Below, piece after piece: positions 1-64,000 of a stretch of 64,000 bases of DNA. The notes under the pieces were generated by a model that worked only from the letters and a program-made list of their open reading frames with translations, searched no databases and was not told where the DNA came from. Both the position numbers and the translations under genes were made by a program. How positions within the stretch are numbered: position 1 is the first letter of the stretch; every line of letters starts with the position of its first letter. The stretch lies in assembly GCA_017542425.1 (NCBI GenBank), contig JAFXXH010000004.1:1-64000 (forward strand), read 5' to 3'. The DNA is from Oscillospiraceae bacterium. Lineage in GTDB: Bacteria; Bacillota; Clostridia; Oscillospirales; Oscillospiraceae.

Positions 1-26
1 AGCCGCTGGACAAATTCGTCTCGCAT
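1..26 (-). CDS. Start of an unidentified gene, cut by the window edge
   Basis: An ATG on the minus strand at 24-26 opens a frame that begins MRDEFVQR and runs off the window. An AGGAG-like ribosome binding site lies about 9 bases upstream (around 38-42). Too little protein is visible to name it. It would be the next minus-strand gene downstream of the ferredoxin/acetyltransferase gene, with about 165 bases between them that hold TGTAAAC-type repeats. Confidence 0.5.
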
Positions 27-28
27 TT

Positions 29-130
29 GGTTTACACTCCTGTCTTCCCATGGCATCGCGGTTCACTCCCGTTTTTGCCATAATTGTACCATCTACGTGT
101 AAACCATGTCCTTGCACAATCTGTAAACTA
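29..130. promoter_or_regulatory. TGTAAAC inverted repeats, candidate operator
   Basis: GGTTTACAC at 29-37 and GTGTAAACC at 97-105 are perfect 9-bp inverted arms. A third, partial copy (TGTAAACTA) lies near 122-130. The arms flank the likely promoter zone of the partial gene at the left edge (TACAAT-like -10 around 84-90 on the minus strand). This looks like a repressor site; no regulator is identified. Confidence 0.35.
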
Positions 131-193
131 TGTTACTACACCAAACAGCCTGCCCCTTCCGCAGACAAGCAAGCGCTCCGTCCTCTGCTTTTC

Positions 194-712
194 TTACAGC
201 AGCTCCCGGAACGCCGGGTCCTCCGTCAGCACCTTGGCGGCGTAGTTGCAGCGGGGGGAGAGCTTTTTTTGCGCCACCCGGGCCGCGTTGGCGACCTTCG
301 ACACCAGCCGCTTGGCGATGCCCTGTCCGGCGTAGGCGGGATCGGACTCGGTGTGGGTCACGATCCACACGTCGCCCTCGTCCATCTGAAGCTGGCAGAA
401 GCCCACCAGCTTTTCGCCGTCATAGGCGGCGCTGCGCTGGTTCTCCGGCTCGAACATGACCCTGACGCGCTTTTCACCCTCCCAGATGTAGCGCATCGCG
501 CCGGAGGGGCACATTTCGATTACGCGGGCGATGTCCTCCGTGGAGGCGACAGAAGGGTCAAACCAGGGAGTACGCTTGGGGTTGAACAGACCGGGATAGG
601 CGCGGACGCAGGTGCCGTTGTGCGTGCAGAAATCGTCGTTCATGTAGAGCGTCAGTTCTCCGGCGTCGTAGGCCTCAAAGCCCAGCGCCTCCCATTCCTC
701 TCGTTTCGACAT
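194..712 (-). CDS. Fused YjdI-type mono-cluster ferredoxin and GNAT-like acetyltransferase
   Basis: A 172-residue protein with two parts. Residues 1-78 look like the YjdI/Fer4_19 family: C29, H31, C35 and C68 in the pattern CxHxGxC ... CPSGA would bind one Fe-S cluster. Residues 85-172 look like the short YjdJ-type GNAT fold, with the acetyl-CoA loop region DPAYAGQGIAKRL. In E. coli these are two neighbouring small genes, yjdI and yjdJ; here they are one frame. The start has an AGGAGA ribosome binding site, and a TTGACG-17-TATAAT promoter lies just upstream. Function is unknown in the family; a redox-sensitive or stress-related acetyltransferase is an inference only. Confidence 0.8.
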   Translation of the reverse strand: MSKREEWEALGFEAYDAGELTLYMNDDFCTHNGTCVRAYPGLFNPKRTPWFDPSVASTEDIARVIEMCPSGAMRYIWEGEKRVRVMFEPENQRSAAYDGEKLVGFCQLQMDEGDVWIVTHTESDPAYAGQGIAKRLVSKVANAARVAQKKLSPRCNYAAKVLTEDPAFRELL

Positions 713-764
713 GGCGTGTATCTCCTGTTCTCATCGTATTTGGCGTGCGAAACACCAGAAATAA

Positions 765-793
765 ATTATACTGGATCGGCTGCCCCGCGTCAA
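765..793 (-). promoter_or_regulatory. Promoter of the ferredoxin/GNAT gene
   Basis: Reading the minus strand, TTGACG (788-793) and TATAAT (765-770) are separated by 17 bases. This is a near-consensus vegetative promoter about 50 bases upstream of the ATG at 712. Confidence 0.75.
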
Positions 794-809
794 GCACCGA
801 AATCGGAAT

Positions 810-843
810 CGGGCTGCGGGCAGGAAGCCCTGCCCGCAGCCCG
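810..843 (-). terminator. Stem-loop after the SPFH gene
   Basis: A near-perfect stem (CGGGCTGCGGGCAGG with its complement, three-base loop) lies just downstream of the SPFH stop codon. It lacks a clean T-run, so it may act as an imperfect terminator or an mRNA 3' end stabiliser. Confidence 0.5.
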
Positions 844-852
844 AGATGTGGA

Positions 853-1749
853 TCAGTTCTCTGTGCCGCCGAGCAGCTCTCCGGCGTTGACGATCACGCC
901 GTTGCCCGCGCCGGTGTAGATCCGGGGCAGCTGGCCGTCCCAGGCGTTGGCGTAGGCGTAGTCGATCAGGTTCTGGGTCAGAGACTCGCTGATCTTCCGG
1001 TTGGCTTCCGCCTCGGCCTCCGCACGGGCCAGCACCTCATAGGCCGCCGCGTCCGCCTCGATGCGGCGGATGCGGGCCTCGGCCTCGCTCTCCACCACCC
1101 GCTGCTCGGCCTCGGTCTGGGCCCGCAGCTTGTTCTGCTGGGCCACCTGCTTGGCCTCCACCGCGTTGGTGAACACGTCGGTGAAGTCCATGTTTTCAAT
1201 GCTGGTACCGACCAGTTCGATGTGATAGGCTTCCAGCTTTCCCGCCAGGATCTTCTGGATCTCGGCGGCCAGGGCGTCCCGCATCCCCACCAGGTCCTCG
1301 GCGGTGTAGCGGGCCACGGCCACCTTGACGCTCTCGGCGATGTTGGGGGCGATGACCGTGTCATAGTAGGAGATGCCCACCGTGGAGTAGAGGGTCATGG
1401 CGTCGGCCTTGGAGATCTGGTAGTTGACGGTATAGCGGATGTTGACCTCCTGGATGTCGGAGCTGAAGCAGGGCAGCTCCAGGGTCTGCTTCTGCACCCG
1501 GTTGTCCATGCGCACCACGGCCTTCCAGGGGGCGACGAAGTGGGCCCCGGAGTCCAGGGTGTAGTTCTCCACCCGGCCAAAGGTGGTGACCACGCCGGTG
1601 TGGCCCGCCGGGACGGTCTGGAAGCAGGCGACGACGCAGAGCACCACGGCCAGGGCCGCGCCGACGATGGCGGCCAGCTTCTTCTTGGTGACGGCGGCGG
1701 TCACCAGTCCGCCGGCCAGCAGCGCGGCGGCGAGGATGAGTTCAAACAT
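853..1749 (-). CDS. SPFH/band 7 (prohibitin-like) membrane protein
   Basis: A 298-residue protein starting MFELILAAALLAGG. Two hydrophobic stretches (about residues 1-15 and 23-42) are followed by an SPFH/band 7 domain beginning at VPAGHTGVVTTFGRVE and a long Ala/Glu/Arg-rich coiled coil (about 195-260), the usual prohibitin/stomatin layout. These proteins form oligomers on membranes and scaffold protein quality control or stress functions. The start was chosen at 1749 because AGGAGA sits eight bases upstream; the longer frame has no such site. The notable point is its leader: a Mn2+ (yybP-ykoY) type riboswitch with its own terminator. Confidence 0.85.
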   Translation of the reverse strand: MFELILAAALLAGGLVTAAVTKKKLAAIVGAALAVVLCVVACFQTVPAGHTGVVTTFGRVENYTLDSGAHFVAPWKAVVRMDNRVQKQTLELPCFSSDIQEVNIRYTVNYQISKADAMTLYSTVGISYYDTVIAPNIAESVKVAVARYTAEDLVGMRDALAAEIQKILAGKLEAYHIELVGTSIENMDFTDVFTNAVEAKQVAQQNKLRAQTEAEQRVVESEAEARIRRIEADAAAYEVLARAEAEAEANRKISESLTQNLIDYAYANAWDGQLPRIYTGAGNGVIVNAGELLGGTEN

Positions 1750-1833
1750 GGGGTTCTCCTTTCCAGCGCCCAAAGGGGGCGCTTGCAGCATGATACCTTC
1801 GGTCCCGCGTTCCTCCGCTTCGCGTCCGTGGCA

Positions 1834-1879
1834 CAAAAAAACGGGACTCCAGCCGACGGGCGCGGCAAAAAGTCTCGTT
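1834..1879 (-). terminator. Riboswitch expression-platform terminator
   Basis: On the minus strand AACGAGACT pairs with AGTCCCGTT (one A-C mismatch) and is followed by a run of seven T. The left arm includes the GAGAC of the aptamer's conserved 3' motif, so ligand-bound aptamer and terminator cannot form together. This is the standard layout of an ON switch. Confidence 0.7.
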
Positions 1880-1985
1880 CAGATCCAACTATTCCCGCGC
1901 TCCCGGGCCGCCGAATGGCAGCCGTCCTGACGGTCACGCGCCCCCGGGGAGGAGCCGGGGGGAACTACTCCCTTATTGTGCTCCC
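1858..1985 (-). ncRNA. yybP-ykoY family (Mn2+) riboswitch
   Basis: The minus-strand leader begins near the predicted transcription start with AAGGGAGTAG, matching the 5' conserved GGGGAGUAG loop of this family. It continues with GC-rich stems and a CGTCA element, and ends with AACGAGACTTTTTGCC, matching the 3' consensus aacGAGACCUUUGCC. Promoter, aptamer and overlapping terminator are in the right order. The family senses Mn2+ and usually controls Mn exporters (MntP, TerC, P-type ATPases); here the next gene is an SPFH protein. The identity rests on motif matching by eye. Confidence 0.78.
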
Positions 1986-2014
1986 ATCTTAGCACGCCCC
2001 GGCGCGGCTGTCAA
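1986..2014 (-). promoter_or_regulatory. Promoter of the riboswitch-SPFH transcript
   Basis: TTGACA (2009-2014) and TAAGAT (1986-1991) on the minus strand, 17 bases apart. Transcription would start at about 1979, placing the aptamer at the very 5' end of the RNA. Confidence 0.75.
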
Positions 2015-2085
2015 GCGGATTCGACCTGCGCGCAGACGCGCTTCGAGGCAAAAAAGTTTTTCTATCTTTTTTTCGCGGGATGTGG

Positions 2086-2091
2086 TATAGT
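2086..2091 (+). promoter_or_regulatory. -10 box for the response regulator operon
   Basis: TATAGT, preceded by TGTGG (possible extended -10), about 95 bases upstream of the response regulator ATG. The -35 region is T-rich with no clear consensus hexamer, which may mean activator dependence. Confidence 0.5.
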
Positions 2092-2184
2092 AATAAAAAT
2101 AAAGGTTCAACCGAAAGGAAAACAACGATCCTGTCCCGCTTTTGCGCGCTGCGTGGGACAGAAGGATGGAGGCGTGGAGAGAGA

Positions 2185-2877
2185 ATGAAACGGATCCTGG
2201 TGCTGGAGGATGAGGACTCCATCCGCTCCTTCCTGGTCCTCAACCTGCGTCGTGCGGGCTTTGAGCCGGTGGAGGCGGCCACTGGGCAGGAGGCGCTGGA
2301 ACGGCTGCGGGAGTTCCCGGACGTGCGCCTGGCGCTGCTGGACGTGATGCTGCCGGACATCGACGGTTTTGAGGTCTGCCGCCGCATTCGGACCATGGAC
2401 AGCCGGATCGGCATCATCATGCTCACCGCGAAAAGTCAGGAGATGGACAAGATCACCGGCCTGACCAGCGGCGCGGACGACTATGTGACCAAGCCCTTCT
2501 CCACCGCCGAGCTGACGGCCCGGATCGACGCGCTGATGCGCCGCACCGGCGAGGCCGTGGCCGCTGCCCCTCCGGCGGAGGAGCTGCGCCAGGGGGCCTT
2601 TCTGCTCAACACCCGCACCCGGGTCCTGACCCGCAACGGCCACCGCATCCGCCTGACCCAGATCGAATACGCCCTGATGCGGCTGTTCATGTCCAACCCC
2701 GGCAAGCCCCTGAGCCGGGGCGAGATCCTGACCCAGGTCTGGGGCAAGGACTCCGGCGCGGAGGAAAAGGTGGTGGACGTGAACATCCGCCGCCTGCGCA
2801 TCAAACTGGAGGAGGACCCCAACGCGCCGCTGTGCATCAACACCGTATGGGGCTACGGCTATCAATGGAACGGCTGA
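2185..2877 (+). CDS. OmpR/PhoB-type response regulator
   Basis: A 230-residue two-component response regulator. Residues 1-120 are a receiver domain: acidic pair in LEDED, phospho-acceptor Asp in LLDVMLPDIDG (about residue 52), conserved Thr in MLTAKS and Lys in TKPF. Residues 130-230 are a winged-helix DNA-binding domain ending WGYGYQWNG. The ATG at 2185 was chosen because homologues begin MKRILVLEDE and GGAGAGAG lies just upstream; the in-frame extension is not protein-like. The kinase gene overlaps its end by 13 bases, so the two are translated together. The regulon is not evident. Confidence 0.88.
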   Translation: MKRILVLEDEDSIRSFLVLNLRRAGFEPVEAATGQEALERLREFPDVRLALLDVMLPDIDGFEVCRRIRTMDSRIGIIMLTAKSQEMDKITGLTSGADDYVTKPFSTAELTARIDALMRRTGEAVAAAPPAEELRQGAFLLNTRTRVLTRNGHRIRLTQIEYALMRLFMSNPGKPLSRGEILTQVWGKDSGAEEKVVDVNIRRLRIKLEEDPNAPLCINTVWGYGYQWNG

Positions 2878-3929
2878 TTCAAAGCCTGAAAGCGCGCATC
2901 GGCGCATCGCGCTGGCCCCTGGCCCGGCGCTGGACCCTCACCGCCTTCCTGCCCTCCGCCCTGGCCGTGCTGGCGGCGGCGGTCATGGCCACGGTCTACG
3001 TCCTGCTGATCCCCGCCTATCGCCCGGAGCTGAGCCTTGTCTTCATCTGGTCTCTGGCCGTGGCCGCAGTGCTGGCGCTGTGGCTGCTGGGCCGCCGTTT
3101 CCTGCGCACCGTCACGGAGCCTGTGGCGGCGCTGACGGGCCAGGCCGAGCGCATCCGCGCCGGGGCCCTGGGGGCGCGCTCAGAGAAGGTCCGGGACGAC
3201 GAGCTGGGAGAGCTGTCCGACAGCATCAACGCCATGAGCGCGGCCCTGGAGCAGGGCGAGGCGCTGCAAAGCCAGTTCATCTCCTCCGTCTCCCACGAGC
3301 TGCGCACGCCCCTGACCGCCATCACCGGCTGGACGGAGGCCATGGGCTATGACGCGCAGATCCAGGGCGAGAGCCGCCGGGGGCTGGAGATCATCTCCCG
3401 GGAGGCCCAGCGCCTGACCAAGATGGTGGGGGAGCTGCTGGAGTTCACCCGCATCCAGGACGGACGCTTCAACCTGAACCTGGACCTGGTGGACCTGCCA
3501 GCCGAGGTGGAGGACGTGCTGTTCACCTATTCCAGCCTCTTGCGCCAGGAGGGGGTCTCCATCTGCTATGTCTGCGACGAGACGGACATCCCGCCCATCC
3601 AGGCGGACCCGGAGCGCATCAAACAGGTGCTGCTGAACGTGCTGGACAACGCGGTGAAGCACGGCAAAGGCGGCGCGGTGGACGTGTTCGTACATCTGGA
3701 GGGGGAGGAAGTGGTGGTCCGGGTCCGGGACCACGGCCCCGGCATCCCGGAGGCGGAGCTGCCCCATGTGAAGGAGCGCTTTTACAAGGGCAGCAGCCGG
3801 GAGCGGGGCAGCGGCATCGGCCTGGCCGTCTGCGACGAGATCGTCTCCCGCCACGGGGGGCAACTGCAAATTGAGAACCACAGCGAAGGCGGAGTGCTGG
3901 TCACGGTACGCCTGCCCGTCAAACCATAA
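2865..3929 (+). CDS. Sensor histidine kinase
   Basis: A 354-residue membrane kinase starting MERLIQSLK inside the end of the regulator gene. Two transmembrane segments (about 22-45 and 51-70) enclose a very short external loop, so it has no real extracellular sensor domain. A HAMP linker follows, then a HisKA domain with the phospho-acceptor in SSVSHELRTPLT, and an HATPase domain with N, G1 and G2 boxes (NVLDNAVKHG, DHGPGIP, GSGIGLAV). The tiny loop suggests it reads a membrane signal or a partner protein. Paired with the preceding regulator. Confidence 0.88.
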   Translation: MERLIQSLKARIGASRWPLARRWTLTAFLPSALAVLAAAVMATVYVLLIPAYRPELSLVFIWSLAVAAVLALWLLGRRFLRTVTEPVAALTGQAERIRAGALGARSEKVRDDELGELSDSINAMSAALEQGEALQSQFISSVSHELRTPLTAITGWTEAMGYDAQIQGESRRGLEIISREAQRLTKMVGELLEFTRIQDGRFNLNLDLVDLPAEVEDVLFTYSSLLRQEGVSICYVCDETDIPPIQADPERIKQVLLNVLDNAVKHGKGGAVDVFVHLEGEEVVVRVRDHGPGIPEAELPHVKERFYKGSSRERGSGIGLAVCDEIVSRHGGQLQIENHSEGGVLVTVRLPVKP

Positions 3930-3947
3930 ACGAAAAGGAAGAACGCC

Positions 3948-4946
3948 ATGTCAAACAAGAAAGAAAACACGGCCTGCGCCTTCAAGACCAGCATCGGCGG
4001 CCAGGCGTTGATCGAAGGCATTTTGATGCGCGGCCCCAGCCGCCAGGCCATCGTCTGCCGCAAGGCCGACGGCAGCCTGGTCAGCAAGGAGGAAGACCTG
4101 AAACTGACCCGGGACAAGCACCCCATCCTCCGCATCCCCTTCCTGCGGGGCCTGCCCCTGTTTTTCGACTCCATGGCCAACGGGATGCGCGCCCTGACCT
4201 GGTCGGCGGAGCAGCTCCCGGAGGAGGAGCAGGAGCAGCCCAGCAAACTGGACCTCTGGCTGGAGAAAAAGTTGGGCAGCGAAAAGGCGGAAAAGGCGGT
4301 GGTGGCCGTGGCGCTGGTGCTGGGGGTGCTGCTGGCGGTGGGGTTGTTCGTCCTGCTGCCCGCCCTGCTGTTCGAGCTGCTGCCCGCGGGGATGAACCTG
4401 GTCCTGCGCTGCGTGCTGGAGGGCCTGATCCGCATCGTCATCTTCATCGCCTATCTCTGGCTGGTGACAAAAATGCCGGAGGTCAAACGTCTCTTCGCCT
4501 ACCACGGCGCGGAGCACAAGACCATCTTCTGCTATGAAAAGCGCCTGGAGCTGACGGTGGAGAACGTGCGGGAGCAGAGCCGCTTCCATCCCCGCTGCGG
4601 CACCAGCTTCCTGGTGGTGACCATGCTCATCGCCATTCTGCTGGTCTCCGTGATGACCTGGGTACTGAGCCTGATCCCCGGCCTGGCGGCCCTGCCCAAG
4701 CTGGCCGCCGCCCTGGTGCGGGTGCTGGCCAAGCTCATCATTTTGCCCCTGATCGTCTCCCTGACCTACGAGCTGAACCGCTGGGTGGGCGGCCACGACA
4801 CGAACCCCATCGCCAAACTGGCGGCCTGGCCGGGCAAGATGACCCAGCACCTGACCACCCGGGAGCCGGACGACGGCATGATCGAGTGCGCCATCGCCGC
4901 GCTGAAAGCGGTCATCCCGGAGGAAGCGGGCGCGGACGCCTGGTAA
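3948..4946 (+). CDS. yqhQ: DUF1385 family membrane protein (YqhQ-like)
   Basis: A 332-residue protein matching the DUF1385/YqhQ family: the N-terminal signature SIGGQALIEGILMRGP, and the central YHGAEHKT and RFHPRCGTSF motifs, which look like a metal or catalytic centre rich in His and Cys. Several hydrophobic segments lie at about 115-170 and 220-275. No biochemical role is firmly established for the family. In Firmicutes it typically sits next to prmC and prfA, as here (prmC follows after a repeat). The start has AAAGGAAG 7 bases upstream. Confidence 0.85.
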   Translation: MSNKKENTACAFKTSIGGQALIEGILMRGPSRQAIVCRKADGSLVSKEEDLKLTRDKHPILRIPFLRGLPLFFDSMANGMRALTWSAEQLPEEEQEQPSKLDLWLEKKLGSEKAEKAVVAVALVLGVLLAVGLFVLLPALLFELLPAGMNLVLRCVLEGLIRIVIFIAYLWLVTKMPEVKRLFAYHGAEHKTIFCYEKRLELTVENVREQSRFHPRCGTSFLVVTMLIAILLVSVMTWVLSLIPGLAALPKLAAALVRVLAKLIILPLIVSLTYELNRWVGGHDTNPIAKLAAWPGKMTQHLTTREPDDGMIECAIAALKAVIPEEAGADAW

Positions 4947-4961
4947 CGGAGAAGGGGAATC

Positions 4962-5038
4962 GGAAAGGGAGCCAGAATCGAGATTTCCTCCCCCCGGCGC
5001 TTCGCGCCACCCCCCTCTGAGAGGGGGGCTTATGAGGA
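4962..5038 (+). repeat. Intergenic repeat R2, copy 1
   Basis: A 77-base element repeated almost exactly at 7663-7740. It contains a GGCGC-TTC-GCGCC hairpin followed by CCCCCCTCTGAGAGGGGGG, a second, perfect stem. It ends with GAGGA, which lies where the ribosome binding site of prmC is needed, so the repeat appears to provide it. Confidence 0.9.
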
Positions 5039-5045
5039 GCCGATC

Positions 5046-5939
5046 ATGCCAAAGACATATAACGAACTGTATATCGCAGCGCGCCAGACCTTGCGGGAGG
5101 CCGGGATCGAGGCCTTTGCCCTGGAGGCGCGGCTGTTGCTGGGCCTGGCCTCCGGCAAGCTGCAGGAGGAACTGCTGCGGGACCTGCAGCTCTATGCCTC
5201 CACGCCCATCGAGCAAAAGCTGGAGGAACTGTGCCGCCGCCGGGCGGCGGGCGAACCGGCGGCCTATCTCACCGGGCGCTGGGAGTTCTGCGGCCTGGAG
5301 CTGCGGGTGACCTCGGACACGCTGGTGCCCCGGAGCGACACGGAGGTGCTGGTGGAGCAGGCCCTGCCCCTGCTGCGGGCGCCGGGGGAGGTGCAGCGGG
5401 TGCTGGATCTGGGTACCGGCACGGGCTGCATCGGTCTGGCGCTGGCCCACTTCCTGCCCGCCGTCCATGTGCTGCTGGCGGACAAGTCCCCGGCGGCTCT
5501 GGCCGTGGCCCGGGAGAACACGGAGCGCCTGGGGCTTTCCCAGCAGGTGGACTGCCTGCTGCTGGACGTGACGGAGCCGCCGGACCCGGCTCTGGGCAGC
5601 TTCAACATGATTGTCAGCAATCCCCCCTACATTCCCAGCGCCGAGCTGGCGGAGCTGGACTGGTCCGTGCGGGGCTATGAGCCGCGTGAGGCCCTGGACG
5701 GCGGGCCGGACGGTTTGCGCTTTTACCGGGCCATTCTGAACCACCACCTGCCCCTGCTCCGGCAGGGCGGCTGGCTGCTGTTCGAGGTGGGCGAGGACCA
5801 GGCGGATGCGGTGCTGGCCCTGATGCGCCGGGCGGGGCTTTTGTCCCTGGGCACGGCGCAGGACAGCGCCGGCTATGCGCGGGTCGTCTACGGAAGAAAA
5901 ACGGAACCCATACATACTTCATCATCGAGGAGAACTTGA
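5046..5939 (+). CDS. prmC: Release factor glutamine methyltransferase
   Basis: A 297-residue PrmC/HemK protein. It methylates the glutamine of the GGQ motif in peptide chain release factors 1 and 2 using S-adenosylmethionine. Visible are the N-terminal helical release-factor-binding domain, the SAM-binding loop DLGTGTG (residues 121-127) and the catalytic NPPY (192-195). The C-terminus past about residue 283 ([13 protein letters not shown]) is longer than usual and includes the recA leader. recA starts two bases after the stop. Confidence 0.93.
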
Positions 5940-5940
5940 C

Positions 5941-7038
5941 ATGGCGGAAAAGAAGAAAGACCTGGCCTCTCCGGCTCCGGCGGCGGACAAGAAAAAAGCG
6001 CTGGAGACGGTGCTGGCCCAAATCGAAAAGAACTACGGCAAGGGTGCGATCATGCGCCTGGGCGAGGACATCCCCGTGAACGTGGAGGCGGTGCCCACCG
6101 GCTCCCTGTCCCTGGACCTGGCCCTGGGCGTGGGCGGCGTACCCAAGGGCCGCATCATCGAGATCTATGGGCCGGAGTCCTCCGGCAAGACCACGCTGGC
6201 CCTGCACATCCTGGCCTCGGCCCAGAAGCTGGGGGGCGAGGTGGCCTTCATCGACGTGGAGCACGCCCTGGAACCGGCCTACGCCCGGGCCCTGGGCGTC
6301 AACATCGACGAACTGCTCATCAGCCAGCCGGACACCGGCGAACAGGCCCTGGACATCACCGAGGCCCTGGTGCGCTCCGGCGCGGTGGACGTGGTGGTGG
6401 TGGACTCCGTGGCCGCCCTGGTGCCTCGCAGCGAGCTGGAAGGCGAGATGGGCGAGAGCAGCGTGGGCGTGGTGGCCCGGCTGATGAGCCAGGCCCTGCG
6501 GAAGCTGGCGGGCACCATCTCCAAAACCAACTGCATCGTAGTCTTCATCAACCAGCTCCGGGAGAAGATCGGCGTGGTCTACGGCAACCCGGAGACCACC
6601 CCCGGCGGTCGCGCCCTGAAATACTTCTCCTCCGTCCGCATCGACGTGCGCCGCATCGAGACCCTGAAATCCGGCGGCGAGATGGTGGGCAACCGCACCC
6701 GGGCCAAGATCGTCAAGAACAAAGTCGCGCCCCCCTTCAAGGAGGCGGAGTTCGACATCATCTACGGCGAGGGCATCAGCAAGGTGGGTGAGATCATCGA
6801 CCTGGGCGTGAAGCTGGAACTGATCGAGAAGTCCGGCGCCTGGTTCACCGTGGCGGGGGAGCGGCTCCAGGGCCGGGACGCCGTGCGGAACTATCTGCTG
6901 AAAAATCCTGCCGTGGCCGACGAGATCGAGGCGCAGATTCGCGCCAACTACTTCAAGCTGATGACCCCGCAGGCCCTCAAGGCAGCCCAGGCCGCAGGCC
7001 GCGCCGTGGACATCTCGGCGGACGACTTTGACGGCTGA
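5941..7038 (+). CDS. recA: Recombinase RecA
   Basis: A 365-residue RecA, the strand-exchange ATPase of homologous recombination and co-protease of LexA. Walker A GPESSGKT is at residues 77-84, and the LIEVEH-type, VDSVAAL and INQLREKIG motifs are intact. The start at 5941 follows GGAGAA at a good distance; the extension upstream would run through prmC. No LexA box was found upstream, since the gene is packed against prmC, so SOS control is uncertain. recX follows 13 bases later. Confidence 0.97.
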
Positions 7039-7051
7039 ACCGGAGGCCACC

Positions 7052-7723
7052 ATGCGCGTCACGGAGCTGCGCCAGCTCTCCCCGGACCGCTTTGAACTGG
7101 GCCTGTCCGACGGGACAAGCCTCCGGGTGGGCCTGAACCAGATCGCGGACTTTTCCCTCTTCGCGGGCCGGGAGCTGACGGAGGCCGAGCTGGAGGAGCT
7201 GCGGGAGGCTGCGGCCTTGCAGCGCACGAAGGAGCGGGCCCTGCGCATCATCGGCCAGCGGGCCATGAGCGAGGGGGAGCTGTACACGCGCCTGACGGAG
7301 AAGGGCGAAACGGAGCAAAACGCCGCCGCAGCCGTGGCCTGGCTGATCGGGCTGCACCTGCTGAACGACGCGGACTACGCCGCCCTGGTGGCGCGCCACT
7401 ACGCCGCCCGGGGCTACGGACGGCGGCGGGTGGAGCAGGAACTCTACCGCTGCCAGGTCCCGAAGCCCCTCTGGGAAGCGGCCCTGGCGGAGCTGCCGGA
7501 ACCGGATGACGCCCTGGACCGTCTGCTCCAAAGCCGCCTGCGCGGCGCGGAGCCGGACGACCGCAAAGCCCTGAAACGCGCCACCGACGCCCTGCTCCGC
7601 CGGGGCTACGGCTGGGAGGAGATCCGGGAGGCGGTGGAGCGGTACCGGGCGGGACTGGAAGAGGAAAGGGAGCCGGAATCGAGCTTCCCTCCCCCCGGCG
7701 CTTCGCGCCACCCCCCTCTGTGA
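7052..7723 (+). CDS. recX: Regulatory protein RecX with a repeat-derived C-terminus
   Basis: A 223-residue RecX, which binds RecA filaments and limits recombinase activity. The three-helix repeats are recognisable (RAMSEGELYTRL, GLHLLNDADYAA, YGRRRVEQEL). The start at 7052 has CGGAGG before it. The final about 20 residues (EREPESSFPPPGASRHPPL) and the stop codon are encoded by repeat R2 copy 2, so the native C-terminus has been replaced or extended. The HAVE core seems complete, and activity is probably retained. Confidence 0.88.
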   Translation: MRVTELRQLSPDRFELGLSDGTSLRVGLNQIADFSLFAGRELTEAELEELREAAALQRTKERALRIIGQRAMSEGELYTRLTEKGETEQNAAAAVAWLIGLHLLNDADYAALVARHYAARGYGRRRVEQELYRCQVPKPLWEAALAELPEPDDALDRLLQSRLRGAEPDDRKALKRATDALLRRGYGWEEIREAVERYRAGLEEEREPESSFPPPGASRHPPL

Positions 7724-7740
7724 GGGGGGCTTAGTGAGGA
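7663..7740 (+). repeat. Intergenic repeat R2, copy 2, overlapping recX
   Basis: A near-identical second copy of the element at 4962-5038: same orientation, same two stems, a few substitutions. The first 61 bases lie inside recX; the rest lies between recX and rimO. Both copies stand just upstream of a gene on the same strand. Confidence 0.9.
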
Positions 7741-7754
7741 ATAAGAGGTACACT

Positions 7755-9077
7755 ATGGCAAAAGAAAAACTGGCCCTGATCTCGCTGGGTTGTGCGAAAA
7801 ATCTGGTGAACAGCGAACAGATGCTCTGTCTGCTGGACGACGCGGGTTATCCGCTGGTCTCCGACCCCAACCAGGCGGACGGGGTCATCATCAACACCTG
7901 CGGCTTCATCGACGACGCCAAGAGCGAGGCCATTGACACGATTTTGGAAATGGCCCGGCTGCGGGAGGCGGGGACCTTGCGGAAGATCATCGTCACCGGC
8001 TGCCTGCCGCAGCGCTACCGGGACGAAATCAAGGCAGAGCTGCCGGAGGTGGACGCCATGGTGGGCGTGGGCAGCTTTGCGGACATCGTCAGCGTGGTGG
8101 AGGAGACCTTCTCCCAGGGCGCGTCGGCGCGCTTTGGGGACAAAAACGCCCCGGTGGACGAGGTGGGGCGCTATCTCACCACCGGGCCGGGCTGGGCCTA
8201 TCTGAAGATCGCGGAGGGCTGTTCCAACTGCTGTTCCTTCTGCGCCATCCCCGCCATACGCGGGCGCTATCGCAGCCGCCCGATGGAGAACATCCTGGCG
8301 GAGGCCCGGGCGCTGGCGGAGGCCGGAGTGAAGGAACTGCTGGTCATCGCCCAGGATATCACCCGCTACGGCACGGACCTCTACGGCGCGCCGAAGCTGG
8401 CGGAGCTGTGCCGCCGCCTCAGTGAGATCCAGGGCGTCCGCTGGCTGCGGCTGCACTACCTCTACCCGGACGCCTTCACCGAGGAGCTGATCGACGAGAT
8501 CGCCGGGAATGAAAAGATCGTCAAATACCTGGACATCCCCATCCAGCACATCGACGACACGATCCTGCAAGCCATGAACCGCCGGGGCACCGGGGCGGAG
8601 ATCCGCGCCCTGCTGCAAACGCTGCGTGCGCGCATCCCCGGCCTGGTCCTGCGCACCAGCCTCATCACCGGCTTCCCCGGGGAGACGGAGGCGCAGTTCG
8701 AGGCCCTGTGCGATTTTCTCCGGGAGGCGCGCATCGAGCGGGTGGGGGTCTTCCCCTACTCCCCGGAGGAGGGCACCCTGGCCGAGCGCCTGCCGGACCG
8801 GGTGGACGAGGAAGTCGCCCGCCGCCGGGCGGAGCTGGTGATGGAACTGCAAGAGAGGATCATGGAGGACTATTCCGGCGCCCAGATCGGCAAGCGCCTC
8901 ACCGTGCTGTGTACCGGTACGGAGGGGGGCTACCGCACGGGCCGCAGCTACGCCGACTCCCCGGACGTGGACGGCACGGTCTATTTTGAAGGCGACTGTA
9001 CGCCGGGCGAATTCTGCACCGTGCAGATCACCGGCCTGATGGACGGGGAACTGCTGGGCGAGGAGGTGGAGGCATGA
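7755..9077 (+). CDS. rimO: Ribosomal protein S12 methylthiotransferase RimO
   Basis: A 440-residue radical-SAM methylthiotransferase. The N-terminal UPF0004 domain carries C13, C49 and C83 for one 4Fe-4S cluster. The radical-SAM cluster ligands are C156, C160 and C163 (CSNCCSFC). A TRAM domain closes the protein. SLGCAKNLVNSE and CAIPAIRGRYRSR are typical of RimO rather than MiaB; RimO modifies an Asp of S12. Start chosen at the ATG preceded by AAGAGG; a GTG at 7734 lies within the repeat. pgsA overlaps the stop by four bases. Confidence 0.93.
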   Translation: MAKEKLALISLGCAKNLVNSEQMLCLLDDAGYPLVSDPNQADGVIINTCGFIDDAKSEAIDTILEMARLREAGTLRKIIVTGCLPQRYRDEIKAELPEVDAMVGVGSFADIVSVVEETFSQGASARFGDKNAPVDEVGRYLTTGPGWAYLKIAEGCSNCCSFCAIPAIRGRYRSRPMENILAEARALAEAGVKELLVIAQDITRYGTDLYGAPKLAELCRRLSEIQGVRWLRLHYLYPDAFTEELIDEIAGNEKIVKYLDIPIQHIDDTILQAMNRRGTGAEIRALLQTLRARIPGLVLRTSLITGFPGETEAQFEALCDFLREARIERVGVFPYSPEEGTLAERLPDRVDEEVARRRAELVMELQERIMEDYSGAQIGKRLTVLCTGTEGGYRTGRSYADSPDVDGTVYFEGDCTPGEFCTVQITGLMDGELLGEEVEA

Positions 9078-9595
9078 ACACGGCCAACAAACTGACCTTA
9101 GTGCGCATCGGCGTGGTGCCGGTGATTCTGGTGCTGCTCTATCTGGGGCAGCCCTGGGCCCTCTGGACGGCGGTGTGCGTCTACATCGTCGCCTGCGTCA
9201 CCGACACCCTGGACGGCTATGTGGCGCGCCACTACGACCAGATCAGCAACTTCGGCAAGTTCATGGATCCCCTGGCCGACAAGATGCTGGTGCTCTCCGT
9301 CATGTGCGTCTTCGTCCAGCGCGGGCAAATGGCGGGCTGGGTGCTGGCCCTGGTGCTGCTGCGGGAGTTCGGCGTCAGCGGGCTGCGGCTGCTGGCCGTG
9401 GAGCGGGGGCAGGTCATCGCCGCCGCCTGGAGCGGGAAGCTCAAGACCCTGGTGACCATGATCTGCCTCGGATTTATGATCCCATTCAAATGGGATTGGC
9501 TGAGCATTGTCGCCCAGATCCTGATTCTGCTCACCACCCTGGTCTCCGGGGCGGAGTATTTCTGGAAGAACCGGGCGGTGTTTCGCGGCGCTTGA
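9074..9595 (+). CDS. pgsA: CDP-diacylglycerol-glycerol-3-phosphate phosphatidyltransferase
   Basis: A 173-residue membrane enzyme that makes phosphatidylglycerophosphate, the first step to phosphatidylglycerol. The CDP-alcohol phosphotransferase signature D-G-x2-A-R-x8-G-x3-D-x3-D is present (DGYVARHYDQISNFGKFMDP, then LADK). Four to five hydrophobic segments span the chain. It is coupled to rimO by an ATGA overlap. The promoter of the next operon (cysE-cysS) overlaps its stop codon. Confidence 0.92.
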   Translation: MNTANKLTLVRIGVVPVILVLLYLGQPWALWTAVCVYIVACVTDTLDGYVARHYDQISNFGKFMDPLADKMLVLSVMCVFVQRGQMAGWVLALVLLREFGVSGLRLLAVERGQVIAAAWSGKLKTLVTMICLGFMIPFKWDWLSIVAQILILLTTLVSGAEYFWKNRAVFRGA

Positions 9596-9620
9596 CACCA
9601 AAGCCGCCGCGTGTTAATAT
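9592..9620 (+). promoter_or_regulatory. Promoter of the T-box/cysE/cysS operon
   Basis: TTGACA (9592-9597) overlapping the pgsA stop codon, 17 bases, then TAATAT (9615-9620). Confidence 0.8.
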
Positions 9621-9626
9621 ACTGAA

Positions 9627-9872
9627 CCAAGGCTGTGAAGGGGAAAAACCCTCCCGTGATCCACCGCAGCAGAGAGACGCCGCCATCGGCTGGAAGCGGC
9701 GTCGGCGCGTGGGGGAGGGGAGACGCGCCCCGGAGCCGACGGGGAGGCAATGCCCCGCGTGACCAGGCCGCGTTAAGGCCGGATGATGAGCGAAAAGCGA
9801 GAGTGGAACCGCGTTTTTGCAGAGCAAAGCGCCTCTCACGGACGGCACGGGCCGGGCGTGGGAGGCTTTTTC
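9627..9872 (+). ncRNA. Cysteine T-box leader
   Basis: A tRNA-sensing leader ahead of cysE and cysS. The T-box sequence AGAGTGGAACCGCG is at 9800-9813. Stem I can be traced: GGGG (9640-9643) with CCCC (9753-9756) and CCTCCCGT (9650-9657) with ACGGGGAGG (9739-9747). This leaves a bulge containing CAATGC, whose TGC (9751-9753) is a cysteine codon in the specifier position. AGAGAG and CTGGAAG of the distal stem I are also present. Uncharged tRNA-Cys would favour the antiterminator. The match between specifier and downstream genes makes the call firm. Confidence 0.9.
9831..9872 (+). terminator. T-box terminator
   Basis: GCCTCTCACG (9831-9840) pairs with CGTGGGAGGC (9857-9866) with one T-G pair, followed by TTTTTC. 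It is mutually exclusive with the antiterminator formed by the T-box sequence. Confidence 0.88.
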
Positions 9873-9890
9873 ATGGAAGGAACGAAGCAA

Positions 9891-10553
9891 ATGTTTGAAA
9901 ACCTGAGGGAGACCGTCGCGGCATACAAGGCCAGAGACCCCGCCGCCCGGAGCGCCGTAGAGATCGCGCTGCTCTACCCCGGCGTCCGGGCCGTGCGGAG
10001 CTGGCGTCTGGCCCACCGCTGCTATGAGCGCGGCTGGTTTTTCCTGGCCCGCTGGATCAGCCAGCGTTCCCGCCGCCGCACGGGCATCGAGATCCACCCC
10101 GGCGCGAAGATCGGGCGGCGGCTGGTCATCGACCACGGCATGGGCGTGGTCATCGGGGAGACGGCGGAGGTGGGGGACGACTGTCTGATCTACCACGGCG
10201 TGACCCTGGGCGGCACCGGCAAGGAGAGCGGCAAGCGCCACCCCACCATCGGCAGCAACGTGCTGATCGGCGCGGGGGCCAAGGTGCTGGGGCCCTTCAC
10301 TGTGGGGGACAACTGCCGCATCGCCGCCAACAGCGTGGTGCTCAGCGCCGTGCCGCCGGACTGCACCGCCGTGGGCATCCCCGCTAAGATCGTGCGCGGC
10401 CCCGCCACGCCGGAAAACTACGCCGCAGAGGTGGACCAGGTCAGCGTCAGCGACCCGGTGGCCGCCGAGCTGGCCGCCCTGTGCAGCCAGGTGGAGGCCC
10501 TGCGCATGTGCATCGAACAGACGAGAGAAGCAGAAGGAGGACACAAAGGATGA
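9891..10553 (+). CDS. cysE: Serine O-acetyltransferase
   Basis: A 220-residue CysE that acetylates serine to O-acetylserine, the first step of cysteine synthesis. The left-handed beta-helix hexapeptide repeats are clear (GIEIHPGAKIG, VIGETAEVGD, GVTLGGTGKESGKRHP), as is the catalytic His of YHGVTLGG. The short N-terminal form is typical of Firmicutes. The ATG at 9891 is chosen because AAGGA lies about 10 bases upstream; the earlier ATG at 9873 overlaps the terminator tail. It overlaps cysS by four bases and is controlled by the cysteine T-box. Confidence 0.93.
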   Translation: MFENLRETVAAYKARDPAARSAVEIALLYPGVRAVRSWRLAHRCYERGWFFLARWISQRSRRRTGIEIHPGAKIGRRLVIDHGMGVVIGETAEVGDDCLIYHGVTLGGTGKESGKRHPTIGSNVLIGAGAKVLGPFTVGDNCRIAANSVVLSAVPPDCTAVGIPAKIVRGPATPENYAAEVDQVSVSDPVAAELAALCSQVEALRMCIEQTREAEGGHKG

Positions 10554-12010
10554 AACTCTACAATTCCGCCACACGCACCCGGGAGGATTTTGTCCCCAAC
10601 CACCCCGACATCGTAAAAATGTACACCTGCGGCCCCACGGTCTACCACTTTGCCCACATCGGCAACCTGCGCAGCTACATCATGGAGGACGTGTTGGAGA
10701 AATATCTGCGCTACCTGGGCTACCCCGTCCGCCGCGTGATGAACATCACCGACGTGGGCCACCTGACCAGCGACGCCGACGAGGGCGAGGACAAGATGCT
10801 CAAGGGTGCCCGCCGGGAGCACAAGACGGTGATGGAGATCGCCCAGTATTACACTGACGCCTTCTTCGCCGACTGCGAGAAGCTGAACATCAAGCGCCCG
10901 GACGTGGTGCAGCCCGCCACCGGCTGCATCGACGACTACATCCGCATCATCACGAAGCTGATGGACACGGGCTACGCCTACTACGCCGGGGGCAACGTCT
11001 ACTTTGACACCAGCCGTCTGGAGAAATACTACGTCTTCAACGACTTCAACGCCGAGGACCTGGACGTGGGCGTCCGGGAGGGCGTGGAGGCCGACGAGAA
11101 CAAGCGCAACCGGAACGACTTCGTCCTCTGGTTCACCAAGAGCAAGTTCGAGGACCAGGCCCTCAAGTGGGACTCCCCCTGGGGCGTGGGCTATCCCGGC
11201 TGGCACATCGAGTGTTCCGCCATCAGCATGAAGTATCTGGGCGAGGACCTGGACATCCACTGCGGCGGCATCGACAATGCCTTCCCCCACCACACCAACG
11301 AAATCGCCCAGTCCGAGGCCTATCTTGGCCATAAATGGTGCAATTATTGGATGCATGTCCTCCACCTGAACGGGGAGAAGGGCAAGATGAGCAAGTCCGA
11401 GGGCGGTTTCGTCACCGTGAGCACGCTGGAGGAAAAGGGCTACGACCCCCTGGCCTACCGCCTGTTCTGCCTCCAGAGCCACTATCGGAAGAACATGGTC
11501 TTCACCTGGCCCAACCTGGACAACGCCCAGGGGGCCTATGGCAAACTGGTGGCGAAAGTCGCCGCCCTGAAACCCGGTGCGGGCGAATTGGACGAGGCGG
11601 CCCTGGCGGCCCTGCGGGAGAAGTTCCGCGCCGCCATGGACAACGACCTGCTCACCGCCCAGGCGGTCACGGTGCTGTACGACGTGTTCAAGGCCAGGAC
11701 GAACGATGAGACGAAACTGGCCGCCATCGCGGAATTTGACCAGGTGCTGGGCCTGCGCCTGATCGAAAAAGCGGCGGCCAAACGCGAGGCAGCCCAAAAG
11801 GCCGCAGCCGCGTCCAAGGGCGCGGAGTTTGCCGTCATCCCGGAAGACGGCGCGCCGGACGAGACCGTCACCGCAGCGCTGCTGGCCAGAAGGGACGCGA
11901 AAAAAGCGAAAAACTTCGCCGAAGCCGACCGCATCCGCGAAGAGCTGGCCGCCCAGGGCATCGAACTCACCGATATCCCCGGCGGGGTGAAGTGGAAGCG
12001 CAAAAGCTGA
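10550..12010 (+). CDS. cysS: Cysteinyl-tRNA synthetase
   Basis: A 486-residue class I synthetase. C27 in MYTCGPT and the WHIECS and HTNEIAQSE motifs bind the catalytic zinc; the HIGN signature is at residues 36-39 and KMSKS near 280. Length and motifs are normal. The start codon overlaps the cysE stop (ATGA). Co-regulation with cysE by the T-box links tRNA-Cys charging to cysteine synthesis. Confidence 0.96.
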
Positions 12011-12027
12011 ATGTGGAAAAAACGAAA

Positions 12028-12660
12028 AACAAGCCCCTTCCCTACAATATGTGGGATTCCCGGAATGGATTCTCCACATCAAGCAGGGAAGGGGCTTGCC
12101 CCTTCCGCCAGCACCATGCGATTACCATAGCAGCACCCGGCGAATCCGAAAAACCCCCGTAGGGAACGCCGTCCCCGGCGTTCCGGCAGCAATGTTCAAT
12201 CACTCCGCAAACCCCCCGGCGAATCCGCATAAGTCCCCCTGTAGGGGGCGGCGTCCCGACGCCCCGGCAGCAGCACCTTGTTTTGTCAAACGTCCGGCGA
12301 ATTCGCACCCGCTAACCCGTAGGGCGCGCCGACCCCGGCGCCCCGGCAGCAATGTCCACGTCTCAACAAAACCCCCGGCGAATTCGCAGCCGCCCCCCCG
12401 TAGGGAAGGGGCTTGCCCCTTCCGGCAGCAACAGCCCCGACAAGCGCCACCCTCCGGCGAATCCGCAAACGTGTCGCGCATTCGCCGGAGGGCGCTACAT
12501 GTCTTACCGTGTGCTGCGCGGAAAGGGCAAGCCCTTTCCCTACAGGGAGCGTGTGCGAATTCGCCGAAGGTGGTGGAATCGGGAAGGTGCTGCTGCCGGC
12601 GTGCCGGGTCGGCACGCCCTACAATTGCGCGTGTGCGAATTCGCCGGGGGTAGAATCCAA
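12028..12660. repeat. Modular hairpin repeat array A
   Basis: At least six units of about 77-82 bp. Each unit has a GGCGAATTCGCA-type box (containing the palindrome GCGAATTCGC), a short spacer, GTAGGG, a variable palindromic core and CGGCAGCA. Forward units begin near 12138, 12217, 12294 and 12375. A large palindrome at about 12447-12495 follows, then two units in reverse (ending near 12568 and 12645). Cores differ between units: GAACGCCGTCCCCGGCGTT, GGCGGCGTCCCGACGCC, GCGCCGACCCCGGCGCC and AAGGGGCTTGCCCCTT. A related hairpin at 12030-12098 directly follows cysS and may terminate it. There is no credible gene here. Confidence 0.88.
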
Positions 12661-12698
12661 CATGTTTACCACAGCTGCGGGATACGATGCGGGATCGG

Positions 12699-12747
12699 AA
12701 AAAACCGCACAGTCCGGCTGCGTGTTGCGTGGTCGGGGCTGTGCGGT
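12699..12747 (-). terminator. Terminator of LRR protein 1
   Basis: On the minus strand ACCGCACAGCCCC pairs with GGACTGTGCGGT, followed by TTTTTT. It lies 31 bases after the stop codon at 12778. Confidence 0.85.
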
Positions 12748-12777
12748 CTGTGTGTCTGGTTGATTCCGCCTGGCAAA

Positions 12778-14616
12778 TCAGCCGGTGGTCACCACGGCGG
12801 TATTGGTCGCCGCGTCATAGCCCACCTGGAAGCCCAGGGCTTCGCCCATGTCCCGGAGCTTGAAGAAGTTGTTCCCCGCCAGGTTGTACGCGGCCAGGTC
12901 GGAGCGCACCGCGCCGTTGATCACAATGGTCTGGGGGGAGCGCACGGCGGTGGCAGAGCGGTCCGCGCCGATGACAAGCTCACTGCCGTTGGCTGTGTAG
13001 GGCTGGCCGGACACCAGGCGGGCGGCGTTGGCGGCGGCGTCCCACTCCACGGAGAACTGGGCGGAGGTGCCGTTCAGCAGGAACGCGATGTCCCGCAGCT
13101 TGAAGTAGTTGAAGCCGTCGATGTTGTATTTCTCCACACTCCGGCTTACGCCGTTGACGGTCAGGTTCTGGGGGGAGGGGACGACGACGGGAGCGGGGAT
13201 CACATAGTGGATGGTGGCGTCCAATAACCTGTCGTTGGTCGAACGGGAAACCTCTATGGCGTTCCATTCCTGCTCTGTACCGATGAAATACACGTCTGAC
13301 AGTTTGGAGCAGAAAAAGAAGGCCTCATCGCCGATGCTTTTCACGCTGTTCGGGATGGTCACCTTTGTCAGGCTGTCGCAGTTGCGGAAGGCTCCCCAGC
13401 CGATGCTGGTTACGCCGTTCGGGATCGTCACGCTCGTCAGGGCGTCGCAGTGGATGAAGGCAGCGTGGCCGATGCTGGTCACATTGTCGGGAATTGTGAC
13501 CTTTGCTTGGTTTCTATGACATTGCAGCAAAATATGATTGACAATGGTAAAATCGCCCTGGCTCCGGTTCCAAGGGGTCTGATCGAAGGGAAACAATCCA
13601 AAACTGGTCACGCTGTTCGGAATGGACACGCTCGTCAGGCTGCTGCATCGGTAGAAGGCAGCGCTGCCGATGCTGGTGACGCTGCTCGGGATGGTCACGC
13701 TTGTCAGGTTGCTGCATTCGTAGAAGGCAGAATCGCCGATGTCGGTGACGCTGTCCGGGATGAACACGCTCGTCAGGCTGTCGCAGTCGGAGAAGGCAGA
13801 ATCGCCAATGCTGGTCACGCTGCTAGGGATTGTGACATTTGTTTCATGTCCGTTATACCGCAGCAAGATATGGTTGACGATGGCAAAATGGCCAAAGCTC
13901 AGGATCCAGGGGGTATCCTCGAAGGCAGAGCCGCCGATGCTGGTCACGCTGCGCGGGACGGTCACGCTCGTCAGCTTGGTGCAGCAGTCGAAGGCCCGGT
14001 TGCCGATGCTGGTGACGCCGTCTGGGATGGACACGCTCGTCAGGCTGCTGCATTTGTAGAAGGCAGAATCGCCGATGCTGGTGACGCTGCTGGGGAGGGA
14101 CACACTCACCAGGCTGCTGCAGCGTGCAAAGACATTGTTGCCGATGCTGGTGACATTGTATGAAAATCTCACACTCGTCAGGCTGCTGCAGCTGCTGAAA
14201 GCATCGCCGCCGATGCTGGTGACGCTGTCCGGGATCGTCAGGCTCGTCAGGCTGCTGCAGCGGGAGAAGGCAAATTCGCCGATGCTGGCGACGCTGTTCG
14301 GGATGGACACACTTGTCAGGCTGCTGCAGTAGTCGAAGGCCCAGTCGCCGATGCTGGTCACACCGGAACGGATTTCAACTGTTTTGACGGAACTGCGGTT
14401 TTCGAACCAGGGAGGATTGGAAGGGAGACGATAATCCGCCATCTTCCCAGTCCCGCTGATCACCAGCGTCCCCGCACTGTCCAAAGTCCAGGTCAGATTC
14501 TTCCCGCAGGTCCCGCTGTTCACGATCTCCGCAGCCCACACGGTTCCCGGCAGGAGCGCCGCACAGAGGAGCAGGCAGAGGGCCAGGTTCAGCACACGCT
14601 TGCAGGTCTGTTTCAT
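12778..14616 (-). CDS. BspA-like leucine-rich-repeat surface protein 1 with stalk domain
   Basis: A 612-residue secreted protein. The signal peptide (MKQTCKRVLNLALCLLL ... WAA) is followed by a short module with TWTLDSAGTLVISGTG, then about 15 LRR_5 repeats of 23 residues (pattern TSIGDSAFxxCSSLTSVxIP). At the C-terminus (about 490-612) lies a copper-amine-oxidase-N-like stalk domain with two FKLRDI/FKLRDM halves. No LPXTG or membrane anchor is seen. Such proteins are exported adhesins or host/microbe contact proteins in gut Firmicutes; that role is inference. The start has a perfect AAGGAGG. The gene is bracketed by repeat arrays A and B. Confidence 0.88.
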   Translation of the reverse strand: MKQTCKRVLNLALCLLLCAALLPGTVWAAEIVNSGTCGKNLTWTLDSAGTLVISGTGKMADYRLPSNPPWFENRSSVKTVEIRSGVTSIGDWAFDYCSSLTSVSIPNSVASIGEFAFSRCSSLTSLTIPDSVTSIGGDAFSSCSSLTSVRFSYNVTSIGNNVFARCSSLVSVSLPSSVTSIGDSAFYKCSSLTSVSIPDGVTSIGNRAFDCCTKLTSVTVPRSVTSIGGSAFEDTPWILSFGHFAIVNHILLRYNGHETNVTIPSSVTSIGDSAFSDCDSLTSVFIPDSVTDIGDSAFYECSNLTSVTIPSSVTSIGSAAFYRCSSLTSVSIPNSVTSFGLFPFDQTPWNRSQGDFTIVNHILLQCHRNQAKVTIPDNVTSIGHAAFIHCDALTSVTIPNGVTSIGWGAFRNCDSLTKVTIPNSVKSIGDEAFFFCSKLSDVYFIGTEQEWNAIEVSRSTNDRLLDATIHYVIPAPVVVPSPQNLTVNGVSRSVEKYNIDGFNYFKLRDIAFLLNGTSAQFSVEWDAAANAARLVSGQPYTANGSELVIGADRSATAVRSPQTIVINGAVRSDLAAYNLAGNNFFKLRDMGEALGFQVGYDAATNTAVVTTG

Positions 14617-14784
14617 TTCGTTTTCCTCCTTTTTGTTTGTATGACCTTGCAGACCGAAGCCCACGGACAATGCTGCGCCCCGCCAACGGGCCATGACCGG
14701 AAACACAAACAGCGGCGTCAAGTGTTTCTTGCGAAAAACACGCAACATCGCCGGAGATCAAAGAAACGCACAAGCGGATGCACC

Positions 14785-14824
14785 AAAAACACCCGGTCTC
14801 CTAAAAGGGAGGATATGCGGGTGT
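14785..14824 (-). terminator. Terminator-like hairpin in the LRR1 leader
   Basis: On the minus strand ACACCCG pairs with CGGGTGT around an inner TCCTCCC/AGGAGA region and is followed by GTTTTTGG. It lies between the LRR1 promoter and the start codon, about 170 bases before the ATG, so it could attenuate transcription. Confidence 0.5.
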
Positions 14825-14941
14825 CATGGGGATACGGCGCAGGCTTTGGTTCTGCTGTGATGAGCGGGTTGGAGACTTTGCGCAGGGGGGATGATGGGCG
14901 GGAATCCGCCAGTCCTGCTGCGGATTGCGCTTCCTTTTTTC

Positions 14942-14970
14942 ATTTTACCCCTGTTTTCCAAAAGTTGCAA
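14942..14970 (-). promoter_or_regulatory. Promoter of LRR protein 1
   Basis: TTGCAA (14965-14970) and TAAAAT (14942-14947) on the minus strand, 17 bases apart. It gives a leader of about 320 nt. The same unusual TTGCAA -35 box heads the other two LRR genes. Confidence 0.65.
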
Positions 14971-15082
14971 CAGAGTTTTATGTATTTTAAGCTTTGCGCC
15001 TCCTTGGGTTTCTTTGCGCGTGTCTGGCACGGGGGATAGTGGGAGGCGGGGGAATTATTTTGGCAAAAAATGGCAAGCACCC

Positions 15083-15510
15083 CTGTAGGGGGCGGCGTCC
15101 CGACGCCCCCGCAGCAGCACCCCATTTTTCGCCAAACGTCCGGCGAATCCGCAGCCGCCACTGTAGGGAAGGGGCTTGCCCCTTCCGGCAGCAAACGCCC
15201 CGACAAGCGCCGCCCTCCGGCGAATCCGCAAACGTGTTGCGGATTCGCCGGAGGGCGTTCTATGTCGTGATTGGTGCTGCGCGGAAAGGGCAAGCCCTTT
15301 CCCTACAGGGGAGTGTATGCGAATTCGCCATAGGTGTGGGAATCGGTATGGTGCTGCTGCGCGGCGTGCCGGGTCGGCACGCCCTACAATTGAGCGGATG
15401 CGAATTCGCCTTGGATGAAATCAAACCCTCTGTCGCGTGCTGCGCGGAACGCCGGGGACGGCGTTCCCTACCGGGCGGCTGCGGATTTGCCGGGGCTGGA
15501 ATACAACCTT
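15083..15510. repeat. Modular hairpin repeat array B
   Basis: A second array of the same units on the other side of LRR1. Its segment 15140-15425 runs colinear and in the same orientation as 12376-12660 of array A, including the central palindrome (15206-15260) and the two reverse units with the same cores. It lacks array A's third unit and has an extra reverse unit (about 15450-15500) whose core GAACGCCGGGGACGGCGTT matches unit 1 of array A. With the LRR1 leader, this fills the gene-free stretch 14617-15555. Confidence 0.88.
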
Positions 15511-15555
15511 TGCCGGGTGCTGCGACCTTGCGACTATTTTATATTGTACCCGCCC

Positions 15556-16470
15556 TCACCCCAGCCCCAGCACATAGGGCGTGGTCTGGTAGACGTAGTA
15601 GTTCAGCCAATTCTGATAGATCAGATTGGCGTGGCTGCGCCAGGTGACTTTTGGCGGCTGGCTGTCATCGTCGTCCGGGAAATAGTTCTCCGGCACATGA
15701 ATGGGCAGCCCGGCCAATTTGTCCCGCAGGTACTCCCGTTTCAGGGTCTCCGGGTCGTATTCGCTGTGTCCGGTGATGAAGACCTGCCGCCCGCCCTCGG
15801 TGGAGATGGCGTAGATCCCCGCCACGGGGGAGGAGGCCAGGATCTTCAATTCCGCGCAGGCCTCCACGTCCTCCCGGCGGATACCGGTGTGCCGGGAGTG
15901 GGGGACCATGAACTCCTCGTCGAAGCCGCGCATCAGCATATTGCTGCGCCGCTCCACCCGATGGGGGAAGACGCCGAAGAGCTTTTCCGGGAGCTGCTGC
16001 TTCTGAATGCCATAGTGATGGTACAGCGCGGCCTGAGCGCCCCAGCAGATGTGGAAGGTGCTGGTGACGTGGCTGAGGCTCCAGTCCATGATCTCGCACA
16101 GCTCCGGCCAGTATTCCACTTCTTCAAAGGGCATCTGCTCCACCGGCGCGCCGGTGATAATCAGGCCGTCGAAAAAGCGCTCGCGCACCTGGTCGAAGGA
16201 CTTATAAAACTGAAACAGGTGCTCGGCGGAGATGTTTTTGGCCTCGTGGCTGCGGGTGTGGATGAACTCCAGCCGCACCTGCAAGGGCGTGTTGCCCAGC
16301 AGCCGGGCCAGCTGGGTCTCCGTCTCGATCTTGGTGGGCATCAGGTTCAGCACCAGAATCTCCAGCGGGCGGATGTCCTGGGTGCTGGCGCGGGTCTCCG
16401 GCATGGTGAAGATGTTCTCCTCCGCCAGCGTTTTGGCGGCGGGCAGGTTGTTTGGGATGCAGATGGGCAT
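15556..16470 (-). CDS. metA: Homoserine O-acetyltransferase (MetA family)
   Basis: A 304-residue MetA that activates homoserine for methionine synthesis. The nucleophile C142 (FHICWGAQ), the HSRHT region and the GHSEYD motif are in place. Residue 111 is Glu (TGAPVEQM), which in this family selects acetyl-CoA; E. coli, which uses succinyl-CoA, has Gly. The product is therefore predicted to be O-acetylhomoserine, the substrate of the MetY encoded just upstream. The start has AAGGAG. It is the second gene of a metY-metA operon with a 33-base gap. Confidence 0.93.
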
Positions 16471-16503
16471 AGCGGGAACTCCTTCCCTCGGTTTATGAGT
16501 TTC

Positions 16504-17781
16504 TTATTCCAGCGCCTGCGCCACGTCGGCGATCAGATCGGCCTTGTCCTCCAGGCCGCAGCTCATACGCACCAGATCCGGCCCGACCCCGGCGGCGGTC
16601 AGTTCCGCGTCGTTCATCTGGCGGTGGGTGGCGCTGGCGGGGTGGAGGCAGCAGGAGCGGGCGTCGGCCACATGGGTCTCGATGGCGAAGACGCGCAGCC
16701 GGGACATGAAGCGCTCGGCGGCCTTTCGCCCGCCCCGGACGCCGAAGCTGACCACGCCGCAGCTCCCGTTGGGGAGATACTTCTGTGCCAGCTCATAATA
16801 TTTGTCGCCGGGCAGGCCGGGATAGGTGACCCAGGCCACCTGGGGGTGGTGGGCCAGGAACTCGGCCAGGGCCTGACCGTTTTCACAGTGGCGCGGCATC
16901 CGCACATGGAGGCTTTCCAGCCCCAGGTTCAGGTAAAAGGCGTGCTGGGGGCTCTGGATGGAGCCGAAGTCGCGCATGAGCTGGGCCGTGGCCTTGGTGA
17001 TGAAGGCCCCCTCCAGGCCGAAGCGCTCCGTGTAGGTGATGCCGTGATAGCTCTCGTCCGGGGTACACAGGCCGGGGAAGCGCTCGGGGTAGGCCGTCCA
17101 GTCGAAGCGGCCGCTGTCGATGATGGCCCCGCCCACGCTGACGCCGTGGCCGTCAATGTATTTGGTGGTGGAGTGGGTGACGATGTCGCAGCCCCACTCG
17201 ATGGGGCGGCAGTTCACCGGCGTGGCGAAGGTGTTGTCCACGATCAGGGGGACGCCGTGCCGGTGGGCGGCGGCGGCGAAGCGGGCGATGTCCAGCACGC
17301 TCAGGGCGGGGTTGGCGATGGTCTCGCCGAACACGGCCTTGGTGTTGGGGCGGAAAGCAGCCTCCAGTTCCGCGTCAGAACAGTCGGGGGAGACGAAGGT
17401 GAATTCGATCCCCATCCGCTTCATGGTGACGGCGAAGAGGTTGTAGGTGCCGCCGTAGATGGTGGAGGAGGACACCACATGGTCCCCGGCGGAGGCGATG
17501 TTGAAGACGGCGTAGAAGTTGGCGGCCTGCCCGGAGGAGGTCAGCATCCCCGCCGTACCGCCCTCCAGGGCGGCCAGCTTGCCGGCCACCAGGTCGTTGG
17601 TGGGGTTCTGCAGCCGGGTGTAAAAATAGCCGCTGGCCTCCAGGTCGAAGAGCTTGCCCATGTCCTCGCTGGTGGCGTATTTGAAGGTGGTGCTCTGATA
17701 GATGGGGATCTGGCGGGGCTCGCCGTTGCCGGGGGTGTAGCCCGCCTGTACGCACTGGGTTCCAATGCCCTGAGAAGCCAT
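16504..17781 (-). CDS. metY: O-acetylhomoserine sulfhydrylase
   Basis: A 425-residue PLP enzyme of the Cys/Met metabolism family. It condenses O-acetylhomoserine with sulfide to homocysteine. K207 in the THSTTKYIDGHG motif binds PLP. The length, the TRLQNPT motif and the VDNTFATP motif fit MetY (OAH/OAS sulfhydrylase) rather than MetB/MetC. The start at 17781 follows AAAGGAG. First gene of the operon with metA; the T-box, FMN or SAM riboswitches one might expect are not visible upstream, only a plain promoter. Confidence 0.93.
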   Translation of the reverse strand: MASQGIGTQCVQAGYTPGNGEPRQIPIYQSTTFKYATSEDMGKLFDLEASGYFYTRLQNPTNDLVAGKLAALEGGTAGMLTSSGQAANFYAVFNIASAGDHVVSSSTIYGGTYNLFAVTMKRMGIEFTFVSPDCSDAELEAAFRPNTKAVFGETIANPALSVLDIARFAAAAHRHGVPLIVDNTFATPVNCRPIEWGCDIVTHSTTKYIDGHGVSVGGAIIDSGRFDWTAYPERFPGLCTPDESYHGITYTERFGLEGAFITKATAQLMRDFGSIQSPQHAFYLNLGLESLHVRMPRHCENGQALAEFLAHHPQVAWVTYPGLPGDKYYELAQKYLPNGSCGVVSFGVRGGRKAAERFMSRLRVFAIETHVADARSCCLHPASATHRQMNDAELTAAGVGPDLVRMSCGLEDKADLIADVAQALE

Positions 17782-17845
17782 AGTCTCGCGCTCCTTTGCT
17801 CTTTCTTGTATACCCGTCCTGCGACGGTGTTTCAGAATAAAAAAC

Positions 17846-17874
17846 AGTTTAAGAGAAGCGCCCCGGCTTGTCAA
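17846..17874 (-). promoter_or_regulatory. Promoter of metY-metA
   Basis: TTGACA (17869-17874) and TAAACT (17846-17851) on the minus strand, 17 bases apart. The leader of about 60 bases is too short for a SAM riboswitch. Confidence 0.75.
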
Positions 17875-17974
17875 GGGCGGCGGCGGCTTTTGTGGGATAT
17901 CATAAAAGCCGGGCGCTTTTGGGAAAAATCGCCCATCAAAATGACGAAAAAGCAGGGGAAGCGGGAAGGCGCGG

Positions 17975-18003
17975 TTGACAGTCCGGCGATTGCGTGATAA
18001 ATT
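17975..18003 (+). promoter_or_regulatory. Promoter of the liv operon
   Basis: TTGACA (17975-17980), 17 bases, TAAATT (17998-18003), about 40 bases upstream of livK with a GAAGGAGAG ribosome binding site between. Confidence 0.75.
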
Positions 18004-18045
18004 CTGATTTGTATCGTTTTAATTTAAAAAGAAGGAGAGACCCAC

Positions 18046-19275
18046 ATGAAAAAGTTTAGCAAGACTCTTGCACTGGCTCTGGCGCTGGTGCTCTGCGTCG
18101 GCCTTCTGGCCGCCTGCGGCGAGACCGGCACCCAGGGCGGGCAGCAGACCCAGACCCCCGAGACCCCGGACGACGAAGGCGCGGCCGCTGTGGTCATCAA
18201 GATCGGCGGCACCGGCCCCCTGACCGGCGGCGCGGCCATCTACGGCAACGCCGTGAAGAACGCGGCGGAGATCGCCGTGGAGGAGATCAACGCCCTGGAC
18301 GGCATCCACTTCGAGCTGAAGTTTGAGGACGACCAGCACGACGCGGAGAAGGCCGTCAACGCCTACAACACCCTGAAGGACTGGGGCATGCAGATCTCCC
18401 TGGGCTCCGTCACCAGCAAGCCCTGTGAGGCCACCAGCGCGGAGACCTATGCCGACCGCATCTTCGCCCTGACCCCCTCCGCCTCCTCCACCGCCGTCAT
18501 CGAGCTGGACGCCACCGCCGACCCCATCACCTATAAGGACAACCAGTTCCAGATGTGCTTCACCGACCCCAACCAGGGCAGCGCCTCCGCCCAGTATATC
18601 TTTGACAAGGGCCTGGCCAGCAAGGTGGCCGTCATCTGGAAGAACGACGACGTGTACTCCCAGGGTATCTACAACACCTTCGTGACCCGTGCCGCCGAGC
18701 TGGGTCTGGAAGTCGTCAGCGACACTACCTTCAACGACGACAACGCCGCTGACTTCTCCGTCCAGATCGCCGACGCCCAGAGCAAGGGGGCCGAGCTGGT
18801 CTTCCTGCCCATGTACTATGAGCCCGCCGCCCTGATTTTCAACCAGGCCAAGGCCGCCGGCTATGCCCCCGCCTGGTTCGGCGTGGACGGCATGGACGGC
18901 ATCCTGACCCTGGAGGGCTTTGACACCGCCCTGGCCGAGGGCGTCTATCTGCTGACCCCCTTCAACGCCGACTCCACTGATGCGCGCACCGTCGCCTTCG
19001 TGGAGAAGTATCAGGCGCGCTACGGCGACATCCCCAACCAGTTCGCCGCCGACGCCTATGACTGCGTATACGCCTACTATCAGGCATGCACCGCCGCCGG
19101 CGTCACCGCCGACATGAGCGCCGAGGCCGTCTGCGAGGCCATGATCGAGCAGTTCACCACCATGTCCTATGACGGCCTGACCGGCGACGGCATGACCTGG
19201 GACGTCACCGGTGCCGTGACCAAGAGCCCCAAGGGCATGGTCATCCAGAACGGCGCTTACGTCGGCCTGGACTAA
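18046..19275 (+). CDS. livK: Branched-chain amino acid ABC transporter, binding lipoprotein
   Basis: A 409-residue type I periplasmic-binding-fold protein anchored as a lipoprotein. The signal sequence ends in the lipobox LLAAC (Cys about residue 24). The mature protein starts with a Gly/Gln/Thr linker and IKIGGTGPLTGGAAIYG, the typical Leu/Ile/Val-binding family opening. First gene of livKHMGF. The true ligand may be another amino acid or amide, since the family is broad. Confidence 0.92.
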   Translation: MKKFSKTLALALALVLCVGLLAACGETGTQGGQQTQTPETPDDEGAAAVVIKIGGTGPLTGGAAIYGNAVKNAAEIAVEEINALDGIHFELKFEDDQHDAEKAVNAYNTLKDWGMQISLGSVTSKPCEATSAETYADRIFALTPSASSTAVIELDATADPITYKDNQFQMCFTDPNQGSASAQYIFDKGLASKVAVIWKNDDVYSQGIYNTFVTRAAELGLEVVSDTTFNDDNAADFSVQIADAQSKGAELVFLPMYYEPAALIFNQAKAAGYAPAWFGVDGMDGILTLEGFDTALAEGVYLLTPFNADSTDARTVAFVEKYQARYGDIPNQFAADAYDCVYAYYQACTAAGVTADMSAEAVCEAMIEQFTTMSYDGLTGDGMTWDVTGAVTKSPKGMVIQNGAYVGLD

Positions 19276-19290
19276 GCGAAACACCCGACT

Positions 19291-19374
19291 CCCATCCCCC
19301 CCATGCAGAGGGGGATGGGAGCAAAGAGAGCGCGTATCAAAAGCCCGCTTCCGGCGGGTTTTTGATACGCGCTC
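19291..19374 (+). terminator. Two strong stem-loops between livK and livH
   Basis: CCCATCCCCC/GGGGGATGGG (19291-19319) is followed by a stem with perfect 14-bp arms GAGCGCGTATCAAA / TTTGATACGCGCTC (19328-19374) and a GCCCGC-TTCC-GGCGGG top. With no T-run beyond the second stem, these likely stabilise livK mRNA or allow partial termination, giving more binding protein than permease. Confidence 0.7.
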
Positions 19375-19407
19375 CCCGTACCATTGTATCGTCAGCGAGG
19401 TAAGTCC

Positions 19408-20298
19408 ATGAATTTCTTGAATTTCCTGATCAGCGGCGTCAGCCTGGGCAGCGTCTACGCCATCATCGCCCTGGGCTACACCATGGTCTACGGCATCGCC
19501 AAGATGCTGAACTTCGCCCACGGCGACGTGATCATGGTGGGCGCATACGTCTGCTTCTTCGCCATCAGCCGCTACAGCCTGCCGCCCCTGTTGGGCGTGC
19601 TGCTGGCGGTGCTGCTGTGTACCGTCCTGGGTATCGTCATCGAGAAGCTGGCCTACAAGCCTCTGCGCGCCGCCCCCAGCCTGGCGGTGCTGATCACCGC
19701 CATCGGCGTCAGCTACTTCCTCCAGAACGCGGCGCAGCTCCTGTGGACCAGCAATCCCAAGGTCTTCCCCAGCTTCCTGGACTTCGGCGAGACCGGCGGC
19801 ATTGAGCTCTTCGGCGGCCAGCTCCGCGTCAGTTACATCACCATCGTGACCATCGCGGCCTGCGTGGTCATCATGCTGGCCCTCACCGCCTTCACCGGCA
19901 ACACGAAGATGGGCAAGGCCATGCGCGCCTGCTCCGAGGACAAGGGCGCGGCCCAGCTCATGGGCATCAACGTGAACACCACCATCTCCGTCACCTTCGC
20001 CATCGGCTCCGGCCTGGCGGCCATCGCGGGGGTGCTGCTCTGCTCCGCCTACCCCACGCTGGTGCCCACCACCGGCTCCATGCCGGGCATCAAGGCCTTC
20101 ACCGCCGCCGTCTTCGGTGGCATCGGCTCCATCCCCGGTGCCTTCCTGGGCGGGCTGCTGCTGGGCGTCATCGAGATTCTGGCCAAGGCCTACATCTCCA
20201 CCCAGCTCTCCGACGCCATCGTCTTCGCCGTGCTGATCGTGGTTCTGCTCATCAAGCCCACCGGGCTGCTGGGCAAGCCGGTCAACGAGAAAGTCTGA
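19408..20298 (+). CDS. livH: Branched-chain amino acid ABC transporter, permease LivH
   Basis: A 296-residue inner-membrane permease with about eight hydrophobic segments. The N-terminal YTMVYGIAKMLNFAHGDVIM block and the C-terminal VFGGIGSIPGAFLGGLLLG coupling-helix region are hallmarks of LivH. The ATG at 19408 is preceded by GAGG. It pairs with LivM in the next gene. Confidence 0.93.
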   Translation: MNFLNFLISGVSLGSVYAIIALGYTMVYGIAKMLNFAHGDVIMVGAYVCFFAISRYSLPPLLGVLLAVLLCTVLGIVIEKLAYKPLRAAPSLAVLITAIGVSYFLQNAAQLLWTSNPKVFPSFLDFGETGGIELFGGQLRVSYITIVTIAACVVIMLALTAFTGNTKMGKAMRACSEDKGAAQLMGINVNTTISVTFAIGSGLAAIAGVLLCSAYPTLVPTTGSMPGIKAFTAAVFGGIGSIPGAFLGGLLLGVIEILAKAYISTQLSDAIVFAVLIVVLLIKPTGLLGKPVNEKV

Positions 20299-20308
20299 GG
20301 TGCGCGGC

Positions 20309-21355
20309 ATGAAAAAACTGCTTTCCAACCGGAATCTGCGCAGCCAGATTCTGACCTACGGCTTCGTCATCGCCGCCTTCGTGGTGCTCCAGCTCGTCGC
20401 CGCCGGCGGGGGCATGAGTTCCTCCCTCAAGGGGATGCTGGTGCCCATCTGCGCCTATGTGGTCATGGCCATCTCCCTGAACCTGACCGTGGGCGTCCTG
20501 GGCGAGCTGAGCCTGGGCCACGCGGGCTTTATGAGCGTGGGGGCCTTCATGGGCGTCACCGCCGCCATCTCCCTCCAGAACGCCGTCCCCGCCCCCGGCC
20601 TCCGGCTGCTCATCGCCCTGCTCGTGGGCGCGGTCTTCGCCGCCGTCGTCGGTTTCCTGGTGGGCATCCCGGTGCTGCGCCTGAAGGGGGACTACCTGGC
20701 CATCGTCACCCTGGCCTTCGGCCAGATCATCAAGAGCATCTTCAACAATCTCTACATCGGCCTGGACGCCCGGGGCTTCCACGTCTCTCTGCTCCAGGAC
20801 CGCACGAATCTGGAGCAGGGCGGTCGGCTGATCCTGGGCGGTCCCATGGGCATCAGCGGCATTCAGAAGATCTCCACCTTCCTGGCGGGCGTCATACTGA
20901 TCCTGGTCTGCCTGTTCGTGATTTTCAACTATGTCAACAGCCGCACCGGGCGGGCGGTCATGGCCCTGCGGGACAACCGCATCGCCGCCGAGAGCATCGG
21001 CATTTCCGCCACCCGCCACAAGATGACGGCTTTCGTTCTCTCCGCCGCCATGGCGGGGGCGGCGGGCGCGCTGTTCGCCCTGAACTACTCCACCGTCGTC
21101 GCCAACAAGTTCGACTTCAACACCTCCATTCTGGTGCTGGTCTTCGTGGTGCTGGGCGGCCTGGGCAACATGTTCGGCTCCATCCTGGCGGCCACGGCCC
21201 TGACGATTCTGCCGGAGGTGCTGCGCGAGTTCCAGGATTACCGGATGCTGATCTACGCCGTCGTGCTGATCCTGGTCATGCTGGGCACCAACAACGCCAA
21301 GCTGAAAAGCCTGTTTGAGAAACTGAGACCCCGCAGAAGGGAGGAGCAGAGCTGA
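20309..21355 (+). CDS. livM: Branched-chain amino acid ABC transporter, permease LivM
   Basis: A 348-residue permease. NLTVGVLGELSLGHAGFMSVGA, GDYLAIVTLAFGQI and RDNRIAAESIGI are typical of LivM. Start taken at the ATG at 20309; a GTG nine bases earlier is possible. Translation is likely coupled to livH, only 10 bases upstream. Confidence 0.92.
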   Translation: MKKLLSNRNLRSQILTYGFVIAAFVVLQLVAAGGGMSSSLKGMLVPICAYVVMAISLNLTVGVLGELSLGHAGFMSVGAFMGVTAAISLQNAVPAPGLRLLIALLVGAVFAAVVGFLVGIPVLRLKGDYLAIVTLAFGQIIKSIFNNLYIGLDARGFHVSLLQDRTNLEQGGRLILGGPMGISGIQKISTFLAGVILILVCLFVIFNYVNSRTGRAVMALRDNRIAAESIGISATRHKMTAFVLSAAMAGAAGALFALNYSTVVANKFDFNTSILVLVFVVLGGLGNMFGSILAATALTILPEVLREFQDYRMLIYAVVLILVMLGTNNAKLKSLFEKLRPRRREEQS

Positions 21356-21356
21356 C

Positions 21357-22211
21357 ATGGGAAAGGTCAAAAGCAAAAACGAAAGCCCGCTGGTGCCCGT
21401 ACCCAGCACGTCCTACATCCCCCAGCGGGATCTGGACAAAACCCCGATTCTGGAGACCCGCTATCTGGGCATCGACTTCGGCGGTCTCACCGCCGTGGAC
21501 GACTTCAACCTGACCATCGGCCGGACGGAGATCGCGGGCCTGATCGGCCCCAACGGGGCGGGGAAGACCACGGTCTTCAACCTGATCACCAAGGTCTACC
21601 AGCCCACCCGGGGCACCATCCTCCTGGACGGGCGGGACACCCAGGGCATGAACACGGTGCAGATCAGCAAGGCGGGCATTGCCCGGACCTTCCAGAACAT
21701 CCGCCTGTTTGACAGCCTCTCCGTGGAGGACAACGTAAAGCTGGGGATGCACAACTCCATCCGCTACTCCATGGCCAGCGGCATTTTCCGCCTGCCCGCC
21801 TACTGGCGGAAGGAGCAGGTGGCCCACGAGCGGGCTATGGAGCTGCTGAGCATCTTCGATATGCAGGACATGGCCAAGATGCAGGCCGGGTCCCTGCCCT
21901 ACGGAGCCCAGCGGCGGCTGGAGATCGTCCGCGCCCTGGCCACAAACCCCAGTCTGCTGCTGCTGGACGAACCGGCGGCGGGCATGAACCCCTCCGAGAC
22001 CTATGAGCTGATGGAGAACATCGTGAAGATCCGCGACACCTTCCGCATCGCCGTCATGCTCATCGAACACGACATGAGCCTGGTCATGGGCATCTGCGAG
22101 GGCATCTGCGTCCTGAACTTCGGCAAGGTCATCGCCAAGGGCACCCCGGAGGACATCCAGTCCAACCCCGTGGTCATCGAAGCCTATCTGGGCAAGAAAA
22201 AGGAGGGCTGA
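21357..22211 (+). CDS. livG: Branched-chain amino acid ABC transporter, ATPase LivG
   Basis: A 284-residue ATPase: Walker A GPNGAGKTT, signature region YGAQRRLEIVRAL, Walker B LLLLDEPAAGM, H-loop IEHDM. About 30 extra N-terminal residues (VKSKNESPLVPVPSTSY) precede the usual LivG start. GGGAGGAG lies just upstream of the ATG. Confidence 0.92.
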   Translation: MGKVKSKNESPLVPVPSTSYIPQRDLDKTPILETRYLGIDFGGLTAVDDFNLTIGRTEIAGLIGPNGAGKTTVFNLITKVYQPTRGTILLDGRDTQGMNTVQISKAGIARTFQNIRLFDSLSVEDNVKLGMHNSIRYSMASGIFRLPAYWRKEQVAHERAMELLSIFDMQDMAKMQAGSLPYGAQRRLEIVRALATNPSLLLLDEPAAGMNPSETYELMENIVKIRDTFRIAVMLIEHDMSLVMGICEGICVLNFGKVIAKGTPEDIQSNPVVIEAYLGKKKEG

Positions 22212-22214
22212 GCC

Positions 22215-22922
<708 letters not shown>

Positions 22923-22931
22923 GAGAAGACC

Positions 22932-22985
22932 GCAAAAAAACAACCGTTGCAGATTCAACGAAAGGCGAATCCGCAGCGGTTGTTT
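22932..22985 (-). terminator. Terminator of the GT2-GtrA gene
   Basis: On the minus strand AAACAACCGCTGC pairs with GCAACGGTTGTTT and runs into TTTTTTTG. The stem loop contains a GGCGAATCCGCA box of the array repeat family, and a GGGAAGGGGCTTACCCCTTCC core follows at 23002-23022, so a repeat unit has been built into the terminator. It may also stop livF transcripts. Confidence 0.75.
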
Positions 22986-23047
22986 CCGCTTTTGCAGGGG
23001 CCAGGGAAGGGGCTTACCCCTTCCGCCGGTTCGCGCCAGCTTCCTGT

Positions 23048-24142
23048 TTACTTCTTCTCCCGGAACACCCAGCCCTGCTGCACCCGGAACGACACGAAAA
23101 ACAGCGCCAGGTCTACCACGAACTTGATCAGCGTCGTCAGCACCCCCGCGCCGGAGCTGGCCCAGCGGGACAGGAGATACACAAGTCCGGCGGAGAGAAG
23201 CATCTGCGGGATGGCGAGGCAGTAGTAGCGGAGCATCGTCCTGCCAAACCCGCCCGCGCCGTGGAAGACCACGGATTTGTTCAGGTTGAAGTTGAGGAAG
23301 CTGGAGCAGGCGCGGGCCAGGACCGTTGCGCAGAGCACCGCGCTGCCCTCCGACATGTCCCAGGCCTCCACCCTGGGCTGGAGCAGCAGCCGCGCGACGT
23401 AGAACACCAGCAGGTCCACCCCCGCCCCGGCCAGGGAGGACAGGAGATAGAGCAGGATGAATTTGTAGATGCGGACGGAGTCCCGCACGGGTCGGAAGTG
23501 GCTCTCGCTGTTGTCGTCCTCATAGACGGTCTCGATGGGCACTTCCCGGAAGCCCACCCCCATCCGCTTCATGTCCAGCAGCATGTTGGTCTCGTACTCA
23601 AAGCGGTCTCCCCGGACCTGCAGCAGGGCGGGGAAGAGGGCCGCCGGAATGCCCCGAAGCCCGGTCTGGGTGTCGCTCAGGCGGATGCCGCAGACCAGGC
23701 GGAAGACGCCGCAGGTGATGCGGTTGCCGCTGCGGGAGCGGGCGGGCACCTGGGGGCCGGAGAAGTCCCGGCAGCCCATGACGATGCGCTTGTCGTCTCC
23801 CACCGCCTCCGCCACGGCCAGGATGTCCGCGATTCGGTGCTGGCCGTCCCCGTCGATGGTGACGGCCCCCCGGCAGTCCGGGCGGTTTTTCAGCAAAAAG
23901 GCGAAAGCCGTGCGCAGGGCCTGACCTTTCCCTCTGTTGACCGGGTGGGTCAGCACCGTCACCTGGCTGTGGCGCGCTGCATGGCGGAAGTGGCCCTTGC
24001 AGTCCTCCCGACTGCCGTCGTCCACGATGACGATGTCGGCGAAGCCGGCGGCCACGGCCTGGTCCACCACGGCGTCGAACTTGTCGGAGGGGTTCAGGGA
24101 GGGGAGGATCAGGCTGACGCCCTCCGGGGCTGCTGTGGTCAT
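23048..24142 (-). CDS. Family 2 glycosyltransferase fused to a GtrA membrane domain
   Basis: A 364-residue protein. Residues 1-230 are a GT-A glycosyltransferase like polyprenyl-phosphate glucose/mannose synthases: SLILPSLNPSDKF, VDDGS, DGDGQH (metal-binding DxD) and a late ETVYEDDNSESHF. Residues 240-364 hold four transmembrane segments of the GtrA/PF04138 type, with the NFNLNKSVVF motif. It probably loads a sugar on a lipid carrier and helps it cross the membrane for wall or teichoic acid decoration. AGGAGG precedes the start. Divergent from the glycosidase gene with overlapping promoters. Confidence 0.87.
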   Translation of the reverse strand: MTTAAPEGVSLILPSLNPSDKFDAVVDQAVAAGFADIVIVDDGSREDCKGHFRHAARHSQVTVLTHPVNRGKGQALRTAFAFLLKNRPDCRGAVTIDGDGQHRIADILAVAEAVGDDKRIVMGCRDFSGPQVPARSRSGNRITCGVFRLVCGIRLSDTQTGLRGIPAALFPALLQVRGDRFEYETNMLLDMKRMGVGFREVPIETVYEDDNSESHFRPVRDSVRIYKFILLYLLSSLAGAGVDLLVFYVARLLLQPRVEAWDMSEGSAVLCATVLARACSSFLNFNLNKSVVFHGAGGFGRTMLRYYCLAIPQMLLSAGLVYLLSRWASSGAGVLTTLIKFVVDLALFFVSFRVQQGWVFREKK

Positions 24143-24195
24143 AGGGGGGACCTCCTGTCTGCCGGGAAGAATTCCGGTCGAAGATGAAGTTATGC

Positions 24196-24245
24196 TTGAG
24201 TTTTTTGTCTGGAGCCAGTATAATACATTTGTTTGCATTTGTAAA
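24196..24245. promoter_or_regulatory. Overlapping divergent promoters
   Basis: Plus strand: TTGAGT (24196-24201), 17 bases, TATAAT (24219-24224), for the glycosidase gene. Minus strand: TTTACA (24240-24245), 17 bases, TATACT (24217-24222), for GT2-GtrA. The two -10 boxes overlap by four bases, so one polymerase would exclude the other. Confidence 0.75.
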
Positions 24246-24282
24246 TTCCCACAGCAGAAAACAGGAGGGAGATCGCAGAGAC

Positions 24283-25302
24283 ATGAAGAGAGAGAGAAAA
24301 GCCGGGCGCATCGTGGGCCGGACGCTGCTGGTGCTGCTGGTGACGGTGCTGCTGTTGGCGCTGCTGCTGGTGGGCGTGGTGTTCGTCGCGCTGCGCGGAC
24401 CCAGCACCACGGTACAGGAGCTGCTGACCCGCACCCTGAAAGAGACCAGCGCGGCGGACTTCATCCCGGACCTGTTCCTGTCCGAGGAACGGGTGGCCGA
24501 GATCATGTCCTACCGTGACACGGAGACGGACACGGAGGAGCAGGACATCAGCCTGGTCACCGTCCACAGCCCCCAGGACGCCGAGACCGGGGAAGCCGAC
24601 GCCGAGCCGGAGTTCGGGCCGGATGGGATCAATCTGGTGGGCGTCACCGGGGCCAACTATCGGGGCGTGATGATGGTGGTCCAGGACCCCGGCCGCGTGT
24701 TTGTGGGCACGCCGGAGCAGTACGGCGGCGTGGGCCTGACCCTGCAAAGCATGGTCGCCAAATACGATGCGGTGGGCGGCATCAACGCCGGGGCCTTTGA
24801 GGACCCCAACGGCACCGGCCTGGGGGGCATCCCCGAGGGCATCGTCATCAGCAACGGCGAGCTGAAATGGGGCAGCCCCGCCAGCGTCACCACCGTCATC
24901 GGCTTTGACGGCGGCGGCATCCTGCACGTGGGCCGTATGTCCGCCCAGGACGCCCTGGATCGGGGCATCCAGACGGCGTGCAGCTTCGGCCAGGCCCTGA
25001 TCGTCAACGGCGAGCCGGTGAGCAGCACGGAGATCTCCAGCAGCGGCGTCAACCCCCGCACGGCCATCGGCCAGCGGGCGGACGGCGCGGTGCTGCTGCT
25101 GGTGGTGGACGGGCGGCAGATCAGCAGCCTGGGCGCGACGCTGGAGGACCTGATCGAAATCATGCTGGACTTCGGCGCGGTCACGGCGGGCAATCTGGAC
25201 GGGGGCAGCAGCTCCCTGATGCTCTACAAGGGCGAGGCGATGAACGTCAACTCCTCCCTGCTGGGCTCCAGACCGCTGGCCACCGCATTTATCGTGAAGT
25301 GA
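24283..25302 (+). CDS. Phosphodiester glycosidase (NAGPA) domain protein
   Basis: A 339-residue protein with an N-terminal transmembrane anchor (about residues 12-36) and a secreted domain. From about residue 110 the NAGPA/PF09992 family is recognisable: GGINAGAFEDPNGTG, FGQALIVNG, NPRTAIGQRADGAVLLLVVDGR and the terminal GNLDGGSSSLMLY. The family cleaves phosphodiester-linked sugars, for example on wall polymers. Its pairing with a GtrA-type glycosyltransferase across a shared promoter suggests a role in turnover of surface glycans (inference). Confidence 0.85.
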   Translation: MKRERKAGRIVGRTLLVLLVTVLLLALLLVGVVFVALRGPSTTVQELLTRTLKETSAADFIPDLFLSEERVAEIMSYRDTETDTEEQDISLVTVHSPQDAETGEADAEPEFGPDGINLVGVTGANYRGVMMVVQDPGRVFVGTPEQYGGVGLTLQSMVAKYDAVGGINAGAFEDPNGTGLGGIPEGIVISNGELKWGSPASVTTVIGFDGGGILHVGRMSAQDALDRGIQTACSFGQALIVNGEPVSSTEISSSGVNPRTAIGQRADGAVLLLVVDGRQISSLGATLEDLIEIMLDFGAVTAGNLDGGSSSLMLYKGEAMNVNSSLLGSRPLATAFIVK

Positions 25303-25318
25303 AGGGGGGAGCAGAGGA

Positions 25319-26905
25319 ATGAAGCTGTTTGGAAACCGATCCGGCAAGCACACCGCGCAGCGGACGGACAAAACGCCGTACCGTCCCACGCGGACGGAGG
25401 AAGCCCGGCCCCGGGAGATCGCCCCGGAGCAGCCCAGGCGGGAGATGTTCGAACTGAACCCTTCTGCGGAAGCGCCCAGGACCCGCTCCGCCCCCGTCGC
25501 CCCGCCGGAGCCGAAGCCCGACGTACAGTTCACCTTCGTGGAGCCGGAGGGACCCATCTCCGTCTCCCAGATCGACAGCGAGGCCGAGTTTGAGGCCGAG
25601 ACCCCGCCCCCGCGCAAGAAGCGCCGCTTTGGGAAGGGCCTGCTGGTCTACATCCTGGTCTTCCTGGTCCTCTCCGTGGCCGCCCTGGGCGTGTTCTGGT
25701 ACTGGCTGGACAACTACGAGCTGGGCCGCCCCCAGCGCACCATGGAAAACTACCTGAGCGCGGCGGACAGTGCCTATTGGGAGAACTTTCTGCGCACGTC
25801 CGGCGTGGAGCAGGGGCTGCTGGACAGCCTGGACCTGGAGGACACGTCTTATTTTAAGAAGGTGGACCTCTACACGGACGAGACCCCGGTCTTCGGCATT
25901 CGCTTCGGGGATCGGGAGATGCTGCTCACCAGCCTCAGGCCGGGCCGGGCGCTGCCCTTCGGCCAGACCACCTGGGACGTGGACAAGGTGGAGCTGGTGC
26001 GCAGCGGCCTGGTGGTCTACGCGCCCCCCGGCGCGCAGCTCCTGGTGGACGGCCAGCCGGTGGCCGAGGACTGCCTGACGCAGCCCAACGCCCAGAAGCT
26101 GAGCCTGAACCCGCTGGAGCAGTCCCGGACCGACATCCCCGGCCTGGACCGCTATGAGATCGACTACATCTACAGCGACGAGCGGTTGCGCGTGCTCGAC
26201 GCGGCGGGGAACGAACTGCCCCTGAGCCAGCGTCGGGGCAAGCGCTACTACTACGCCCCCCTGAGCCGGACCTACACGGTGGAAGCTCCCCTGGACGCCA
26301 CGGTGACGGCCAACGGCGTGGTCCTGAGCGAGGCCAACGCCACGGTCAGCACCGCGCCCATGGCCGACTTCGAGGGCCTGGAGACCTGGATCGACCCGCT
26401 GCCCGTGGTCACCCGCTACGAACTGGAAAACCTGCTGATGGAGCCGGAGCTGATGGCCTACAACGCCGACGGCGCGCTGAGCGTCCTGCAGGACGGGGAC
26501 CACTACCTGGTCTCTCTGAGCGCGGACGAGACCTTCACGGAGGAAGTGCGCCAGCGGGTGCTGGACGCCTTTGACGCCTACATCGCCTTCAGCGGCAACC
26601 GCAACGCCAACCTGAACGCCAACTACGCCCGCTACAACAGCTTCCTGGTCCCCGAAAGCATCGCTGCGGACCGGGCAAGCAAGGCTTTGGACAGCCTGCT
26701 CTGGGTCAAGGGCAGGGATACGGCCCTGGAGTCCCAGCAGCTCACCAGCGTGCTGCGCTACGGCGAGGACTGCTTCACCGCCCGCATCGACTACGCCATG
26801 CAGACGGACACGGAGGTGCAGGACAACAGCATCCTGATGATCTTCGTCCGCTACAACGACGGCTGGAGCATCGTCAACATTCTGAACAAGACCACGGCGG
26901 TCTGA
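25319..26905 (+). CDS. Unknown single-pass membrane protein
   Basis: A 528-residue protein that I do not recognise. Residues 1-100 are hydrophilic, rich in Pro, Glu and Arg and likely disordered and cytoplasmic. KKRRFGKG marks the inside edge of one transmembrane segment (about 105-127), and the remaining 400 residues lie outside. They contain Tyr/Asp-rich beta-like stretches (for example RRGKRYYYAPLSRTYTVEA) and a C-terminal region that resembles NTF2-like or DUF4878-type folds only loosely. It starts 16 bases after the glycosidase gene and is surely co-transcribed. Confidence 0.7.
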   Translation: MKLFGNRSGKHTAQRTDKTPYRPTRTEEARPREIAPEQPRREMFELNPSAEAPRTRSAPVAPPEPKPDVQFTFVEPEGPISVSQIDSEAEFEAETPPPRKKRRFGKGLLVYILVFLVLSVAALGVFWYWLDNYELGRPQRTMENYLSAADSAYWENFLRTSGVEQGLLDSLDLEDTSYFKKVDLYTDETPVFGIRFGDREMLLTSLRPGRALPFGQTTWDVDKVELVRSGLVVYAPPGAQLLVDGQPVAEDCLTQPNAQKLSLNPLEQSRTDIPGLDRYEIDYIYSDERLRVLDAAGNELPLSQRRGKRYYYAPLSRTYTVEAPLDATVTANGVVLSEANATVSTAPMADFEGLETWIDPLPVVTRYELENLLMEPELMAYNADGALSVLQDGDHYLVSLSADETFTEEVRQRVLDAFDAYIAFSGNRNANLNANYARYNSFLVPESIAADRASKALDSLLWVKGRDTALESQQLTSVLRYGEDCFTARIDYAMQTDTEVQDNSILMIFVRYNDGWSIVNILNKTTAV

Positions 26906-26910
26906 ACCCA

Positions 26911-26981
26911 GCGCCGCCGGGCGCGGGAGCGGCAGAACAGTCAGCCGCTTCCGTGCCCGGCGGTGTGTCGTTTTTCCCGGT
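26911..26981 (+). terminator. Terminator after the unknown membrane protein
   Basis: CGCCGCCGGGC ... AGCGGC pairs with GCCGCT ... GCCCGGCGGTG and is followed by TCGTTTTT. A further hairpin AAATCGCCC/GGGCGATTT lies at about 26989-27012. Confidence 0.7.
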
Positions 26982-27034
26982 CGTAAAAAAATCGCCCCGG
27001 CGCGGGCGATTTCGCGGAAAAATAACGATAGCTC

Positions 27035-27390
27035 TTGCAATTTGCTTTTTTTCTAGGTATAATCGTACTAAGCCGAAACGCAAAGGCGGGCAGGCCCTGG
27101 GGCGCGCCAACACCCCAAGGCCCTGTGAAGAGTAACATACCTACTCAGCACAACGAATTGAATCATCCGCGCCACGCCCTTATTATACCCGTTTCCCTCC
27201 CCCATTGCAAGGGGAGAGCGTGAGACGTGTCTTGTGCTGCGCTTTGATTTTTCAAAACGGTGTTGAGTGACTTTCCTTACTCAACGCCGTTTTTGCGTCT
27301 TCGGCGGGCTTTGGCGGGGCGGGCGCTGCGGCGTCCGCTCCAAAGCCCGCCGAAGAAACGGCAAAAATCAAAGAAGGAGCGTGGACAAAG
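27035..27390 (+). promoter_or_regulatory. Tandem promoters and structured attenuator leader of LRR2
   Basis: P1 is TTGCAA (27035-27040)-17-TATAAT (27058-27063). P2 is TTGAAT (27158-27163)-17-TATTAT (27181-27186). Downstream of P1 the RNA has AAGCCGAAACGCAAAGGC, a long stem (27093-27122) and a GAGTA/TACTC hairpin. A CTCCCC/GGGGAG hairpin follows P2. At 27254-27294 lies an intrinsic terminator (AAAACGGTGTTGAGT paired with ACTCAACGCCGTTTTT), then a large TTCGGCGGGCTTTGG/CCAAAGCCCGCCGAA stem (27300-27354) before the ribosome binding site. The same leader, with compensatory changes in the stem, precedes LRR3. It matches no riboswitch class I could name. Confidence 0.75.
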
Positions 27391-29457
27391 GTGAAAAAAG
27401 TATGGGCCGTTCTCCTGGCGGCGGCGCTGCTGCTGGCGCTGGCGGCGCCCGCCGTGGCGGCGGACACCGTGGCCAGCGGGGCCTGCGGCGATGACCTGAC
27501 CTGGACATTGGACAGCGAGGGGAAACTGACCATCAGCGGAACGGGTGAGATGTGGGATTTTGCGTTTATTGGCGCGATGGGAGAGAACATTATCCGTGCT
27601 CCGTGGAATTCGTGGTATTTCGAGAATTCCTACCCCAACCCAACAGCGGAGATCCAACCCGGGGTGACAAGCGTGGGAGATTATGCGTTCGAATACCCTT
27701 TTACAAGCGTCACAATTCCGGCCAGCGTGACGCGCATCGGAGTGGGGGCGTTCTCCGGGACGATGAACATCCAGGTGGCCAGCGGAAATCCAACCTATTC
27801 TGATGTGGACGGTATCCTGTTCAGCCGGGACGGAACGGTGCTGTATGCGTATCCGGGCGGAAGAGACGCGGATGCGTATACGGTCCCGGACGGCGTCACG
27901 AGCATTGGGGACCGTGCGTTCTCTGCCTGCAGGGGCCTTCGGAGCGTTACGATTCCGGACTGTGTGACGAGCATCGGGGACTACGCATTCTATTGGTGTT
28001 GGAGCCTCACTGATATGGTGTTCCCAAACAGCGTGACGGGCATCGGGGACTATACATTCTGTGCCTGCAGCAATTTGGCGAGCATCACTATACCGGACAG
28101 TGTGGAAAGCATCGGAGGCAGTGCATTCGCTGCCTGCGAATATTTGGAGAACATTCATGTCACAAATGACAATCCGTTTTTCTCAGAACAGAATGGGATT
28201 CTGTTCAGCCGGGACGCTGCGGTAATATATTGTTACCCGAATGGAAAAGAAGCAGAAGGATATACAATACCAGAAACTGTGAAAAGCATTGGGGACGGTG
28301 CGTTCTCTGGCTGCCAGAATCTGACAAGTATTATGATTCCGGACAGCGTGACGAGCATTGGAGACGATGCGTTCTTTAACTGTTACAACCTGACAAGCAT
28401 TACCATACCCGATGGTGTGACAAGAATTGGATGCCGTGCGTTCTATTGGTGCAGTAGCTTGACGAGCGTGACGATTCCGGACAGCGTGACAAGCATCGGC
28501 GAAGAGGCCTTCTCCGGCTGCGGCCTGACGAGCGTGACAATCCCGAACAGCGTGACGAGCATTGGGGACTATGCGTTTTATTGGTGTAGCAGACTAACGA
28601 GTATCACGATACCGGACAGTGTGACGAGCATTGGGGACTATGCGTTCGCTAACTGTGGTTGTTTGGAGGACATTTATGTCGCAAACAGCAATCAGTTTTT
28701 TTCAGATTTGGATGGCGTTCTGTTCAGCTGGGACGCAACAGTAATATACTGTTATCCGGCGGGGAAAGATGCAGAAGTGTATACAATACCAGACACAGTG
28801 ACAAGCATTGGAAATAGTGCATTCTATAGGTGCTACTTGGAGAGCATTACAATACCAGACGGTGTGACGAACATCGGAGACAGTGCATTCTCTTGTAGCA
28901 GCAGCCTGACGAGTGTTACGATTCCAAGCGGCGTGACGAGCATCGGAGACAGAACATTCTATGGGTGCTACAATTTGACGAGCGTTTCGATCCCGGAGAG
29001 CGTGACGAGTATTGGAGCCTTGGCGTTCATTCTTTATGAGGGATACTATGAGGGATACCGCCTGACCGATGTCTACTACGGCGGTACGCAGCAGCAGTGG
29101 GACGCCATTTCCATTGCGACTGGCAACGACGAGCTTCTCAACGCTACCATCCACTTTTTGGGTAACGCATCGGATGCTCCGATTGGTCCGGCAGAAATCT
29201 GTGGAACGGGAGACAGCCTAGAGGCGTGGGTTTTGCTGTCTGCCCCGGAGGACAGCGACATGACTGTGTACGGGGCGTACTATGCTGTGGATGGGCGCTT
29301 GCTTGGCTTGACCAGAGTGTCTGTTCCTGCGAGCACAAACACCATGACGTCCTTTTCTTTTGCTGACGGCACAAGTCTCTCCATCTTTGCTACAGACGAA
29401 CGTTCCGGCGCACCGCTCTGCGACAGCGTAACGATCCTTCGCCCCGGCGAAACCTGA
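27391..29457 (+). CDS. BspA-like leucine-rich-repeat surface protein 2
   Basis: A 688-residue secreted protein beginning at a GTG codon (MKKVWAVLLAAALLLALAAP, cleavage after AVAA). It opens with the same TWTLDSEGKLTISGTG module as LRR1, followed by roughly 20 LRR_5 repeats interrupted by three short insert units (for example DVDGILFSRDGTVLYAYPGG), and a C-terminal region from about 600 (EAWVLLSAPEDSDMTVYGAY) that resembles a beta-sandwich linker domain of surface proteins. No stalk domain or sorting signal. The coding DNA is visibly less GC-rich than its neighbours. Likely adhesin or environmental-contact protein (inference). Confidence 0.86.
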   Translation: MKKVWAVLLAAALLLALAAPAVAADTVASGACGDDLTWTLDSEGKLTISGTGEMWDFAFIGAMGENIIRAPWNSWYFENSYPNPTAEIQPGVTSVGDYAFEYPFTSVTIPASVTRIGVGAFSGTMNIQVASGNPTYSDVDGILFSRDGTVLYAYPGGRDADAYTVPDGVTSIGDRAFSACRGLRSVTIPDCVTSIGDYAFYWCWSLTDMVFPNSVTGIGDYTFCACSNLASITIPDSVESIGGSAFAACEYLENIHVTNDNPFFSEQNGILFSRDAAVIYCYPNGKEAEGYTIPETVKSIGDGAFSGCQNLTSIMIPDSVTSIGDDAFFNCYNLTSITIPDGVTRIGCRAFYWCSSLTSVTIPDSVTSIGEEAFSGCGLTSVTIPNSVTSIGDYAFYWCSRLTSITIPDSVTSIGDYAFANCGCLEDIYVANSNQFFSDLDGVLFSWDATVIYCYPAGKDAEVYTIPDTVTSIGNSAFYRCYLESITIPDGVTNIGDSAFSCSSSLTSVTIPSGVTSIGDRTFYGCYNLTSVSIPESVTSIGALAFILYEGYYEGYRLTDVYYGGTQQQWDAISIATGNDELLNATIHFLGNASDAPIGPAEICGTGDSLEAWVLLSAPEDSDMTVYGAYYAVDGRLLGLTRVSVPASTNTMTSFSFADGTSLSIFATDERSGAPLCDSVTILRPGET

Positions 29458-29635
29458 GCTGCACAGAAAGCTTCCCATACCCCGCGTACCAAATTCTGGC
29501 TGCCAGAGGAAATGCGCATATGCTTTCCTTGCGGGGTATGTCGCTCCTGACATCTTAGCCAGAATCCAAATTTTGGCAGGGTGCGCTTCCCGGCGCTTGC
29601 GCGGGGCAGCGCGCCGTTTTTGCGCGCAAACCCCC

Positions 29636-29664
29636 TTGCGAAACGCCGCGAAAGCGGGTATACT
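29636..29664 (+). promoter_or_regulatory. Promoter of malic enzyme
   Basis: TTGCGA (29636-29641), 17 bases, TATACT (29659-29664). Between the LRR2 stop and this promoter is an imperfect ATTCTGGCT/AGCCAGAAT stem (about 29492-29557), which may end LRR2 transcription. Confidence 0.7.
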
Positions 29665-29701
29665 GACCAGAGCAACATAAGAACGAAAGGAAGCGCCCGC
29701 C

Positions 29702-30880
29702 ATGACCCAAATCGCGGAAGAGAGCCTGCAGCTGCACTATGAGACCCGCGGGAAGATCGAGGTGATCTCCCGCCTCCCGGTGAAGACGAAGGAAGACCTG
29801 TCCCTGGCCTATACCCCCGGCGTGGCCCAGCCCTGCCTGGAGATCCAGCGGGACCCGGACCTGAGCTACGCCCTGACCCGGCGCTGGAACCTCTGCCTGG
29901 TGGTGACCGACGGCAGCGCCGTCCTGGGCCTGGGGGACATCGGCCCGGAGGCGGGGATGCCCGTCATGGAGGGCAAATGCGTTCTGTTCAAGGAGTTCGG
30001 CGGGGTGGACGCTTTCCCCCTGTGCATCAGGAGCAAGGACGTGGACGAGATCGTGCGCACCATTGCCCTGATCTCCGGCTCCTTCGGCGGCGTGAACCTG
30101 GAGGACATCTCCGCGCCCCGCTGTTTTGAGATCGAGGACAAGCTGAAACAGTGCTGCGACATTCCGATTTTCCACGACGACCAGCACGGCACCGCCGTCA
30201 TCACCCTGGCGGGCCTGAGCAACGCCCTGAAGCTGGTGGGCAAGCGACGGGAGGACGTGCGCGTGGTCATCAACGGCGCGGGGGCGGCGGCCATCGCCAT
30301 CTGCCGCCTGCTGCTGCGCGCCGGTTTTGCGGACATCACCCTCTGCGACCGCAGCGGGGCCATCTACGAGGGCCGGGCGCGGGGCATGAACCCGGTGAAG
30401 GAGGAAATGGCCCGGCGCACGAACCGTGCGCGGCGGCAGGGGAGCCTGGCGGAGGTGCTGGTCGGCGCGGACGTGTTCATCGGCGTCTCCGCCCCCGGCG
30501 TGGTGACGGCGGACATGGTGCGCACGATGAACCGGGACGCCGTGGTCTTCGCCTGCGCCAACCCCACGCCGGAGATCTTCCCCGACGAGGCCAAGGCCGG
30601 CGGGGCCAGCGTCGTGGCCACGGGCCGCAGCGACTATCCCAACCAGATCAACAATGTGCTGGCCTTCCCCGGCATTTTCCGTGGGGCCTTCGACGTGCGG
30701 GCGCGGGAGATCAACGAGGAGATGAAAATGGCCGCCGCCGCAGCCCTGGCGGGCCTGATCTCCGAAGAAGAACGCAGCGCGGACTACATCATCCCCGCCG
30801 CTTTCGACCCCAGAGTCGGCCCGGCCGTGGCTCAGGCCGTGGCCCAGGCGGCCAGAGACACCGGCGTGGCCCGGCTGTGA
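29702..30880 (+). CDS. NAD(P)-dependent malic enzyme
   Basis: A 392-residue short-form malic enzyme, which decarboxylates malate to pyruvate. The N-terminal catalytic domain has AYTPGVAQPC, GLGDIGPEAGMPVMEGK and the metal-binding FHDDQHGTA. The Rossmann domain has NGAGAAAIAI. The length matches the bacterial MaeA/YtsJ-type enzymes of fermentative clostridia. Single-gene transcript with its own promoter and terminator. Cofactor preference cannot be read from sequence with confidence. Confidence 0.93.
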   Translation: MTQIAEESLQLHYETRGKIEVISRLPVKTKEDLSLAYTPGVAQPCLEIQRDPDLSYALTRRWNLCLVVTDGSAVLGLGDIGPEAGMPVMEGKCVLFKEFGGVDAFPLCIRSKDVDEIVRTIALISGSFGGVNLEDISAPRCFEIEDKLKQCCDIPIFHDDQHGTAVITLAGLSNALKLVGKRREDVRVVINGAGAAAIAICRLLLRAGFADITLCDRSGAIYEGRARGMNPVKEEMARRTNRARRQGSLAEVLVGADVFIGVSAPGVVTADMVRTMNRDAVVFACANPTPEIFPDEAKAGGASVVATGRSDYPNQINNVLAFPGIFRGAFDVRAREINEEMKMAAAAALAGLISEEERSADYIIPAAFDPRVGPAVAQAVAQAARDTGVARL

Positions 30881-30904
30881 GGCCCATTGCACCGGGAAGC
30901 CCCT

Positions 30905-30938
30905 GCACGGGCGGGCAGACAAGCCCGCCCGTGCTTTC
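30905..30938 (+). terminator. Terminator of malic enzyme
   Basis: GCACGGGCGGGC (30905-30916) pairs perfectly with GCCCGCCCGTGC, followed by TTT. Confidence 0.75.
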
Positions 30939-30981
30939 CGTCTGCGCGAAGCAAAAGACAGGAGACCAGGGAGGAAGCGCC

Positions 30982-31452
30982 ATGCTGGAAACAAAACGCC
31001 TGAGACTCTACCCCGCCAGCCGGGCACAGATGGAAGCGGCCATTGCCGCCGCGCCCGCGGCGGAGCTGCAAGCGGCCTATGCCGAGATGCTGGCGGGCTG
31101 CCTGACCCACCCGGATCAGTGGGAATGGTATGCCATGTGGAGGATCGAGCGCAAGGACGGCGCGTGCGTCGGCGATCTCTGCTTCAAAGGTCTGACCCCC
31201 GCCGCCACCGCCGAGATCGGCTACGGCATTCTGGAAGCATACCAGGGGCAGGGCTACGCCACGGAGGCGGTGCAGGCCGCGGCGACCTGGGCGCTGTCCC
31301 ACCCGGCGCTCCGGGCGGTGGAGGCCGAGACGGAGCCGGACAACGCCGCCTCCCGGCGCGTCCTGGCCAAGTGCGGTTTTATGCCCACCGGGGAAACCGG
31401 CGCGGAGGGCCCGCGCTTTGCCCTGCAACGAAACATGAAACCGTCTGCGTGA
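30982..31452 (+). CDS. GNAT family N-acetyltransferase
   Basis: A 156-residue acetyltransferase of the RimJ/RimL-like group. The acetyl-CoA loop GYGILEAYQGQGYATEAV and the EPDNAASRRVLAKCGF motif are clear. The ATG at 30982 follows AGGGAGGAAG. A much longer frame covers this stretch, but its upstream part only shadows malic enzyme in another frame. Substrate unknown. Confidence 0.88.
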   Translation: MLETKRLRLYPASRAQMEAAIAAAPAAELQAAYAEMLAGCLTHPDQWEWYAMWRIERKDGACVGDLCFKGLTPAATAEIGYGILEAYQGQGYATEAVQAAATWALSHPALRAVEAETEPDNAASRRVLAKCGFMPTGETGAEGPRFALQRNMKPSA

Positions 31453-31457
31453 GCCCC

Positions 31458-31522
31458 TTACAAAACTGTCACATGCCTGTCATCCCAGGCGATTGCGCCG
31501 CCGCCCCGGGCTGCGGTACAAT
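31458..31522 (+). promoter_or_regulatory. Promoter and BceR-like operator of the ABC transporter operon
   Basis: TTACA-AAAC-TGTCA (31458-31471) fits the TNACA-N4-TGTAA inverted repeat bound by BceR-type regulators with one mismatch; a second TGTCA follows at 31479. Downstream, TTGCGC (31493-31498)-18-TACAAT (31517-31522) is a plausible core promoter. The operon encodes a BceRS-type pair, so autoregulation is likely. Confidence 0.5.
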
Positions 31523-31555
31523 CGGAGCATCCAAAGAAACGGGAGGGAAACCGTT

Positions 31556-32311
31556 ATGACGATGCTGGAAGTACGGGACCTGGAGAAGACCTATTCCGGG
31601 CGCTTCGGGGCCAATCCGGTCCGGGCGCTGAAAGGCGTCAGCTTTTCGGTGGAGGCCGGGGAGTATGTGGCCATCATGGGCGAGTCCGGCTCCGGGAAAA
31701 CCACGCTGCTGAACATCCTGGCCACGCTGGACCGGCCCACCGGGGGCAGCGTCCTGTTGGACGGGCGGGACCTGGCGGGGCTGAAGGACAGCGCCCTGGC
31801 CGCGTTCCGCCGGGAGAACCTGGGCTTTGTGTTCCAGGAGTTCAACCTGCTGGACACCTTCACCCTGCGGGACAACATCCTGCTGCCCCTGGTGCTGGGC
31901 GGGAAAAACGCCGATGAGCTGGGGAAGCGGCTGGAGCCGGTGGCGGCCTCCCTGGGTATCACCGAGCTTCTGCACAAATACCCCTGGGAGGTCTCCGGCG
32001 GCCAGAAGCAGCGCGCCGCCGTGGCCCGGGCGCTCATCACCCGGCCCCGGCTGCTCCTGGCCGACGAGCCCACCGGCGCGCTGGACTCCCAGTCCGCCTC
32101 CGAGCTGCTGCGGGTCTTCTCCCGCCTGAACGGGGAGGGGCAGACCATCCTGATGGTGACCCACTCCATTGACGCGGCCTCCCACGCCAGGCGGGTGCTG
32201 TTCATCCGGGACGGCGTGGTCTTCCACCAGCTCTACCGGGGCGAGGGGAGCAACGAGGCCCTGTATCAGAAGATCGCCGACACCCTGACCATGCTGCGGA
32301 CGGGGAGGTGA
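31556..32311 (+). CDS. Bce-type ABC transporter, ATP-binding protein
   Basis: A 251-residue ATPase of the MacB/BceA group: Walker A GESGSGKTT, signature VSGGQKQR, Walker B LLLADEPTGALD, H-loop THSI. The start at 31556 follows AGGGAGGGAAA. It works with the FtsX-type permease encoded next. Transporters of this type confer resistance to cell-wall-active peptides such as bacitracin and also act as sensors for the paired kinase. Confidence 0.92.
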   Translation: MTMLEVRDLEKTYSGRFGANPVRALKGVSFSVEAGEYVAIMGESGSGKTTLLNILATLDRPTGGSVLLDGRDLAGLKDSALAAFRRENLGFVFQEFNLLDTFTLRDNILLPLVLGGKNADELGKRLEPVAASLGITELLHKYPWEVSGGQKQRAAVARALITRPRLLLADEPTGALDSQSASELLRVFSRLNGEGQTILMVTHSIDAASHARRVLFIRDGVVFHQLYRGEGSNEALYQKIADTLTMLRTGR

Positions 32312-32317
32312 GGCGGG

Positions 32318-34375
32318 ATGAAACACAGCGTCTATGCCCGCATCGCCGCCGCCACCGTCCGGGCCAACCCGCGCCTGTACGTCCCCCGCGTCCTGGCGGA
32401 GGCGGGGCTGCTGGGCTGCTTTTACATCCTCTACACCCTCTCCCGGGACCAGCGCCTGGCGGAAGCCCTGGGCGGGTCCTATCTCCCCACGATGATGGGC
32501 ATGGGGACGGTGGTGATCGGGCTGCTGTCGGGCATTTTGATCTTGTACATCAGCCGCTTCCTGATGAAGCAGCGGACCGGGGCCTACGGGCTGTATAACG
32601 TGCTGGGCATGGAAAAGCGCCATATCATCCGGGTGCTGTTTTCCGAGTCCCTGTTCACGTCCCTGCCCTCGCTGCTGCTGGGCCTGGGCTTCGGGGTGCT
32701 GTTCTATAAGCTTTCCTCTCTGCTGATCTGCCGGATGCTCCGCTCCGGGCCCGTGGCGGGCTTCTATTATCTCAGCGCCCCCACGCTGCTCTTCCCGGCC
32801 CTGCTGTTTCTGGCCCTGGACTTCCTGGCCTTCCTGACCGGGAGCCTGAGCATCGCCCGGATGAAGCCGGTGGAGCTGCTGGCCCAGCAGCACAAGGGGG
32901 AGACGGAGCCGCGGGTGAAGTGGCCCCTGCTGGCGCTGGGGATTCTGACCCTGGGGGCGGGCTACGGCATCGCCCTGAGCGACCAAAGCCCCTTGCAGGC
33001 CATCTTCCTGTTTTTCGCGGCGGTGATCCTGGTCATCGTCGGCACCTACTGTCTCTTCGTCAGCGGCACGACCTTCGTGCTGAAACGCCTGAGACAAAAC
33101 CGGCGCTACTATTATCAAAAGCGCCATATGCCCGCCGTGGCGGGGCTGCTGTTCCGCATGAAGCGCAACGCCGTGGGCCTGGCCTCCATCGCAATCCTGG
33201 CCACCGGGGTGGTGGTGATGCTCTCCACCACCGTCAGCCTCTACAGCGGCGTGCAGGACACCATGGAGGCCAACTACCCCCGCCAGCTCTATCTCTCCGC
33301 CTATCAGGTCGAGGACGGCGAGATCCGCCACGTCCCCTTCGACACGCTGCAGGCCGTGGTGAGCGAGGCGGCGGCGGAATACGGCCTTGCCGTCCAGGAC
33401 GAGGAACAGACGGATATGCTGACCGTGTCCTATCTGTTCCGGGACGACACGCTGCTGACGCGGACGGAGGCGGAGGGCGGCTGGGACCTGGAGGAACTCA
33501 CCGGCGCGATTTTCATCACCGAGGATACCTATACCCGCCTCAAAGGCCAGACCTACATCAGCACGGACCGGCGCCGCCTGGACCTGGACGCGGACGAGAT
33601 CGCCTTCTGCCGCATCTATTCCACCGTCCGCAGCCTGTCTGAGGTGCCGGAGACCCTGACCATCGGCGGCAAGCCCTTCCGGGTGAAGGAGACCATTTCC
33701 TATTTCCCGGTCAGCAGCAACATGGGGGCCATGGTGGACGTGATCGGCGTGGTGGTGGCGGACCAGACGGTGCTGGACGGCATATACCGGGCGCAGAAGG
33801 TGGGCTACGGGGACTACGCCTCGGAGTACGCCAACCGGATTGGCGTCAGCTTTGCCGACGAGGAAGCCGTCAGCGCCGTGGGGGAGGCCTTCAGCCAGAC
33901 CGTGGTGGAAACGCTGCGGAAAGCCTGCCCCGGCGAACTCAGCTATACGCTGGACACGAAATGGGAGAGCTTTCACAACACCCTGGACATGTACGGCACC
34001 TTCCTGTTCCTGGGGCTTCTGCTGGGCTTCGTCTGCCTGTTCTCCACGGTGCTGGTGATCTACTACAAGCAGATCGCCGAGGGCTACGAGGACCGGGCGC
34101 GCTTTCAGATCATGGAGAAGGTGGGCATGGAGCCAAAGGAGGTCCGGGAGACCATCGGTACCCAACTGCGCTTGCAGTTCTTCCTCCCGCTGGCCACGGC
34201 GGCGGTCCACACGGCGGTGGCCTTTCCCATCCTGCTGAAACTGCTGAAAATCTTGATGCTGAGCAACACCGGACTGTTCGTGCTTTGCACCCTGGCCACC
34301 TTCGCCGTCTTCTCCCTGGTCTATGTGGCGGTGTACCAGTTGACGGCCAGGACCTATTATCAAATCGTACACTAA
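32318..34375 (+). CDS. Bce-type ABC transporter, FtsX-like permease
   Basis: A 685-residue permease with about ten transmembrane segments and a large extracellular domain (about residues 310-520) between segments 7 and 8, the layout of BceB-type peptide-sensing permeases. FtsX-like cores lie near residues 60-150 and 560-660. Seven bases separate it from the ATPase gene. Ligand unknown; a lipid II-targeting peptide antibiotic is the family expectation. Confidence 0.9.
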   Translation: MKHSVYARIAAATVRANPRLYVPRVLAEAGLLGCFYILYTLSRDQRLAEALGGSYLPTMMGMGTVVIGLLSGILILYISRFLMKQRTGAYGLYNVLGMEKRHIIRVLFSESLFTSLPSLLLGLGFGVLFYKLSSLLICRMLRSGPVAGFYYLSAPTLLFPALLFLALDFLAFLTGSLSIARMKPVELLAQQHKGETEPRVKWPLLALGILTLGAGYGIALSDQSPLQAIFLFFAAVILVIVGTYCLFVSGTTFVLKRLRQNRRYYYQKRHMPAVAGLLFRMKRNAVGLASIAILATGVVVMLSTTVSLYSGVQDTMEANYPRQLYLSAYQVEDGEIRHVPFDTLQAVVSEAAAEYGLAVQDEEQTDMLTVSYLFRDDTLLTRTEAEGGWDLEELTGAIFITEDTYTRLKGQTYISTDRRRLDLDADEIAFCRIYSTVRSLSEVPETLTIGGKPFRVKETISYFPVSSNMGAMVDVIGVVVADQTVLDGIYRAQKVGYGDYASEYANRIGVSFADEEAVSAVGEAFSQTVVETLRKACPGELSYTLDTKWESFHNTLDMYGTFLFLGLLLGFVCLFSTVLVIYYKQIAEGYEDRARFQIMEKVGMEPKEVRETIGTQLRLQFFLPLATAAVHTAVAFPILLKLLKILMLSNTGLFVLCTLATFAVFSLVYVAVYQLTARTYYQIVH

Positions 34376-34439
34376 AAAGGGGCACAAAACCGCCGGACCC
34401 GTTCCGACGGTTTGCGCCCTGTGTGGGGAGGCTTTGGAG

Positions 34440-35111
34440 ATGTATCGGATCTTACTGGCGGAGGACGACGCGGCCCTGGCCGGGGCCATGGAAAAGACCC
34501 TGCTGGACTACGGCCACGCCGTGCGCCGCGTCACGGACTTCCGGGACGTGACCGGGGAATTCCTGGCGTATCAGCCCCAGCTGGTGCTGCTGGACCTGAT
34601 GCTGCCCTACTACAGCGGCTACCACTGGTGCAGCGAGCTGCGCAAGCGCTCGGACGTGCCCATCCTGTTCCTCTCCGCCGCCTCGGACAACATGAACATC
34701 GTCACCGCCATCGGCCTGGGGGCGGACGACTTCATCCCCAAGCCCGTGGACGGGATGGTGCTGAACGCGAAGATCCAGGCGGCCCTCCGCCGCAGCTATG
34801 AGCTGCATGGCGCGGGCCAGACCCTGCGCTTCCACGGCGCGGAGCTGCACCCCGGCGACGCCTCCCTGGTTTACGAGGGCCGCCACATCGAGCTGACGAA
34901 AAACGAACTGCGGATGCTCCAGGTTTTGCTGGACAACAAAGGCCGCATCGTCAGCCGGGAGGATCTGATGCGCGCCCTGTGGCAGAGCGACCTCTATGTG
35001 GAGGAGAACACCCTGACCGTCAACGTGGGGCGGCTGCGGAAAAAGCTGGAGGAAAACGGCCTCCGCTCGGTCATCGTCACCCGGCCCGGCAGCGGGTATC
35101 TGATCCCATGA
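34440..35111 (+). CDS. BceR-type response regulator
   Basis: A 223-residue OmpR-family regulator. Receiver: AEDD, LLDLMLPYYSGY with the phospho-acceptor Asp, FLSAAS and KPVDG. Winged helix: ELTKNELRMLQ and NVGRLRKKLEENG. The ATG at 34440 is preceded by GGGGAG at nine bases; a TTG two codons earlier is less likely. A GC-rich hairpin (about 34382-34420) sits between permease and regulator genes and may lower expression of the regulatory pair. Confidence 0.9.
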   Translation: MYRILLAEDDAALAGAMEKTLLDYGHAVRRVTDFRDVTGEFLAYQPQLVLLDLMLPYYSGYHWCSELRKRSDVPILFLSAASDNMNIVTAIGLGADDFIPKPVDGMVLNAKIQAALRRSYELHGAGQTLRFHGAELHPGDASLVYEGRHIELTKNELRMLQVLLDNKGRIVSREDLMRALWQSDLYVEENTLTVNVGRLRKKLEENGLRSVIVTRPGSGYLIP

Positions 35112-36109
35112 CCGGCCGCAGAGAGCGGGCGGTTTGCCTGGACTGTCTGCGGCGTTTCCGCATCCCCGCCGCCGTGTATCTGCTCCAGACGCTGGGCAGC
35201 CTGGCCGTCTTCCGGCTCTACGGCCTGGAGACGGAAGCCTTCTGGTACGCCTTCGCCCTGAGCTTCTGCTTTCTGCTGAGCCTCTTTCTGCGCGCGCTGT
35301 CCCGGGCGCGCAGACGGGCGGCGCAGCGCTGGCGGACGCTGCAAAACGTCCAGACGGAGTGGAAGCAGCTGCCGGAGCCGGAAACGCTTTCCGAAGCCGA
35401 CTTTGCCGCAATGCTGGCCGGGCTGGGGACGGCGCTGGAGCGGCAGAGCGCCCAGAGCGCGGCGCAGCAGCGGGAGGCCCAGGACTTTTACACCGCCTGG
35501 GTCCACCAGGTCAAGACGCCCATCGCGGTGATGAAACTGGCCCTGGGGGCGGGGGAGACCCCCGACCCGGCGGAACTGCGGGAGGAACTGTTCCGCATCG
35601 AGCAGTACACGGACATGGCCCTGGTCTACCAGCGCCTGGGCAGCCGCAGCAACGACCTGGTGGTGGAGGAATACCCCCTGGACGCCCTGATCCGGGAGGC
35701 GGTGCGCAAGTTCGCCGGCCAGTTCATCCACAAAAAACTCCGCCTGGACTACCCCGGCACGGATCTCCGCATCGTGACGGACCGGAAGTGGTTCCTCTGC
35801 ATCCTGGAGCAACTGATCTCCAACGCCCTGAAATACACCCCATCCGGCTCCATCGCCATTGCCGTGGCAGACGGTGTCCTGACCGTGGCCGACACCGGCG
35901 TGGGCATTGTCCCGGAGGACCTGCCCCGCATCTTCGAGAAGGGCTACACCGGGGTCAACGGCAGACAAGGCGCCAGCTCCAGCGGCCTGGGGCTGTACCT
36001 CTGCGGGAAAGCCGCGGCCCTGCTGAACCTCCCCATTGGGGTGAAGAGCGCCCCGGGGCAGGGGAGCCGCTTTTCCCTGGACCTGCGGGACAAGCTGGTT
36101 TCCGCATGA
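35108..36109 (+). CDS. BceS-type intramembrane-sensing histidine kinase
   Basis: A 333-residue kinase starting in the stop codon of the regulator (ATGA). Two transmembrane segments at about 17-35 and 41-60 have almost no external loop, as in BceS-like kinases that read the state of their ABC transporter. The phospho-acceptor His lies in FYTAWVHQVKTPIAVMK, the variant H-box of this group. N, G1 and G2 boxes are ISNALKYTP, DTGVGI and SSGLGLYL. Confidence 0.9.
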   Translation: MTGRRERAVCLDCLRRFRIPAAVYLLQTLGSLAVFRLYGLETEAFWYAFALSFCFLLSLFLRALSRARRRAAQRWRTLQNVQTEWKQLPEPETLSEADFAAMLAGLGTALERQSAQSAAQQREAQDFYTAWVHQVKTPIAVMKLALGAGETPDPAELREELFRIEQYTDMALVYQRLGSRSNDLVVEEYPLDALIREAVRKFAGQFIHKKLRLDYPGTDLRIVTDRKWFLCILEQLISNALKYTPSGSIAIAVADGVLTVADTGVGIVPEDLPRIFEKGYTGVNGRQGASSSGLGLYLCGKAAALLNLPIGVKSAPGQGSRFSLDLRDKLVSA

Positions 36110-36148
36110 AAAAGGGCTGTTTTTGCGTGCAAAAGCGTGAAAAAATCC

Positions 36149-36283
36149 TTGCATTTCCCCCTGCGCCGTGCTATACTACCATAGCCTGCCGGATTGCGGG
36201 CAAACACGAACGCAGACGGTCCGCTGCCGCGCCCTTCGCGCCTCCGGTAAGAACGTCTATAAACGAAAGGAAACGCAAAGAAC
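36149..36283 (+). promoter_or_regulatory. rplS promoter and probable L19 leader
   Basis: TTGCAT (36149-36154), 17 bases, TATACT (36172-36177). The following about 100-nt leader contains AGACG ... CGTCT (about 36216-36260) enclosing CGG and GCGC-TTC-GCGC stems, in the position of the known L19 autoregulatory leader of Firmicutes. The match to that Rfam family was judged by layout only. Confidence 0.6.
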
Positions 36284-36628
36284 ATGGCTGATCTGATCCA
36301 AACCCTGACCAACAAGTATATGAAGGCCGCCCTGCCGGAGATGAACGTGGGCGACACCGTCCGCGTCACCGTCCGCGTCAAGGAAGGTTCCCGCGAGCGC
36401 AACCAGGCCTTCGAGGGCACCATCATCGCCAAGAAGCACGGCGGCATCAACGAGACCATCACCGTCCGCCGCATCAGCTACAACGTCGGCTGCGAAAAGG
36501 TGTTCCCGGTCCACTCTCCCACCATCGTCTCCGTGGAGACCGTCCGCAGAGGTAAAGTCCGCAGAGCCAAGCTCTATTATCTCCGCGACCGCGTGGGCAA
36601 GGCCGCCAAGGTCAAGGAGCGCCTGTAA
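36284..36628 (+). CDS. rplS: Ribosomal protein L19
   Basis: A 114-residue bL19 of normal length: [44 protein letters not shown] and [18 protein letters not shown]. It lies at the 30S-50S interface. Strong AAAGGAAA ribosome binding site. It stands alone here, not with rimM/trmD as in many Firmicutes. Confidence 0.97.
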
Positions 36629-36650
36629 TCCAGACCCGAACAAAGCGCAG

Positions 36651-36689
36651 AAAAAAGAGCCGTCCCGAAAAAAGGGAGGCTCTTTTTCT
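36651..36689 (+). terminator. Terminator of rplS
   Basis: AAAAAGAGCCGTCCC pairs with GGGAGGCTCTTTTT around a GAAAAAA loop (one mismatch). Confidence 0.9.
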
Positions 36690-36692
36690 ATG

Positions 36693-37005
36693 CGTTGTAT
36701 GGGCCGGCGTCCCCGACGCCCCCGCAGCAACACTCCAGTCAAAATCCACCCAAGGCGAATCCGCAGCCTCCCTGTTGTAGGGGCCGGCGTCCCCGACGGC
36801 CCGGCAGCAACGGCGCGTTTTGCGTAAACGTCCGGCGAATTCGCAACCGCCCCCGTAGGGAAGGGGCTTGCCCCTTCCGCGCAGAACAAGCCGCGTCTCC
36901 TTGCGCCCTTCGGCGAATTCGCAGACGTGAATCGAATGCGACGGACGCTTGTGTTGAACGCGGCAAATGCTGCGCGAAAAGGGCAAGCCCTTTCCCAACA
37001 CGCAC
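36693..37005. repeat. Modular hairpin repeat array C
   Basis: Three forward units, first truncated (36697-36735), then from about 36754 and 36832, with cores GGCCGGCGTCCCCGACGCC, GGCCGGCGTCCCCGACGGCC and AAGGGGCTTGCCCCTT. A lone GGCGAATTCGCA box follows at about 36910, and a reverse unit (core AAAGGGCAAGCCCTTT) ends near 37003. Same family as arrays A and B. It fills the space between rplS and the sigma factor gene; no gene is seen. Confidence 0.85.
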
Positions 37006-37129
37006 GCAAAGCGACCTTTTCCTATATCACCCCAAAAGCGACAAAACTTCCACCCTCCCCCGTCACATCTCCCCCCATTTTCCCGTCTACATAGATGAAG
37101 GGCCTTTCAGAAAGGAGGCGATGCGCCCC

Positions 37130-37684
37130 ATGGACGAGCGAAGCATCTTCACCCAACTGGAACACCGGGACGAAGCGGCGCTCACGGCGCTGGAGGAACG
37201 CTACGGCCCGGAGTGCCGCAAGCTGGCGCGGGATCTGCTGGGCAGCCGGGAGGACGCGGAGGAGTGTTTCAGCGACGCGCTGCTGCGCCTGTGGAACACC
37301 CTGCCGCCGCCCCTGTCGCCCCGGGCCTGGCTGCGGAAGGCGGTGCGCCGCCTGGCGCTGGACCGGGCGGAACGGCGCAACGCCCGCAAGCGGGGCGGCG
37401 GCACCCTGCCGCTGCTGCTGGACGAGCTGGCCGAGTGTCTGCCCGGCGGCGAGGAACCGGAGGCCCGGCTGCTGGCTGGAGAGCTGGGGGCGGCGCTGGA
37501 CCGCTTTCTCCGCGCCCAAAGCCCGCGGGACCGGGCGCTGTTCCTGCGCCGCTACTTCGACGGCGCGCCCCTCCGGGACATCGCCAAAGCATATGGAATG
37601 AAGGAGAACAGCGTGGCCGCAGCGCTCCGGCGGCTGCGGGAGCGGCTGCGGCGCACGCTGGAAGAGGAGGGATATCTGTTATGA
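37130..37684 (+). CDS. ECF-type RNA polymerase sigma factor
   Basis: A 184-residue sigma-70-family factor. Region 2 (GSREDAEECFSDALLRLW) and region 4 (LRRYFDGAPLRDIAKAYGMKENSVAAALRRLRERL) are intact, with no region 3. The ATG at 37130 has AAAGGAGG 11 bases upstream; an in-frame ATG at 37121 is too close to it. CGTCTA (37084-37089) upstream resembles an ECF -10 box, hinting at autoregulation. The last codons overlap the next gene, a likely anti-sigma factor. Confidence 0.88.
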   Translation: MDERSIFTQLEHRDEAALTALEERYGPECRKLARDLLGSREDAEECFSDALLRLWNTLPPPLSPRAWLRKAVRRLALDRAERRNARKRGGGTLPLLLDELAECLPGGEEPEARLLAGELGAALDRFLRAQSPRDRALFLRRYFDGAPLRDIAKAYGMKENSVAAALRRLRERLRRTLEEEGYLL

Positions 37685-39021
37685 CGAGCAAGGATCTGTT
37701 GTACGCGCTGGACGGCGTTGGAGACGATATGCTGACCGCGTTGGACGAAGCGGAAACCCGGACGCGCCCCGAGCCGCGCCGTCCAGGCCTCCGTCGGAGC
37801 CTCTGGACCGCCGCAGCCTGCGCCGCCGTGGCCGCTTTGGTTCTTTTGACCCTGCCACGGCTGCGCCAAAACCCCGAACCGACCCCGGCGGCGACGACCG
37901 AAACCGCCGCGCCCCAGGAGACGCCCCAGCCTCCCGCCGCGCAACTCCCGCAGCTGCTGTGGAACGAGCCGGGCACCCCGCCGCCGGGGGTCGGCGGGAC
38001 GGACGTGGCCGGGGTGATGATGGTTTCGGAGCCGCTGACGGCGGCGCAGCTGGCCCGCTGCGCCCCGGACACGCTGCCGGAGGGCCTGCGCATCCGGGAG
38101 AGCGCGGCCTACTACTATCTGAAAAACGGCGCGGGCGGCCTGGCCAGCGTAGAGCTGCGCCTGAGCGCCCCGGCGCTGACGAACCGGATCACCCTGCGCC
38201 TGTGGCTGCCGGACACGCCGCAATACTATGACTGCATCATGGAGCCAAAGCCCACGGAGACGGCGGCGGGGGAACTGGAGGGCCTTGTCTACCGGGCGTA
38301 TCAGTATGAATACTGGCACGGGGAGGGGGACTCCGCCGAACAGCCCCCCACCCGTTGGCTGTCCCTTTTCCTGTTCTTTGAGCGGGCGGGGACGGCCTAC
38401 CAACTGGTCTGCGAAGTCCCCGAGGCGGAGGAAGCCCAGGCAAGGGACGCCTTCGCCGCCCTGCTGCAAAGCTACGCCCGGAGCCAAAACGCCCCGGCGC
38501 TGGAGACCTTTCAGTGCGGAGAATATGTCCACCGGGACGAGACCCTCAGCTCCGAAGCGGCCCATGCGGACCCGGATTTCGGCGCGTACTATCCCGCGCA
38601 GCCCCCGGAGGACATGGAAAGCGACTTCATCCGCCGCTATCAGTTCCAGGACAGCGACAACAACCTCTATGCCAACTGGACCGGGGACGGCGCCAGCCTG
38701 GAGTGGCTGATCAGCTACGCCGACGCCGAAACGCAAGAGCGCCTGACCCGGCCGGAGGAGCGGGAAGCCTATGACATCTCGCTTTACCCCGGAGCCTGGT
38801 ACCAGAACGCCCCGCCGGAGGTCCGGGACCGGCTGGAACGACCGACGTTCCGGATCGAGACCCTGAGCCTGGACATGATCCAGTCCCGCCAGCGCAGCGA
38901 CGGCGCTGTCACCTGGACCGTCCAGTTCTGCGTCCTCTACCCCGGCGGCGTCCAGATCCGCGTCAGCGGAAGGAACCTGGACGCGGATTGGGTGTATGAG
39001 ACGCTGAAAAGCATGGGGTGA
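37681..39021 (+). CDS. Probable anti-sigma factor or sensor, single-pass membrane protein
   Basis: A 446-residue protein starting in the sigma factor's stop region (ATGA). Residues 1-40 are cytoplasmic (LYALDGVGDDMLTALDEAE). One transmembrane segment lies at about 41-60, followed by a Pro/Thr-rich linker (70-100) and an extracellular domain of about 340 residues with no family I can name. The layout and translational coupling fit an anti-sigma factor that senses an envelope signal; the short MLTALDEAE helix is like those preceding the membrane segment in Firmicutes ECF partners. Role inferred from context. Confidence 0.75.
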   Translation: MTSKDLLYALDGVGDDMLTALDEAETRTRPEPRRPGLRRSLWTAAACAAVAALVLLTLPRLRQNPEPTPAATTETAAPQETPQPPAAQLPQLLWNEPGTPPPGVGGTDVAGVMMVSEPLTAAQLARCAPDTLPEGLRIRESAAYYYLKNGAGGLASVELRLSAPALTNRITLRLWLPDTPQYYDCIMEPKPTETAAGELEGLVYRAYQYEYWHGEGDSAEQPPTRWLSLFLFFERAGTAYQLVCEVPEAEEAQARDAFAALLQSYARSQNAPALETFQCGEYVHRDETLSSEAAHADPDFGAYYPAQPPEDMESDFIRRYQFQDSDNNLYANWTGDGASLEWLISYADAETQERLTRPEEREAYDISLYPGAWYQNAPPEVRDRLERPTFRIETLSLDMIQSRQRSDGAVTWTVQFCVLYPGGVQIRVSGRNLDADWVYETLKSMG

Positions 39022-39039
39022 AAAACGAACAAAACAGCA

Positions 39040-39072
39040 CCCCCGGAACGGTGAAACACACCTTTCCGGGGG
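39040..39072. terminator. Stem-loop between the converging anti-sigma and LRR3 genes
   Basis: CCCCCGGAA (39040-39048) pairs with TTCCGGGGG (39064-39072). It is followed in the plus direction by CCTCTTTGG rather than a clean T-run, so efficiency is uncertain. Confidence 0.55.
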
Positions 39073-39248
39073 ATTCGCCGTTCCTCTTTGGACAAAACGG
39101 GGTGCTTGGTCGAAAAAAGATTTCCCCGGCAAACCGGGCGTATTGCCCGGCTGCCGAGGGAACCCTTTTATTTTTTCGATTCTGGCGAGGGAACCCCGGC
39201 GGCGGAGGCCGCACGCCCTGCTACAGCCTGTCCGCCGGGATGCCCATC

Positions 39249-40925
39249 TCAGTCCGTCGTCACCACGGCGGTGTTGGTCGCTTCGTCATAGTCCACCTGG
39301 AAGCCCAAAGCCTCGCCCAGATCCCGGAGCTTGAAGAAGTTGTTGCCGCCGAGGTTGAAGACAGAGATGCGGGGAGAATAGTAGTTGATCTCAATGGTCT
39401 GCGGAGAGCGCACGGCGGTGGCAGAGCGGTCCGCGCCGATGACCAGTTCGCTGCCGTTGGCCTCATAGGATCTGCCGGAATAAATGCCGACGGAGTTGGA
39501 GTCAGCGTTCCAGTATACGGCAAACTGCGCAGAGGTACCATTCAATAGATATGCGATGTCCCGCAACTTGAAATAGTTTTCTCCATCAATATTGTACTTC
39601 TCCACATCTTTCAGTTCGCCATTTACGGAAAGCTTCTGCGGCGAACGCTGCACCACGGGATCTTTCGGCCCGTCGCTGTTATAATGGAACAAGGGAGCAT
39701 CTATGCTGTTATCAAGGCCCCCATGACTGTCATCCGCGAACGAGATCTTCTCCCAATCTTCGCTGCTTCCGCCATAATACACGTCCTGCACCGGGCCTTC
39801 ATACATTGCCAGGTCTCCGATGCGCTTTACACTGAGCGGAATTGTTATACTTTTGATCCCGGCATCATAGAACATCCCGTTTCCGATATGCTCTACACCT
39901 TCTTTGATCGTTACGCTTTGCAGGCTGCGGCAGATAGAAAATGCCCCCTCTCCTATGCTTTTTACGCTACCGGGAATCGTTACGCTTTGCAAGCTGTAGC
40001 AGTAAGAAAATGCATAATCTCCAATGCTTGTCACGCTGTCGGGAATCGTGACGCTTTGCAGGCTGTAGCAGGAAGAAAATGCACTATCTCCAATGCTTGT
40101 CACGCTGTCGGGAATCGTGACGCTTTGCAGGCTGTCACAGGAAGAAAATGCACTATCTCCGATGCTCGTTACGCCCTTCGGGATTACTACGTCACTTTCG
40201 TCGCCTTGATATTTTACAAGAATGTGGTTGATAATAGCGCAGTCCCCTAACGATTGCAACCATGGGGTATAAGAAAACGCATCCTCTCCGATTTTCTTCA
40301 AACTGGAGGGAACGGAAACCTGCTCCAAGCTGCTTTGTCCTTGAAAGGCGTTCTTACCGATATAGGTCACACCTTCGGGAATCGATACACTGGCAAATTC
40401 GCTTTTCGTCTCGTATCTGTCGCAGGCGCCGTCGGCAATGACTGTCACGCCCTTGGGAATCACCACGTTCTCTACCCATGTCTCACCCTGCGGATGCCGA
40501 TACCGAAGCAGGACGCGATTGGCGACGGCAACGTCTCCCAGACGATCGAGCCATGGGGTGGAGTCAAATGCATCCTCGCCCACCGCTTCAACACTGTCCG
40601 GAATGTTTACGCTGGTCAGACTGGTACATCCCGCAAAGGCGTAATCTCCGATCGTTGTCACGCCGTCCGGGATTGTCACGCTGGTCAGGTCGGTACATCC
40701 CTGGAACACACCATAACTAATGCTCGTCACTTCATTCGGGATCACGACGGTACCGCCAGCGCCCGAATACGAAAACAATGTACCGGATTCGCTGATCGTC
40801 ATCGTCCCATCCTCAGTTGTGTGCGTTTTTGCCGGCGGGGGATTGTAACCCCAGTCCGCCATCGCCGGCAGCGTCAGCGCCAGCAGCAGCGCCGCCGCCA
40901 AAAGAACTGCCCATACTTTTTTCAC
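39249..40925 (-). CDS. BspA-like leucine-rich-repeat surface protein 3 with stalk domain
   Basis: A 558-residue secreted protein with a GTG start. Its signal peptide (MKKVWAVLLAAALLLALTLP) and leader are near copies of LRR2's. About 12 LRR_5 repeats follow, three of them replaced by longer variants (for example TPWLDRLGDVAVANRVLLRY). The last about 130 residues are a stalk domain nearly identical to that of LRR1 (NGSELVIGADRSATAVRSPQ). It thus combines the LRR2 front with the LRR1 back. The LRR part is clearly less GC-rich than surrounding genes. No sorting signal. Confidence 0.87.
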   Translation of the reverse strand: MKKVWAVLLAAALLLALTLPAMADWGYNPPPAKTHTTEDGTMTISESGTLFSYSGAGGTVVIPNEVTSISYGVFQGCTDLTSVTIPDGVTTIGDYAFAGCTSLTSVNIPDSVEAVGEDAFDSTPWLDRLGDVAVANRVLLRYRHPQGETWVENVVIPKGVTVIADGACDRYETKSEFASVSIPEGVTYIGKNAFQGQSSLEQVSVPSSLKKIGEDAFSYTPWLQSLGDCAIINHILVKYQGDESDVVIPKGVTSIGDSAFSSCDSLQSVTIPDSVTSIGDSAFSSCYSLQSVTIPDSVTSIGDYAFSYCYSLQSVTIPGSVKSIGEGAFSICRSLQSVTIKEGVEHIGNGMFYDAGIKSITIPLSVKRIGDLAMYEGPVQDVYYGGSSEDWEKISFADDSHGGLDNSIDAPLFHYNSDGPKDPVVQRSPQKLSVNGELKDVEKYNIDGENYFKLRDIAYLLNGTSAQFAVYWNADSNSVGIYSGRSYEANGSELVIGADRSATAVRSPQTIEINYYSPRISVFNLGGNNFFKLRDLGEALGFQVDYDEATNTAVVTTD

Positions 40926-41282
40926 TTCTGTCCACGCTCCTTCTTTGATTTTGCCGCTGCTCCGGCGGGCTTGGGAGCAGACGCCGCAGCGCCCGCCCCG
41001 CCAAAGCCCGCCGAAGACGCAAAAACGGCGTTGAGTAAGGGAAAGTTACTCAACACCGTTTTGAAAAATCAAAGCGCAGCACAAGATGCGTTTCGCACGC
41101 TCCCCTTGAAATGGGGAGGGGAAACGGGTATAATAAGGGCGTGGCGCGGATGATTCAATTCGTTGTGCTGAGTAGGTGCGATACTCTTCACAGGGCCGCG
41201 GGGTGCTGGTAACACCCTGCGGCCTGCCCGCCTTTGCGTTTCGGCTTGCTTTGATTATATCGAATCTGGAGCCGGATTGCAA
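40926..41282 (-). promoter_or_regulatory. Tandem promoters and structured attenuator leader of LRR3
   Basis: The inverted partner of the LRR2 leader. P1 is TTGCAA (41277-41282)-17-TATAAT (41254-41259), with a different spacer sequence from LRR2. The long stem (41194-41224) has GGCCGC paired with GCGGCC where LRR2 has other bases, so pairing is kept while sequence changes. P2, the CTCCCC/GGGGAG hairpin and the terminator (41020-41062, AAAACGGTGTTGAGT with ACTCAACGCCGTTTTT) are conserved. The second large GC stem before the start codon is weaker than in LRR2. Confidence 0.75.
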
Positions 41283-41327
41283 GAGCGCTTTTTGTGTTTT
41301 TGGAAAAAAAGCAGTGAAAACAACGAA

Positions 41328-41366
41328 CCCGGAACGGTCAGACCCCTGACCGCTCCGGGCTTTTTC
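41328..41366. terminator. Terminator of sigE
   Basis: CCCGGAACGGTCA (41328-41340) pairs with TGACCGCTCCGGG (41347-41359) with one mismatch. It lies nine bases beyond the sigE stop codon, before the LRR3 promoter. Confidence 0.75.
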
Positions 41367-41374
41367 AACGCTTC

Positions 41375-42097
41375 CTACATCATCCGGCTCAGCTCCCGCC
41401 TCAGCCGCAAAATGATCCGCTTCTCCAATCTGGATATGTAACTCTGGGAGATCCCCATCCGGTCCGCCACCTGCTTCTGGGTCATCTCCGTCTGGCCCCG
41501 GAGGCCGAAGCGGAGGACGATGATCTGCTTTTCCCGTTCCTCCAGGGCGTCCACGGCCTCCATCAGCAGCTGGCGCTCCACGTCGTCTTCCAGGGGGCGG
41601 GAGACCTCGTCCGCGTCGGTGCCCAGCACGTCCCCCAGCAGCAGCTCGTTTCCGTCCCAGTCGGTGTTCAGCGGCTCGTCGATGCTGACCTCTCCCTTCT
41701 GGGCGCTGATCTTCCGCAGGTGCATCAGGATCTCGTTCTCGATGCAGCGGGAGGCGTATGTCGCCAGCTTGATGTTTTTGTCCCCCCGGAAGGTGGAGAT
41801 GGCCTTGATGAGCCCAATGGTGCCGATGCTGATCAGGTCCTCCAGCCCCACTCCGGCGTTCTCGAAGCGGCGGGCGATGTAGACCACCAGCCGCAGATTG
41901 TGCTCGATCAGGCGTTGCCGCGCCGCTGTGTCGCCGGCACTCAGCGCGGCAATGGCAGCCCGCTCCGCCTCCGGTTCCAGGGGCGGGGGCAGGGTGTCGC
42001 TGCCGCCGATGTAGTAGATCCCACCGGCTGGGCCGTAGCGGATGGAGATCAGAAGCAGCCTGAGCCCCCGCGTCAGTCCGGACCGTTCCAAAGTCAT
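41375..42097 (-). CDS. sigE: Sporulation sigma factor SigE
   Basis: A 240-residue mother-cell sigma factor. The pro-region (about residues 1-27) precedes [14 protein letters not shown], the conserved site next to SpoIIGA cleavage. Region 2 ([31 protein letters not shown]) and region 4 ([33 protein letters not shown]) closely follow SigE. The start at 42097 was chosen because upstream residues overlap spoIIGA in another frame. It shows the organism is an endospore former or recently was. Confidence 0.96.
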
Positions 42098-42122
42098 AGA
42101 AAACCCACCGACCTTTCCATGT

Positions 42123-42956
42123 TTATTCTGCCTGCGTCTGGCTGAGGATCGCCCGGTATGCCCCGTCGGCGCAAAAGCGCTGGGGACTGACCGCCACCAG
42201 CAGGTCGTCCCGCCGCCGCCCGGCCACCTCGATGCGCGTGGGGACAAAGCAGAGCAGCAGCCCGGTCCCGCCGGTGACCGCCCGGCAGGGGAGCAGCCGA
42301 CAGGCAAGCCCCTGCCGCCGCAGCCCCTTCAGCGCTTCCAGCGGCTCCGGGGCGCGCAGGGGGGCCGGGTCGTCCAGCAGCGGGGCCAGGGCCTCCGCCT
42401 CCGCCACCAGCGCCCCGCGTCCGGTGACCGGGTCGATCAGCTCGTTGCCCGTGTCCACCAGGGCCGAAAGCCGGACTTGCCTTGCCCCCAGCCAGAGCGT
42501 GACCGCCTCGATCCGCCGCTCCGCCCGCCGCCCCCAATGGCGGAAGGCCAGGGTCAGCACGGCGTAGCCCAGGGCGAAGGCCAGCAGCAGAGTCCGCAGG
42601 CTGACCGGATAGGGCACCCCGTCGGCGGCCTGGCCGCTGAGCCGGGAGACGGCGTAGATCAGCCCTGCCAGCGCCGCGGAGACCGCGTAAAAGGCCGCCA
42701 CGGCCCGCATCGTCTGCCGCTGGCAGCCGTAGGCCAGCAGCACGGACAGCGCCCCGGACAGCAGCTTCACCGTGACCAGCCCGAAAAACGAGGGGAACAG
42801 CAGCGCCAGCAGGGCATAGACCCCGCCCCAGAGCGCCCCCAGCCCCAGCCGCCAGCGGCGCAGCGGCAGGGCGCAGAGCTTCCCCGCCGCCAGCAGCAGC
42901 AGATAGTCCAGCGCGGCGTTCAGGGCGATCAGAGAATCGGCATAGACGGTCTTCAT
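42123..42956 (-). CDS. spoIIGA: Sigma-E processing peptidase SpoIIGA
   Basis: A 277-residue membrane aspartic protease that cleaves pro-SigE. Five hydrophobic segments fill residues 1-150, and the catalytic DTGN lies in [16 protein letters not shown], followed by a soluble protease domain. Start at 42956; the longer frame begins in the upstream intergenic region. The order spoIIGA-sigE with a 25-base gap is standard. TGTCGGGAA near 43037-43045 (minus strand) weakly resembles a Spo0A box. Confidence 0.93.
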
Positions 42957-43048
42957 GCCCACAAGGATACCCCCAGGCGGGGGGCGAAGTCCGTCATTCC
43001 CGGCAGGAGCCTGAAAAAAGCCTGGGCGAGAAAAATTCCCGACAGATA

Positions 43049-43077
43049 TTGTCAAAGCCTCCGCGCTGTGGTATAAT
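43049..43077 (+). promoter_or_regulatory. Promoter of the pyrH operon
   Basis: TTGTCA (43049-43054), 17 bases, TATAAT (43072-43077). It drives pyrH away from the divergent spoIIGA-sigE unit. Confidence 0.8.
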
Positions 43078-43109
43078 TCCATGACTAATCAGGAATGGGA
43101 GTGGTTCCG

Positions 43110-43826
43110 ATGGAAACAAAACCTGTCTATCGGCGCGTCCTGCTGAAGATCAGCGGCGAGGCGCTGGCCGGGGAAAAGAAGACCGGCCTGGACTTTGATA
43201 TCATCCGCCGGGTCTGCGCGGCGGTCAAGCGCTGCGTGGACATGGGCGTGGAGGTCGGCATCGTCGTGGGCGGCGGCAACTTCTGGCGCGGCGTCAAGGA
43301 CGGCGGCGGGCGCATGGAGCGCACCCGGGCCGACCACATGGGCATGATGGCCACGGTGATGAACGCCCTGGCCCTCAGCGACGTGTTCGAGCAGATGGAC
43401 GTGCCGGTCCGCGTACAGACTGCCATTACAATGGCACAGATTGCCGAACCCTACATCCGCCTCAAGGCCGACAAGCACCTGCGCTGCGGCCGGGTGGTCA
43501 TCTTCGGCTGCGGCACAGGCAGCCCCTACTTCTCCACGGACACCGCCGCCGTACTGCGGGCCGCCGAGATCGGCGCGGACGCCATTCTGCTGGCAAAGAA
43601 CATCGACGGCGTCTATTCCGCCGATCCCCGCACCGACCCGGAGGCCGTGAAGTTTGACCGCATCAGCTATGAGCAGGTGCTGGCCCAGCACCTGGCGGTC
43701 ATGGACTCCACCGCCACCAGCCTGTCGATGGACAACCACATCCCCGTCATCGTCTTCGCCCTGGCCGACCCGGAGAACATCGTCCGGGTGGTCTGCGGGG
43801 AGGAACTGGGGACCAAAGTGGACTGA
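43110..43826 (+). CDS. pyrH: UMP kinase
   Basis: A 238-residue bacterial UMP kinase: [59 protein letters not shown] and the [20 protein letters not shown] motif. Start taken at the ATG at 43110 with GGGAGTGG upstream; an ATG at 43095 is possible. First gene of a unit with frr, uppS and cdsA, the order usual in bacteria, though rpsB and tsf are not upstream here. Confidence 0.94.
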
Positions 43827-43876
43827 ACGGATGCGCACATTGCGTTTGATTTCCAAATAAAAGGGAGGAACCTGAC

Positions 43877-44428
43877 ATGAGCGACCTGAAAGAATTCACC
43901 AAAAAGATGGAAAGGACCTGCGCCGTGCTGCTGGAGAACTTCAACGCCGTGCGCGCCGGACGGGCCAACGCCGCCGTGCTGGACCGGATCACGGTCAGCT
44001 ATTACGGCGTGGACACGCCCATCCAGCAGATCGCCACCATCACCAGCCCGGATGCCCGCACCCTCCTGATCCAGCCCTGGGACGGCTCCGTCCTCAAGTC
44101 CGTGCAGAAGGCGATCCAGACCAGCGACCTGGGCATCAATCCCCAGAACGACGGCCGCGCCATTCGCCTGACCTTCCCCCAGCTCTCCGAGGAGCGCCGC
44201 CGCGAACTGGTCAAGCAGGTCCGCCGCTACGGCGAAGAGAGCAAGGTGGCCATCCGCAACATCCGCCGGGACGCGGTGGACAAATTCAAAAAGCAGGAGA
44301 AGTCCGGCGAGATCACCGAGGACGACCTGAAGAACCTGGAGCGGGACATCCAGAAGGAGACCGACAACTTCGTGAAACGCATCGACGAGCTCTGCGCCAA
44401 GAAGGAGCAGGAGCTGTCCGAGATCTGA
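43877..44428 (+). CDS. frr: Ribosome recycling factor
   Basis: A 183-residue RRF, which with EF-G splits the post-termination ribosome. Motifs: VRAGRANAAVLDRI, VDTPIQQIATI, LLIQPWDGS, GINPQNDGRAIRL, LTFPQLSEERRREL and VRRYGEESKVAIRNIRRDA. Normal length; strong GGGAGG ribosome binding site. Confidence 0.96.
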   Translation: MSDLKEFTKKMERTCAVLLENFNAVRAGRANAAVLDRITVSYYGVDTPIQQIATITSPDARTLLIQPWDGSVLKSVQKAIQTSDLGINPQNDGRAIRLTFPQLSEERRRELVKQVRRYGEESKVAIRNIRRDAVDKFKKQEKSGEITEDDLKNLERDIQKETDNFVKRIDELCAKKEQELSEI

Positions 44429-44429
44429 G

Positions 44430-45167
44430 ATGAAGCTCTTCCGTTCCAAACGCGCCCGGACCGCCGTCCGGAAGGAGCCGCCGCCCCGCCACATCGCCAT
44501 CATCATGGACGGCAACGGACGCTGGGCCAAGCGCCGCGGCCTGCCCGGGACGGCGGGCCACAGCGCCGGGGCGGAGACCCTGCGCCGCGTGTCCAGCTAT
44601 TGCCGGGACATCGGCGTGCAATACCTCACTGTTTACGCTTTCTCCACGGAGAACTGGAAGCGCCCCAAGGAAGAGGTGGACGCCCTCATGGCCCTTCTGG
44701 ACAAATACCTGCTGGAGGCCATTGAGAAGATGGAGCGGGAACGGGTCCGCATGGCGTTTTTCGGCGACACCACGGTGCTGTCCCCGGAACTCCAGGCCCG
44801 CATCGCCCAGACCCGGAAACTTGCCCAAAAGATCGACGGCGTCCAACTGAACGTCTGCCTGAACTACGGCGGACGGGACGAGATCGTCCGCGCCGCCAGG
44901 CGCTGGGCGGAACGGGCCGCGGCGGGGGAGGGCGGCGAGCTGACGGAGGAGGTCTTCTCCGATCTGCTCTGGTCCGCCGGCGTCCCCGACCCGGAGCTGC
45001 TGATCCGGCCCGGCGGGGAAAAGCGCCTCAGCAACTTCCTTCCCTGGCAGACCACCTACAGCGAACTGGTCTTCATGGACACCCTCTGGCCGGACTTCGG
45101 CCCGAAACAGATCGACGAGGCCATTGCAGAATACCACCGCAGAGAGCGCCGTTTCGGCGGCGTCTGA
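44430..45167 (+). CDS. uppS: Isoprenyl transferase (undecaprenyl diphosphate synthase)
   Basis: A 245-residue cis-prenyltransferase that makes the C55 lipid carrier for peptidoglycan. Catalytic D27 is in IAIIMDGNGRWA; also GHSAGAETLRRV, YAFSTENWKRP and LLIRPGGEKRLSNFLPW. One base separates it from frr. The N-terminal 19 residues (KRARTAVRKEPPPR) are basic and longer than usual. Confidence 0.95.
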   Translation: MKLFRSKRARTAVRKEPPPRHIAIIMDGNGRWAKRRGLPGTAGHSAGAETLRRVSSYCRDIGVQYLTVYAFSTENWKRPKEEVDALMALLDKYLLEAIEKMERERVRMAFFGDTTVLSPELQARIAQTRKLAQKIDGVQLNVCLNYGGRDEIVRAARRWAERAAAGEGGELTEEVFSDLLWSAGVPDPELLIRPGGEKRLSNFLPWQTTYSELVFMDTLWPDFGPKQIDEAIAEYHRRERRFGGV

Positions 45168-45225
45168 GCCCTCCACCGTGCGTCGATGCGCGGAGAGAAG
45201 ATGAGAGATGGGAGGATATCACATC

Positions 45226-46050
45226 ATGTCACAGCGCCTGACCGTGGCGGCCATCGCCATTCCGATTCTGATTATCATCGTGTTCCTCGGCCTCCCCTGG
45301 CTGGTGGGCGTGGCCGTGGGTCTGGCCTCCGGCTGCTGCGCCTGGGAGTTCCTGCGCTGCACCGAGCGCGACGCCAAGCCCCGGCTCCACATCTACGCGG
45401 CGGTCAGCGCCATGCTGATCCCCTTCCTCAGCTCCCTCATCAGCTGGGGCCACGCCATCACCATCGTGCTGTTCTTCCTCTTCGCCGCCGTGTTCATCGA
45501 ACTGATGCTGACCTTCCGCCAGCGCCGGACCATGGACTTTGAGACGGTGGCCATGATGCTGCTGGCCGGCGGCGTCATCCCCATCCTGCTCAGCAGCCTG
45601 GTACAGCTGGCCAAGCGCGGCGACTGCGGCAGCGTCTACGCGTTCCTGCCCTATGTAGCGGCCTTTTCCAGCGACGCGGGCGCCTATTTCGTCGGCATGG
45701 CCTTCGGCAAGCACAAGCTGGCCCCCTTCCTCAGCCCCCGCAAGACCGTGGAGGGCAGCGCCGGCGGCTTTGTCTCCGCCATCGTGATGATGCTGCTCTA
45801 CGGCCTGGTGCTCCGCGCCCTGAACTACCAGGTGAACCTGGCGGTCATGGCCGTCTACGGCTTCCTGGGCTCCTTCGCCGGACAGCTGGGCGACCTGAGC
45901 TTCTCCGCCGTCAAGCGCCTCTACGGCGTCAAGGACTTCGGCAATCTGCTCCCCGGCCACGGCGGCATGATGGACCGGCTGGACTCCATGGTCTGGGTGG
46001 CTCCCCTCATCGAGATGCTCTGCCTCTGGGTACCGGCCATCTCCAAATAA
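45226..46050 (+). CDS. cdsA: Phosphatidate cytidylyltransferase
   Basis: A 274-residue integral membrane enzyme making CDP-diacylglycerol, the precursor used by PgsA. About eight hydrophobic segments; the family signature near the C-terminus is present (SAVKRLYGVKDFGNLLPGHGGMMDRLDS). SDAGAYFVGMAFGKHKLAPFLSPRKTVEG is the other conserved block. Start at 45226 after GGGAGGA. Confidence 0.94.
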   Translation: MSQRLTVAAIAIPILIIIVFLGLPWLVGVAVGLASGCCAWEFLRCTERDAKPRLHIYAAVSAMLIPFLSSLISWGHAITIVLFFLFAAVFIELMLTFRQRRTMDFETVAMMLLAGGVIPILLSSLVQLAKRGDCGSVYAFLPYVAAFSSDAGAYFVGMAFGKHKLAPFLSPRKTVEGSAGGFVSAIVMMLLYGLVLRALNYQVNLAVMAVYGFLGSFAGQLGDLSFSAVKRLYGVKDFGNLLPGHGGMMDRLDSMVWVAPLIEMLCLWVPAISK

Positions 46051-46089
46051 AGGACGCGAGCGTCGGGCAAAACCGGAGACTGCGGCAAC

Positions 46090-46178
46090 GATGCGGCCGG
46101 GGCAAGCCCCGGCCCTGCATGATGGGAACGAAACGGGAACCATATTCTGTAGGGCGGGGGCTTGCCCCCGCCGTTTTC
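46090..46178. repeat. Two hairpins between cdsA and dxr, one an array-type core
   Basis: GGCCGGGGCAAGCCCCGGCC (46093-46112) and TGTAGGGCGGGGGCTTGCCCC with its CCGCC arm (46149-46173). The second has the GTAGGG box and a palindromic core as in arrays A-C but lacks the GGCGAATTCGCA box, so it is a solitary half unit. CGTTTTC after it could give partial termination within the operon. Confidence 0.65.
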
Positions 46179-46218
46179 TATCGCCCCGTTCTATCAAACA
46201 GAAAAGGCGGATACAGCT

Positions 46219-47364
46219 ATGATACAAGCATTGAGCATATTGGGCTCCACCGGCAGCATCGGACGGCAGAGCCTGGAAGCGGCAGCGCGGCTGGGCATCC
46301 CGGTTCGCGCCCTGGCCGCCCAGCGCAGCGTGGACCTGCTGGAGCGGCAGGTCCGGGAATTTGCGCCCGCACTTGCTGCGGTCTATGACGAGAAAGCGGC
46401 CAAACAGCTGCGCATCGCCCTGGCGGACACACCCACGAAGGTGGTCTCCGGCCTGGACGGACTCATCGAGGCGGCGGCTCTGGAGGACTGCGACTGCGTG
46501 GTCACCGCCGTCAGCGGCAGCGTGGGCCTGCGCCCGACCCTGGCCGCCATCGACAGCGGCAAGCGCATCGCCCTGGCCAACAAGGAGACCCTGGTTTGCG
46601 CCGGGGAACTGGTCATGGCAAGGGCACGGGAGCGGGGGGCGGAGATCGTCCCCGTGGACTCGGAACACTCCGCCATCTTCCAGTCCCTGGGCGGCCGCCT
46701 GGGCCACCCCCGGCTGCGCCGCATCCTGCTGACCGCCTCCGGCGGTCCGTTTCGCGGACTCAGCCGGGAGGAGACCTGGCACAAGACCCCGGCCCAGGCC
46801 GTGGCCCACCCCAACTGGAGCATGGGCGCGAAGATCAGCGTGGACAGCGCTACGATGATGAACAAGGGCCTGGAGTTCATCGAGGCCATGCGCCTGTTCT
46901 CCGTCCGCCCGGACCAGATCACGGTGCTGATCCACCCCCAGAGCGTGGTCCACTCCGCCGTGGAGTACACCGACGGCAGCGTGGTGGCCCAGCTGGGCAT
47001 CCCGGACATGGCCCTGCCCATCCAGCTTGCCATGACCTGGCCGGACCGCTGTCCCACGGACACGGCTGCCCTGGATCTGTTCGCCATGCAGGACCTGCAC
47101 TTTGAGGCCCCGGATCTGGAGGCCCTGCCCTGCCTGGCCCTGGCCATGGACGCGGCACGGCGCGGCGGCACCGCCCCGGCCATTCTCTCGGCGGCGAACG
47201 AGGCGGCGGTGAGCCTTTTTTTGCAGGAAAAGCTCCCCTTTGGCGCGATTGCGGAATGTGTTGCCGCCGCGCTGGACAGCATAGAGATAGACGATGCGCC
47301 CACATTGTCCGAAATCCTCAGCGCCGATGCGCGGGCGCGAAACTATGTGATGGAGATGCGTTGA
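46219..47364 (+). CDS. dxr: 1-deoxy-D-xylulose 5-phosphate reductoisomerase
   Basis: A 381-residue MEP-pathway enzyme. NADPH-binding ILGSTGSIGRQSLE, LANKETLVCAG, VDSEHSAIFQ, LTASGGPFRG, HPNWSMGAKISVDSATMMNKGLE all match. Start at 46219 since residues upstream in the frame come from the repeat region. It feeds isoprenoid precursors to uppS in the same cluster. Confidence 0.95.
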   Translation: MIQALSILGSTGSIGRQSLEAAARLGIPVRALAAQRSVDLLERQVREFAPALAAVYDEKAAKQLRIALADTPTKVVSGLDGLIEAAALEDCDCVVTAVSGSVGLRPTLAAIDSGKRIALANKETLVCAGELVMARARERGAEIVPVDSEHSAIFQSLGGRLGHPRLRRILLTASGGPFRGLSREETWHKTPAQAVAHPNWSMGAKISVDSATMMNKGLEFIEAMRLFSVRPDQITVLIHPQSVVHSAVEYTDGSVVAQLGIPDMALPIQLAMTWPDRCPTDTAALDLFAMQDLHFEAPDLEALPCLALAMDAARRGGTAPAILSAANEAAVSLFLQEKLPFGAIAECVAAALDSIEIDDAPTLSEILSADARARNYVMEMR

Positions 47365-47367
47365 TCC

Positions 47368-48426
47368 ATGTATATCATTCTGGCAATTCTGGCCTTTGGC
47401 ATTTTGATCGCGGTACACGAGCTGGGGCACTTTCTCACCGCCAAGCTCTTCGGCGTCCGGGTGAACGAGTTCGCCCTGGGCATGGGGCCGAAGCTCCTGA
47501 AAAAGCAGGGGAAAGAGACCCTCTACTCCCTCCGGGCCTTCCCCATCGGGGGCTTCTGCGCCATGGAGGGGGAGGACGGCGATTCCGTGGACCCCCGGGC
47601 CTTCCACAGCCGTCCGGCCTGGCAGCGGGCCATCATCCTCTGCGCCGGGGCCGCCATGAACTTCCTGCTGGGCTTCGTGCTGGTGCTGTGCATCTCCCCC
47701 GACGCCAACTTTGCCGAGCCGGTGCTGACGGGCTTCATGCCCGACTGCCCCTACGAGGGGACCGACGGACTGCTGGCCGGGGACCGCATCCTCCGCATCG
47801 ACGGCCACCGCATCTTCTTCGCCAGCAACGTCTCGGAGTACCTGGCCCGCTCCGGCGGCGACACCCATGACATCACCCTGCTCCGGGACGGAACGCGGCT
47901 GACGCTGGAGGACTATCCCCTGACGCAGCGCGATTACACCCTGGAATCCGGCGAGACCGTGACGCGCTACGGCCTCTATTTCAGCCCCCGGGACTTCGGC
48001 TTTGGGGCGGACCTGCGCTACTCCTGGTACGCCTGCCTGGACTTCGTGCGCATCGTCTGGAACTCTCTGGGCGACCTGTTCCGGGGCGCGGTGGGCATTC
48101 GGGAGATGAGCGGCGCGGTGGGGATCGTGGATTATGTCAACCAAACTGCCCAGGCCGCCCAGAGCACGGAGGAAGTGGCCTTTGACTTCGGCTATATCTT
48201 CGCCCTGATCGCGGTGAACCTGGCGGTGGTCAATCTGCTGCCCCTGCCCGCCCTGGATGGGGGAAGGGTCTTCCTCCTGCTGGTGACGGCCCTGATCCAG
48301 CGCCTCACCCGGAGACAGATCGACCCGAAATATGAGGGTTATATCCACACGGCGGGCTTTGTCCTGCTGATGGGGCTGATGGTGTTCATCCTGTTCAACG
48401 ACGTGGTGAAGATCTTTGCCCGCTGA
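47368..48426 (+). CDS. rseP: Site-2 intramembrane protease RseP
   Basis: A 352-residue zinc metalloprotease with the active-site HELGH at residues 17-21 in the first membrane segment, a PDZ domain (about 115-190, GLLAGDRILRIDGHR) and the second zinc site NLLPLPALDGGR near residue 290. It cleaves membrane-bound anti-sigma factors and signal peptide remnants. The Firmicutes anti-sigma partner could be the ECF pair in this window, which is speculation. Confidence 0.94.
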   Translation: MYIILAILAFGILIAVHELGHFLTAKLFGVRVNEFALGMGPKLLKKQGKETLYSLRAFPIGGFCAMEGEDGDSVDPRAFHSRPAWQRAIILCAGAAMNFLLGFVLVLCISPDANFAEPVLTGFMPDCPYEGTDGLLAGDRILRIDGHRIFFASNVSEYLARSGGDTHDITLLRDGTRLTLEDYPLTQRDYTLESGETVTRYGLYFSPRDFGFGADLRYSWYACLDFVRIVWNSLGDLFRGAVGIREMSGAVGIVDYVNQTAQAAQSTEEVAFDFGYIFALIAVNLAVVNLLPLPALDGGRVFLLLVTALIQRLTRRQIDPKYEGYIHTAGFVLLMGLMVFILFNDVVKIFAR

Positions 48427-48454
48427 AAAAGTCTGACACAGGGGGAAGCTCGAG

Positions 48455-49522
48455 ATGTATACGAGAGACAAGACCAGACGGATCTCCGTCGGCGGCGTGG
48501 CCGTGGGCGGGGGCGCGGCGGTGAGCGTCCAGTCCATGTGCAACACCAAGACCTGGGACGCGGCGGCGACGCTGGACCAGATCAAACGGCTGGTTGCGGC
48601 TGGCTGCGACATCGTGCGCCTGGCGGTGCCGGACGCCCGGAGCGCGGAAGCGCTGCATGAGATCTGCGCCGCTTCGCCCCTCCCGGTGGTGGCGGACATC
48701 CACTTCGACTATCGCCTGGCGCTGAAAGCGGCGGAAGCGGGGGTCAGCAAGATCCGCATCAACCCCGGCAACATCGGGGACCCGGAGCGGGTGCGCGCCG
48801 TGGCGGAGGCCTGCGGGACCCGGGGCATCCCCATCCGCATCGGCATCAACGGCGGCAGCCTGGAGAAGCACCTGCTGGCCCGCTATGGCCGCCCCACGGC
48901 CCAGGCCCTGGTGGACTCCGCCGCCGGACACGCGGAGCTGCTGGAGCGCTTCGGCTTCCGGGACATCTGCCTGTCCCTGAAAAGCAGCAGCGTCCCCCTG
49001 ACGGTGGAGGCCTGCCGCCTGGCCGCCGAGACCTTTCCATACCCCCTCCATCTGGGCGTCACCGAGGCCGGGACGGTCTACGGCGGCGTCATCGCCTCGG
49101 CGGCGGGCATCGGCGCGCTGCTGCTGGAGGGCATCGGCGATACGATCCGTGTCTCCCTGACTGCCGACCCGGTGGAGGAGGTGCGGGCGGCCATCACCCT
49201 GCTGAAAGCCTGCGGTCTGCGGCGGGGCGGGGTGCGTGTGGTCTCATGTCCCACCTGCGGGCGCACGGAGATCGACCTGATCGCCACGGCGCAGCAGGTG
49301 GAGGAAGCCTTGCGGGACTGCAAGCGGGACATCACCGTGGCGGTGATGGGCTGCGCGGTGAACGGACCCGGCGAGGCCCGGGAGGCCGACTACGGCCTGG
49401 CCGGGGGCAGGGGAGAGGCCCTGCTGTTCCGCCGGGGAGAGATCCTGCGCAAGGTGCCGGAGGCGGAGATGGTCCCGGCTCTGCTGGCGCTCATCGAAGC
49501 GGACGCAGAAGGAGCGATATGA
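48455..49522 (+). CDS. ispG: 4-hydroxy-3-methylbut-2-enyl-diphosphate synthase
   Basis: A 355-residue Fe-S enzyme of the MEP pathway. Cluster ligands C265, C268 (CPTCGRT) and C300, with E307 (MGCAVNGPGEA), are intact. VQSMCNTKT and VADIHFDYRLAL are typical N-terminal blocks. polC starts in its stop codon. Together with dxr it shows that this organism makes isoprenoids by the MEP route. Confidence 0.95.
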   Translation: MYTRDKTRRISVGGVAVGGGAAVSVQSMCNTKTWDAAATLDQIKRLVAAGCDIVRLAVPDARSAEALHEICAASPLPVVADIHFDYRLALKAAEAGVSKIRINPGNIGDPERVRAVAEACGTRGIPIRIGINGGSLEKHLLARYGRPTAQALVDSAAGHAELLERFGFRDICLSLKSSSVPLTVEACRLAAETFPYPLHLGVTEAGTVYGGVIASAAGIGALLLEGIGDTIRVSLTADPVEEVRAAITLLKACGLRRGGVRVVSCPTCGRTEIDLIATAQQVEEALRDCKRDITVAVMGCAVNGPGEAREADYGLAGGRGEALLFRRGEILRKVPEAEMVPALLALIEADAEGAI

Positions 49523-52500
49523 CAGAAAAACTGGCGTTTTTGGAGGTCTTCCCCTGCTGCCAGGACCTTGCGCCCCTGGCAGGGGGGCTGGAGACCGCAT
49601 ATTTGACCGAGGTGGTCGTCGAGCGGGAAAGCCTGAGCATGACTGTCTCGGCCTTCTTTTCCCGCGCCCCCTTCGCGGCGGAGCTGGAGAAGCTAGAGAC
49701 CCGTCTGCGGGACAGCTTCGGCCTGAGCGCCGCCGCCATCCGCGCCGACTTCCCCGCGCCCAAACAGGAAAAAGCCGCCGACGGGGCGGGGGAGACGCTG
49801 CTGGGCAGCCCCATACGGGCAGCAGCGGCGGAGATCGGCAGTCTGTCGGAGGAGAGCGGAACTGTCACAGTGACGGGCCGGGTCTTCGCGGTGGACAGCC
49901 GGGAAGTCCAAAAAGGGAAGGCCGTGGTGCTGTCCTTCTGCCTCAGCGACGGGACCGGCAGCATCCACGTCAGCAAATACCTGCGGGAGGAAGCCGACCG
50001 GGGCGTGGTGGACAAAGTAAAGGACGGACTCTGCCTTCAGGTCCAGGGCAGCGTGGCCCTGAACCGCTATGATAAGGACATCGTTCTGGAGCCAAAGCAC
50101 ATCCAGACGGCCCCCAAGCCGCCCCAGCGGCAGGACACCGCCCCGGAGAAGCGGGTGGAGCTGCATCTGCACACCAGCTTTTCCACCCTGGACGCCCTGA
50201 CGGACGTAAAAAAAGCGGTGGCCCGGGCCGCCCAGTGGGGCCACCCCGCCATCGCCATCACCGACCACGGCTGCGCCCAGGCTTTCCCCGACGCCTGGAA
50301 GGCGGGGGAGAAGCACAAGATCAAGATCATCTACGGCCTGGAGGGCTACTTCATCAACGATGTGGACGAAAAGCTCGCCATCCACGGCGACAGCCCGCTG
50401 CCCCTGGATACGGAATATGTGGCCTTCGACATCGAGACCACGGGCCTGCGCAGCGACGCGGACCGGATGACGGAGATCGGCGCGGTGGTTTTCGGCCCGG
50501 AGGGGATCGGCAAGCGCTTCAACACCTTTGTAGACCCTGGCCGCCCCGTCCCGGCGGAGATCGTCCGCCTGACGGGCATCACGGATGAGATGCTCCAGGG
50601 CGCGCCGGACGAGGCCAGCGCCCTGAACGCATTTCTGGACTTCTGCGGGGACCGGCCCATCGTGGCCCACAACGCGGACTTCGACACGGGCTTCATGGCG
50701 GCGGCGGCCAGGCGGCACGGCATCGCCTTTCAGCCGGTCTACCTGGACACGCTGGTATTGGCCCAGACCCTCTTGCCCCACCTGCGCCGCCACAAGCTGG
50801 ACACGGTGAACGACGCGCTGAGTCTGCCCCGCTTCCGGCACCACCGGGCCAGCGACGACGCGCTGGTGGTGGCCCGGATCATGCAGAAGTTCCTCCCCAT
50901 GCTCCGGGAGCGGGGCGCGGAGACCCTGGCCGACCTGGAGCGGGTGTTGCAGGACATCCGGGGCAGGGAGGGCGTGCGCCAGCAGCAGGCCAAGCACATC
51001 ATCCTGCTGGTGAAAAACCGCACCGGCCTGAAAAACCTCTACCGCCTCATCAGCGATTCGTACTTAAAACATTTCCACCGAAACCCCCTCCTGCTGAAGA
51101 GCGAACTCATGCAGCACCGGGAGGGCCTGATCGTGGGCGCGGCCTGCGAGGCGGGAGAGGTCTTCCGCAGCATGGTCCGCCGGGCCAGCGACGCGGAGCT
51201 GAAGCGCCTGGCGGCCTTCTATGACTATCTGGAGATCCAGCCCATCTGCAACAACCGCTTTCTGATCGAGGACGGCACCGTCTCCGACGAGGAGGGCCTG
51301 CGGGACTTCAACCGCCGCATCGCCCGCATTGCCCGTGAGCTGGGCAAGCCCCTGGTGGCTACGGGGGACGTACATTTCCTGGACCCGGAGGACGAGATCT
51401 ACCGTCACATCCTGCTGGCGTCGAAGAAGTTCTCCGACGCGGACAAGCCCCTGCCCATCTACTTCAAGACCACGGACGAGATGCTGGAGGAGTTTTCCTA
51501 TCTGGGCGCGCAGCAGTGCTATGAAGCGGTGGTGGCCAACCCCCGGGCCATCGCGGAGCAGGTGGAGCCCATCGAGCTGCTGCCCAAGGGGAAGCTCTTT
51601 GCCCCGAAGATCGAGCATTCGGCCCAGCAGCTCAAGCAGCTGTGCTATGACCGGATGCATGAACTCTACGGCGACACGCCCCCGGAACTGGTGCAGGCGC
51701 GGGTGGACACGGAGCTGAACACCATTCTGGAACACGAGTACGACGTGATCTATATGTCCGCCCAGAAGCTGGTGCAGAACTCCCTGGAGCACGGCTATCT
51801 GGTGGGCTCCCGGGGCAGCGTGGGTTCCTCCGTGGTGGCCTATCTCTCCGGCATCACCGAGGTCAACGCCCTGCCGCCCCACTACCGCTGCCCGAACTGC
51901 CGCCACAGCGACTTCACCAACCCCACGGGCGCGGGCTGCGGCGCGGATATGCCCGACGCGCTGTGCCCGGTCTGCGGCACGCCCTATCAGAAGGATGGCT
52001 TTGACATCCCCTTTGAGACCTTCCTGGGCTATCCCGGCAACGAGAAGACCCCGGACATCGACCTGAACTTCTCCGGGGAGTACCAGGCGCGGGCCCACAA
52101 GTACACGGAGGAACTGTTCGGCTCCGACCACGTCTTTCGGGCGGGCACCATCGGCACCCTGGCGGAGAAGACCGCCTTCGGCTATGTGAAGAAGTATTTG
52201 GAGGAACGGGGCCTGACCGTCACCAAGGCGGAGGAGACCCGGCTGAGCCTGGGCTGCGTGGGCGTGAAGCGCACCACGGGCCAGCACCCCGGCGGCCTGG
52301 TCATCGTGCCCCAGGACATGGATGTGACGGACTTCTGCCCGGTCCAGCACCCGGCGGACGACCCCAACAGCGACATCATCACCACCCACTTTGAATATCA
52401 CTGCATGGAGGACAATCTGCTCAAGCTGGACGAGCTGGGCCACGACGACCCCACCATGATCCGGATGCTGGAGGACATGACCGGGGTGAACGCCCGGCAG

Positions 52501-53499
52501 ATCCCCTTGGACGACCCGGACACGATGCAGATCTTCCGCTCCCCGGCCCCCCTGGGCCTGCCCGACGACGACCCCATCATCGGCAAGACGGGCAGCATCG
52601 GCATCCCGGAGTTTGGCACGGGTTTCACAAGGCAAATGCTGGTGGACACCCAGCCGGAGGGCTTTGACATCCTGGTGCGCCTGTCCGGCTTCTCCCACGG
52701 CACGGACGTGTGGCTGGGCAACGCCCAGGACCTGATCACCAGCGGCACCGCCAGCGTCAAAGAGACCGTGGGCTGCCGGGACGACATCATGCTGTATCTG
52801 ATTTCAAAGGGCATGGAACCCAAGCTGGCCTTCAAGACCATGGAGGCCGTGCGCAAGGGCAAGGTGAAAAAGGGCGGCTTCCCCGACGGGGCGGAGGAGA
52901 AAATGCGGGAGCTGGGCGTCCCGGACTGGTACATCGAGTCCTGCCGCAAGATCGCCTACCTGTTCCCAAAAGCCCACGCGGTGGCCTATGTGATGATGGC
53001 CTTCCGCATCGCATATTTCAAAGTCCACTACCCGCTGGCCTTCTACGCGGCCTACTTCTACCGCCGCAGCCAGAAGGACGGCTTCGACGCGGGGATGATG
53101 ACGCTCGGCATCGAGGCCGTGCGGAAGAAGATCCGCGCCATCGAGACCAACAGCGAGGCCACGGCCAAGGAGCAGGATCTGCTGACTACCCTCTACGCGG
53201 TCTATGAGTTCTATCTGCGGGGGCTTTCTTTCGCGCCCATTGACCTCTACCGCTCCGACGCGGTGAAGTTCCTGCCCGTGGGGGACAGACAGCTCCGCCC
53301 GCCCTTCGTCTCCATCTCCGGGCTGGGCGAGGCCGCCGCGAACGACCTGGCCAACGCGGGCAGGAGCGGCACGCGCTTCGTCTCGATGGAGGACGTGGCC
53401 GCCGTCTGCCCCAAGGTGAGCCAGACCCACATGGAGACCCTGCGCACGCTGGGGGCCTTCGGCGATATGCCGGAGACCAGCCAGATGAGCCTGTTTTGA
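49519..53499 (+). CDS. polC: DNA polymerase III alpha subunit, Gram-positive PolC type
   Basis: A 1326-residue replicative polymerase. The order is N-terminal domain, OB fold (about 110-195), PHP domain (from about 214, VELHLHTSFSTLDALTD), inserted 3'-5' exonuclease (from about 300, FDIETTGL, then VAHNADFDTGF) and the polymerase core with the zinc-finger insert (YRCPNCRHSDF, CPVCGTPY) and SRGSVGSSVVAYL. About 100 residues shorter than B. subtilis PolC, mostly at the N-terminus. The start at 49519 (GGAGCG upstream, ATGA overlap with ispG) is preferred to the longer frame, which shadows ispG. Confidence 0.96.
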   Translation: MTEKLAFLEVFPCCQDLAPLAGGLETAYLTEVVVERESLSMTVSAFFSRAPFAAELEKLETRLRDSFGLSAAAIRADFPAPKQEKAADGAGETLLGSPIRAAAAEIGSLSEESGTVTVTGRVFAVDSREVQKGKAVVLSFCLSDGTGSIHVSKYLREEADRGVVDKVKDGLCLQVQGSVALNRYDKDIVLEPKHIQTAPKPPQRQDTAPEKRVELHLHTSFSTLDALTDVKKAVARAAQWGHPAIAITDHGCAQAFPDAWKAGEKHKIKIIYGLEGYFINDVDEKLAIHGDSPLPLDTEYVAFDIETTGLRSDADRMTEIGAVVFGPEGIGKRFNTFVDPGRPVPAEIVRLTGITDEMLQGAPDEASALNAFLDFCGDRPIVAHNADFDTGFMAAAARRHGIAFQPVYLDTLVLAQTLLPHLRRHKLDTVNDALSLPRFRHHRASDDALVVARIMQKFLPMLRERGAETLADLERVLQDIRGREGVRQQQAKHIILLVKNRTGLKNLYRLISDSYLKHFHRNPLLLKSELMQHREGLIVGAACEAGEVFRSMVRRASDAELKRLAAFYDYLEIQPICNNRFLIEDGTVSDEEGLRDFNRRIARIARELGKPLVATGDVHFLDPEDEIYRHILLASKKFSDADKPLPIYFKTTDEMLEEFSYLGAQQCYEAVVANPRAIAEQVEPIELLPKGKLFAPKIEHSAQQLKQLCYDRMHELYGDTPPELVQARVDTELNTILEHEYDVIYMSAQKLVQNSLEHGYLVGSRGSVGSSVVAYLSGITEVNALPPHYRCPNCRHSDFTNPTGAGCGADMPDALCPVCGTPYQKDGFDIPFETFLGYPGNEKTPDIDLNFSGEYQARAHKYTEELFGSDHVFRAGTIGTLAEKTAFGYVKKYLEERGLTVTKAEETRLSLGCVGVKRTTGQHPGGLVIVPQDMDVTDFCPVQHPADDPNSDIITTHFEYHCMEDNLLKLDELGHDDPTMIRMLEDMTGVNARQIPLDDPDTMQIFRSPAPLGLPDDDPIIGKTGSIGIPEFGTGFTRQMLVDTQPEGFDILVRLSGFSHGTDVWLGNAQDLITSGTASVKETVGCRDDIMLYLISKGMEPKLAFKTMEAVRKGKVKKGGFPDGAEEKMRELGVPDWYIESCRKIAYLFPKAHAVAYVMMAFRIAYFKVHYPLAFYAAYFYRRSQKDGFDAGMMTLGIEAVRKKIRAIETNSEATAKEQDLLTTLYAVYEFYLRGLSFAPIDLYRSDAVKFLPVGDRQLRPPFVSISGLGEAAANDLANAGRSGTRFVSMEDVAAVCPKVSQTHMETLRTLGAFGDMPETSQMSLF

Positions 53500-53505
53500 A
53501 CGCTC

Positions 53506-53659
53506 ATTTCAAAACCGCTTCGCTGGGTTTTGAAATGAATGGGATGCGCTGCGCGAGCGCCCCCTTTGGGGACACTCGCTCCGCGAGAAGTATTTTTCCC
53601 GGAAACGCGGTTTCCGGGAAAAATGGATTTGAATTTTTTTCGCGCCTGCGGGCGCGAAA
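53506..53659 (+). terminator. Cluster of hairpins after polC
   Basis: ATTTCAAAACC/GGGTTTTGAAAT (53506-53536), then a GAGCG-type stem (about 53550-53585), then a perfect TTTTTCCCGGAAAC/GTTTCCGGGAAAAA (53593-53623) followed by GAATTTTTTT, and TTTCGCGC/GCGCGAAA (53638-53659). The third, with the T-run, is the best terminator for the operon. Confidence 0.7.
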
Positions 53660-53727
53660 CTCTGCGAGGCAACGGGGGTTTTGAACGCTTCCGTTTTTTT
53701 TAGAAAGAGATCGGACGGTGAGACTTC

Positions 53728-54477
53728 ATGTGGAAATATTTTGGGGTGTTTTGTAATGTGGCTACGGTGCTGCTGGGCTCCGGGCTGGGGCTGCTGCTGC
53801 GGCGTCGGACGGCGAGGGGCGAGGACCCGGCGCGGGAGCGGCTGCCCCAGGCGATGATGGTCTGTATGGGCTTTTGCACCGTCTACGCCGCCGCATCGGG
53901 GCTGCTGGGGACGGAGAACGGGACGCAAGCCCTGATCGTGGTGTCCAGCATGGCGGCGGGGCTGCTGCTGGGCTGGCTTCTGCGCATCGATGACCGCCTG
54001 AACCGCCTGGGTGACCGCGTTCTGGCGCGACTGGCCAGGGACGGCCAGACCGGGAGCAACCCGGCGGAGGGCCTGGTGACGGCGGTGCTGCTGTTCTGCA
54101 TCGGCTCCATGACCATCCTGGGTGCCTTCCAGAGCGCCGCCAACCCCCCGGCGGCTCTGGACCTGGACTGCCACACCACCCTGCTCATCAAGTCCCTGCT
54201 GGACTTCGTCTCCGCCACCTGCCTGACCGTCAGCTTCGGCCCCTCGGTCATGGCCTCGGCGCTCTTTGTTCTGCTGTTCCAGGGCCTCCTGGTGGCCCTG
54301 GCCGCCCAGCTCCAGCCCTTCCTGGAGCGCATCGCGGTCATGCCGATCCTGAACTGCGTCGGCTCCCTGATTTTGCTGGCGATTGCCGTGAACCTGCTGG
54401 GCCTGAAAAAAATCAAAACGGCGGACTATCTGCCCGCCTTAGTGATCCCGGTACTGATCTGCTGGATCTTAGCCTGA
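53728..54477 (+). CDS. DUF554 family membrane protein
   Basis: A 249-residue protein with six to seven hydrophobic segments, matching the DUF554 (YqgA/YdfK-like) family: NVATVLLGSGLGLLL, a central SMTILGAFQSA and the DFVSATCLTVSFGPSVMASAL block. Function not established in the family; a transporter role is often guessed. Own transcript after the polC hairpins; weak GAAAGAGATC ribosome binding site. Confidence 0.85.
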   Translation: MWKYFGVFCNVATVLLGSGLGLLLRRRTARGEDPARERLPQAMMVCMGFCTVYAAASGLLGTENGTQALIVVSSMAAGLLLGWLLRIDDRLNRLGDRVLARLARDGQTGSNPAEGLVTAVLLFCIGSMTILGAFQSAANPPAALDLDCHTTLLIKSLLDFVSATCLTVSFGPSVMASALFVLLFQGLLVALAAQLQPFLERIAVMPILNCVGSLILLAIAVNLLGLKKIKTADYLPALVIPVLICWILA

Positions 54478-54587
54478 GCGAGTGGGGGAGCGGCAAAGCG
54501 CATCCAGCGCCCGGCGTGAACGGAAAACAAAACTGCCATTTCCATAAGCAGAAACCCCGTGCTTGCAGGGCGCGCCCTATGAAAGGC

Positions 54588-54680
54588 AAGCACTCTGTAG
54601 GGGCCGGCGTCCTCGACGGCCCGCAGCAATGCCCCGACAAAAAAACCGCGTTGGGCGAATCCGCATTCGCCCAACCCCAC
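54588..54680 (+). repeat. Solitary modular hairpin unit
   Basis: CTGTAGGGGCCGGCGTCC with a GACGGCC arm and CGCAGCAATG (about 54594-54631), then a perfect TTGGGCGAAT-CCGC-ATTCGCCCAA palindrome (54651-54674). It has the GTAGGG core and the GGCGAATCCGCA box of arrays A-C, but here the box itself has become a long hairpin. It lies in the 317-base gene-free stretch before the GtrII gene. Confidence 0.75.
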
Positions 54681-54701
54681 AAAAAAGCCCAATCACAAAA
54701 C

Positions 54702-54748
54702 AAAGCAGGGATTCAGCCATTCCAGGCCAAATCCCTGCTTTTCTTTTT
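54702..54748. terminator. Terminator between DUF554 and the GtrII gene
   Basis: AAAGCAGGGATT (54702-54713) pairs perfectly with AATCCCTGCTTT (54730-54741), followed by TCTTTTT. It serves the plus strand and, given the flanking A-run (AAAACAAAGC), possibly also the converging gene. Confidence 0.8.
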
Positions 54749-54794
54749 CCGCGTCGATGGGATATCGTTCGGGTAATCCAAAAACGCATCTGTT

Positions 54795-56360
54795 TTAGCT
54801 TGCCTCATTCAGTTTGACCACCAGCGCGCCGTCTAGCACCTTCACACTGCCCTCCCTGGGGTAGAGCGGCATCTGCTGCACCGTCTTTTGCCCGGCGTAG
54901 GACTGGGCCAGCTCCGTGTGGCCGGTGTGGACGGGGGCGGCGAAGGCCAGGTAGTGGCGGAGGAAGAGGTCGTAGCTGGGGGCGGTACGGAGGTCGGCCA
55001 GGTCGTCCATGCCCATCATCTGGCTCACATCCATCTCCGGGCTGGGGTACAGGGCCGCCTCCCGCTGCTCGCTGCCCACCAGCACCACGTCCATGCCCGG
55101 CTCATAGCCCGGACAGGACTCGATGCGCGCAATCAGGCGGTTGGACCAGGCCGTGCATTCCCGGAGGCTCATGTCCAGCCTGAGATAGAAGCTGTTGGCC
55201 GTCACAGCATAGCCGTAGACGGCGAAGGCCAGGCTCAGGAGGGCCAGGGCGCGCAGGGCGCTTCCGGCCAGGCGGGGGCGCTCCGTAATTTGCTCTGTCA
55301 GTGAGATGGGAGCAAGCAGGGCGAAGACCAGGCCGTACAGCATATGGGTATGCACCGCGCCGTTGGGGACCATGACGTAGATCAGGCCGCCCGCCAGGGG
55401 GTAGAGGGCCGCCAGAGCCAGGGCCAGGATGGTCCTGCCCGGTCCGGGACGCCGCTGCCACAGGAGCCAAACGAACCCCACCGCGCTGCCCGCCCCGGTG
55501 AGCAGAAGCAAGTATTTGAGAAAGCGGAACTGATAGTGATACACGTCCTCCAAAAAGAAGGAGATGTAGGCGCGGTAGGCCGCATGAATCATCTCCGGGA
55601 GCCTTGCCAGAGGCAGCTTGCCCATTTCGGAAATGCCCTCATAGTCCGTCAGCCCCGTCTCCAGGGTCGTCAGCCGAACCACCAGCAGATAGAGCGTCAG
55701 CCCCAGGGCCAGGGTCCCGGCGCAGCGCAGGGCCTTCCCCAGCAGCGCCCGGACTTCGCCGCCGTCCAGGGTTTCCAGCAGCAGCGCGCCCACTATCAGC
55801 GCCGCCGCCACCGGGAGATAACTCTGATAGACCCCCAGGGACAGGCAGATCAGCGCCGCGCCCAGGGCGCTGCCCCACCAGCCCCGGCGCAGCGCGGCCC
55901 AGGCCCCCAGCTCCGCCAGCAGCAGGCCGAAGAAATAGGCGTCCGAGGTGAAGAGATAGCCCAGCGTGGCTGTGACGCTGGGAAAGCTCACCAGCAGCGC
56001 CCCGGCCAGCAGACAGCCCAGGGGGCGGCGGATGCGCAGCAGACTGACCACCAGACAGGCTCCCAGGGACAGGAACGCGATGCCCAGCAGACCGATGAGC
56101 CAGGGGATGCTGAAACTGCCGTCCATCCGCAGCACCGTGGGCAGCAGCCAGCGCCCGGAGAAAACCCCGTAGCCGCCCCGGAACAGCTGATACAGGTCGT
56201 CGTGGTTGGCAAATTTGTTGGTGAAGGCGTAAAGATGCGTCGCCAGCCCCACGGCGGCGGCGGAGAAGAAGGTTGTGCGGATGTGGGCGGGCGTCCGGTG
56301 CCAAAGGTCCCGAACAAAACCGTCCGGGTCTGCCAGGGTATCCCTGAGCCGCTGTAACAT
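54795..56360 (-). CDS. GtrII-type glucosyltransferase membrane protein
   Basis: A 521-residue protein with about eleven transmembrane segments. The N-terminal FTNKFANHDDLYQLF and GRWLLPTVLR motifs, the acidic pair near the first external loop and the overall layout fit the GtrII (PF14264, Glucos_trans_II) family, GT-C enzymes that move sugars from lipid carriers onto surface polymers. A soluble C-terminal part of about 130 residues follows the last segment. Start at 56360 with AAGGGGGA. Control region shared with the divergent XRE gene. Confidence 0.85.
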   Translation of the reverse strand: MLQRLRDTLADPDGFVRDLWHRTPAHIRTTFFSAAAVGLATHLYAFTNKFANHDDLYQLFRGGYGVFSGRWLLPTVLRMDGSFSIPWLIGLLGIAFLSLGACLVVSLLRIRRPLGCLLAGALLVSFPSVTATLGYLFTSDAYFFGLLLAELGAWAALRRGWWGSALGAALICLSLGVYQSYLPVAAALIVGALLLETLDGGEVRALLGKALRCAGTLALGLTLYLLVVRLTTLETGLTDYEGISEMGKLPLARLPEMIHAAYRAYISFFLEDVYHYQFRFLKYLLLLTGAGSAVGFVWLLWQRRPGPGRTILALALAALYPLAGGLIYVMVPNGAVHTHMLYGLVFALLAPISLTEQITERPRLAGSALRALALLSLAFAVYGYAVTANSFYLRLDMSLRECTAWSNRLIARIESCPGYEPGMDVVLVGSEQREAALYPSPEMDVSQMMGMDDLADLRTAPSYDLFLRHYLAFAAPVHTGHTELAQSYAGQKTVQQMPLYPREGSVKVLDGALVVKLNEAS

Positions 56361-56386
56361 GATGCGATCCCCCTTTCAGGTTTGTA

Positions 56387-56441
56387 AATTCGTGTTAAAA
56401 AACGTAAATCCGATTATAAACACGAATTGGTCAGTTGTCAA
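56387..56441 (-). promoter_or_regulatory. Promoter and inverted-repeat operator of the GtrII gene
   Basis: On the minus strand TTGACA (56436-56441) and TATAAT (56413-56418) are 17 bases apart, an ideal promoter. AATTCGTGTT (56387-56396) and AACACGAATT (56419-56428) are perfect 10-bp inverted arms 22 bases apart. One arm lies between -35 and -10, the other just downstream of the start point, as expected for repression by the divergent XRE protein. Confidence 0.7.
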
Positions 56442-56509
56442 GCCGGTTAATCGTCTTGTAACTCGTTTATCTATGGGAGCTGTGGACTATACTTGGGTGG
56501 GGTGATTCC

Positions 56510-56836
56510 ATGGAACTGGATTACGCGGAAATCGGAAAACGGATCGCACGGCGCAGAAAGCAGCTCGGATTGAAGCAGTCCGATGTGGAAGAACGGGCTG
56601 ACATTGGATATAAATATCTCACCAGCATCGAACGCGCCATCTCCATCCCCTCCGCAGAGGTCATCATGCGCCTGGCCGCCGCGCTGGACACCACGCCGGA
56701 CGAGTTCCTGGTGGGCACGGCCCGGTACGAGGGAAACCAGTGGCGCAGCGTAGCCGAGGAACTGCGGGGCCTGACGCCGGGGCAGCTGGATTTGACGGCC
56801 CAGTTCATCGCCTGGGTGCGGGAGCGGGATCTTTGA
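56510..56836 (+). CDS. XRE-family transcriptional regulator
   Basis: A 108-residue DNA-binding protein. Residues 8-64 form a helix-turn-helix (IGKRIARRRKQLGLKQSDVEERADIG, then YLTSIERAISIPSAEVIMRLAAALDTTPDEFL). A C-terminal helical part of about 35 residues may dimerise. GGGTGG precedes the ATG. The divergent position and the nearby inverted repeat suggest that it controls the GtrII gene and itself. Confidence 0.88.
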   Translation: MELDYAEIGKRIARRRKQLGLKQSDVEERADIGYKYLTSIERAISIPSAEVIMRLAAALDTTPDEFLVGTARYEGNQWRSVAEELRGLTPGQLDLTAQFIAWVRERDL

Positions 56837-56906
56837 GCACTTATTTTATAAAATATTCTTCTTTTGTATCAAACTTGTAATCCGTACTGCTATCATTCCG
56901 GCATAA

Positions 56907-57110
56907 AATCTGTCCGGTGCAATCAATCTGTTTCTGCATCCATGTGTTTTGCGCGGAGGCTTGCCTTTTGCGGTTCAGCTTCCCGGCGCGGAACCCGGAA
57001 AACGCTTCGGCGTGGCCCGCAGTGCATTCCAATTGCCGCCGGACGATTTGGAACGCTCTGCCGTGATGGATCGGGAGATCGAACAGGAGTTTCTGGGGAA
57101 AAGCAAATAA
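56907..57110 (+). pseudogene. Remnant of a RelB/DinJ-type antitoxin gene
   Basis: An open stretch of 67 codons between an in-frame TAA (56904) and a TAA (57108) has no start codon. It reads NLSGAINLFLHPCVLRGG then LPFAVQLP, which matches the second half of RelB/DinJ antitoxins (the ... AINMFL ... GGLPFEV ... pattern), and ends in a charged tail FQLPPDDLERSAVMDREI. The N-terminal ribbon-helix half is missing or destroyed, and no toxin gene follows. The surrounding DNA is unusually AT-rich (56837-56900). Probably a decayed toxin-antitoxin locus. Confidence 0.65.
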
Positions 57111-57135
57111 ATGATCGTCCTGCACAAAAAAACAC

Positions 57136-57164
57136 TTTACAAATCCCACATCCTGTGTTATCAT
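57136..57164 (+). promoter_or_regulatory. Promoter of the riboflavin operon
   Basis: TTTACA (57136-57141), 17 bases, TATCAT (57159-57164), placing the start of RNA just ahead of the FMN riboswitch. Confidence 0.7.
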
Positions 57165-57181
57165 TCCTAAAAATTGAATCA

Positions 57182-57298
57182 AGCTTCAGGGCGGGGTGCA
57201 AGTCCCCACCGGCGGTATAGCCCGCGAGCGCGCGCAGGAATGCGGCGTTGATTCGGTGAGAGTCCGAAGCCGACCGTGACAGTCGGGATGGAAGAAGC
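57182..57298 (+). ncRNA. FMN riboswitch (RFN element)
   Basis: All conserved blocks are present in order: CTTCAGGGCGGGGTGCAAGT, CCCCACCGGCGGTATAGCCC, GCGAGCGC, TTGATTCGGTGAGAGTCCG, AAGCCGACCGTGACAGTC and GGATGGAAGAAG closing helix P1. FMN binding would favour the terminator downstream and shut the operon off. Confidence 0.97.
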
Positions 57299-57372
57299 GG
57301 TATTGTTTGGCATCGCCATGCGCGGCGGGGGCGTCTATGCTCCCCTGTTTTGTCGCATTTTGCGGTCCGCTG

Positions 57373-57399
57373 CGCCCTGATTTCGGTCAGGGCGTTTTT
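57373..57399 (+). terminator. FMN riboswitch terminator
   Basis: CGCCCTGA (57373-57380) pairs with TCAGGGCG (57387-57394), followed by TTTTTG. It lies 25 bases before ribD. Confidence 0.88.
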
Positions 57400-57423
57400 G
57401 CGTTTCGGAAGGGGGGTTGGAAG

Positions 57424-58542
57424 ATGCCGGAGCAGGACTATATGCGCCGTGCCATCGAACTGGCGAAAAACGGTGTGGGCTGGACCGCGCCGAATCCCAT
57501 GGTGGGGGCGGTGCTGGTGAAAGACGGGCGCGTCATCAGCGCGGGCTGGCACCGGCGCTGCGGCGGACTCCACGCCGAGCGGGAGGCCCTGGCGGCCTTG
57601 ACGGAACCGGCCAGGGGGGCCACGCTGTATGTGACGCTGGAGCCCTGCTGCCACCACGGGCGCACACCCCCCTGTACCGATGCGATTCTGGAGCACGGGA
57701 TCACCCGCGTGGTGATCGGCTCCCGGGACCCCAATCCCCTGGTCTCCGGCCAGGGCGCGGCGAAGCTGCGGGCCGCCGGAGTGGAGGTCGTCGAGGACTT
57801 CCTGCGCGCGGAGTGCGACGCGCTGAACCCGGAGTTTTTCTGGTACATCACCCACAAAACCCCCTACGCGGTGATGAAATACGCCATGACGCTGGACGGG
57901 AAGATCGCCTCCCGCACAGGGGCCTCCCGGTGGATCACCGGAGAGACGGCCCGGGCCCACGTCCATGCCCTGCGGGGGCGCTATGCGGCAATCCTGGCCG
58001 GGATCGGCACGGTGCTGGCGGACGACCCCATGCTGAACTGCCGTCTGCCCGGGGCGCACCAACCCTTGCGGGTGATTTTGGACTCCCGGCTGCGCATCCC
58101 ACCGGAAAGTCAGATCTGCAAGACCGCGCACGAATATCCCACTCTGGTGGTATGCTGTTTTCCCGACCCGGAACGGCGCCATGCGCTGGAAGCTCTGGGC
58201 CTGGAGGTGGCGGTGCTGCCGGAAGCGGACGGGCGCGTGTCGCTCCCGGCGCTGATGGCGCTTTTGGGGCAAAAACAGATCAGCAGCGTCCTGATCGAAG
58301 GCGGCGGCCAGGTCCACGAGGCCGCGCTGCGCGCCGGGATCGTGCGGCACGTCTGCGCCTACATTGCCCCGAAGCTGTTGGGCGGGCGGGACGCCAAAAC
58401 CCCGGTGGAGGGGCTGGGAGCGGCCAGTCCCGACGGTGCGGCGCTGCTGGATGGGCTGCGGCTGACGCGGCTGGGAGAGGACATTTTACTCGAATACGAC
58501 GTGAAGAAGGGGATGGACGCGGATGTTCACGGGCATTGTTGA
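57424..58542 (+). CDS. ribD: Riboflavin biosynthesis deaminase/reductase RibD
   Basis: A 372-residue bifunctional enzyme. The N-terminal deaminase has zinc ligands H50 (LHAE with E52), C75 and C84 (PCCHHGRTPPC). The C-terminal reductase starts near residue 150 (AVMKYAMTLDGKIAS, SRWITGETARAHVHALR, IEGGGQVHEAAL). Start at 57424 with GGGGGG upstream. First gene of the FMN-controlled operon; it overlaps ribE. Confidence 0.96.
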   Translation: MPEQDYMRRAIELAKNGVGWTAPNPMVGAVLVKDGRVISAGWHRRCGGLHAEREALAALTEPARGATLYVTLEPCCHHGRTPPCTDAILEHGITRVVIGSRDPNPLVSGQGAAKLRAAGVEVVEDFLRAECDALNPEFFWYITHKTPYAVMKYAMTLDGKIASRTGASRWITGETARAHVHALRGRYAAILAGIGTVLADDPMLNCRLPGAHQPLRVILDSRLRIPPESQICKTAHEYPTLVVCCFPDPERRHALEALGLEVAVLPEADGRVSLPALMALLGQKQISSVLIEGGGQVHEAALRAGIVRHVCAYIAPKLLGGRDAKTPVEGLGAASPDGAALLDGLRLTRLGEDILLEYDVKKGMDADVHGHC

Positions 58543-59170
58543 AGAAGTGGGGCGCGTACAGCGCGTCACCGCCGGGGGCAGGGCCGGGGAGCTGTGCATC
58601 CGCTGCAGCCGGGTGCTGGAGGGGAGCAAAATCGGGGACTCCATCGCGGTGAACGGGGTCTGCCTGACCGTGACGGCCCTGCTGCCCGACGGCTTCACGG
58701 CGGACGTGATGCCGGAAACCCTGCGGCGCAGCAGCCTGGGGGCGCTGCAAACCGGGGACGGGGTGAACCTGGAGCGGGCCATGCCCGCCGACGGGCGTTT
58801 CGGCGGGCACATCGTCTCCGGCCACATCGACGGCCTGGGCCGTGTCGCAAGCTTCCGGCGGGAGGAAAACGCCGTCTGGCTCTCCATCGCAGCGGACCCG
58901 GCGCTGCTGCGGCTGGTGGTGGAGAAAGGTTCCATCGCCATCGACGGGGTGAGCCTGACGGTGGCGGCGGTCTCGGACGCGGGCTTTCAGGTGTCCATCA
59001 TCCCCCACACCGCGAAAGAGACCATTTTGCTGCAAAAGAAAGCGGGGGACGGGGTGAACCTGGAGACAGACATCGTGGGCAAATATGTGGCCCGGCTCTT
59101 AGGCGGCGGGGCGTGCGCCCCGGCGAAGGGCATTGACATGGATTTTCTGGCCGAACACGGCTTTTGTTAG
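58523..59170 (+). CDS. ribE: Riboflavin synthase alpha chain
   Basis: A 215-residue trimeric riboflavin synthase made of two lumazine-binding repeats ([12 protein letters not shown] ... and [13 protein letters not shown] ...). It dismutates 6,7-dimethyl-8-ribityllumazine to riboflavin. It starts 20 bases inside the end of ribD. Standard length. Also called ribC in some naming schemes. Confidence 0.95.
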
Positions 59171-59181
59171 GAGGTAGACAC

Positions 59182-60408
59182 ATGGCTTTTCAATACGGCA
59201 CGATACCCCAGGCGCTGGAGGCGCTGCGGCAGGGAAAACTGATCCTCTGCACCGATGACCCGGACCGGGAGAACGAGGGGGACCTGATCTGCGCGGCCCA
59301 GTTCGCCACCACGGAGAACGTCAACTTCATGGCCGTCCACGGGCGCGGCCTGATCTGCACCCCCATGTCTGACGCGATTGCCCACCGGCTGAACCTGCCC
59401 CAGATGGTCTCCGAGAACACGGACAACCATTCCACCGCCTTCACCGTGTCCATCGACCATGTGGACACCACCACGGGCATCTCCGCAGCCGAGCGGGGCT
59501 ACACCTGCCGGGCCTGCGCCGATCCCGCCACCCGGCCCGGCGACCTGCGGCGACCCGGCCACGTCTTCCCCCTCACCGCCCGGCGGGGCGGCGTCCTGGT
59601 GCGCAGCGGCCACACGGAGGCCACCGTGGACCTCTGCCGCCTGGCGGGGCTGACGGAGTGCGGCCTGTGCTGCGAGGTCATGCGGGACGACGGCACGATG
59701 ATGCGCGCCCCGGAATTGCAGCAGATGGCCGAGCGCTATGACCTCTGCTTCATCACCATCAAGGACCTGCAGGACTACATCCGCCGCCACGAGAACCACA
59801 TGCACCAGGCGGCCTGCGTCCGGCTTCCCACCGCCTACGGGGAGTTCCAGAGCTACGGCTTCGTCAACGACATCAACGGCGAGCACCACCTGGCCCTGGT
59901 CTGCGGCGAGATCGGGGACGGGGAAGACATCCTCTGCCGGGTCCACTCCGAGTGCCTGACCGGGGACGTGTTCGCCTCCGGGCGCTGCGACTGCGGGGCC
60001 CAGCTCCACACCGCCATGGAGCAGATCCAGCGGGAGGGCCGGGGCATTATCCTCTATATGCGCCAGGAGGGCCGCGGCATCGGCCTCATCAACAAGCTCC
60101 GGGCCTATGAGCTGCAAGAGCAGGGCTTCGACACCGTGGACGCCAATTTGCAGCTGGGCTTCGCCGCCGACCTGCGGGAATACTGGAGCGGGGCGCAGAT
60201 CCTGCAGAACCTGGGCGTCAAGTCCCTGCGGCTGCTGACCAACAACCCGAACAAAATCTATGGGCTGGAGGGCTTCGGCTTCACCATCAAGGAGCGCGTG
60301 CCCATCGAGATCCCCCCAGGAAAGTACGATGCGCGCTATCTGCGGACCAAGCAGGAGCGCATGGGACATATTTTCAAAAGAATCAATTTGAAGGAGGCAG
60401 AGGGATGA
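59182..60408 (+). CDS. ribBA: DHBP synthase/GTP cyclohydrolase II fusion RibBA
   Basis: A 408-residue bifunctional protein. The N-terminal half makes 3,4-dihydroxy-2-butanone 4-phosphate ([32 protein letters not shown]). The C-terminal half is GTP cyclohydrolase II, with zinc ligands in [21 protein letters not shown] and [19 protein letters not shown]. Start at 59182 with AGGAGG upstream. Confidence 0.96.
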
Positions 60409-60878
60409 ACATCCATCGTTTGGAAGGCAAGCTGGTGGCCCCGGAGGGGATGCGCGTGGGCATCGTATGCGCCCGCTTCAACAGCTTCATCGTGCAAAAG
60501 CTGCTGGACGGGGCCCTGGACGGCCTCACCCGGCACGGGGTCGCGGAGGAGTACATCGACGCGGCCTGGGTGCCCGGGGCCTTCGAGATCCCGCTGATCG
60601 CCAGGAAAATGGCGGAGAGCGGCAAGTATGACGCGGTAATCTGCCTGGGCGCGGTGATCCGGGGGGCCACGACCCACTATGAGCTGGTGGCCAACGAGAC
60701 GGCCAAGGGCATTGCCCAGGTCTCCCTGGGCAGCGGCGTCCCGGTGCTCTTCGGCGTCATCACCACCGAGAACATTGAGCAGGCCATCGAGCGGGCCGGG
60801 TCCAAGGCGGGCAACAAGGGCTATGACTGCGCCCTGGCCGCCGTGGAACTGGTGAACCTGATGCAGCAGCTGGCATGA
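60405..60878 (+). CDS. ribH: 6,7-dimethyl-8-ribityllumazine synthase
   Basis: A 157-residue lumazine synthase that forms icosahedral or pentameric shells. [36 protein letters not shown] and [16 protein letters not shown] with the usual [12 protein letters not shown] tail. It overlaps both neighbours by four bases. Confidence 0.96.
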
Positions 60879-61543
60879 CGCTGATCTTCGACTACGACGG
60901 CACCCTCCACGACACCGCCGCCCCCTACGGCGTGGCGGTGCGGGAGGCGGCCGCCTGGCTCACGGAGCAGGGCTGCCCGCCGGAGCGGGAGCTGACGGAC
61001 GCGGCTCTCAGCCGCTATCTGGGCATGACCGCCCCGGAGATGTGGACCGACTTCATGCCGGGACTGGACGAGGGCGTCCGGCAGGAGGCCAGCGCCATGA
61101 TCGGGCGGTCCATGATCCGCCAGGTGCTGGGGCGTCAGTCCCGGCTCTACCCCGGCATCCCGGAGGCCCTGGACGCGCTGCGGCAGAGCGGTCACAGGCT
61201 GCTGATCCTGTCCAACTGCGCCCGCAGCTACATGGACGCCCAGCGGGAAGCCTTCGGGCTGGACCGCTGGTTTGTCGGCTACTTCTGCGCCGGGGACTAC
61301 GGCTTCCGGCCGAAAGAGGAAGTCTTTTCCATCCTGCGGGAAGCCTTCCCCGACAGCGCCTACTGCATGATCGGCGACCGGGCCTCCGACCTGCGCGTGG
61401 CCACGGTCCACGCTCTGCCCTCCGTGGGCTGCGCCTACGGCTTCGGGAACGACGCGGAGCTGGCAGAGGCGAAGGTGTGCGTCCGCGCTCCGGCGGAGCT
61501 GCCCGCAGCGGTGGCCGCCCTGGAGGCCGGGGGGACGCGATGA
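60875..61543 (+). CDS. HAD-family phosphatase, likely the riboflavin pathway phosphatase
   Basis: A 222-residue haloacid dehalogenase hydrolase. Motif I is FDYDGTLHD, the cap is helical (subclass I), motif II is LSNCARSY, and the Lys and acidic motifs are in GFRPKEE and MIGDRASDL. It starts in the ribH stop codon (ATGA), so the two are coupled. RibD, RibE, RibBA and RibH leave one step unassigned: dephosphorylation of 5-amino-6-(5-phosphoribitylamino)uracil, done in other bacteria by HAD enzymes. This gene is the natural candidate, by position. Confidence 0.88.
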
Positions 61544-61606
61544 AGCCGCCCGCGCCCGTCATACCGTCCCCACCTGGCGCATATACCATTATGAAATAGG
61601 TCAGGC

Positions 61607-61645
61607 CCGTCGTCCGCCTTTGCCTGCGGACGGCGGCTCCGTTTT
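61607..61645 (+). terminator. Terminator of the riboflavin operon
   Basis: CCGTCGTCCGC (61607-61617) pairs with GCGGACGGCGG (61626-61636), followed by CTCCGTTTT. The rest of the 350-base gap up to the next gene holds only a promoter. Confidence 0.75.
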
Positions 61646-61746
61646 CCGCATCCGCAGAGCCGGGGCATTCCCATCAAAAAGCGGGAGGTGAATTAACAAA
61701 ACTCACAAAAATATACGGCCCGGTTTCCATAAAGTCGGTGATAGTA

Positions 61747-61775
61747 TTGACACGGAATTGGCGGTGTGATACCTT
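61747..61775 (+). promoter_or_regulatory. Promoter of the sugar ABC transporter operon
   Basis: TTGACA (61747-61752), 17 bases, TACCTT (61770-61775). The -10 is poor, so regulation by an activator is possible; no operator is recognised. Confidence 0.55.
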
Positions 61776-61896
61776 TATTGCGTCTGGACCTGAATCTTTT
61801 TGCGGCGGATAAGGCGGAGAATGGCGCTTCCTGACCACGATCGCGCCGTGAATCGATCAGCCAAAATTTTTGTGTGGAATGGAAAGGAAGAAACAA

Positions 61897-63162
61897 ATGA
61901 AGAAAGCAGTCGCACTTGTTCTGATGCTCGTCATGGTGCTGGCACTGGCCGCCTGCGGAGGCGGCGAGACCGGCGTCGAGACCGGCAATGACGGCACGTC
62001 CATCACCATCTTCAACTCCAAGATGGAGATCCAGAGCCAGATGGAGGAGATGGCCAAGAAGTACACCGCCGAAAAGGGCGTCAAGGTCGAGGTGTATTAC
62101 TCCAGCGACACCGTGGCCGCCCACATGTCCACCCGTTACGCCTCCAACGAGCCTTATGCCATTGCCATGGTAGACGCGAAGGACATCTACTCCCTGGGGC
62201 CTGAGCACGCGGTCGATCTGAGCGATCAGCAGTGGGTCGCCGACACCACCCAGGCCATCACCGTGGACGGCAAGGTGCTGGGCTTCCCCGTCTGCATCGA
62301 GGCCCGCGGCATCATCTACAACGGTGAGGCCATTCGCGCCATCGTTCCCGATTTCGACCCCACCGCTGTGAAGACCACCGAAGAGTTCCAGGCTGTCATC
62401 GACGCGCTGATCGACGGCGGCATGGAGACCCCCACCGGCGTCATGAAGGAGGACTGGTCCCTGGCCGCCCACTTCCTGGCCGAGGTCTATGAGATGCACG
62501 CCGATCCCGACGCCTTCATCGCCGGCATCAAGGACGGCTCCATCCAGCTGGCCGAGGATGACATCTACAACGCCATGATGGACACCTTCGACGTGCTGAA
62601 GGACAACAACTACGCCAAGGCCTCCGCCATCTCCGCCGAGCGCGAGGTCACCGAGCAGATGCTGGCCGAGGGCGAGCTGGCCTTCATGTTCGGCGGCAAC
62701 TGGGACTGGAGCGTCATCAATGCTTACAACTACTCCGACGACATGGGCATGATGCCCGTGCCCAACGACCTGGGCGACGGCTCCAGCGACAAGCTGGTGG
62801 GCGGCGGTTCCAAGTACTTCTACGTGGACAACGGCGTCTCCGAGGAGCAGCAGCAGGCCGCGAAGGACTTCCTGAACTGGCTGGTCTATGACGAGGAGGG
62901 TCAGTCCTTCCTGGTCGAGGAGTGCGCGCTGGTTCCCGCCTACTCCAACATCACCCTGGAGGTGGCCGATCCCCTGGGCGCTTCCGTCAAGGCTTACACC
63001 GACGCTGACGCCCTGATCGGCAACTACAACTACCTGCCCGACGATCACTACGCCAAGGTGGGCGCTTCCTTCCAGAAGTACCTGGCCGGTCAGATCGACC
63101 GCGCCGGCCTGGCCGACGAGATCACCGCTTACTGGGCCACCGCCGAAGTCGGCGCCCACTGA
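61897..63162 (+). CDS. Sugar ABC transporter, binding lipoprotein
   Basis: A 421-residue family 1 extracellular solute-binding protein. The signal peptide ends in the lipobox ALAAC (Cys about residue 19) and a Gly-rich linker. The mature part has ITIFNSKMEIQSQMEEMAKKY, FGGNWDWSVINAY and LVGGGSKYFYVDNGV, typical of carbohydrate-binding members. The sugar is not evident. Start at 61897 with AAAGGAAG. The permease gene follows after a hairpin. Confidence 0.92.
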   Translation: MKKAVALVLMLVMVLALAACGGGETGVETGNDGTSITIFNSKMEIQSQMEEMAKKYTAEKGVKVEVYYSSDTVAAHMSTRYASNEPYAIAMVDAKDIYSLGPEHAVDLSDQQWVADTTQAITVDGKVLGFPVCIEARGIIYNGEAIRAIVPDFDPTAVKTTEEFQAVIDALIDGGMETPTGVMKEDWSLAAHFLAEVYEMHADPDAFIAGIKDGSIQLAEDDIYNAMMDTFDVLKDNNYAKASAISAEREVTEQMLAEGELAFMFGGNWDWSVINAYNYSDDMGMMPVPNDLGDGSSDKLVGGGSKYFYVDNGVSEEQQQAAKDFLNWLVYDEEGQSFLVEECALVPAYSNITLEVADPLGASVKAYTDADALIGNYNYLPDDHYAKVGASFQKYLAGQIDRAGLADEITAYWATAEVGAH

Positions 63163-63177
63163 GCCTTTTACATCCCC

Positions 63178-63209
63178 CTGCATCCTCAGCCCATGCGCTG
63201 AGGATGCAG
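63178..63209 (+). terminator. Stem-loop between binding protein and permease genes
   Basis: CTGCATCCTCAGC (63178-63190) pairs perfectly with GCTGAGGATGCAG (63197-63209). No T-run follows. As in the liv operon, it probably stabilises the binding-protein mRNA. Confidence 0.75.
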
Positions 63210-63300
63210 GAATGGGCGGGCGCGATGCAGGCCGCTTGCAAGATGCCCGCCTGACCCCGCAATGCGTCCAGCAAAGCGGCAGAATGGATTGAGAGAGACT

Positions 63301-64000
63301 ATGAAACAAAACACCCTGAGCTACAAGATTCGGCAATACCTCATGTTCGCCGGGCCCGGCACGGTGCTGTTTCTGGCGGTGGTGATCGTACCGTTCCTCT
63401 ACGGTCTTTACCTCACGCTCACCAGCTGGGACGGCGTCAGCGCCACCAAGCCCTTCGTCGGCTTTGAAAACTTTGCCGCGGCGTTCCAGGACAGCGCCTA
63501 CTGGTCCGCCATGGGCCGCACCGTGATCTACTCCGTCTTCGCGGTGGTCCTCATCAACATCGTCGCCTTCGCACTGGCCTATCTGGTCACGCAGGGCATC
63601 AAGGGACAGAACTTCTTCCGGGCCGGCTTTTTCGTGCCGAACCTGATCGGCGGTATCGTCCTGGGTTATGTCTGGAAGTTCGTCTTCAACCGCGCTTTCG
63701 TGGCCCTGTTCAGCGGCACCAGCCTGCTGTCCACCACCAACGGCGCCATGTTCTGCCTGATCCTCGTGAGCGTCTGGCAGTACGCGGGCTACATGATGCT
63801 GATCTATGTGGCCGGCTTCATGAGCGTCTCCGGCGAGGTCCGCGAGGCCGCCATGATCGACGGCTGCACCTCCGGCCAGGCCATGATGCACGTCACCATC
63901 CCCCTGATGCGCTCCAGCTTCGTGCAGTGCATCTTCCTGAGCATCACCCGCTGCTTCGTGGTCTACGACGTGAACCTGTCCCTGACCAAGGGCGAGCCCT
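63301..64000 (+). CDS. Sugar ABC transporter, permease (MalF type), cut by window end
   Basis: At least 233 residues, open at the right edge. Five hydrophobic segments are visible. The start MKQNTLSYKIRQYLMFAGP and the cytoplasmic EAA loop EVREAAMIDGCTSGQAMMHVTIPLM mark it as the MalF/UgpA-like first permease of a sugar importer. Start at 63301 with GAGAGAG upstream. A second permease gene is expected beyond the window. Confidence 0.92.
   Translation, partial: MKQNTLSYKIRQYLMFAGPGTVLFLAVVIVPFLYGLYLTLTSWDGVSATKPFVGFENFAAAFQDSAYWSAMGRTVIYSVFAVVLINIVAFALAYLVTQGIKGQNFFRAGFFVPNLIGGIVLGYVWKFVFNRAFVALFSGTSLLSTTNGAMFCLILVSVWQYAGYMMLIYVAGFMSVSGEVREAAMIDGCTSGQAMMHVTIPLMRSSFVQCIFLSITRCFVVYDVNLSLTKGEP

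Follow-up and report, generated by a model that had tools for sequence, protein, structure and literature searches.

Antisense transcription attenuation is known mainly from plasmids, and its best-known natural examples are single plasmid loci. Closest to the leaders described here are the countertranscript attenuators of plasmid copy-number control, pT181 repC/RNAI and pIP501 repR/RNAIII, in which an antisense promoter lies inside a long leader, a terminator stands just before the gene, a "pre-emptor" segment pairs with the 5′ arm of that terminator, and the antisense transcript is a small stem-loop RNA (PMC5703833). The same features can be recognized or predicted on the chromosome of an Oscillospiraceae bacterium, in leaders found in a 64,000-nucleotide stretch (contig JAFXXH010000004.1, positions 1–64,000; hereafter the window), and comparison of these leaders with their homologs makes it likely, in our judgment, that they are countertranscript-controlled transcription attenuators.

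The leader of LRR2 begins with promoter P1 (27035–27063, plus strand; TTGCAA at 27035–27040 and TATAAT at 27058–27063, 17 nt apart), just where a sequence-only reading of this DNA had placed it, and its boxes are kept while the spacers have diverged, both between the LRR2 and LRR3 copies, as that reading had noticed, and among homologs. The conserved AAGCCGAAACGCAAAGGCGGGCA segment is present in the LRR2 and LRR3 leaders, the long stem (27093–27122) differs between the copies in stem and loop with pairing kept, and a GAGTA/TACTC hairpin (27130–27146) and an intrinsic terminator (27257–27294, plus strand) ahead of the LRR2 gene are likewise there, with the same series before LRR3; this much of the earlier description holds. 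We further distinguish segment A, the 5′ end of the sense leader (27070–27091, plus strand), which is complementary to segment A′ just 3′ of the terminator (27285–27309, plus strand; terminator foot, U-tract, and at least 8 nt beyond). A second, GC-rich hairpin is seen between A′ and the ribosome-binding site (27295–27365 on the plus strand and, in the LRR3 copy, 41020–40950 on the minus strand), and its 5′ arm overlaps A′, so that A′ can pair either upstream, with A, or downstream. LRR2 itself (27391–29457, plus strand) encodes a secreted BspA-type LRR protein (Pfam LRR_5, E = 1.4e-94 for the first 456 aa).

The second copy, on the minus strand at 41025–41282 (TTGCAA 41282–41277, TATAAT 41259–41254, terminator 41059–41025), precedes LRR3 (39249–40925, minus strand; a secreted BspA-type LRR protein according to the Pfam scan), and a covariance model matches its antisense RNA at 41126–41244 on the plus strand. 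Because the LRR2 and LRR3 copies have no clear similarity upstream of P1, and because the boxes of P1 are unchanged in spite of a diverged 17-nt spacer, the two leaders are not simply the product of a recent duplication. A third, diverged copy (14710–14970, minus strand; TTGCAA 14970–14965, TAAAAT 14947–14942, terminator 14753–14710) precedes LRR1, the gene of another secreted BspA-type LRR protein (12781–14616, minus strand; Pfam LRR_5, E = 1.5e-114); its antisense element (14819–14935, plus strand) was found by covariance model R1 with 33 bits, and its antisense promoter is degenerate looking (–10 = TGTCAT) and has perhaps decayed. This copy and three further sites elsewhere in the genome had escaped the sequence-only reading, and the source genome holds six copies in all. 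The window also contains a canonical FMN riboswitch (RF00050, 103 bits; 57178–57303, plus strand), which is unrelated to the attenuator leaders.

Homologs were searched for by BLAST and then with R1. Searching related genomes with a covariance model, the check that had been suggested for the LRR2/LRR3 pair, turned up homologous leaders in about 60 of the Clostridia genomes surveyed (62 by the overall count), with covariation reaching far beyond that pair. R1 matches occur in 50 of 394 genomes of the window's order, from 29 genera, and a class-wide sample of 341 genomes gave 12 matches, 9 of them in other orders of the class. The family set comprises 106 distinct loci, including some from an Oscillibacter MAG and an Oscillospiraceae MAG; a pattern scan of genome contigs was too loose and returned mostly chance matches, of which only the few confirmed by the model were used. 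The leader is not represented in Rfam, which gave no match to the element in the window at gathering score and no credible sub-threshold match over the LRR2 or LRR3 leader. At permissive thresholds, a search of these two leaders together with 31 loci of their homologs likewise returned nothing over the element but implausible or sub-threshold matches. One weak match to Collinsella-1 RNA (RF01700; 22.8 bits, gathering score 35) lies on the antisense strand of the end of the LRR3 leader; being below threshold and absent from the 31 other family loci, it is a lead only, and we do not accept a relationship. BLAST against phages gave no match to the element, BLAST of one distant query (the L072 element) against 72,556 plasmids gave none, and two scans of viral contigs gave 0 and 1 match. 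A published set of thousands of RNA candidates from the human microbiome (PMC8040213) may contain the leader motif.

Among the 82 downstream proteins scanned, SLH domains were found in 20, BspA-type LRRs in 16, and a copper-amine-oxidase N-terminal (stalk-like) domain in 7, along with three tyrosine integrases (not always encoded by the first gene) and one TnpB. Distant members lie upstream of genes for a serine recombinase, for DUF6809-like proteins, and for homologs of the SymE toxin; these SymE homologs (Pfam E = 5e-11 and 3e-12) follow two distant loci, L254:1501–1622 and L259:1901–2024, which come from a different order of the class. The TnpB gene (IS605 OrfB/Cas12f-like) is directly 3′ of the element in L072 (248–1354, minus strand), and in L068 an N terminus appears TnpB-like by eye and has no Pfam match.

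The covarying hairpins of the leader read best as parts of an RNA from the opposite strand, a putative antisense RNA of ∼105 nt (27068–27175, minus strand) with the shape of a cloverleaf: closing stem P0′, hairpins P4′, P3′, and P2′, and a U-rich tail. P2′ corresponds to the long stem at 27093–27122 and P3′ to the GAGTA/TACTC hairpin at 27130–27146. In an alignment of the 106 sequences that was fitted to the minus-strand model and is therefore biased toward it, the minus-strand hairpins are paired in 98.3% of 2593 cells, with two-sided changes at 25 of 25 pairs, and the covariation score is 0.686, compared with 0.255 after shuffling; in a plain MAFFT alignment (A4), which was not fitted and has no such bias, the same hairpins are paired in 97.8% of cells. 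The 12 pairs of P2′ are paired in 98.7% of cells and show two-sided changes throughout. Wobble pairs on the minus strand of the 106 sequences are G·U in 280 cells and A·C in 18 (cells are not independent events, and a p-value computed from them is not to be taken at face value). In a plain alignment of 26 full elements, hairpins P2, P3, and P4 deviate from Watson-Crick pairing by A·C when read as sense RNA, that is, by G·U on the opposite strand. The terminator and the A:A′ pairing of these 26 elements deviate instead by sense-strand G·U (∼84 cells, versus 4 of A·C), and because this wobble bias is opposite in the same loci, the terminator provides a built-in control for the strand test.

Closing stem P0′ joins a conserved 5′ GYGG to CCRC just before the U-rich tail, and some of its variants covary, for example CATAG/CTATG. 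The predicted minimum free energy fold of the antisense RNA is the cloverleaf, at –50.6 kcal/mol for LRR2 (z = –3.8) and –58.8 kcal/mol for LRR3 (z = –4.1); the sense strands of the same stretches fold less well (–34.8 and –45.0 kcal/mol, respectively). Assignment of the covarying hairpins to the structure of the antisense RNA is well supported by these comparisons. The 3′ end of this RNA is uncertain because its terminator is imperfect, a U-rich tail in which 79% of loci have four or more T within 8 nt.

The antisense RNA would start from a promoter within the leader, convergent with that of the gene: minus-strand TTGCAA-17-TATAAT at 27182–27210, with ATTATA (27182–27187) as the –10 box and TTGCAA (27205–27210) as the –35 box. 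The minus-strand TATAAT stands at the end of the covariance model, and the –35 box lies outside the model yet is found in most loci: at its fixed position, at least four of six bases match TTGACA in 85% of 104 loci, as compared with 10.6% in shifted controls, and the spacing is 17 nt in 96 of the 104. The second sense promoter that had been proposed, TTGAAT-17-TATTAT, is this antisense promoter misread, since its TTGAAT is not kept in homologs and the complement is. A CTCCCC/GGGGAG hairpin that had been listed as a leader element falls inside the antisense promoter and is not conserved.

On the sense strand, an intrinsic terminator lies between leader and gene in 101 of the 106 loci (of the five without one, two are cut off by the contig end), and the duplex of its two arms (T5′:T3′) is stronger as sense RNA (–22.3 kcal/mol) than as the complement (–17.0 kcal/mol). 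The pre-emptor, made up of the 3′ strand of P3 and the three to five bases that follow (TACTCAGCAC, 27142–27151, plus strand, in the LRR2 leader), matches the terminator's 5′ arm as its complement: over 95 leaders the median pairing is 10 bp, and 98% reach 7 bp or more. Pre-emptor and terminator arm vary together in compensatory types (CUCAGCAC/GUGUUGAG, CUCAGCAC/GUGCUGGG, CCUACAC/GUGUAGG, CUCAUAC/GUAUGAG, and CCAUGCAC/GUGCAUGG), and native combinations are more stable than swapped ones (–13.5 versus –10.4 kcal/mol, p = 5e-16, in a swap test that takes no account of shared ancestry); the duplex has no strand preference (–13.5 versus –13.8 kcal/mol). P3, the competitor of the pre-emptor pairing, is weak in the sense RNA (–8.0 kcal/mol) and strong in the antisense RNA (–15.3 kcal/mol). 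For LRR2, RNAfold predicts that the pre-emptor stays paired to the terminator 5′ arm for as long as the 3′ arm is still missing, after which the terminator wins, and co-transcriptional pre-emptor pairing is predicted in 75 of 95 leaders, as against 40% with shuffled pre-emptors. The A:A′ helix covaries as well (alignment A3), its native duplex being more stable than swapped ones (–22.5 versus –14.6 kcal/mol) and its mismatches being sense-strand G·U in 24 cases and A·C in 3; since the distal half of A:A′ is reached only after the transcript would be released, this helix cannot decide termination and has no place in the attenuation scheme proposed below, and our guess is that it seals the 5′ end of the read-through mRNA. 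A leader peptide was considered and rejected, a short ORF with a Shine-Dalgarno sequence being present in only 13 of 95 leaders.

Across the loci, the convergent promoters, the cloverleaf selected on the minus strand, the terminator selected on the sense strand, the complementarity of the pre-emptor, and the orientation of the terminator toward the gene are demonstrably conserved, and from them we infer that this antisense RNA is actually made, that it pairs with the leader, and that termination follows. In the mechanism we propose, P1 would transcribe the sense leader and the convergent promoter inside it the ∼105-nt antisense RNA, which would fold into the closed cloverleaf (P0′, P4′, P3′, and P2′). 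When no antisense RNA is present, the pre-emptor would hold the terminator 5′ arm and RNA polymerase would continue into the surface-protein gene. Once antisense RNA, which overlaps the pre-emptor, pairs with the nascent leader, the pre-emptor would be captured, the terminator hairpin would form, and transcription would stop before the gene. Antisense attenuation thus conceived probably switches genes off by aborted transcription. In one leader, L033 (G036:C8), P4 has been lost along with both the terminator and the antisense promoter. This leader still has the promoter, A, P2, and P3 and runs straight into the ribosome-binding site; it is a candidate for a naturally always-on leader.

A riboswitch or protein-sensing leader, as the sequence-only reading had envisaged, would bind a metabolite or protein with the sense RNA and so choose between P3 plus terminator and the antiterminator. 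It could account for the presence of a terminator and a mutually exclusive antiterminator, for the strong conservation of leader structure, and for a leader shared by genes of varied function, as with some riboswitch classes. The conserved hairpins, however, are selected on the minus strand, where both the G·U excess and the stronger LRR2 fold are found, and no sense-strand aptamer emerges; read as sense RNA, the hairpins are interrupted by A·C mismatches and P3 has little stability, a conserved antisense promoter lies inside the leader, and no Rfam class matches. Selected RNA structure and attenuation survive from the earlier interpretation, the ligand-sensing leader does not, and we consider a sensory leader of this kind very improbable. 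Even less credence is due to an invertible promoter (phase variation), in which a recombinase would use A and A′ as its inverted repeats and, by flipping the segment between them, point the internal promoter at the gene. The internal promoter does point away from the gene, the terminator does face it, and A/A′ are covarying inverted repeats; but all 101 leaders that have a terminator have it in one orientation, the readable downstream genes are all on the same side, and the A/A′ mismatches are sense-strand G·U, as expected of RNA and not of recombination sites. Given the single orientation, we reject this explanation.

An antisense RNA that acts mainly by other means is unlikely, though it deserves more weight: it might affect translation, mRNA decay (RNase III), or trans targets, or its transcription might interfere through convergent polymerases, with the terminator serving as a constitutive damper. 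With convergent promoters ∼105–120 nt apart some interference is likely, as reported for icsA/RnaG (PMC5394118), the antisense RNA of pSK41 acts on translation (PMC5703833), and distant members of the family precede SymE, for which the antisense effect described is not attenuation. Against this, the ribosome-binding site is ∼200 nt downstream, beyond the reach of the antisense RNA, and terminator and pre-emptor are conserved together with the antisense RNA in nearly all loci.

If the leaders are such attenuators, their loops may bear on specificity. The hairpin loops diverge almost freely, even between elements with 99% identical stems, and such divergence would tend to keep every sense/antisense pair private. 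Loop identity does not differ within and between genomes (p = 0.66), and since within-genome pairs are not more diverged, we make no claim of diversifying selection between paralogs. The P2 apical loop occurs in opposite orientations (TTGCCG versus CGGCAA, etc.) in the otherwise near-identical L199 and L200 (source genome, contigs C11 and C40), and likewise in L052/L054 and L204/L066; P2 loop types across the family include TTGGCG/CGCCAA, TTGCCG/CGGCAA, and CTGCAA/TTGCAG, and U-turn (YUNR) loops are seen in some P2 loops only. It is possible, and we put it forward tentatively, that Clostridia possess a chromosome-wide, modular antisense-attenuator system in which a genome has many paralogous leaders, each paired with an antisense RNA of its own whose hypervariable, even inverted, recognition loops set private versus shared control. 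In that case, which surface proteins, toxins, or recombinases a cell expresses could be set by RNA-RNA recognition alone. More generally, the leaders would form a large chromosomal attenuator family, one with strong comparative support, that controls Clostridia surface proteins of the S-layer and LRR types and, through its distant members, recombinases and SymE toxins; it would supply a testable rule about the choice of surface genes for expression. The covariance model can be used to annotate such leaders, which may also offer natural parts for RNA attenuator design, and the strand result is a warning that structured "leaders" detected by covariation may belong to the opposite strand.

As to other described systems, the E. 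coli relative of SymE is repressed by a cis-antisense RNA (PMC5415839), in line with an antisense reading of the family. The symE/symR type I toxin-antitoxin system resembles our distant family members in that a cis-antisense RNA lies opposite the SymE gene and those members precede SymE homologs, and it differs in that the sources consulted do not present SymR as acting by transcription attenuation; we reject membership in this class because a toxin gene is downstream only in two distant loci and the window genes encode LRR proteins. The likeness to pT181, pIP501, and icsA/RnaG appears to be one of function; the single distant plasmid query, the L072 element, revealed no homology, and we do not claim descent. 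Unlike the pT181 and pIP501 attenuators, the Clostridia leaders are chromosomal, occur several per genome, and stand before surface-protein genes, their predicted antisense RNA is a closed cloverleaf, and their 5′ end can pair, as A:A′, with the stretch that follows the terminator. The icsA/RnaG locus of the Shigella virulence plasmid also has convergent promoters ∼120 nt apart and an antisense RNA that prematurely terminates the mRNA of a surface protein (PMC5394118). It is, however, a single enterobacterial plasmid locus with an antisense RNA of 450 nt, whereas the Clostridia leaders form a multi-copy family spread over ∼60 surveyed genomes.
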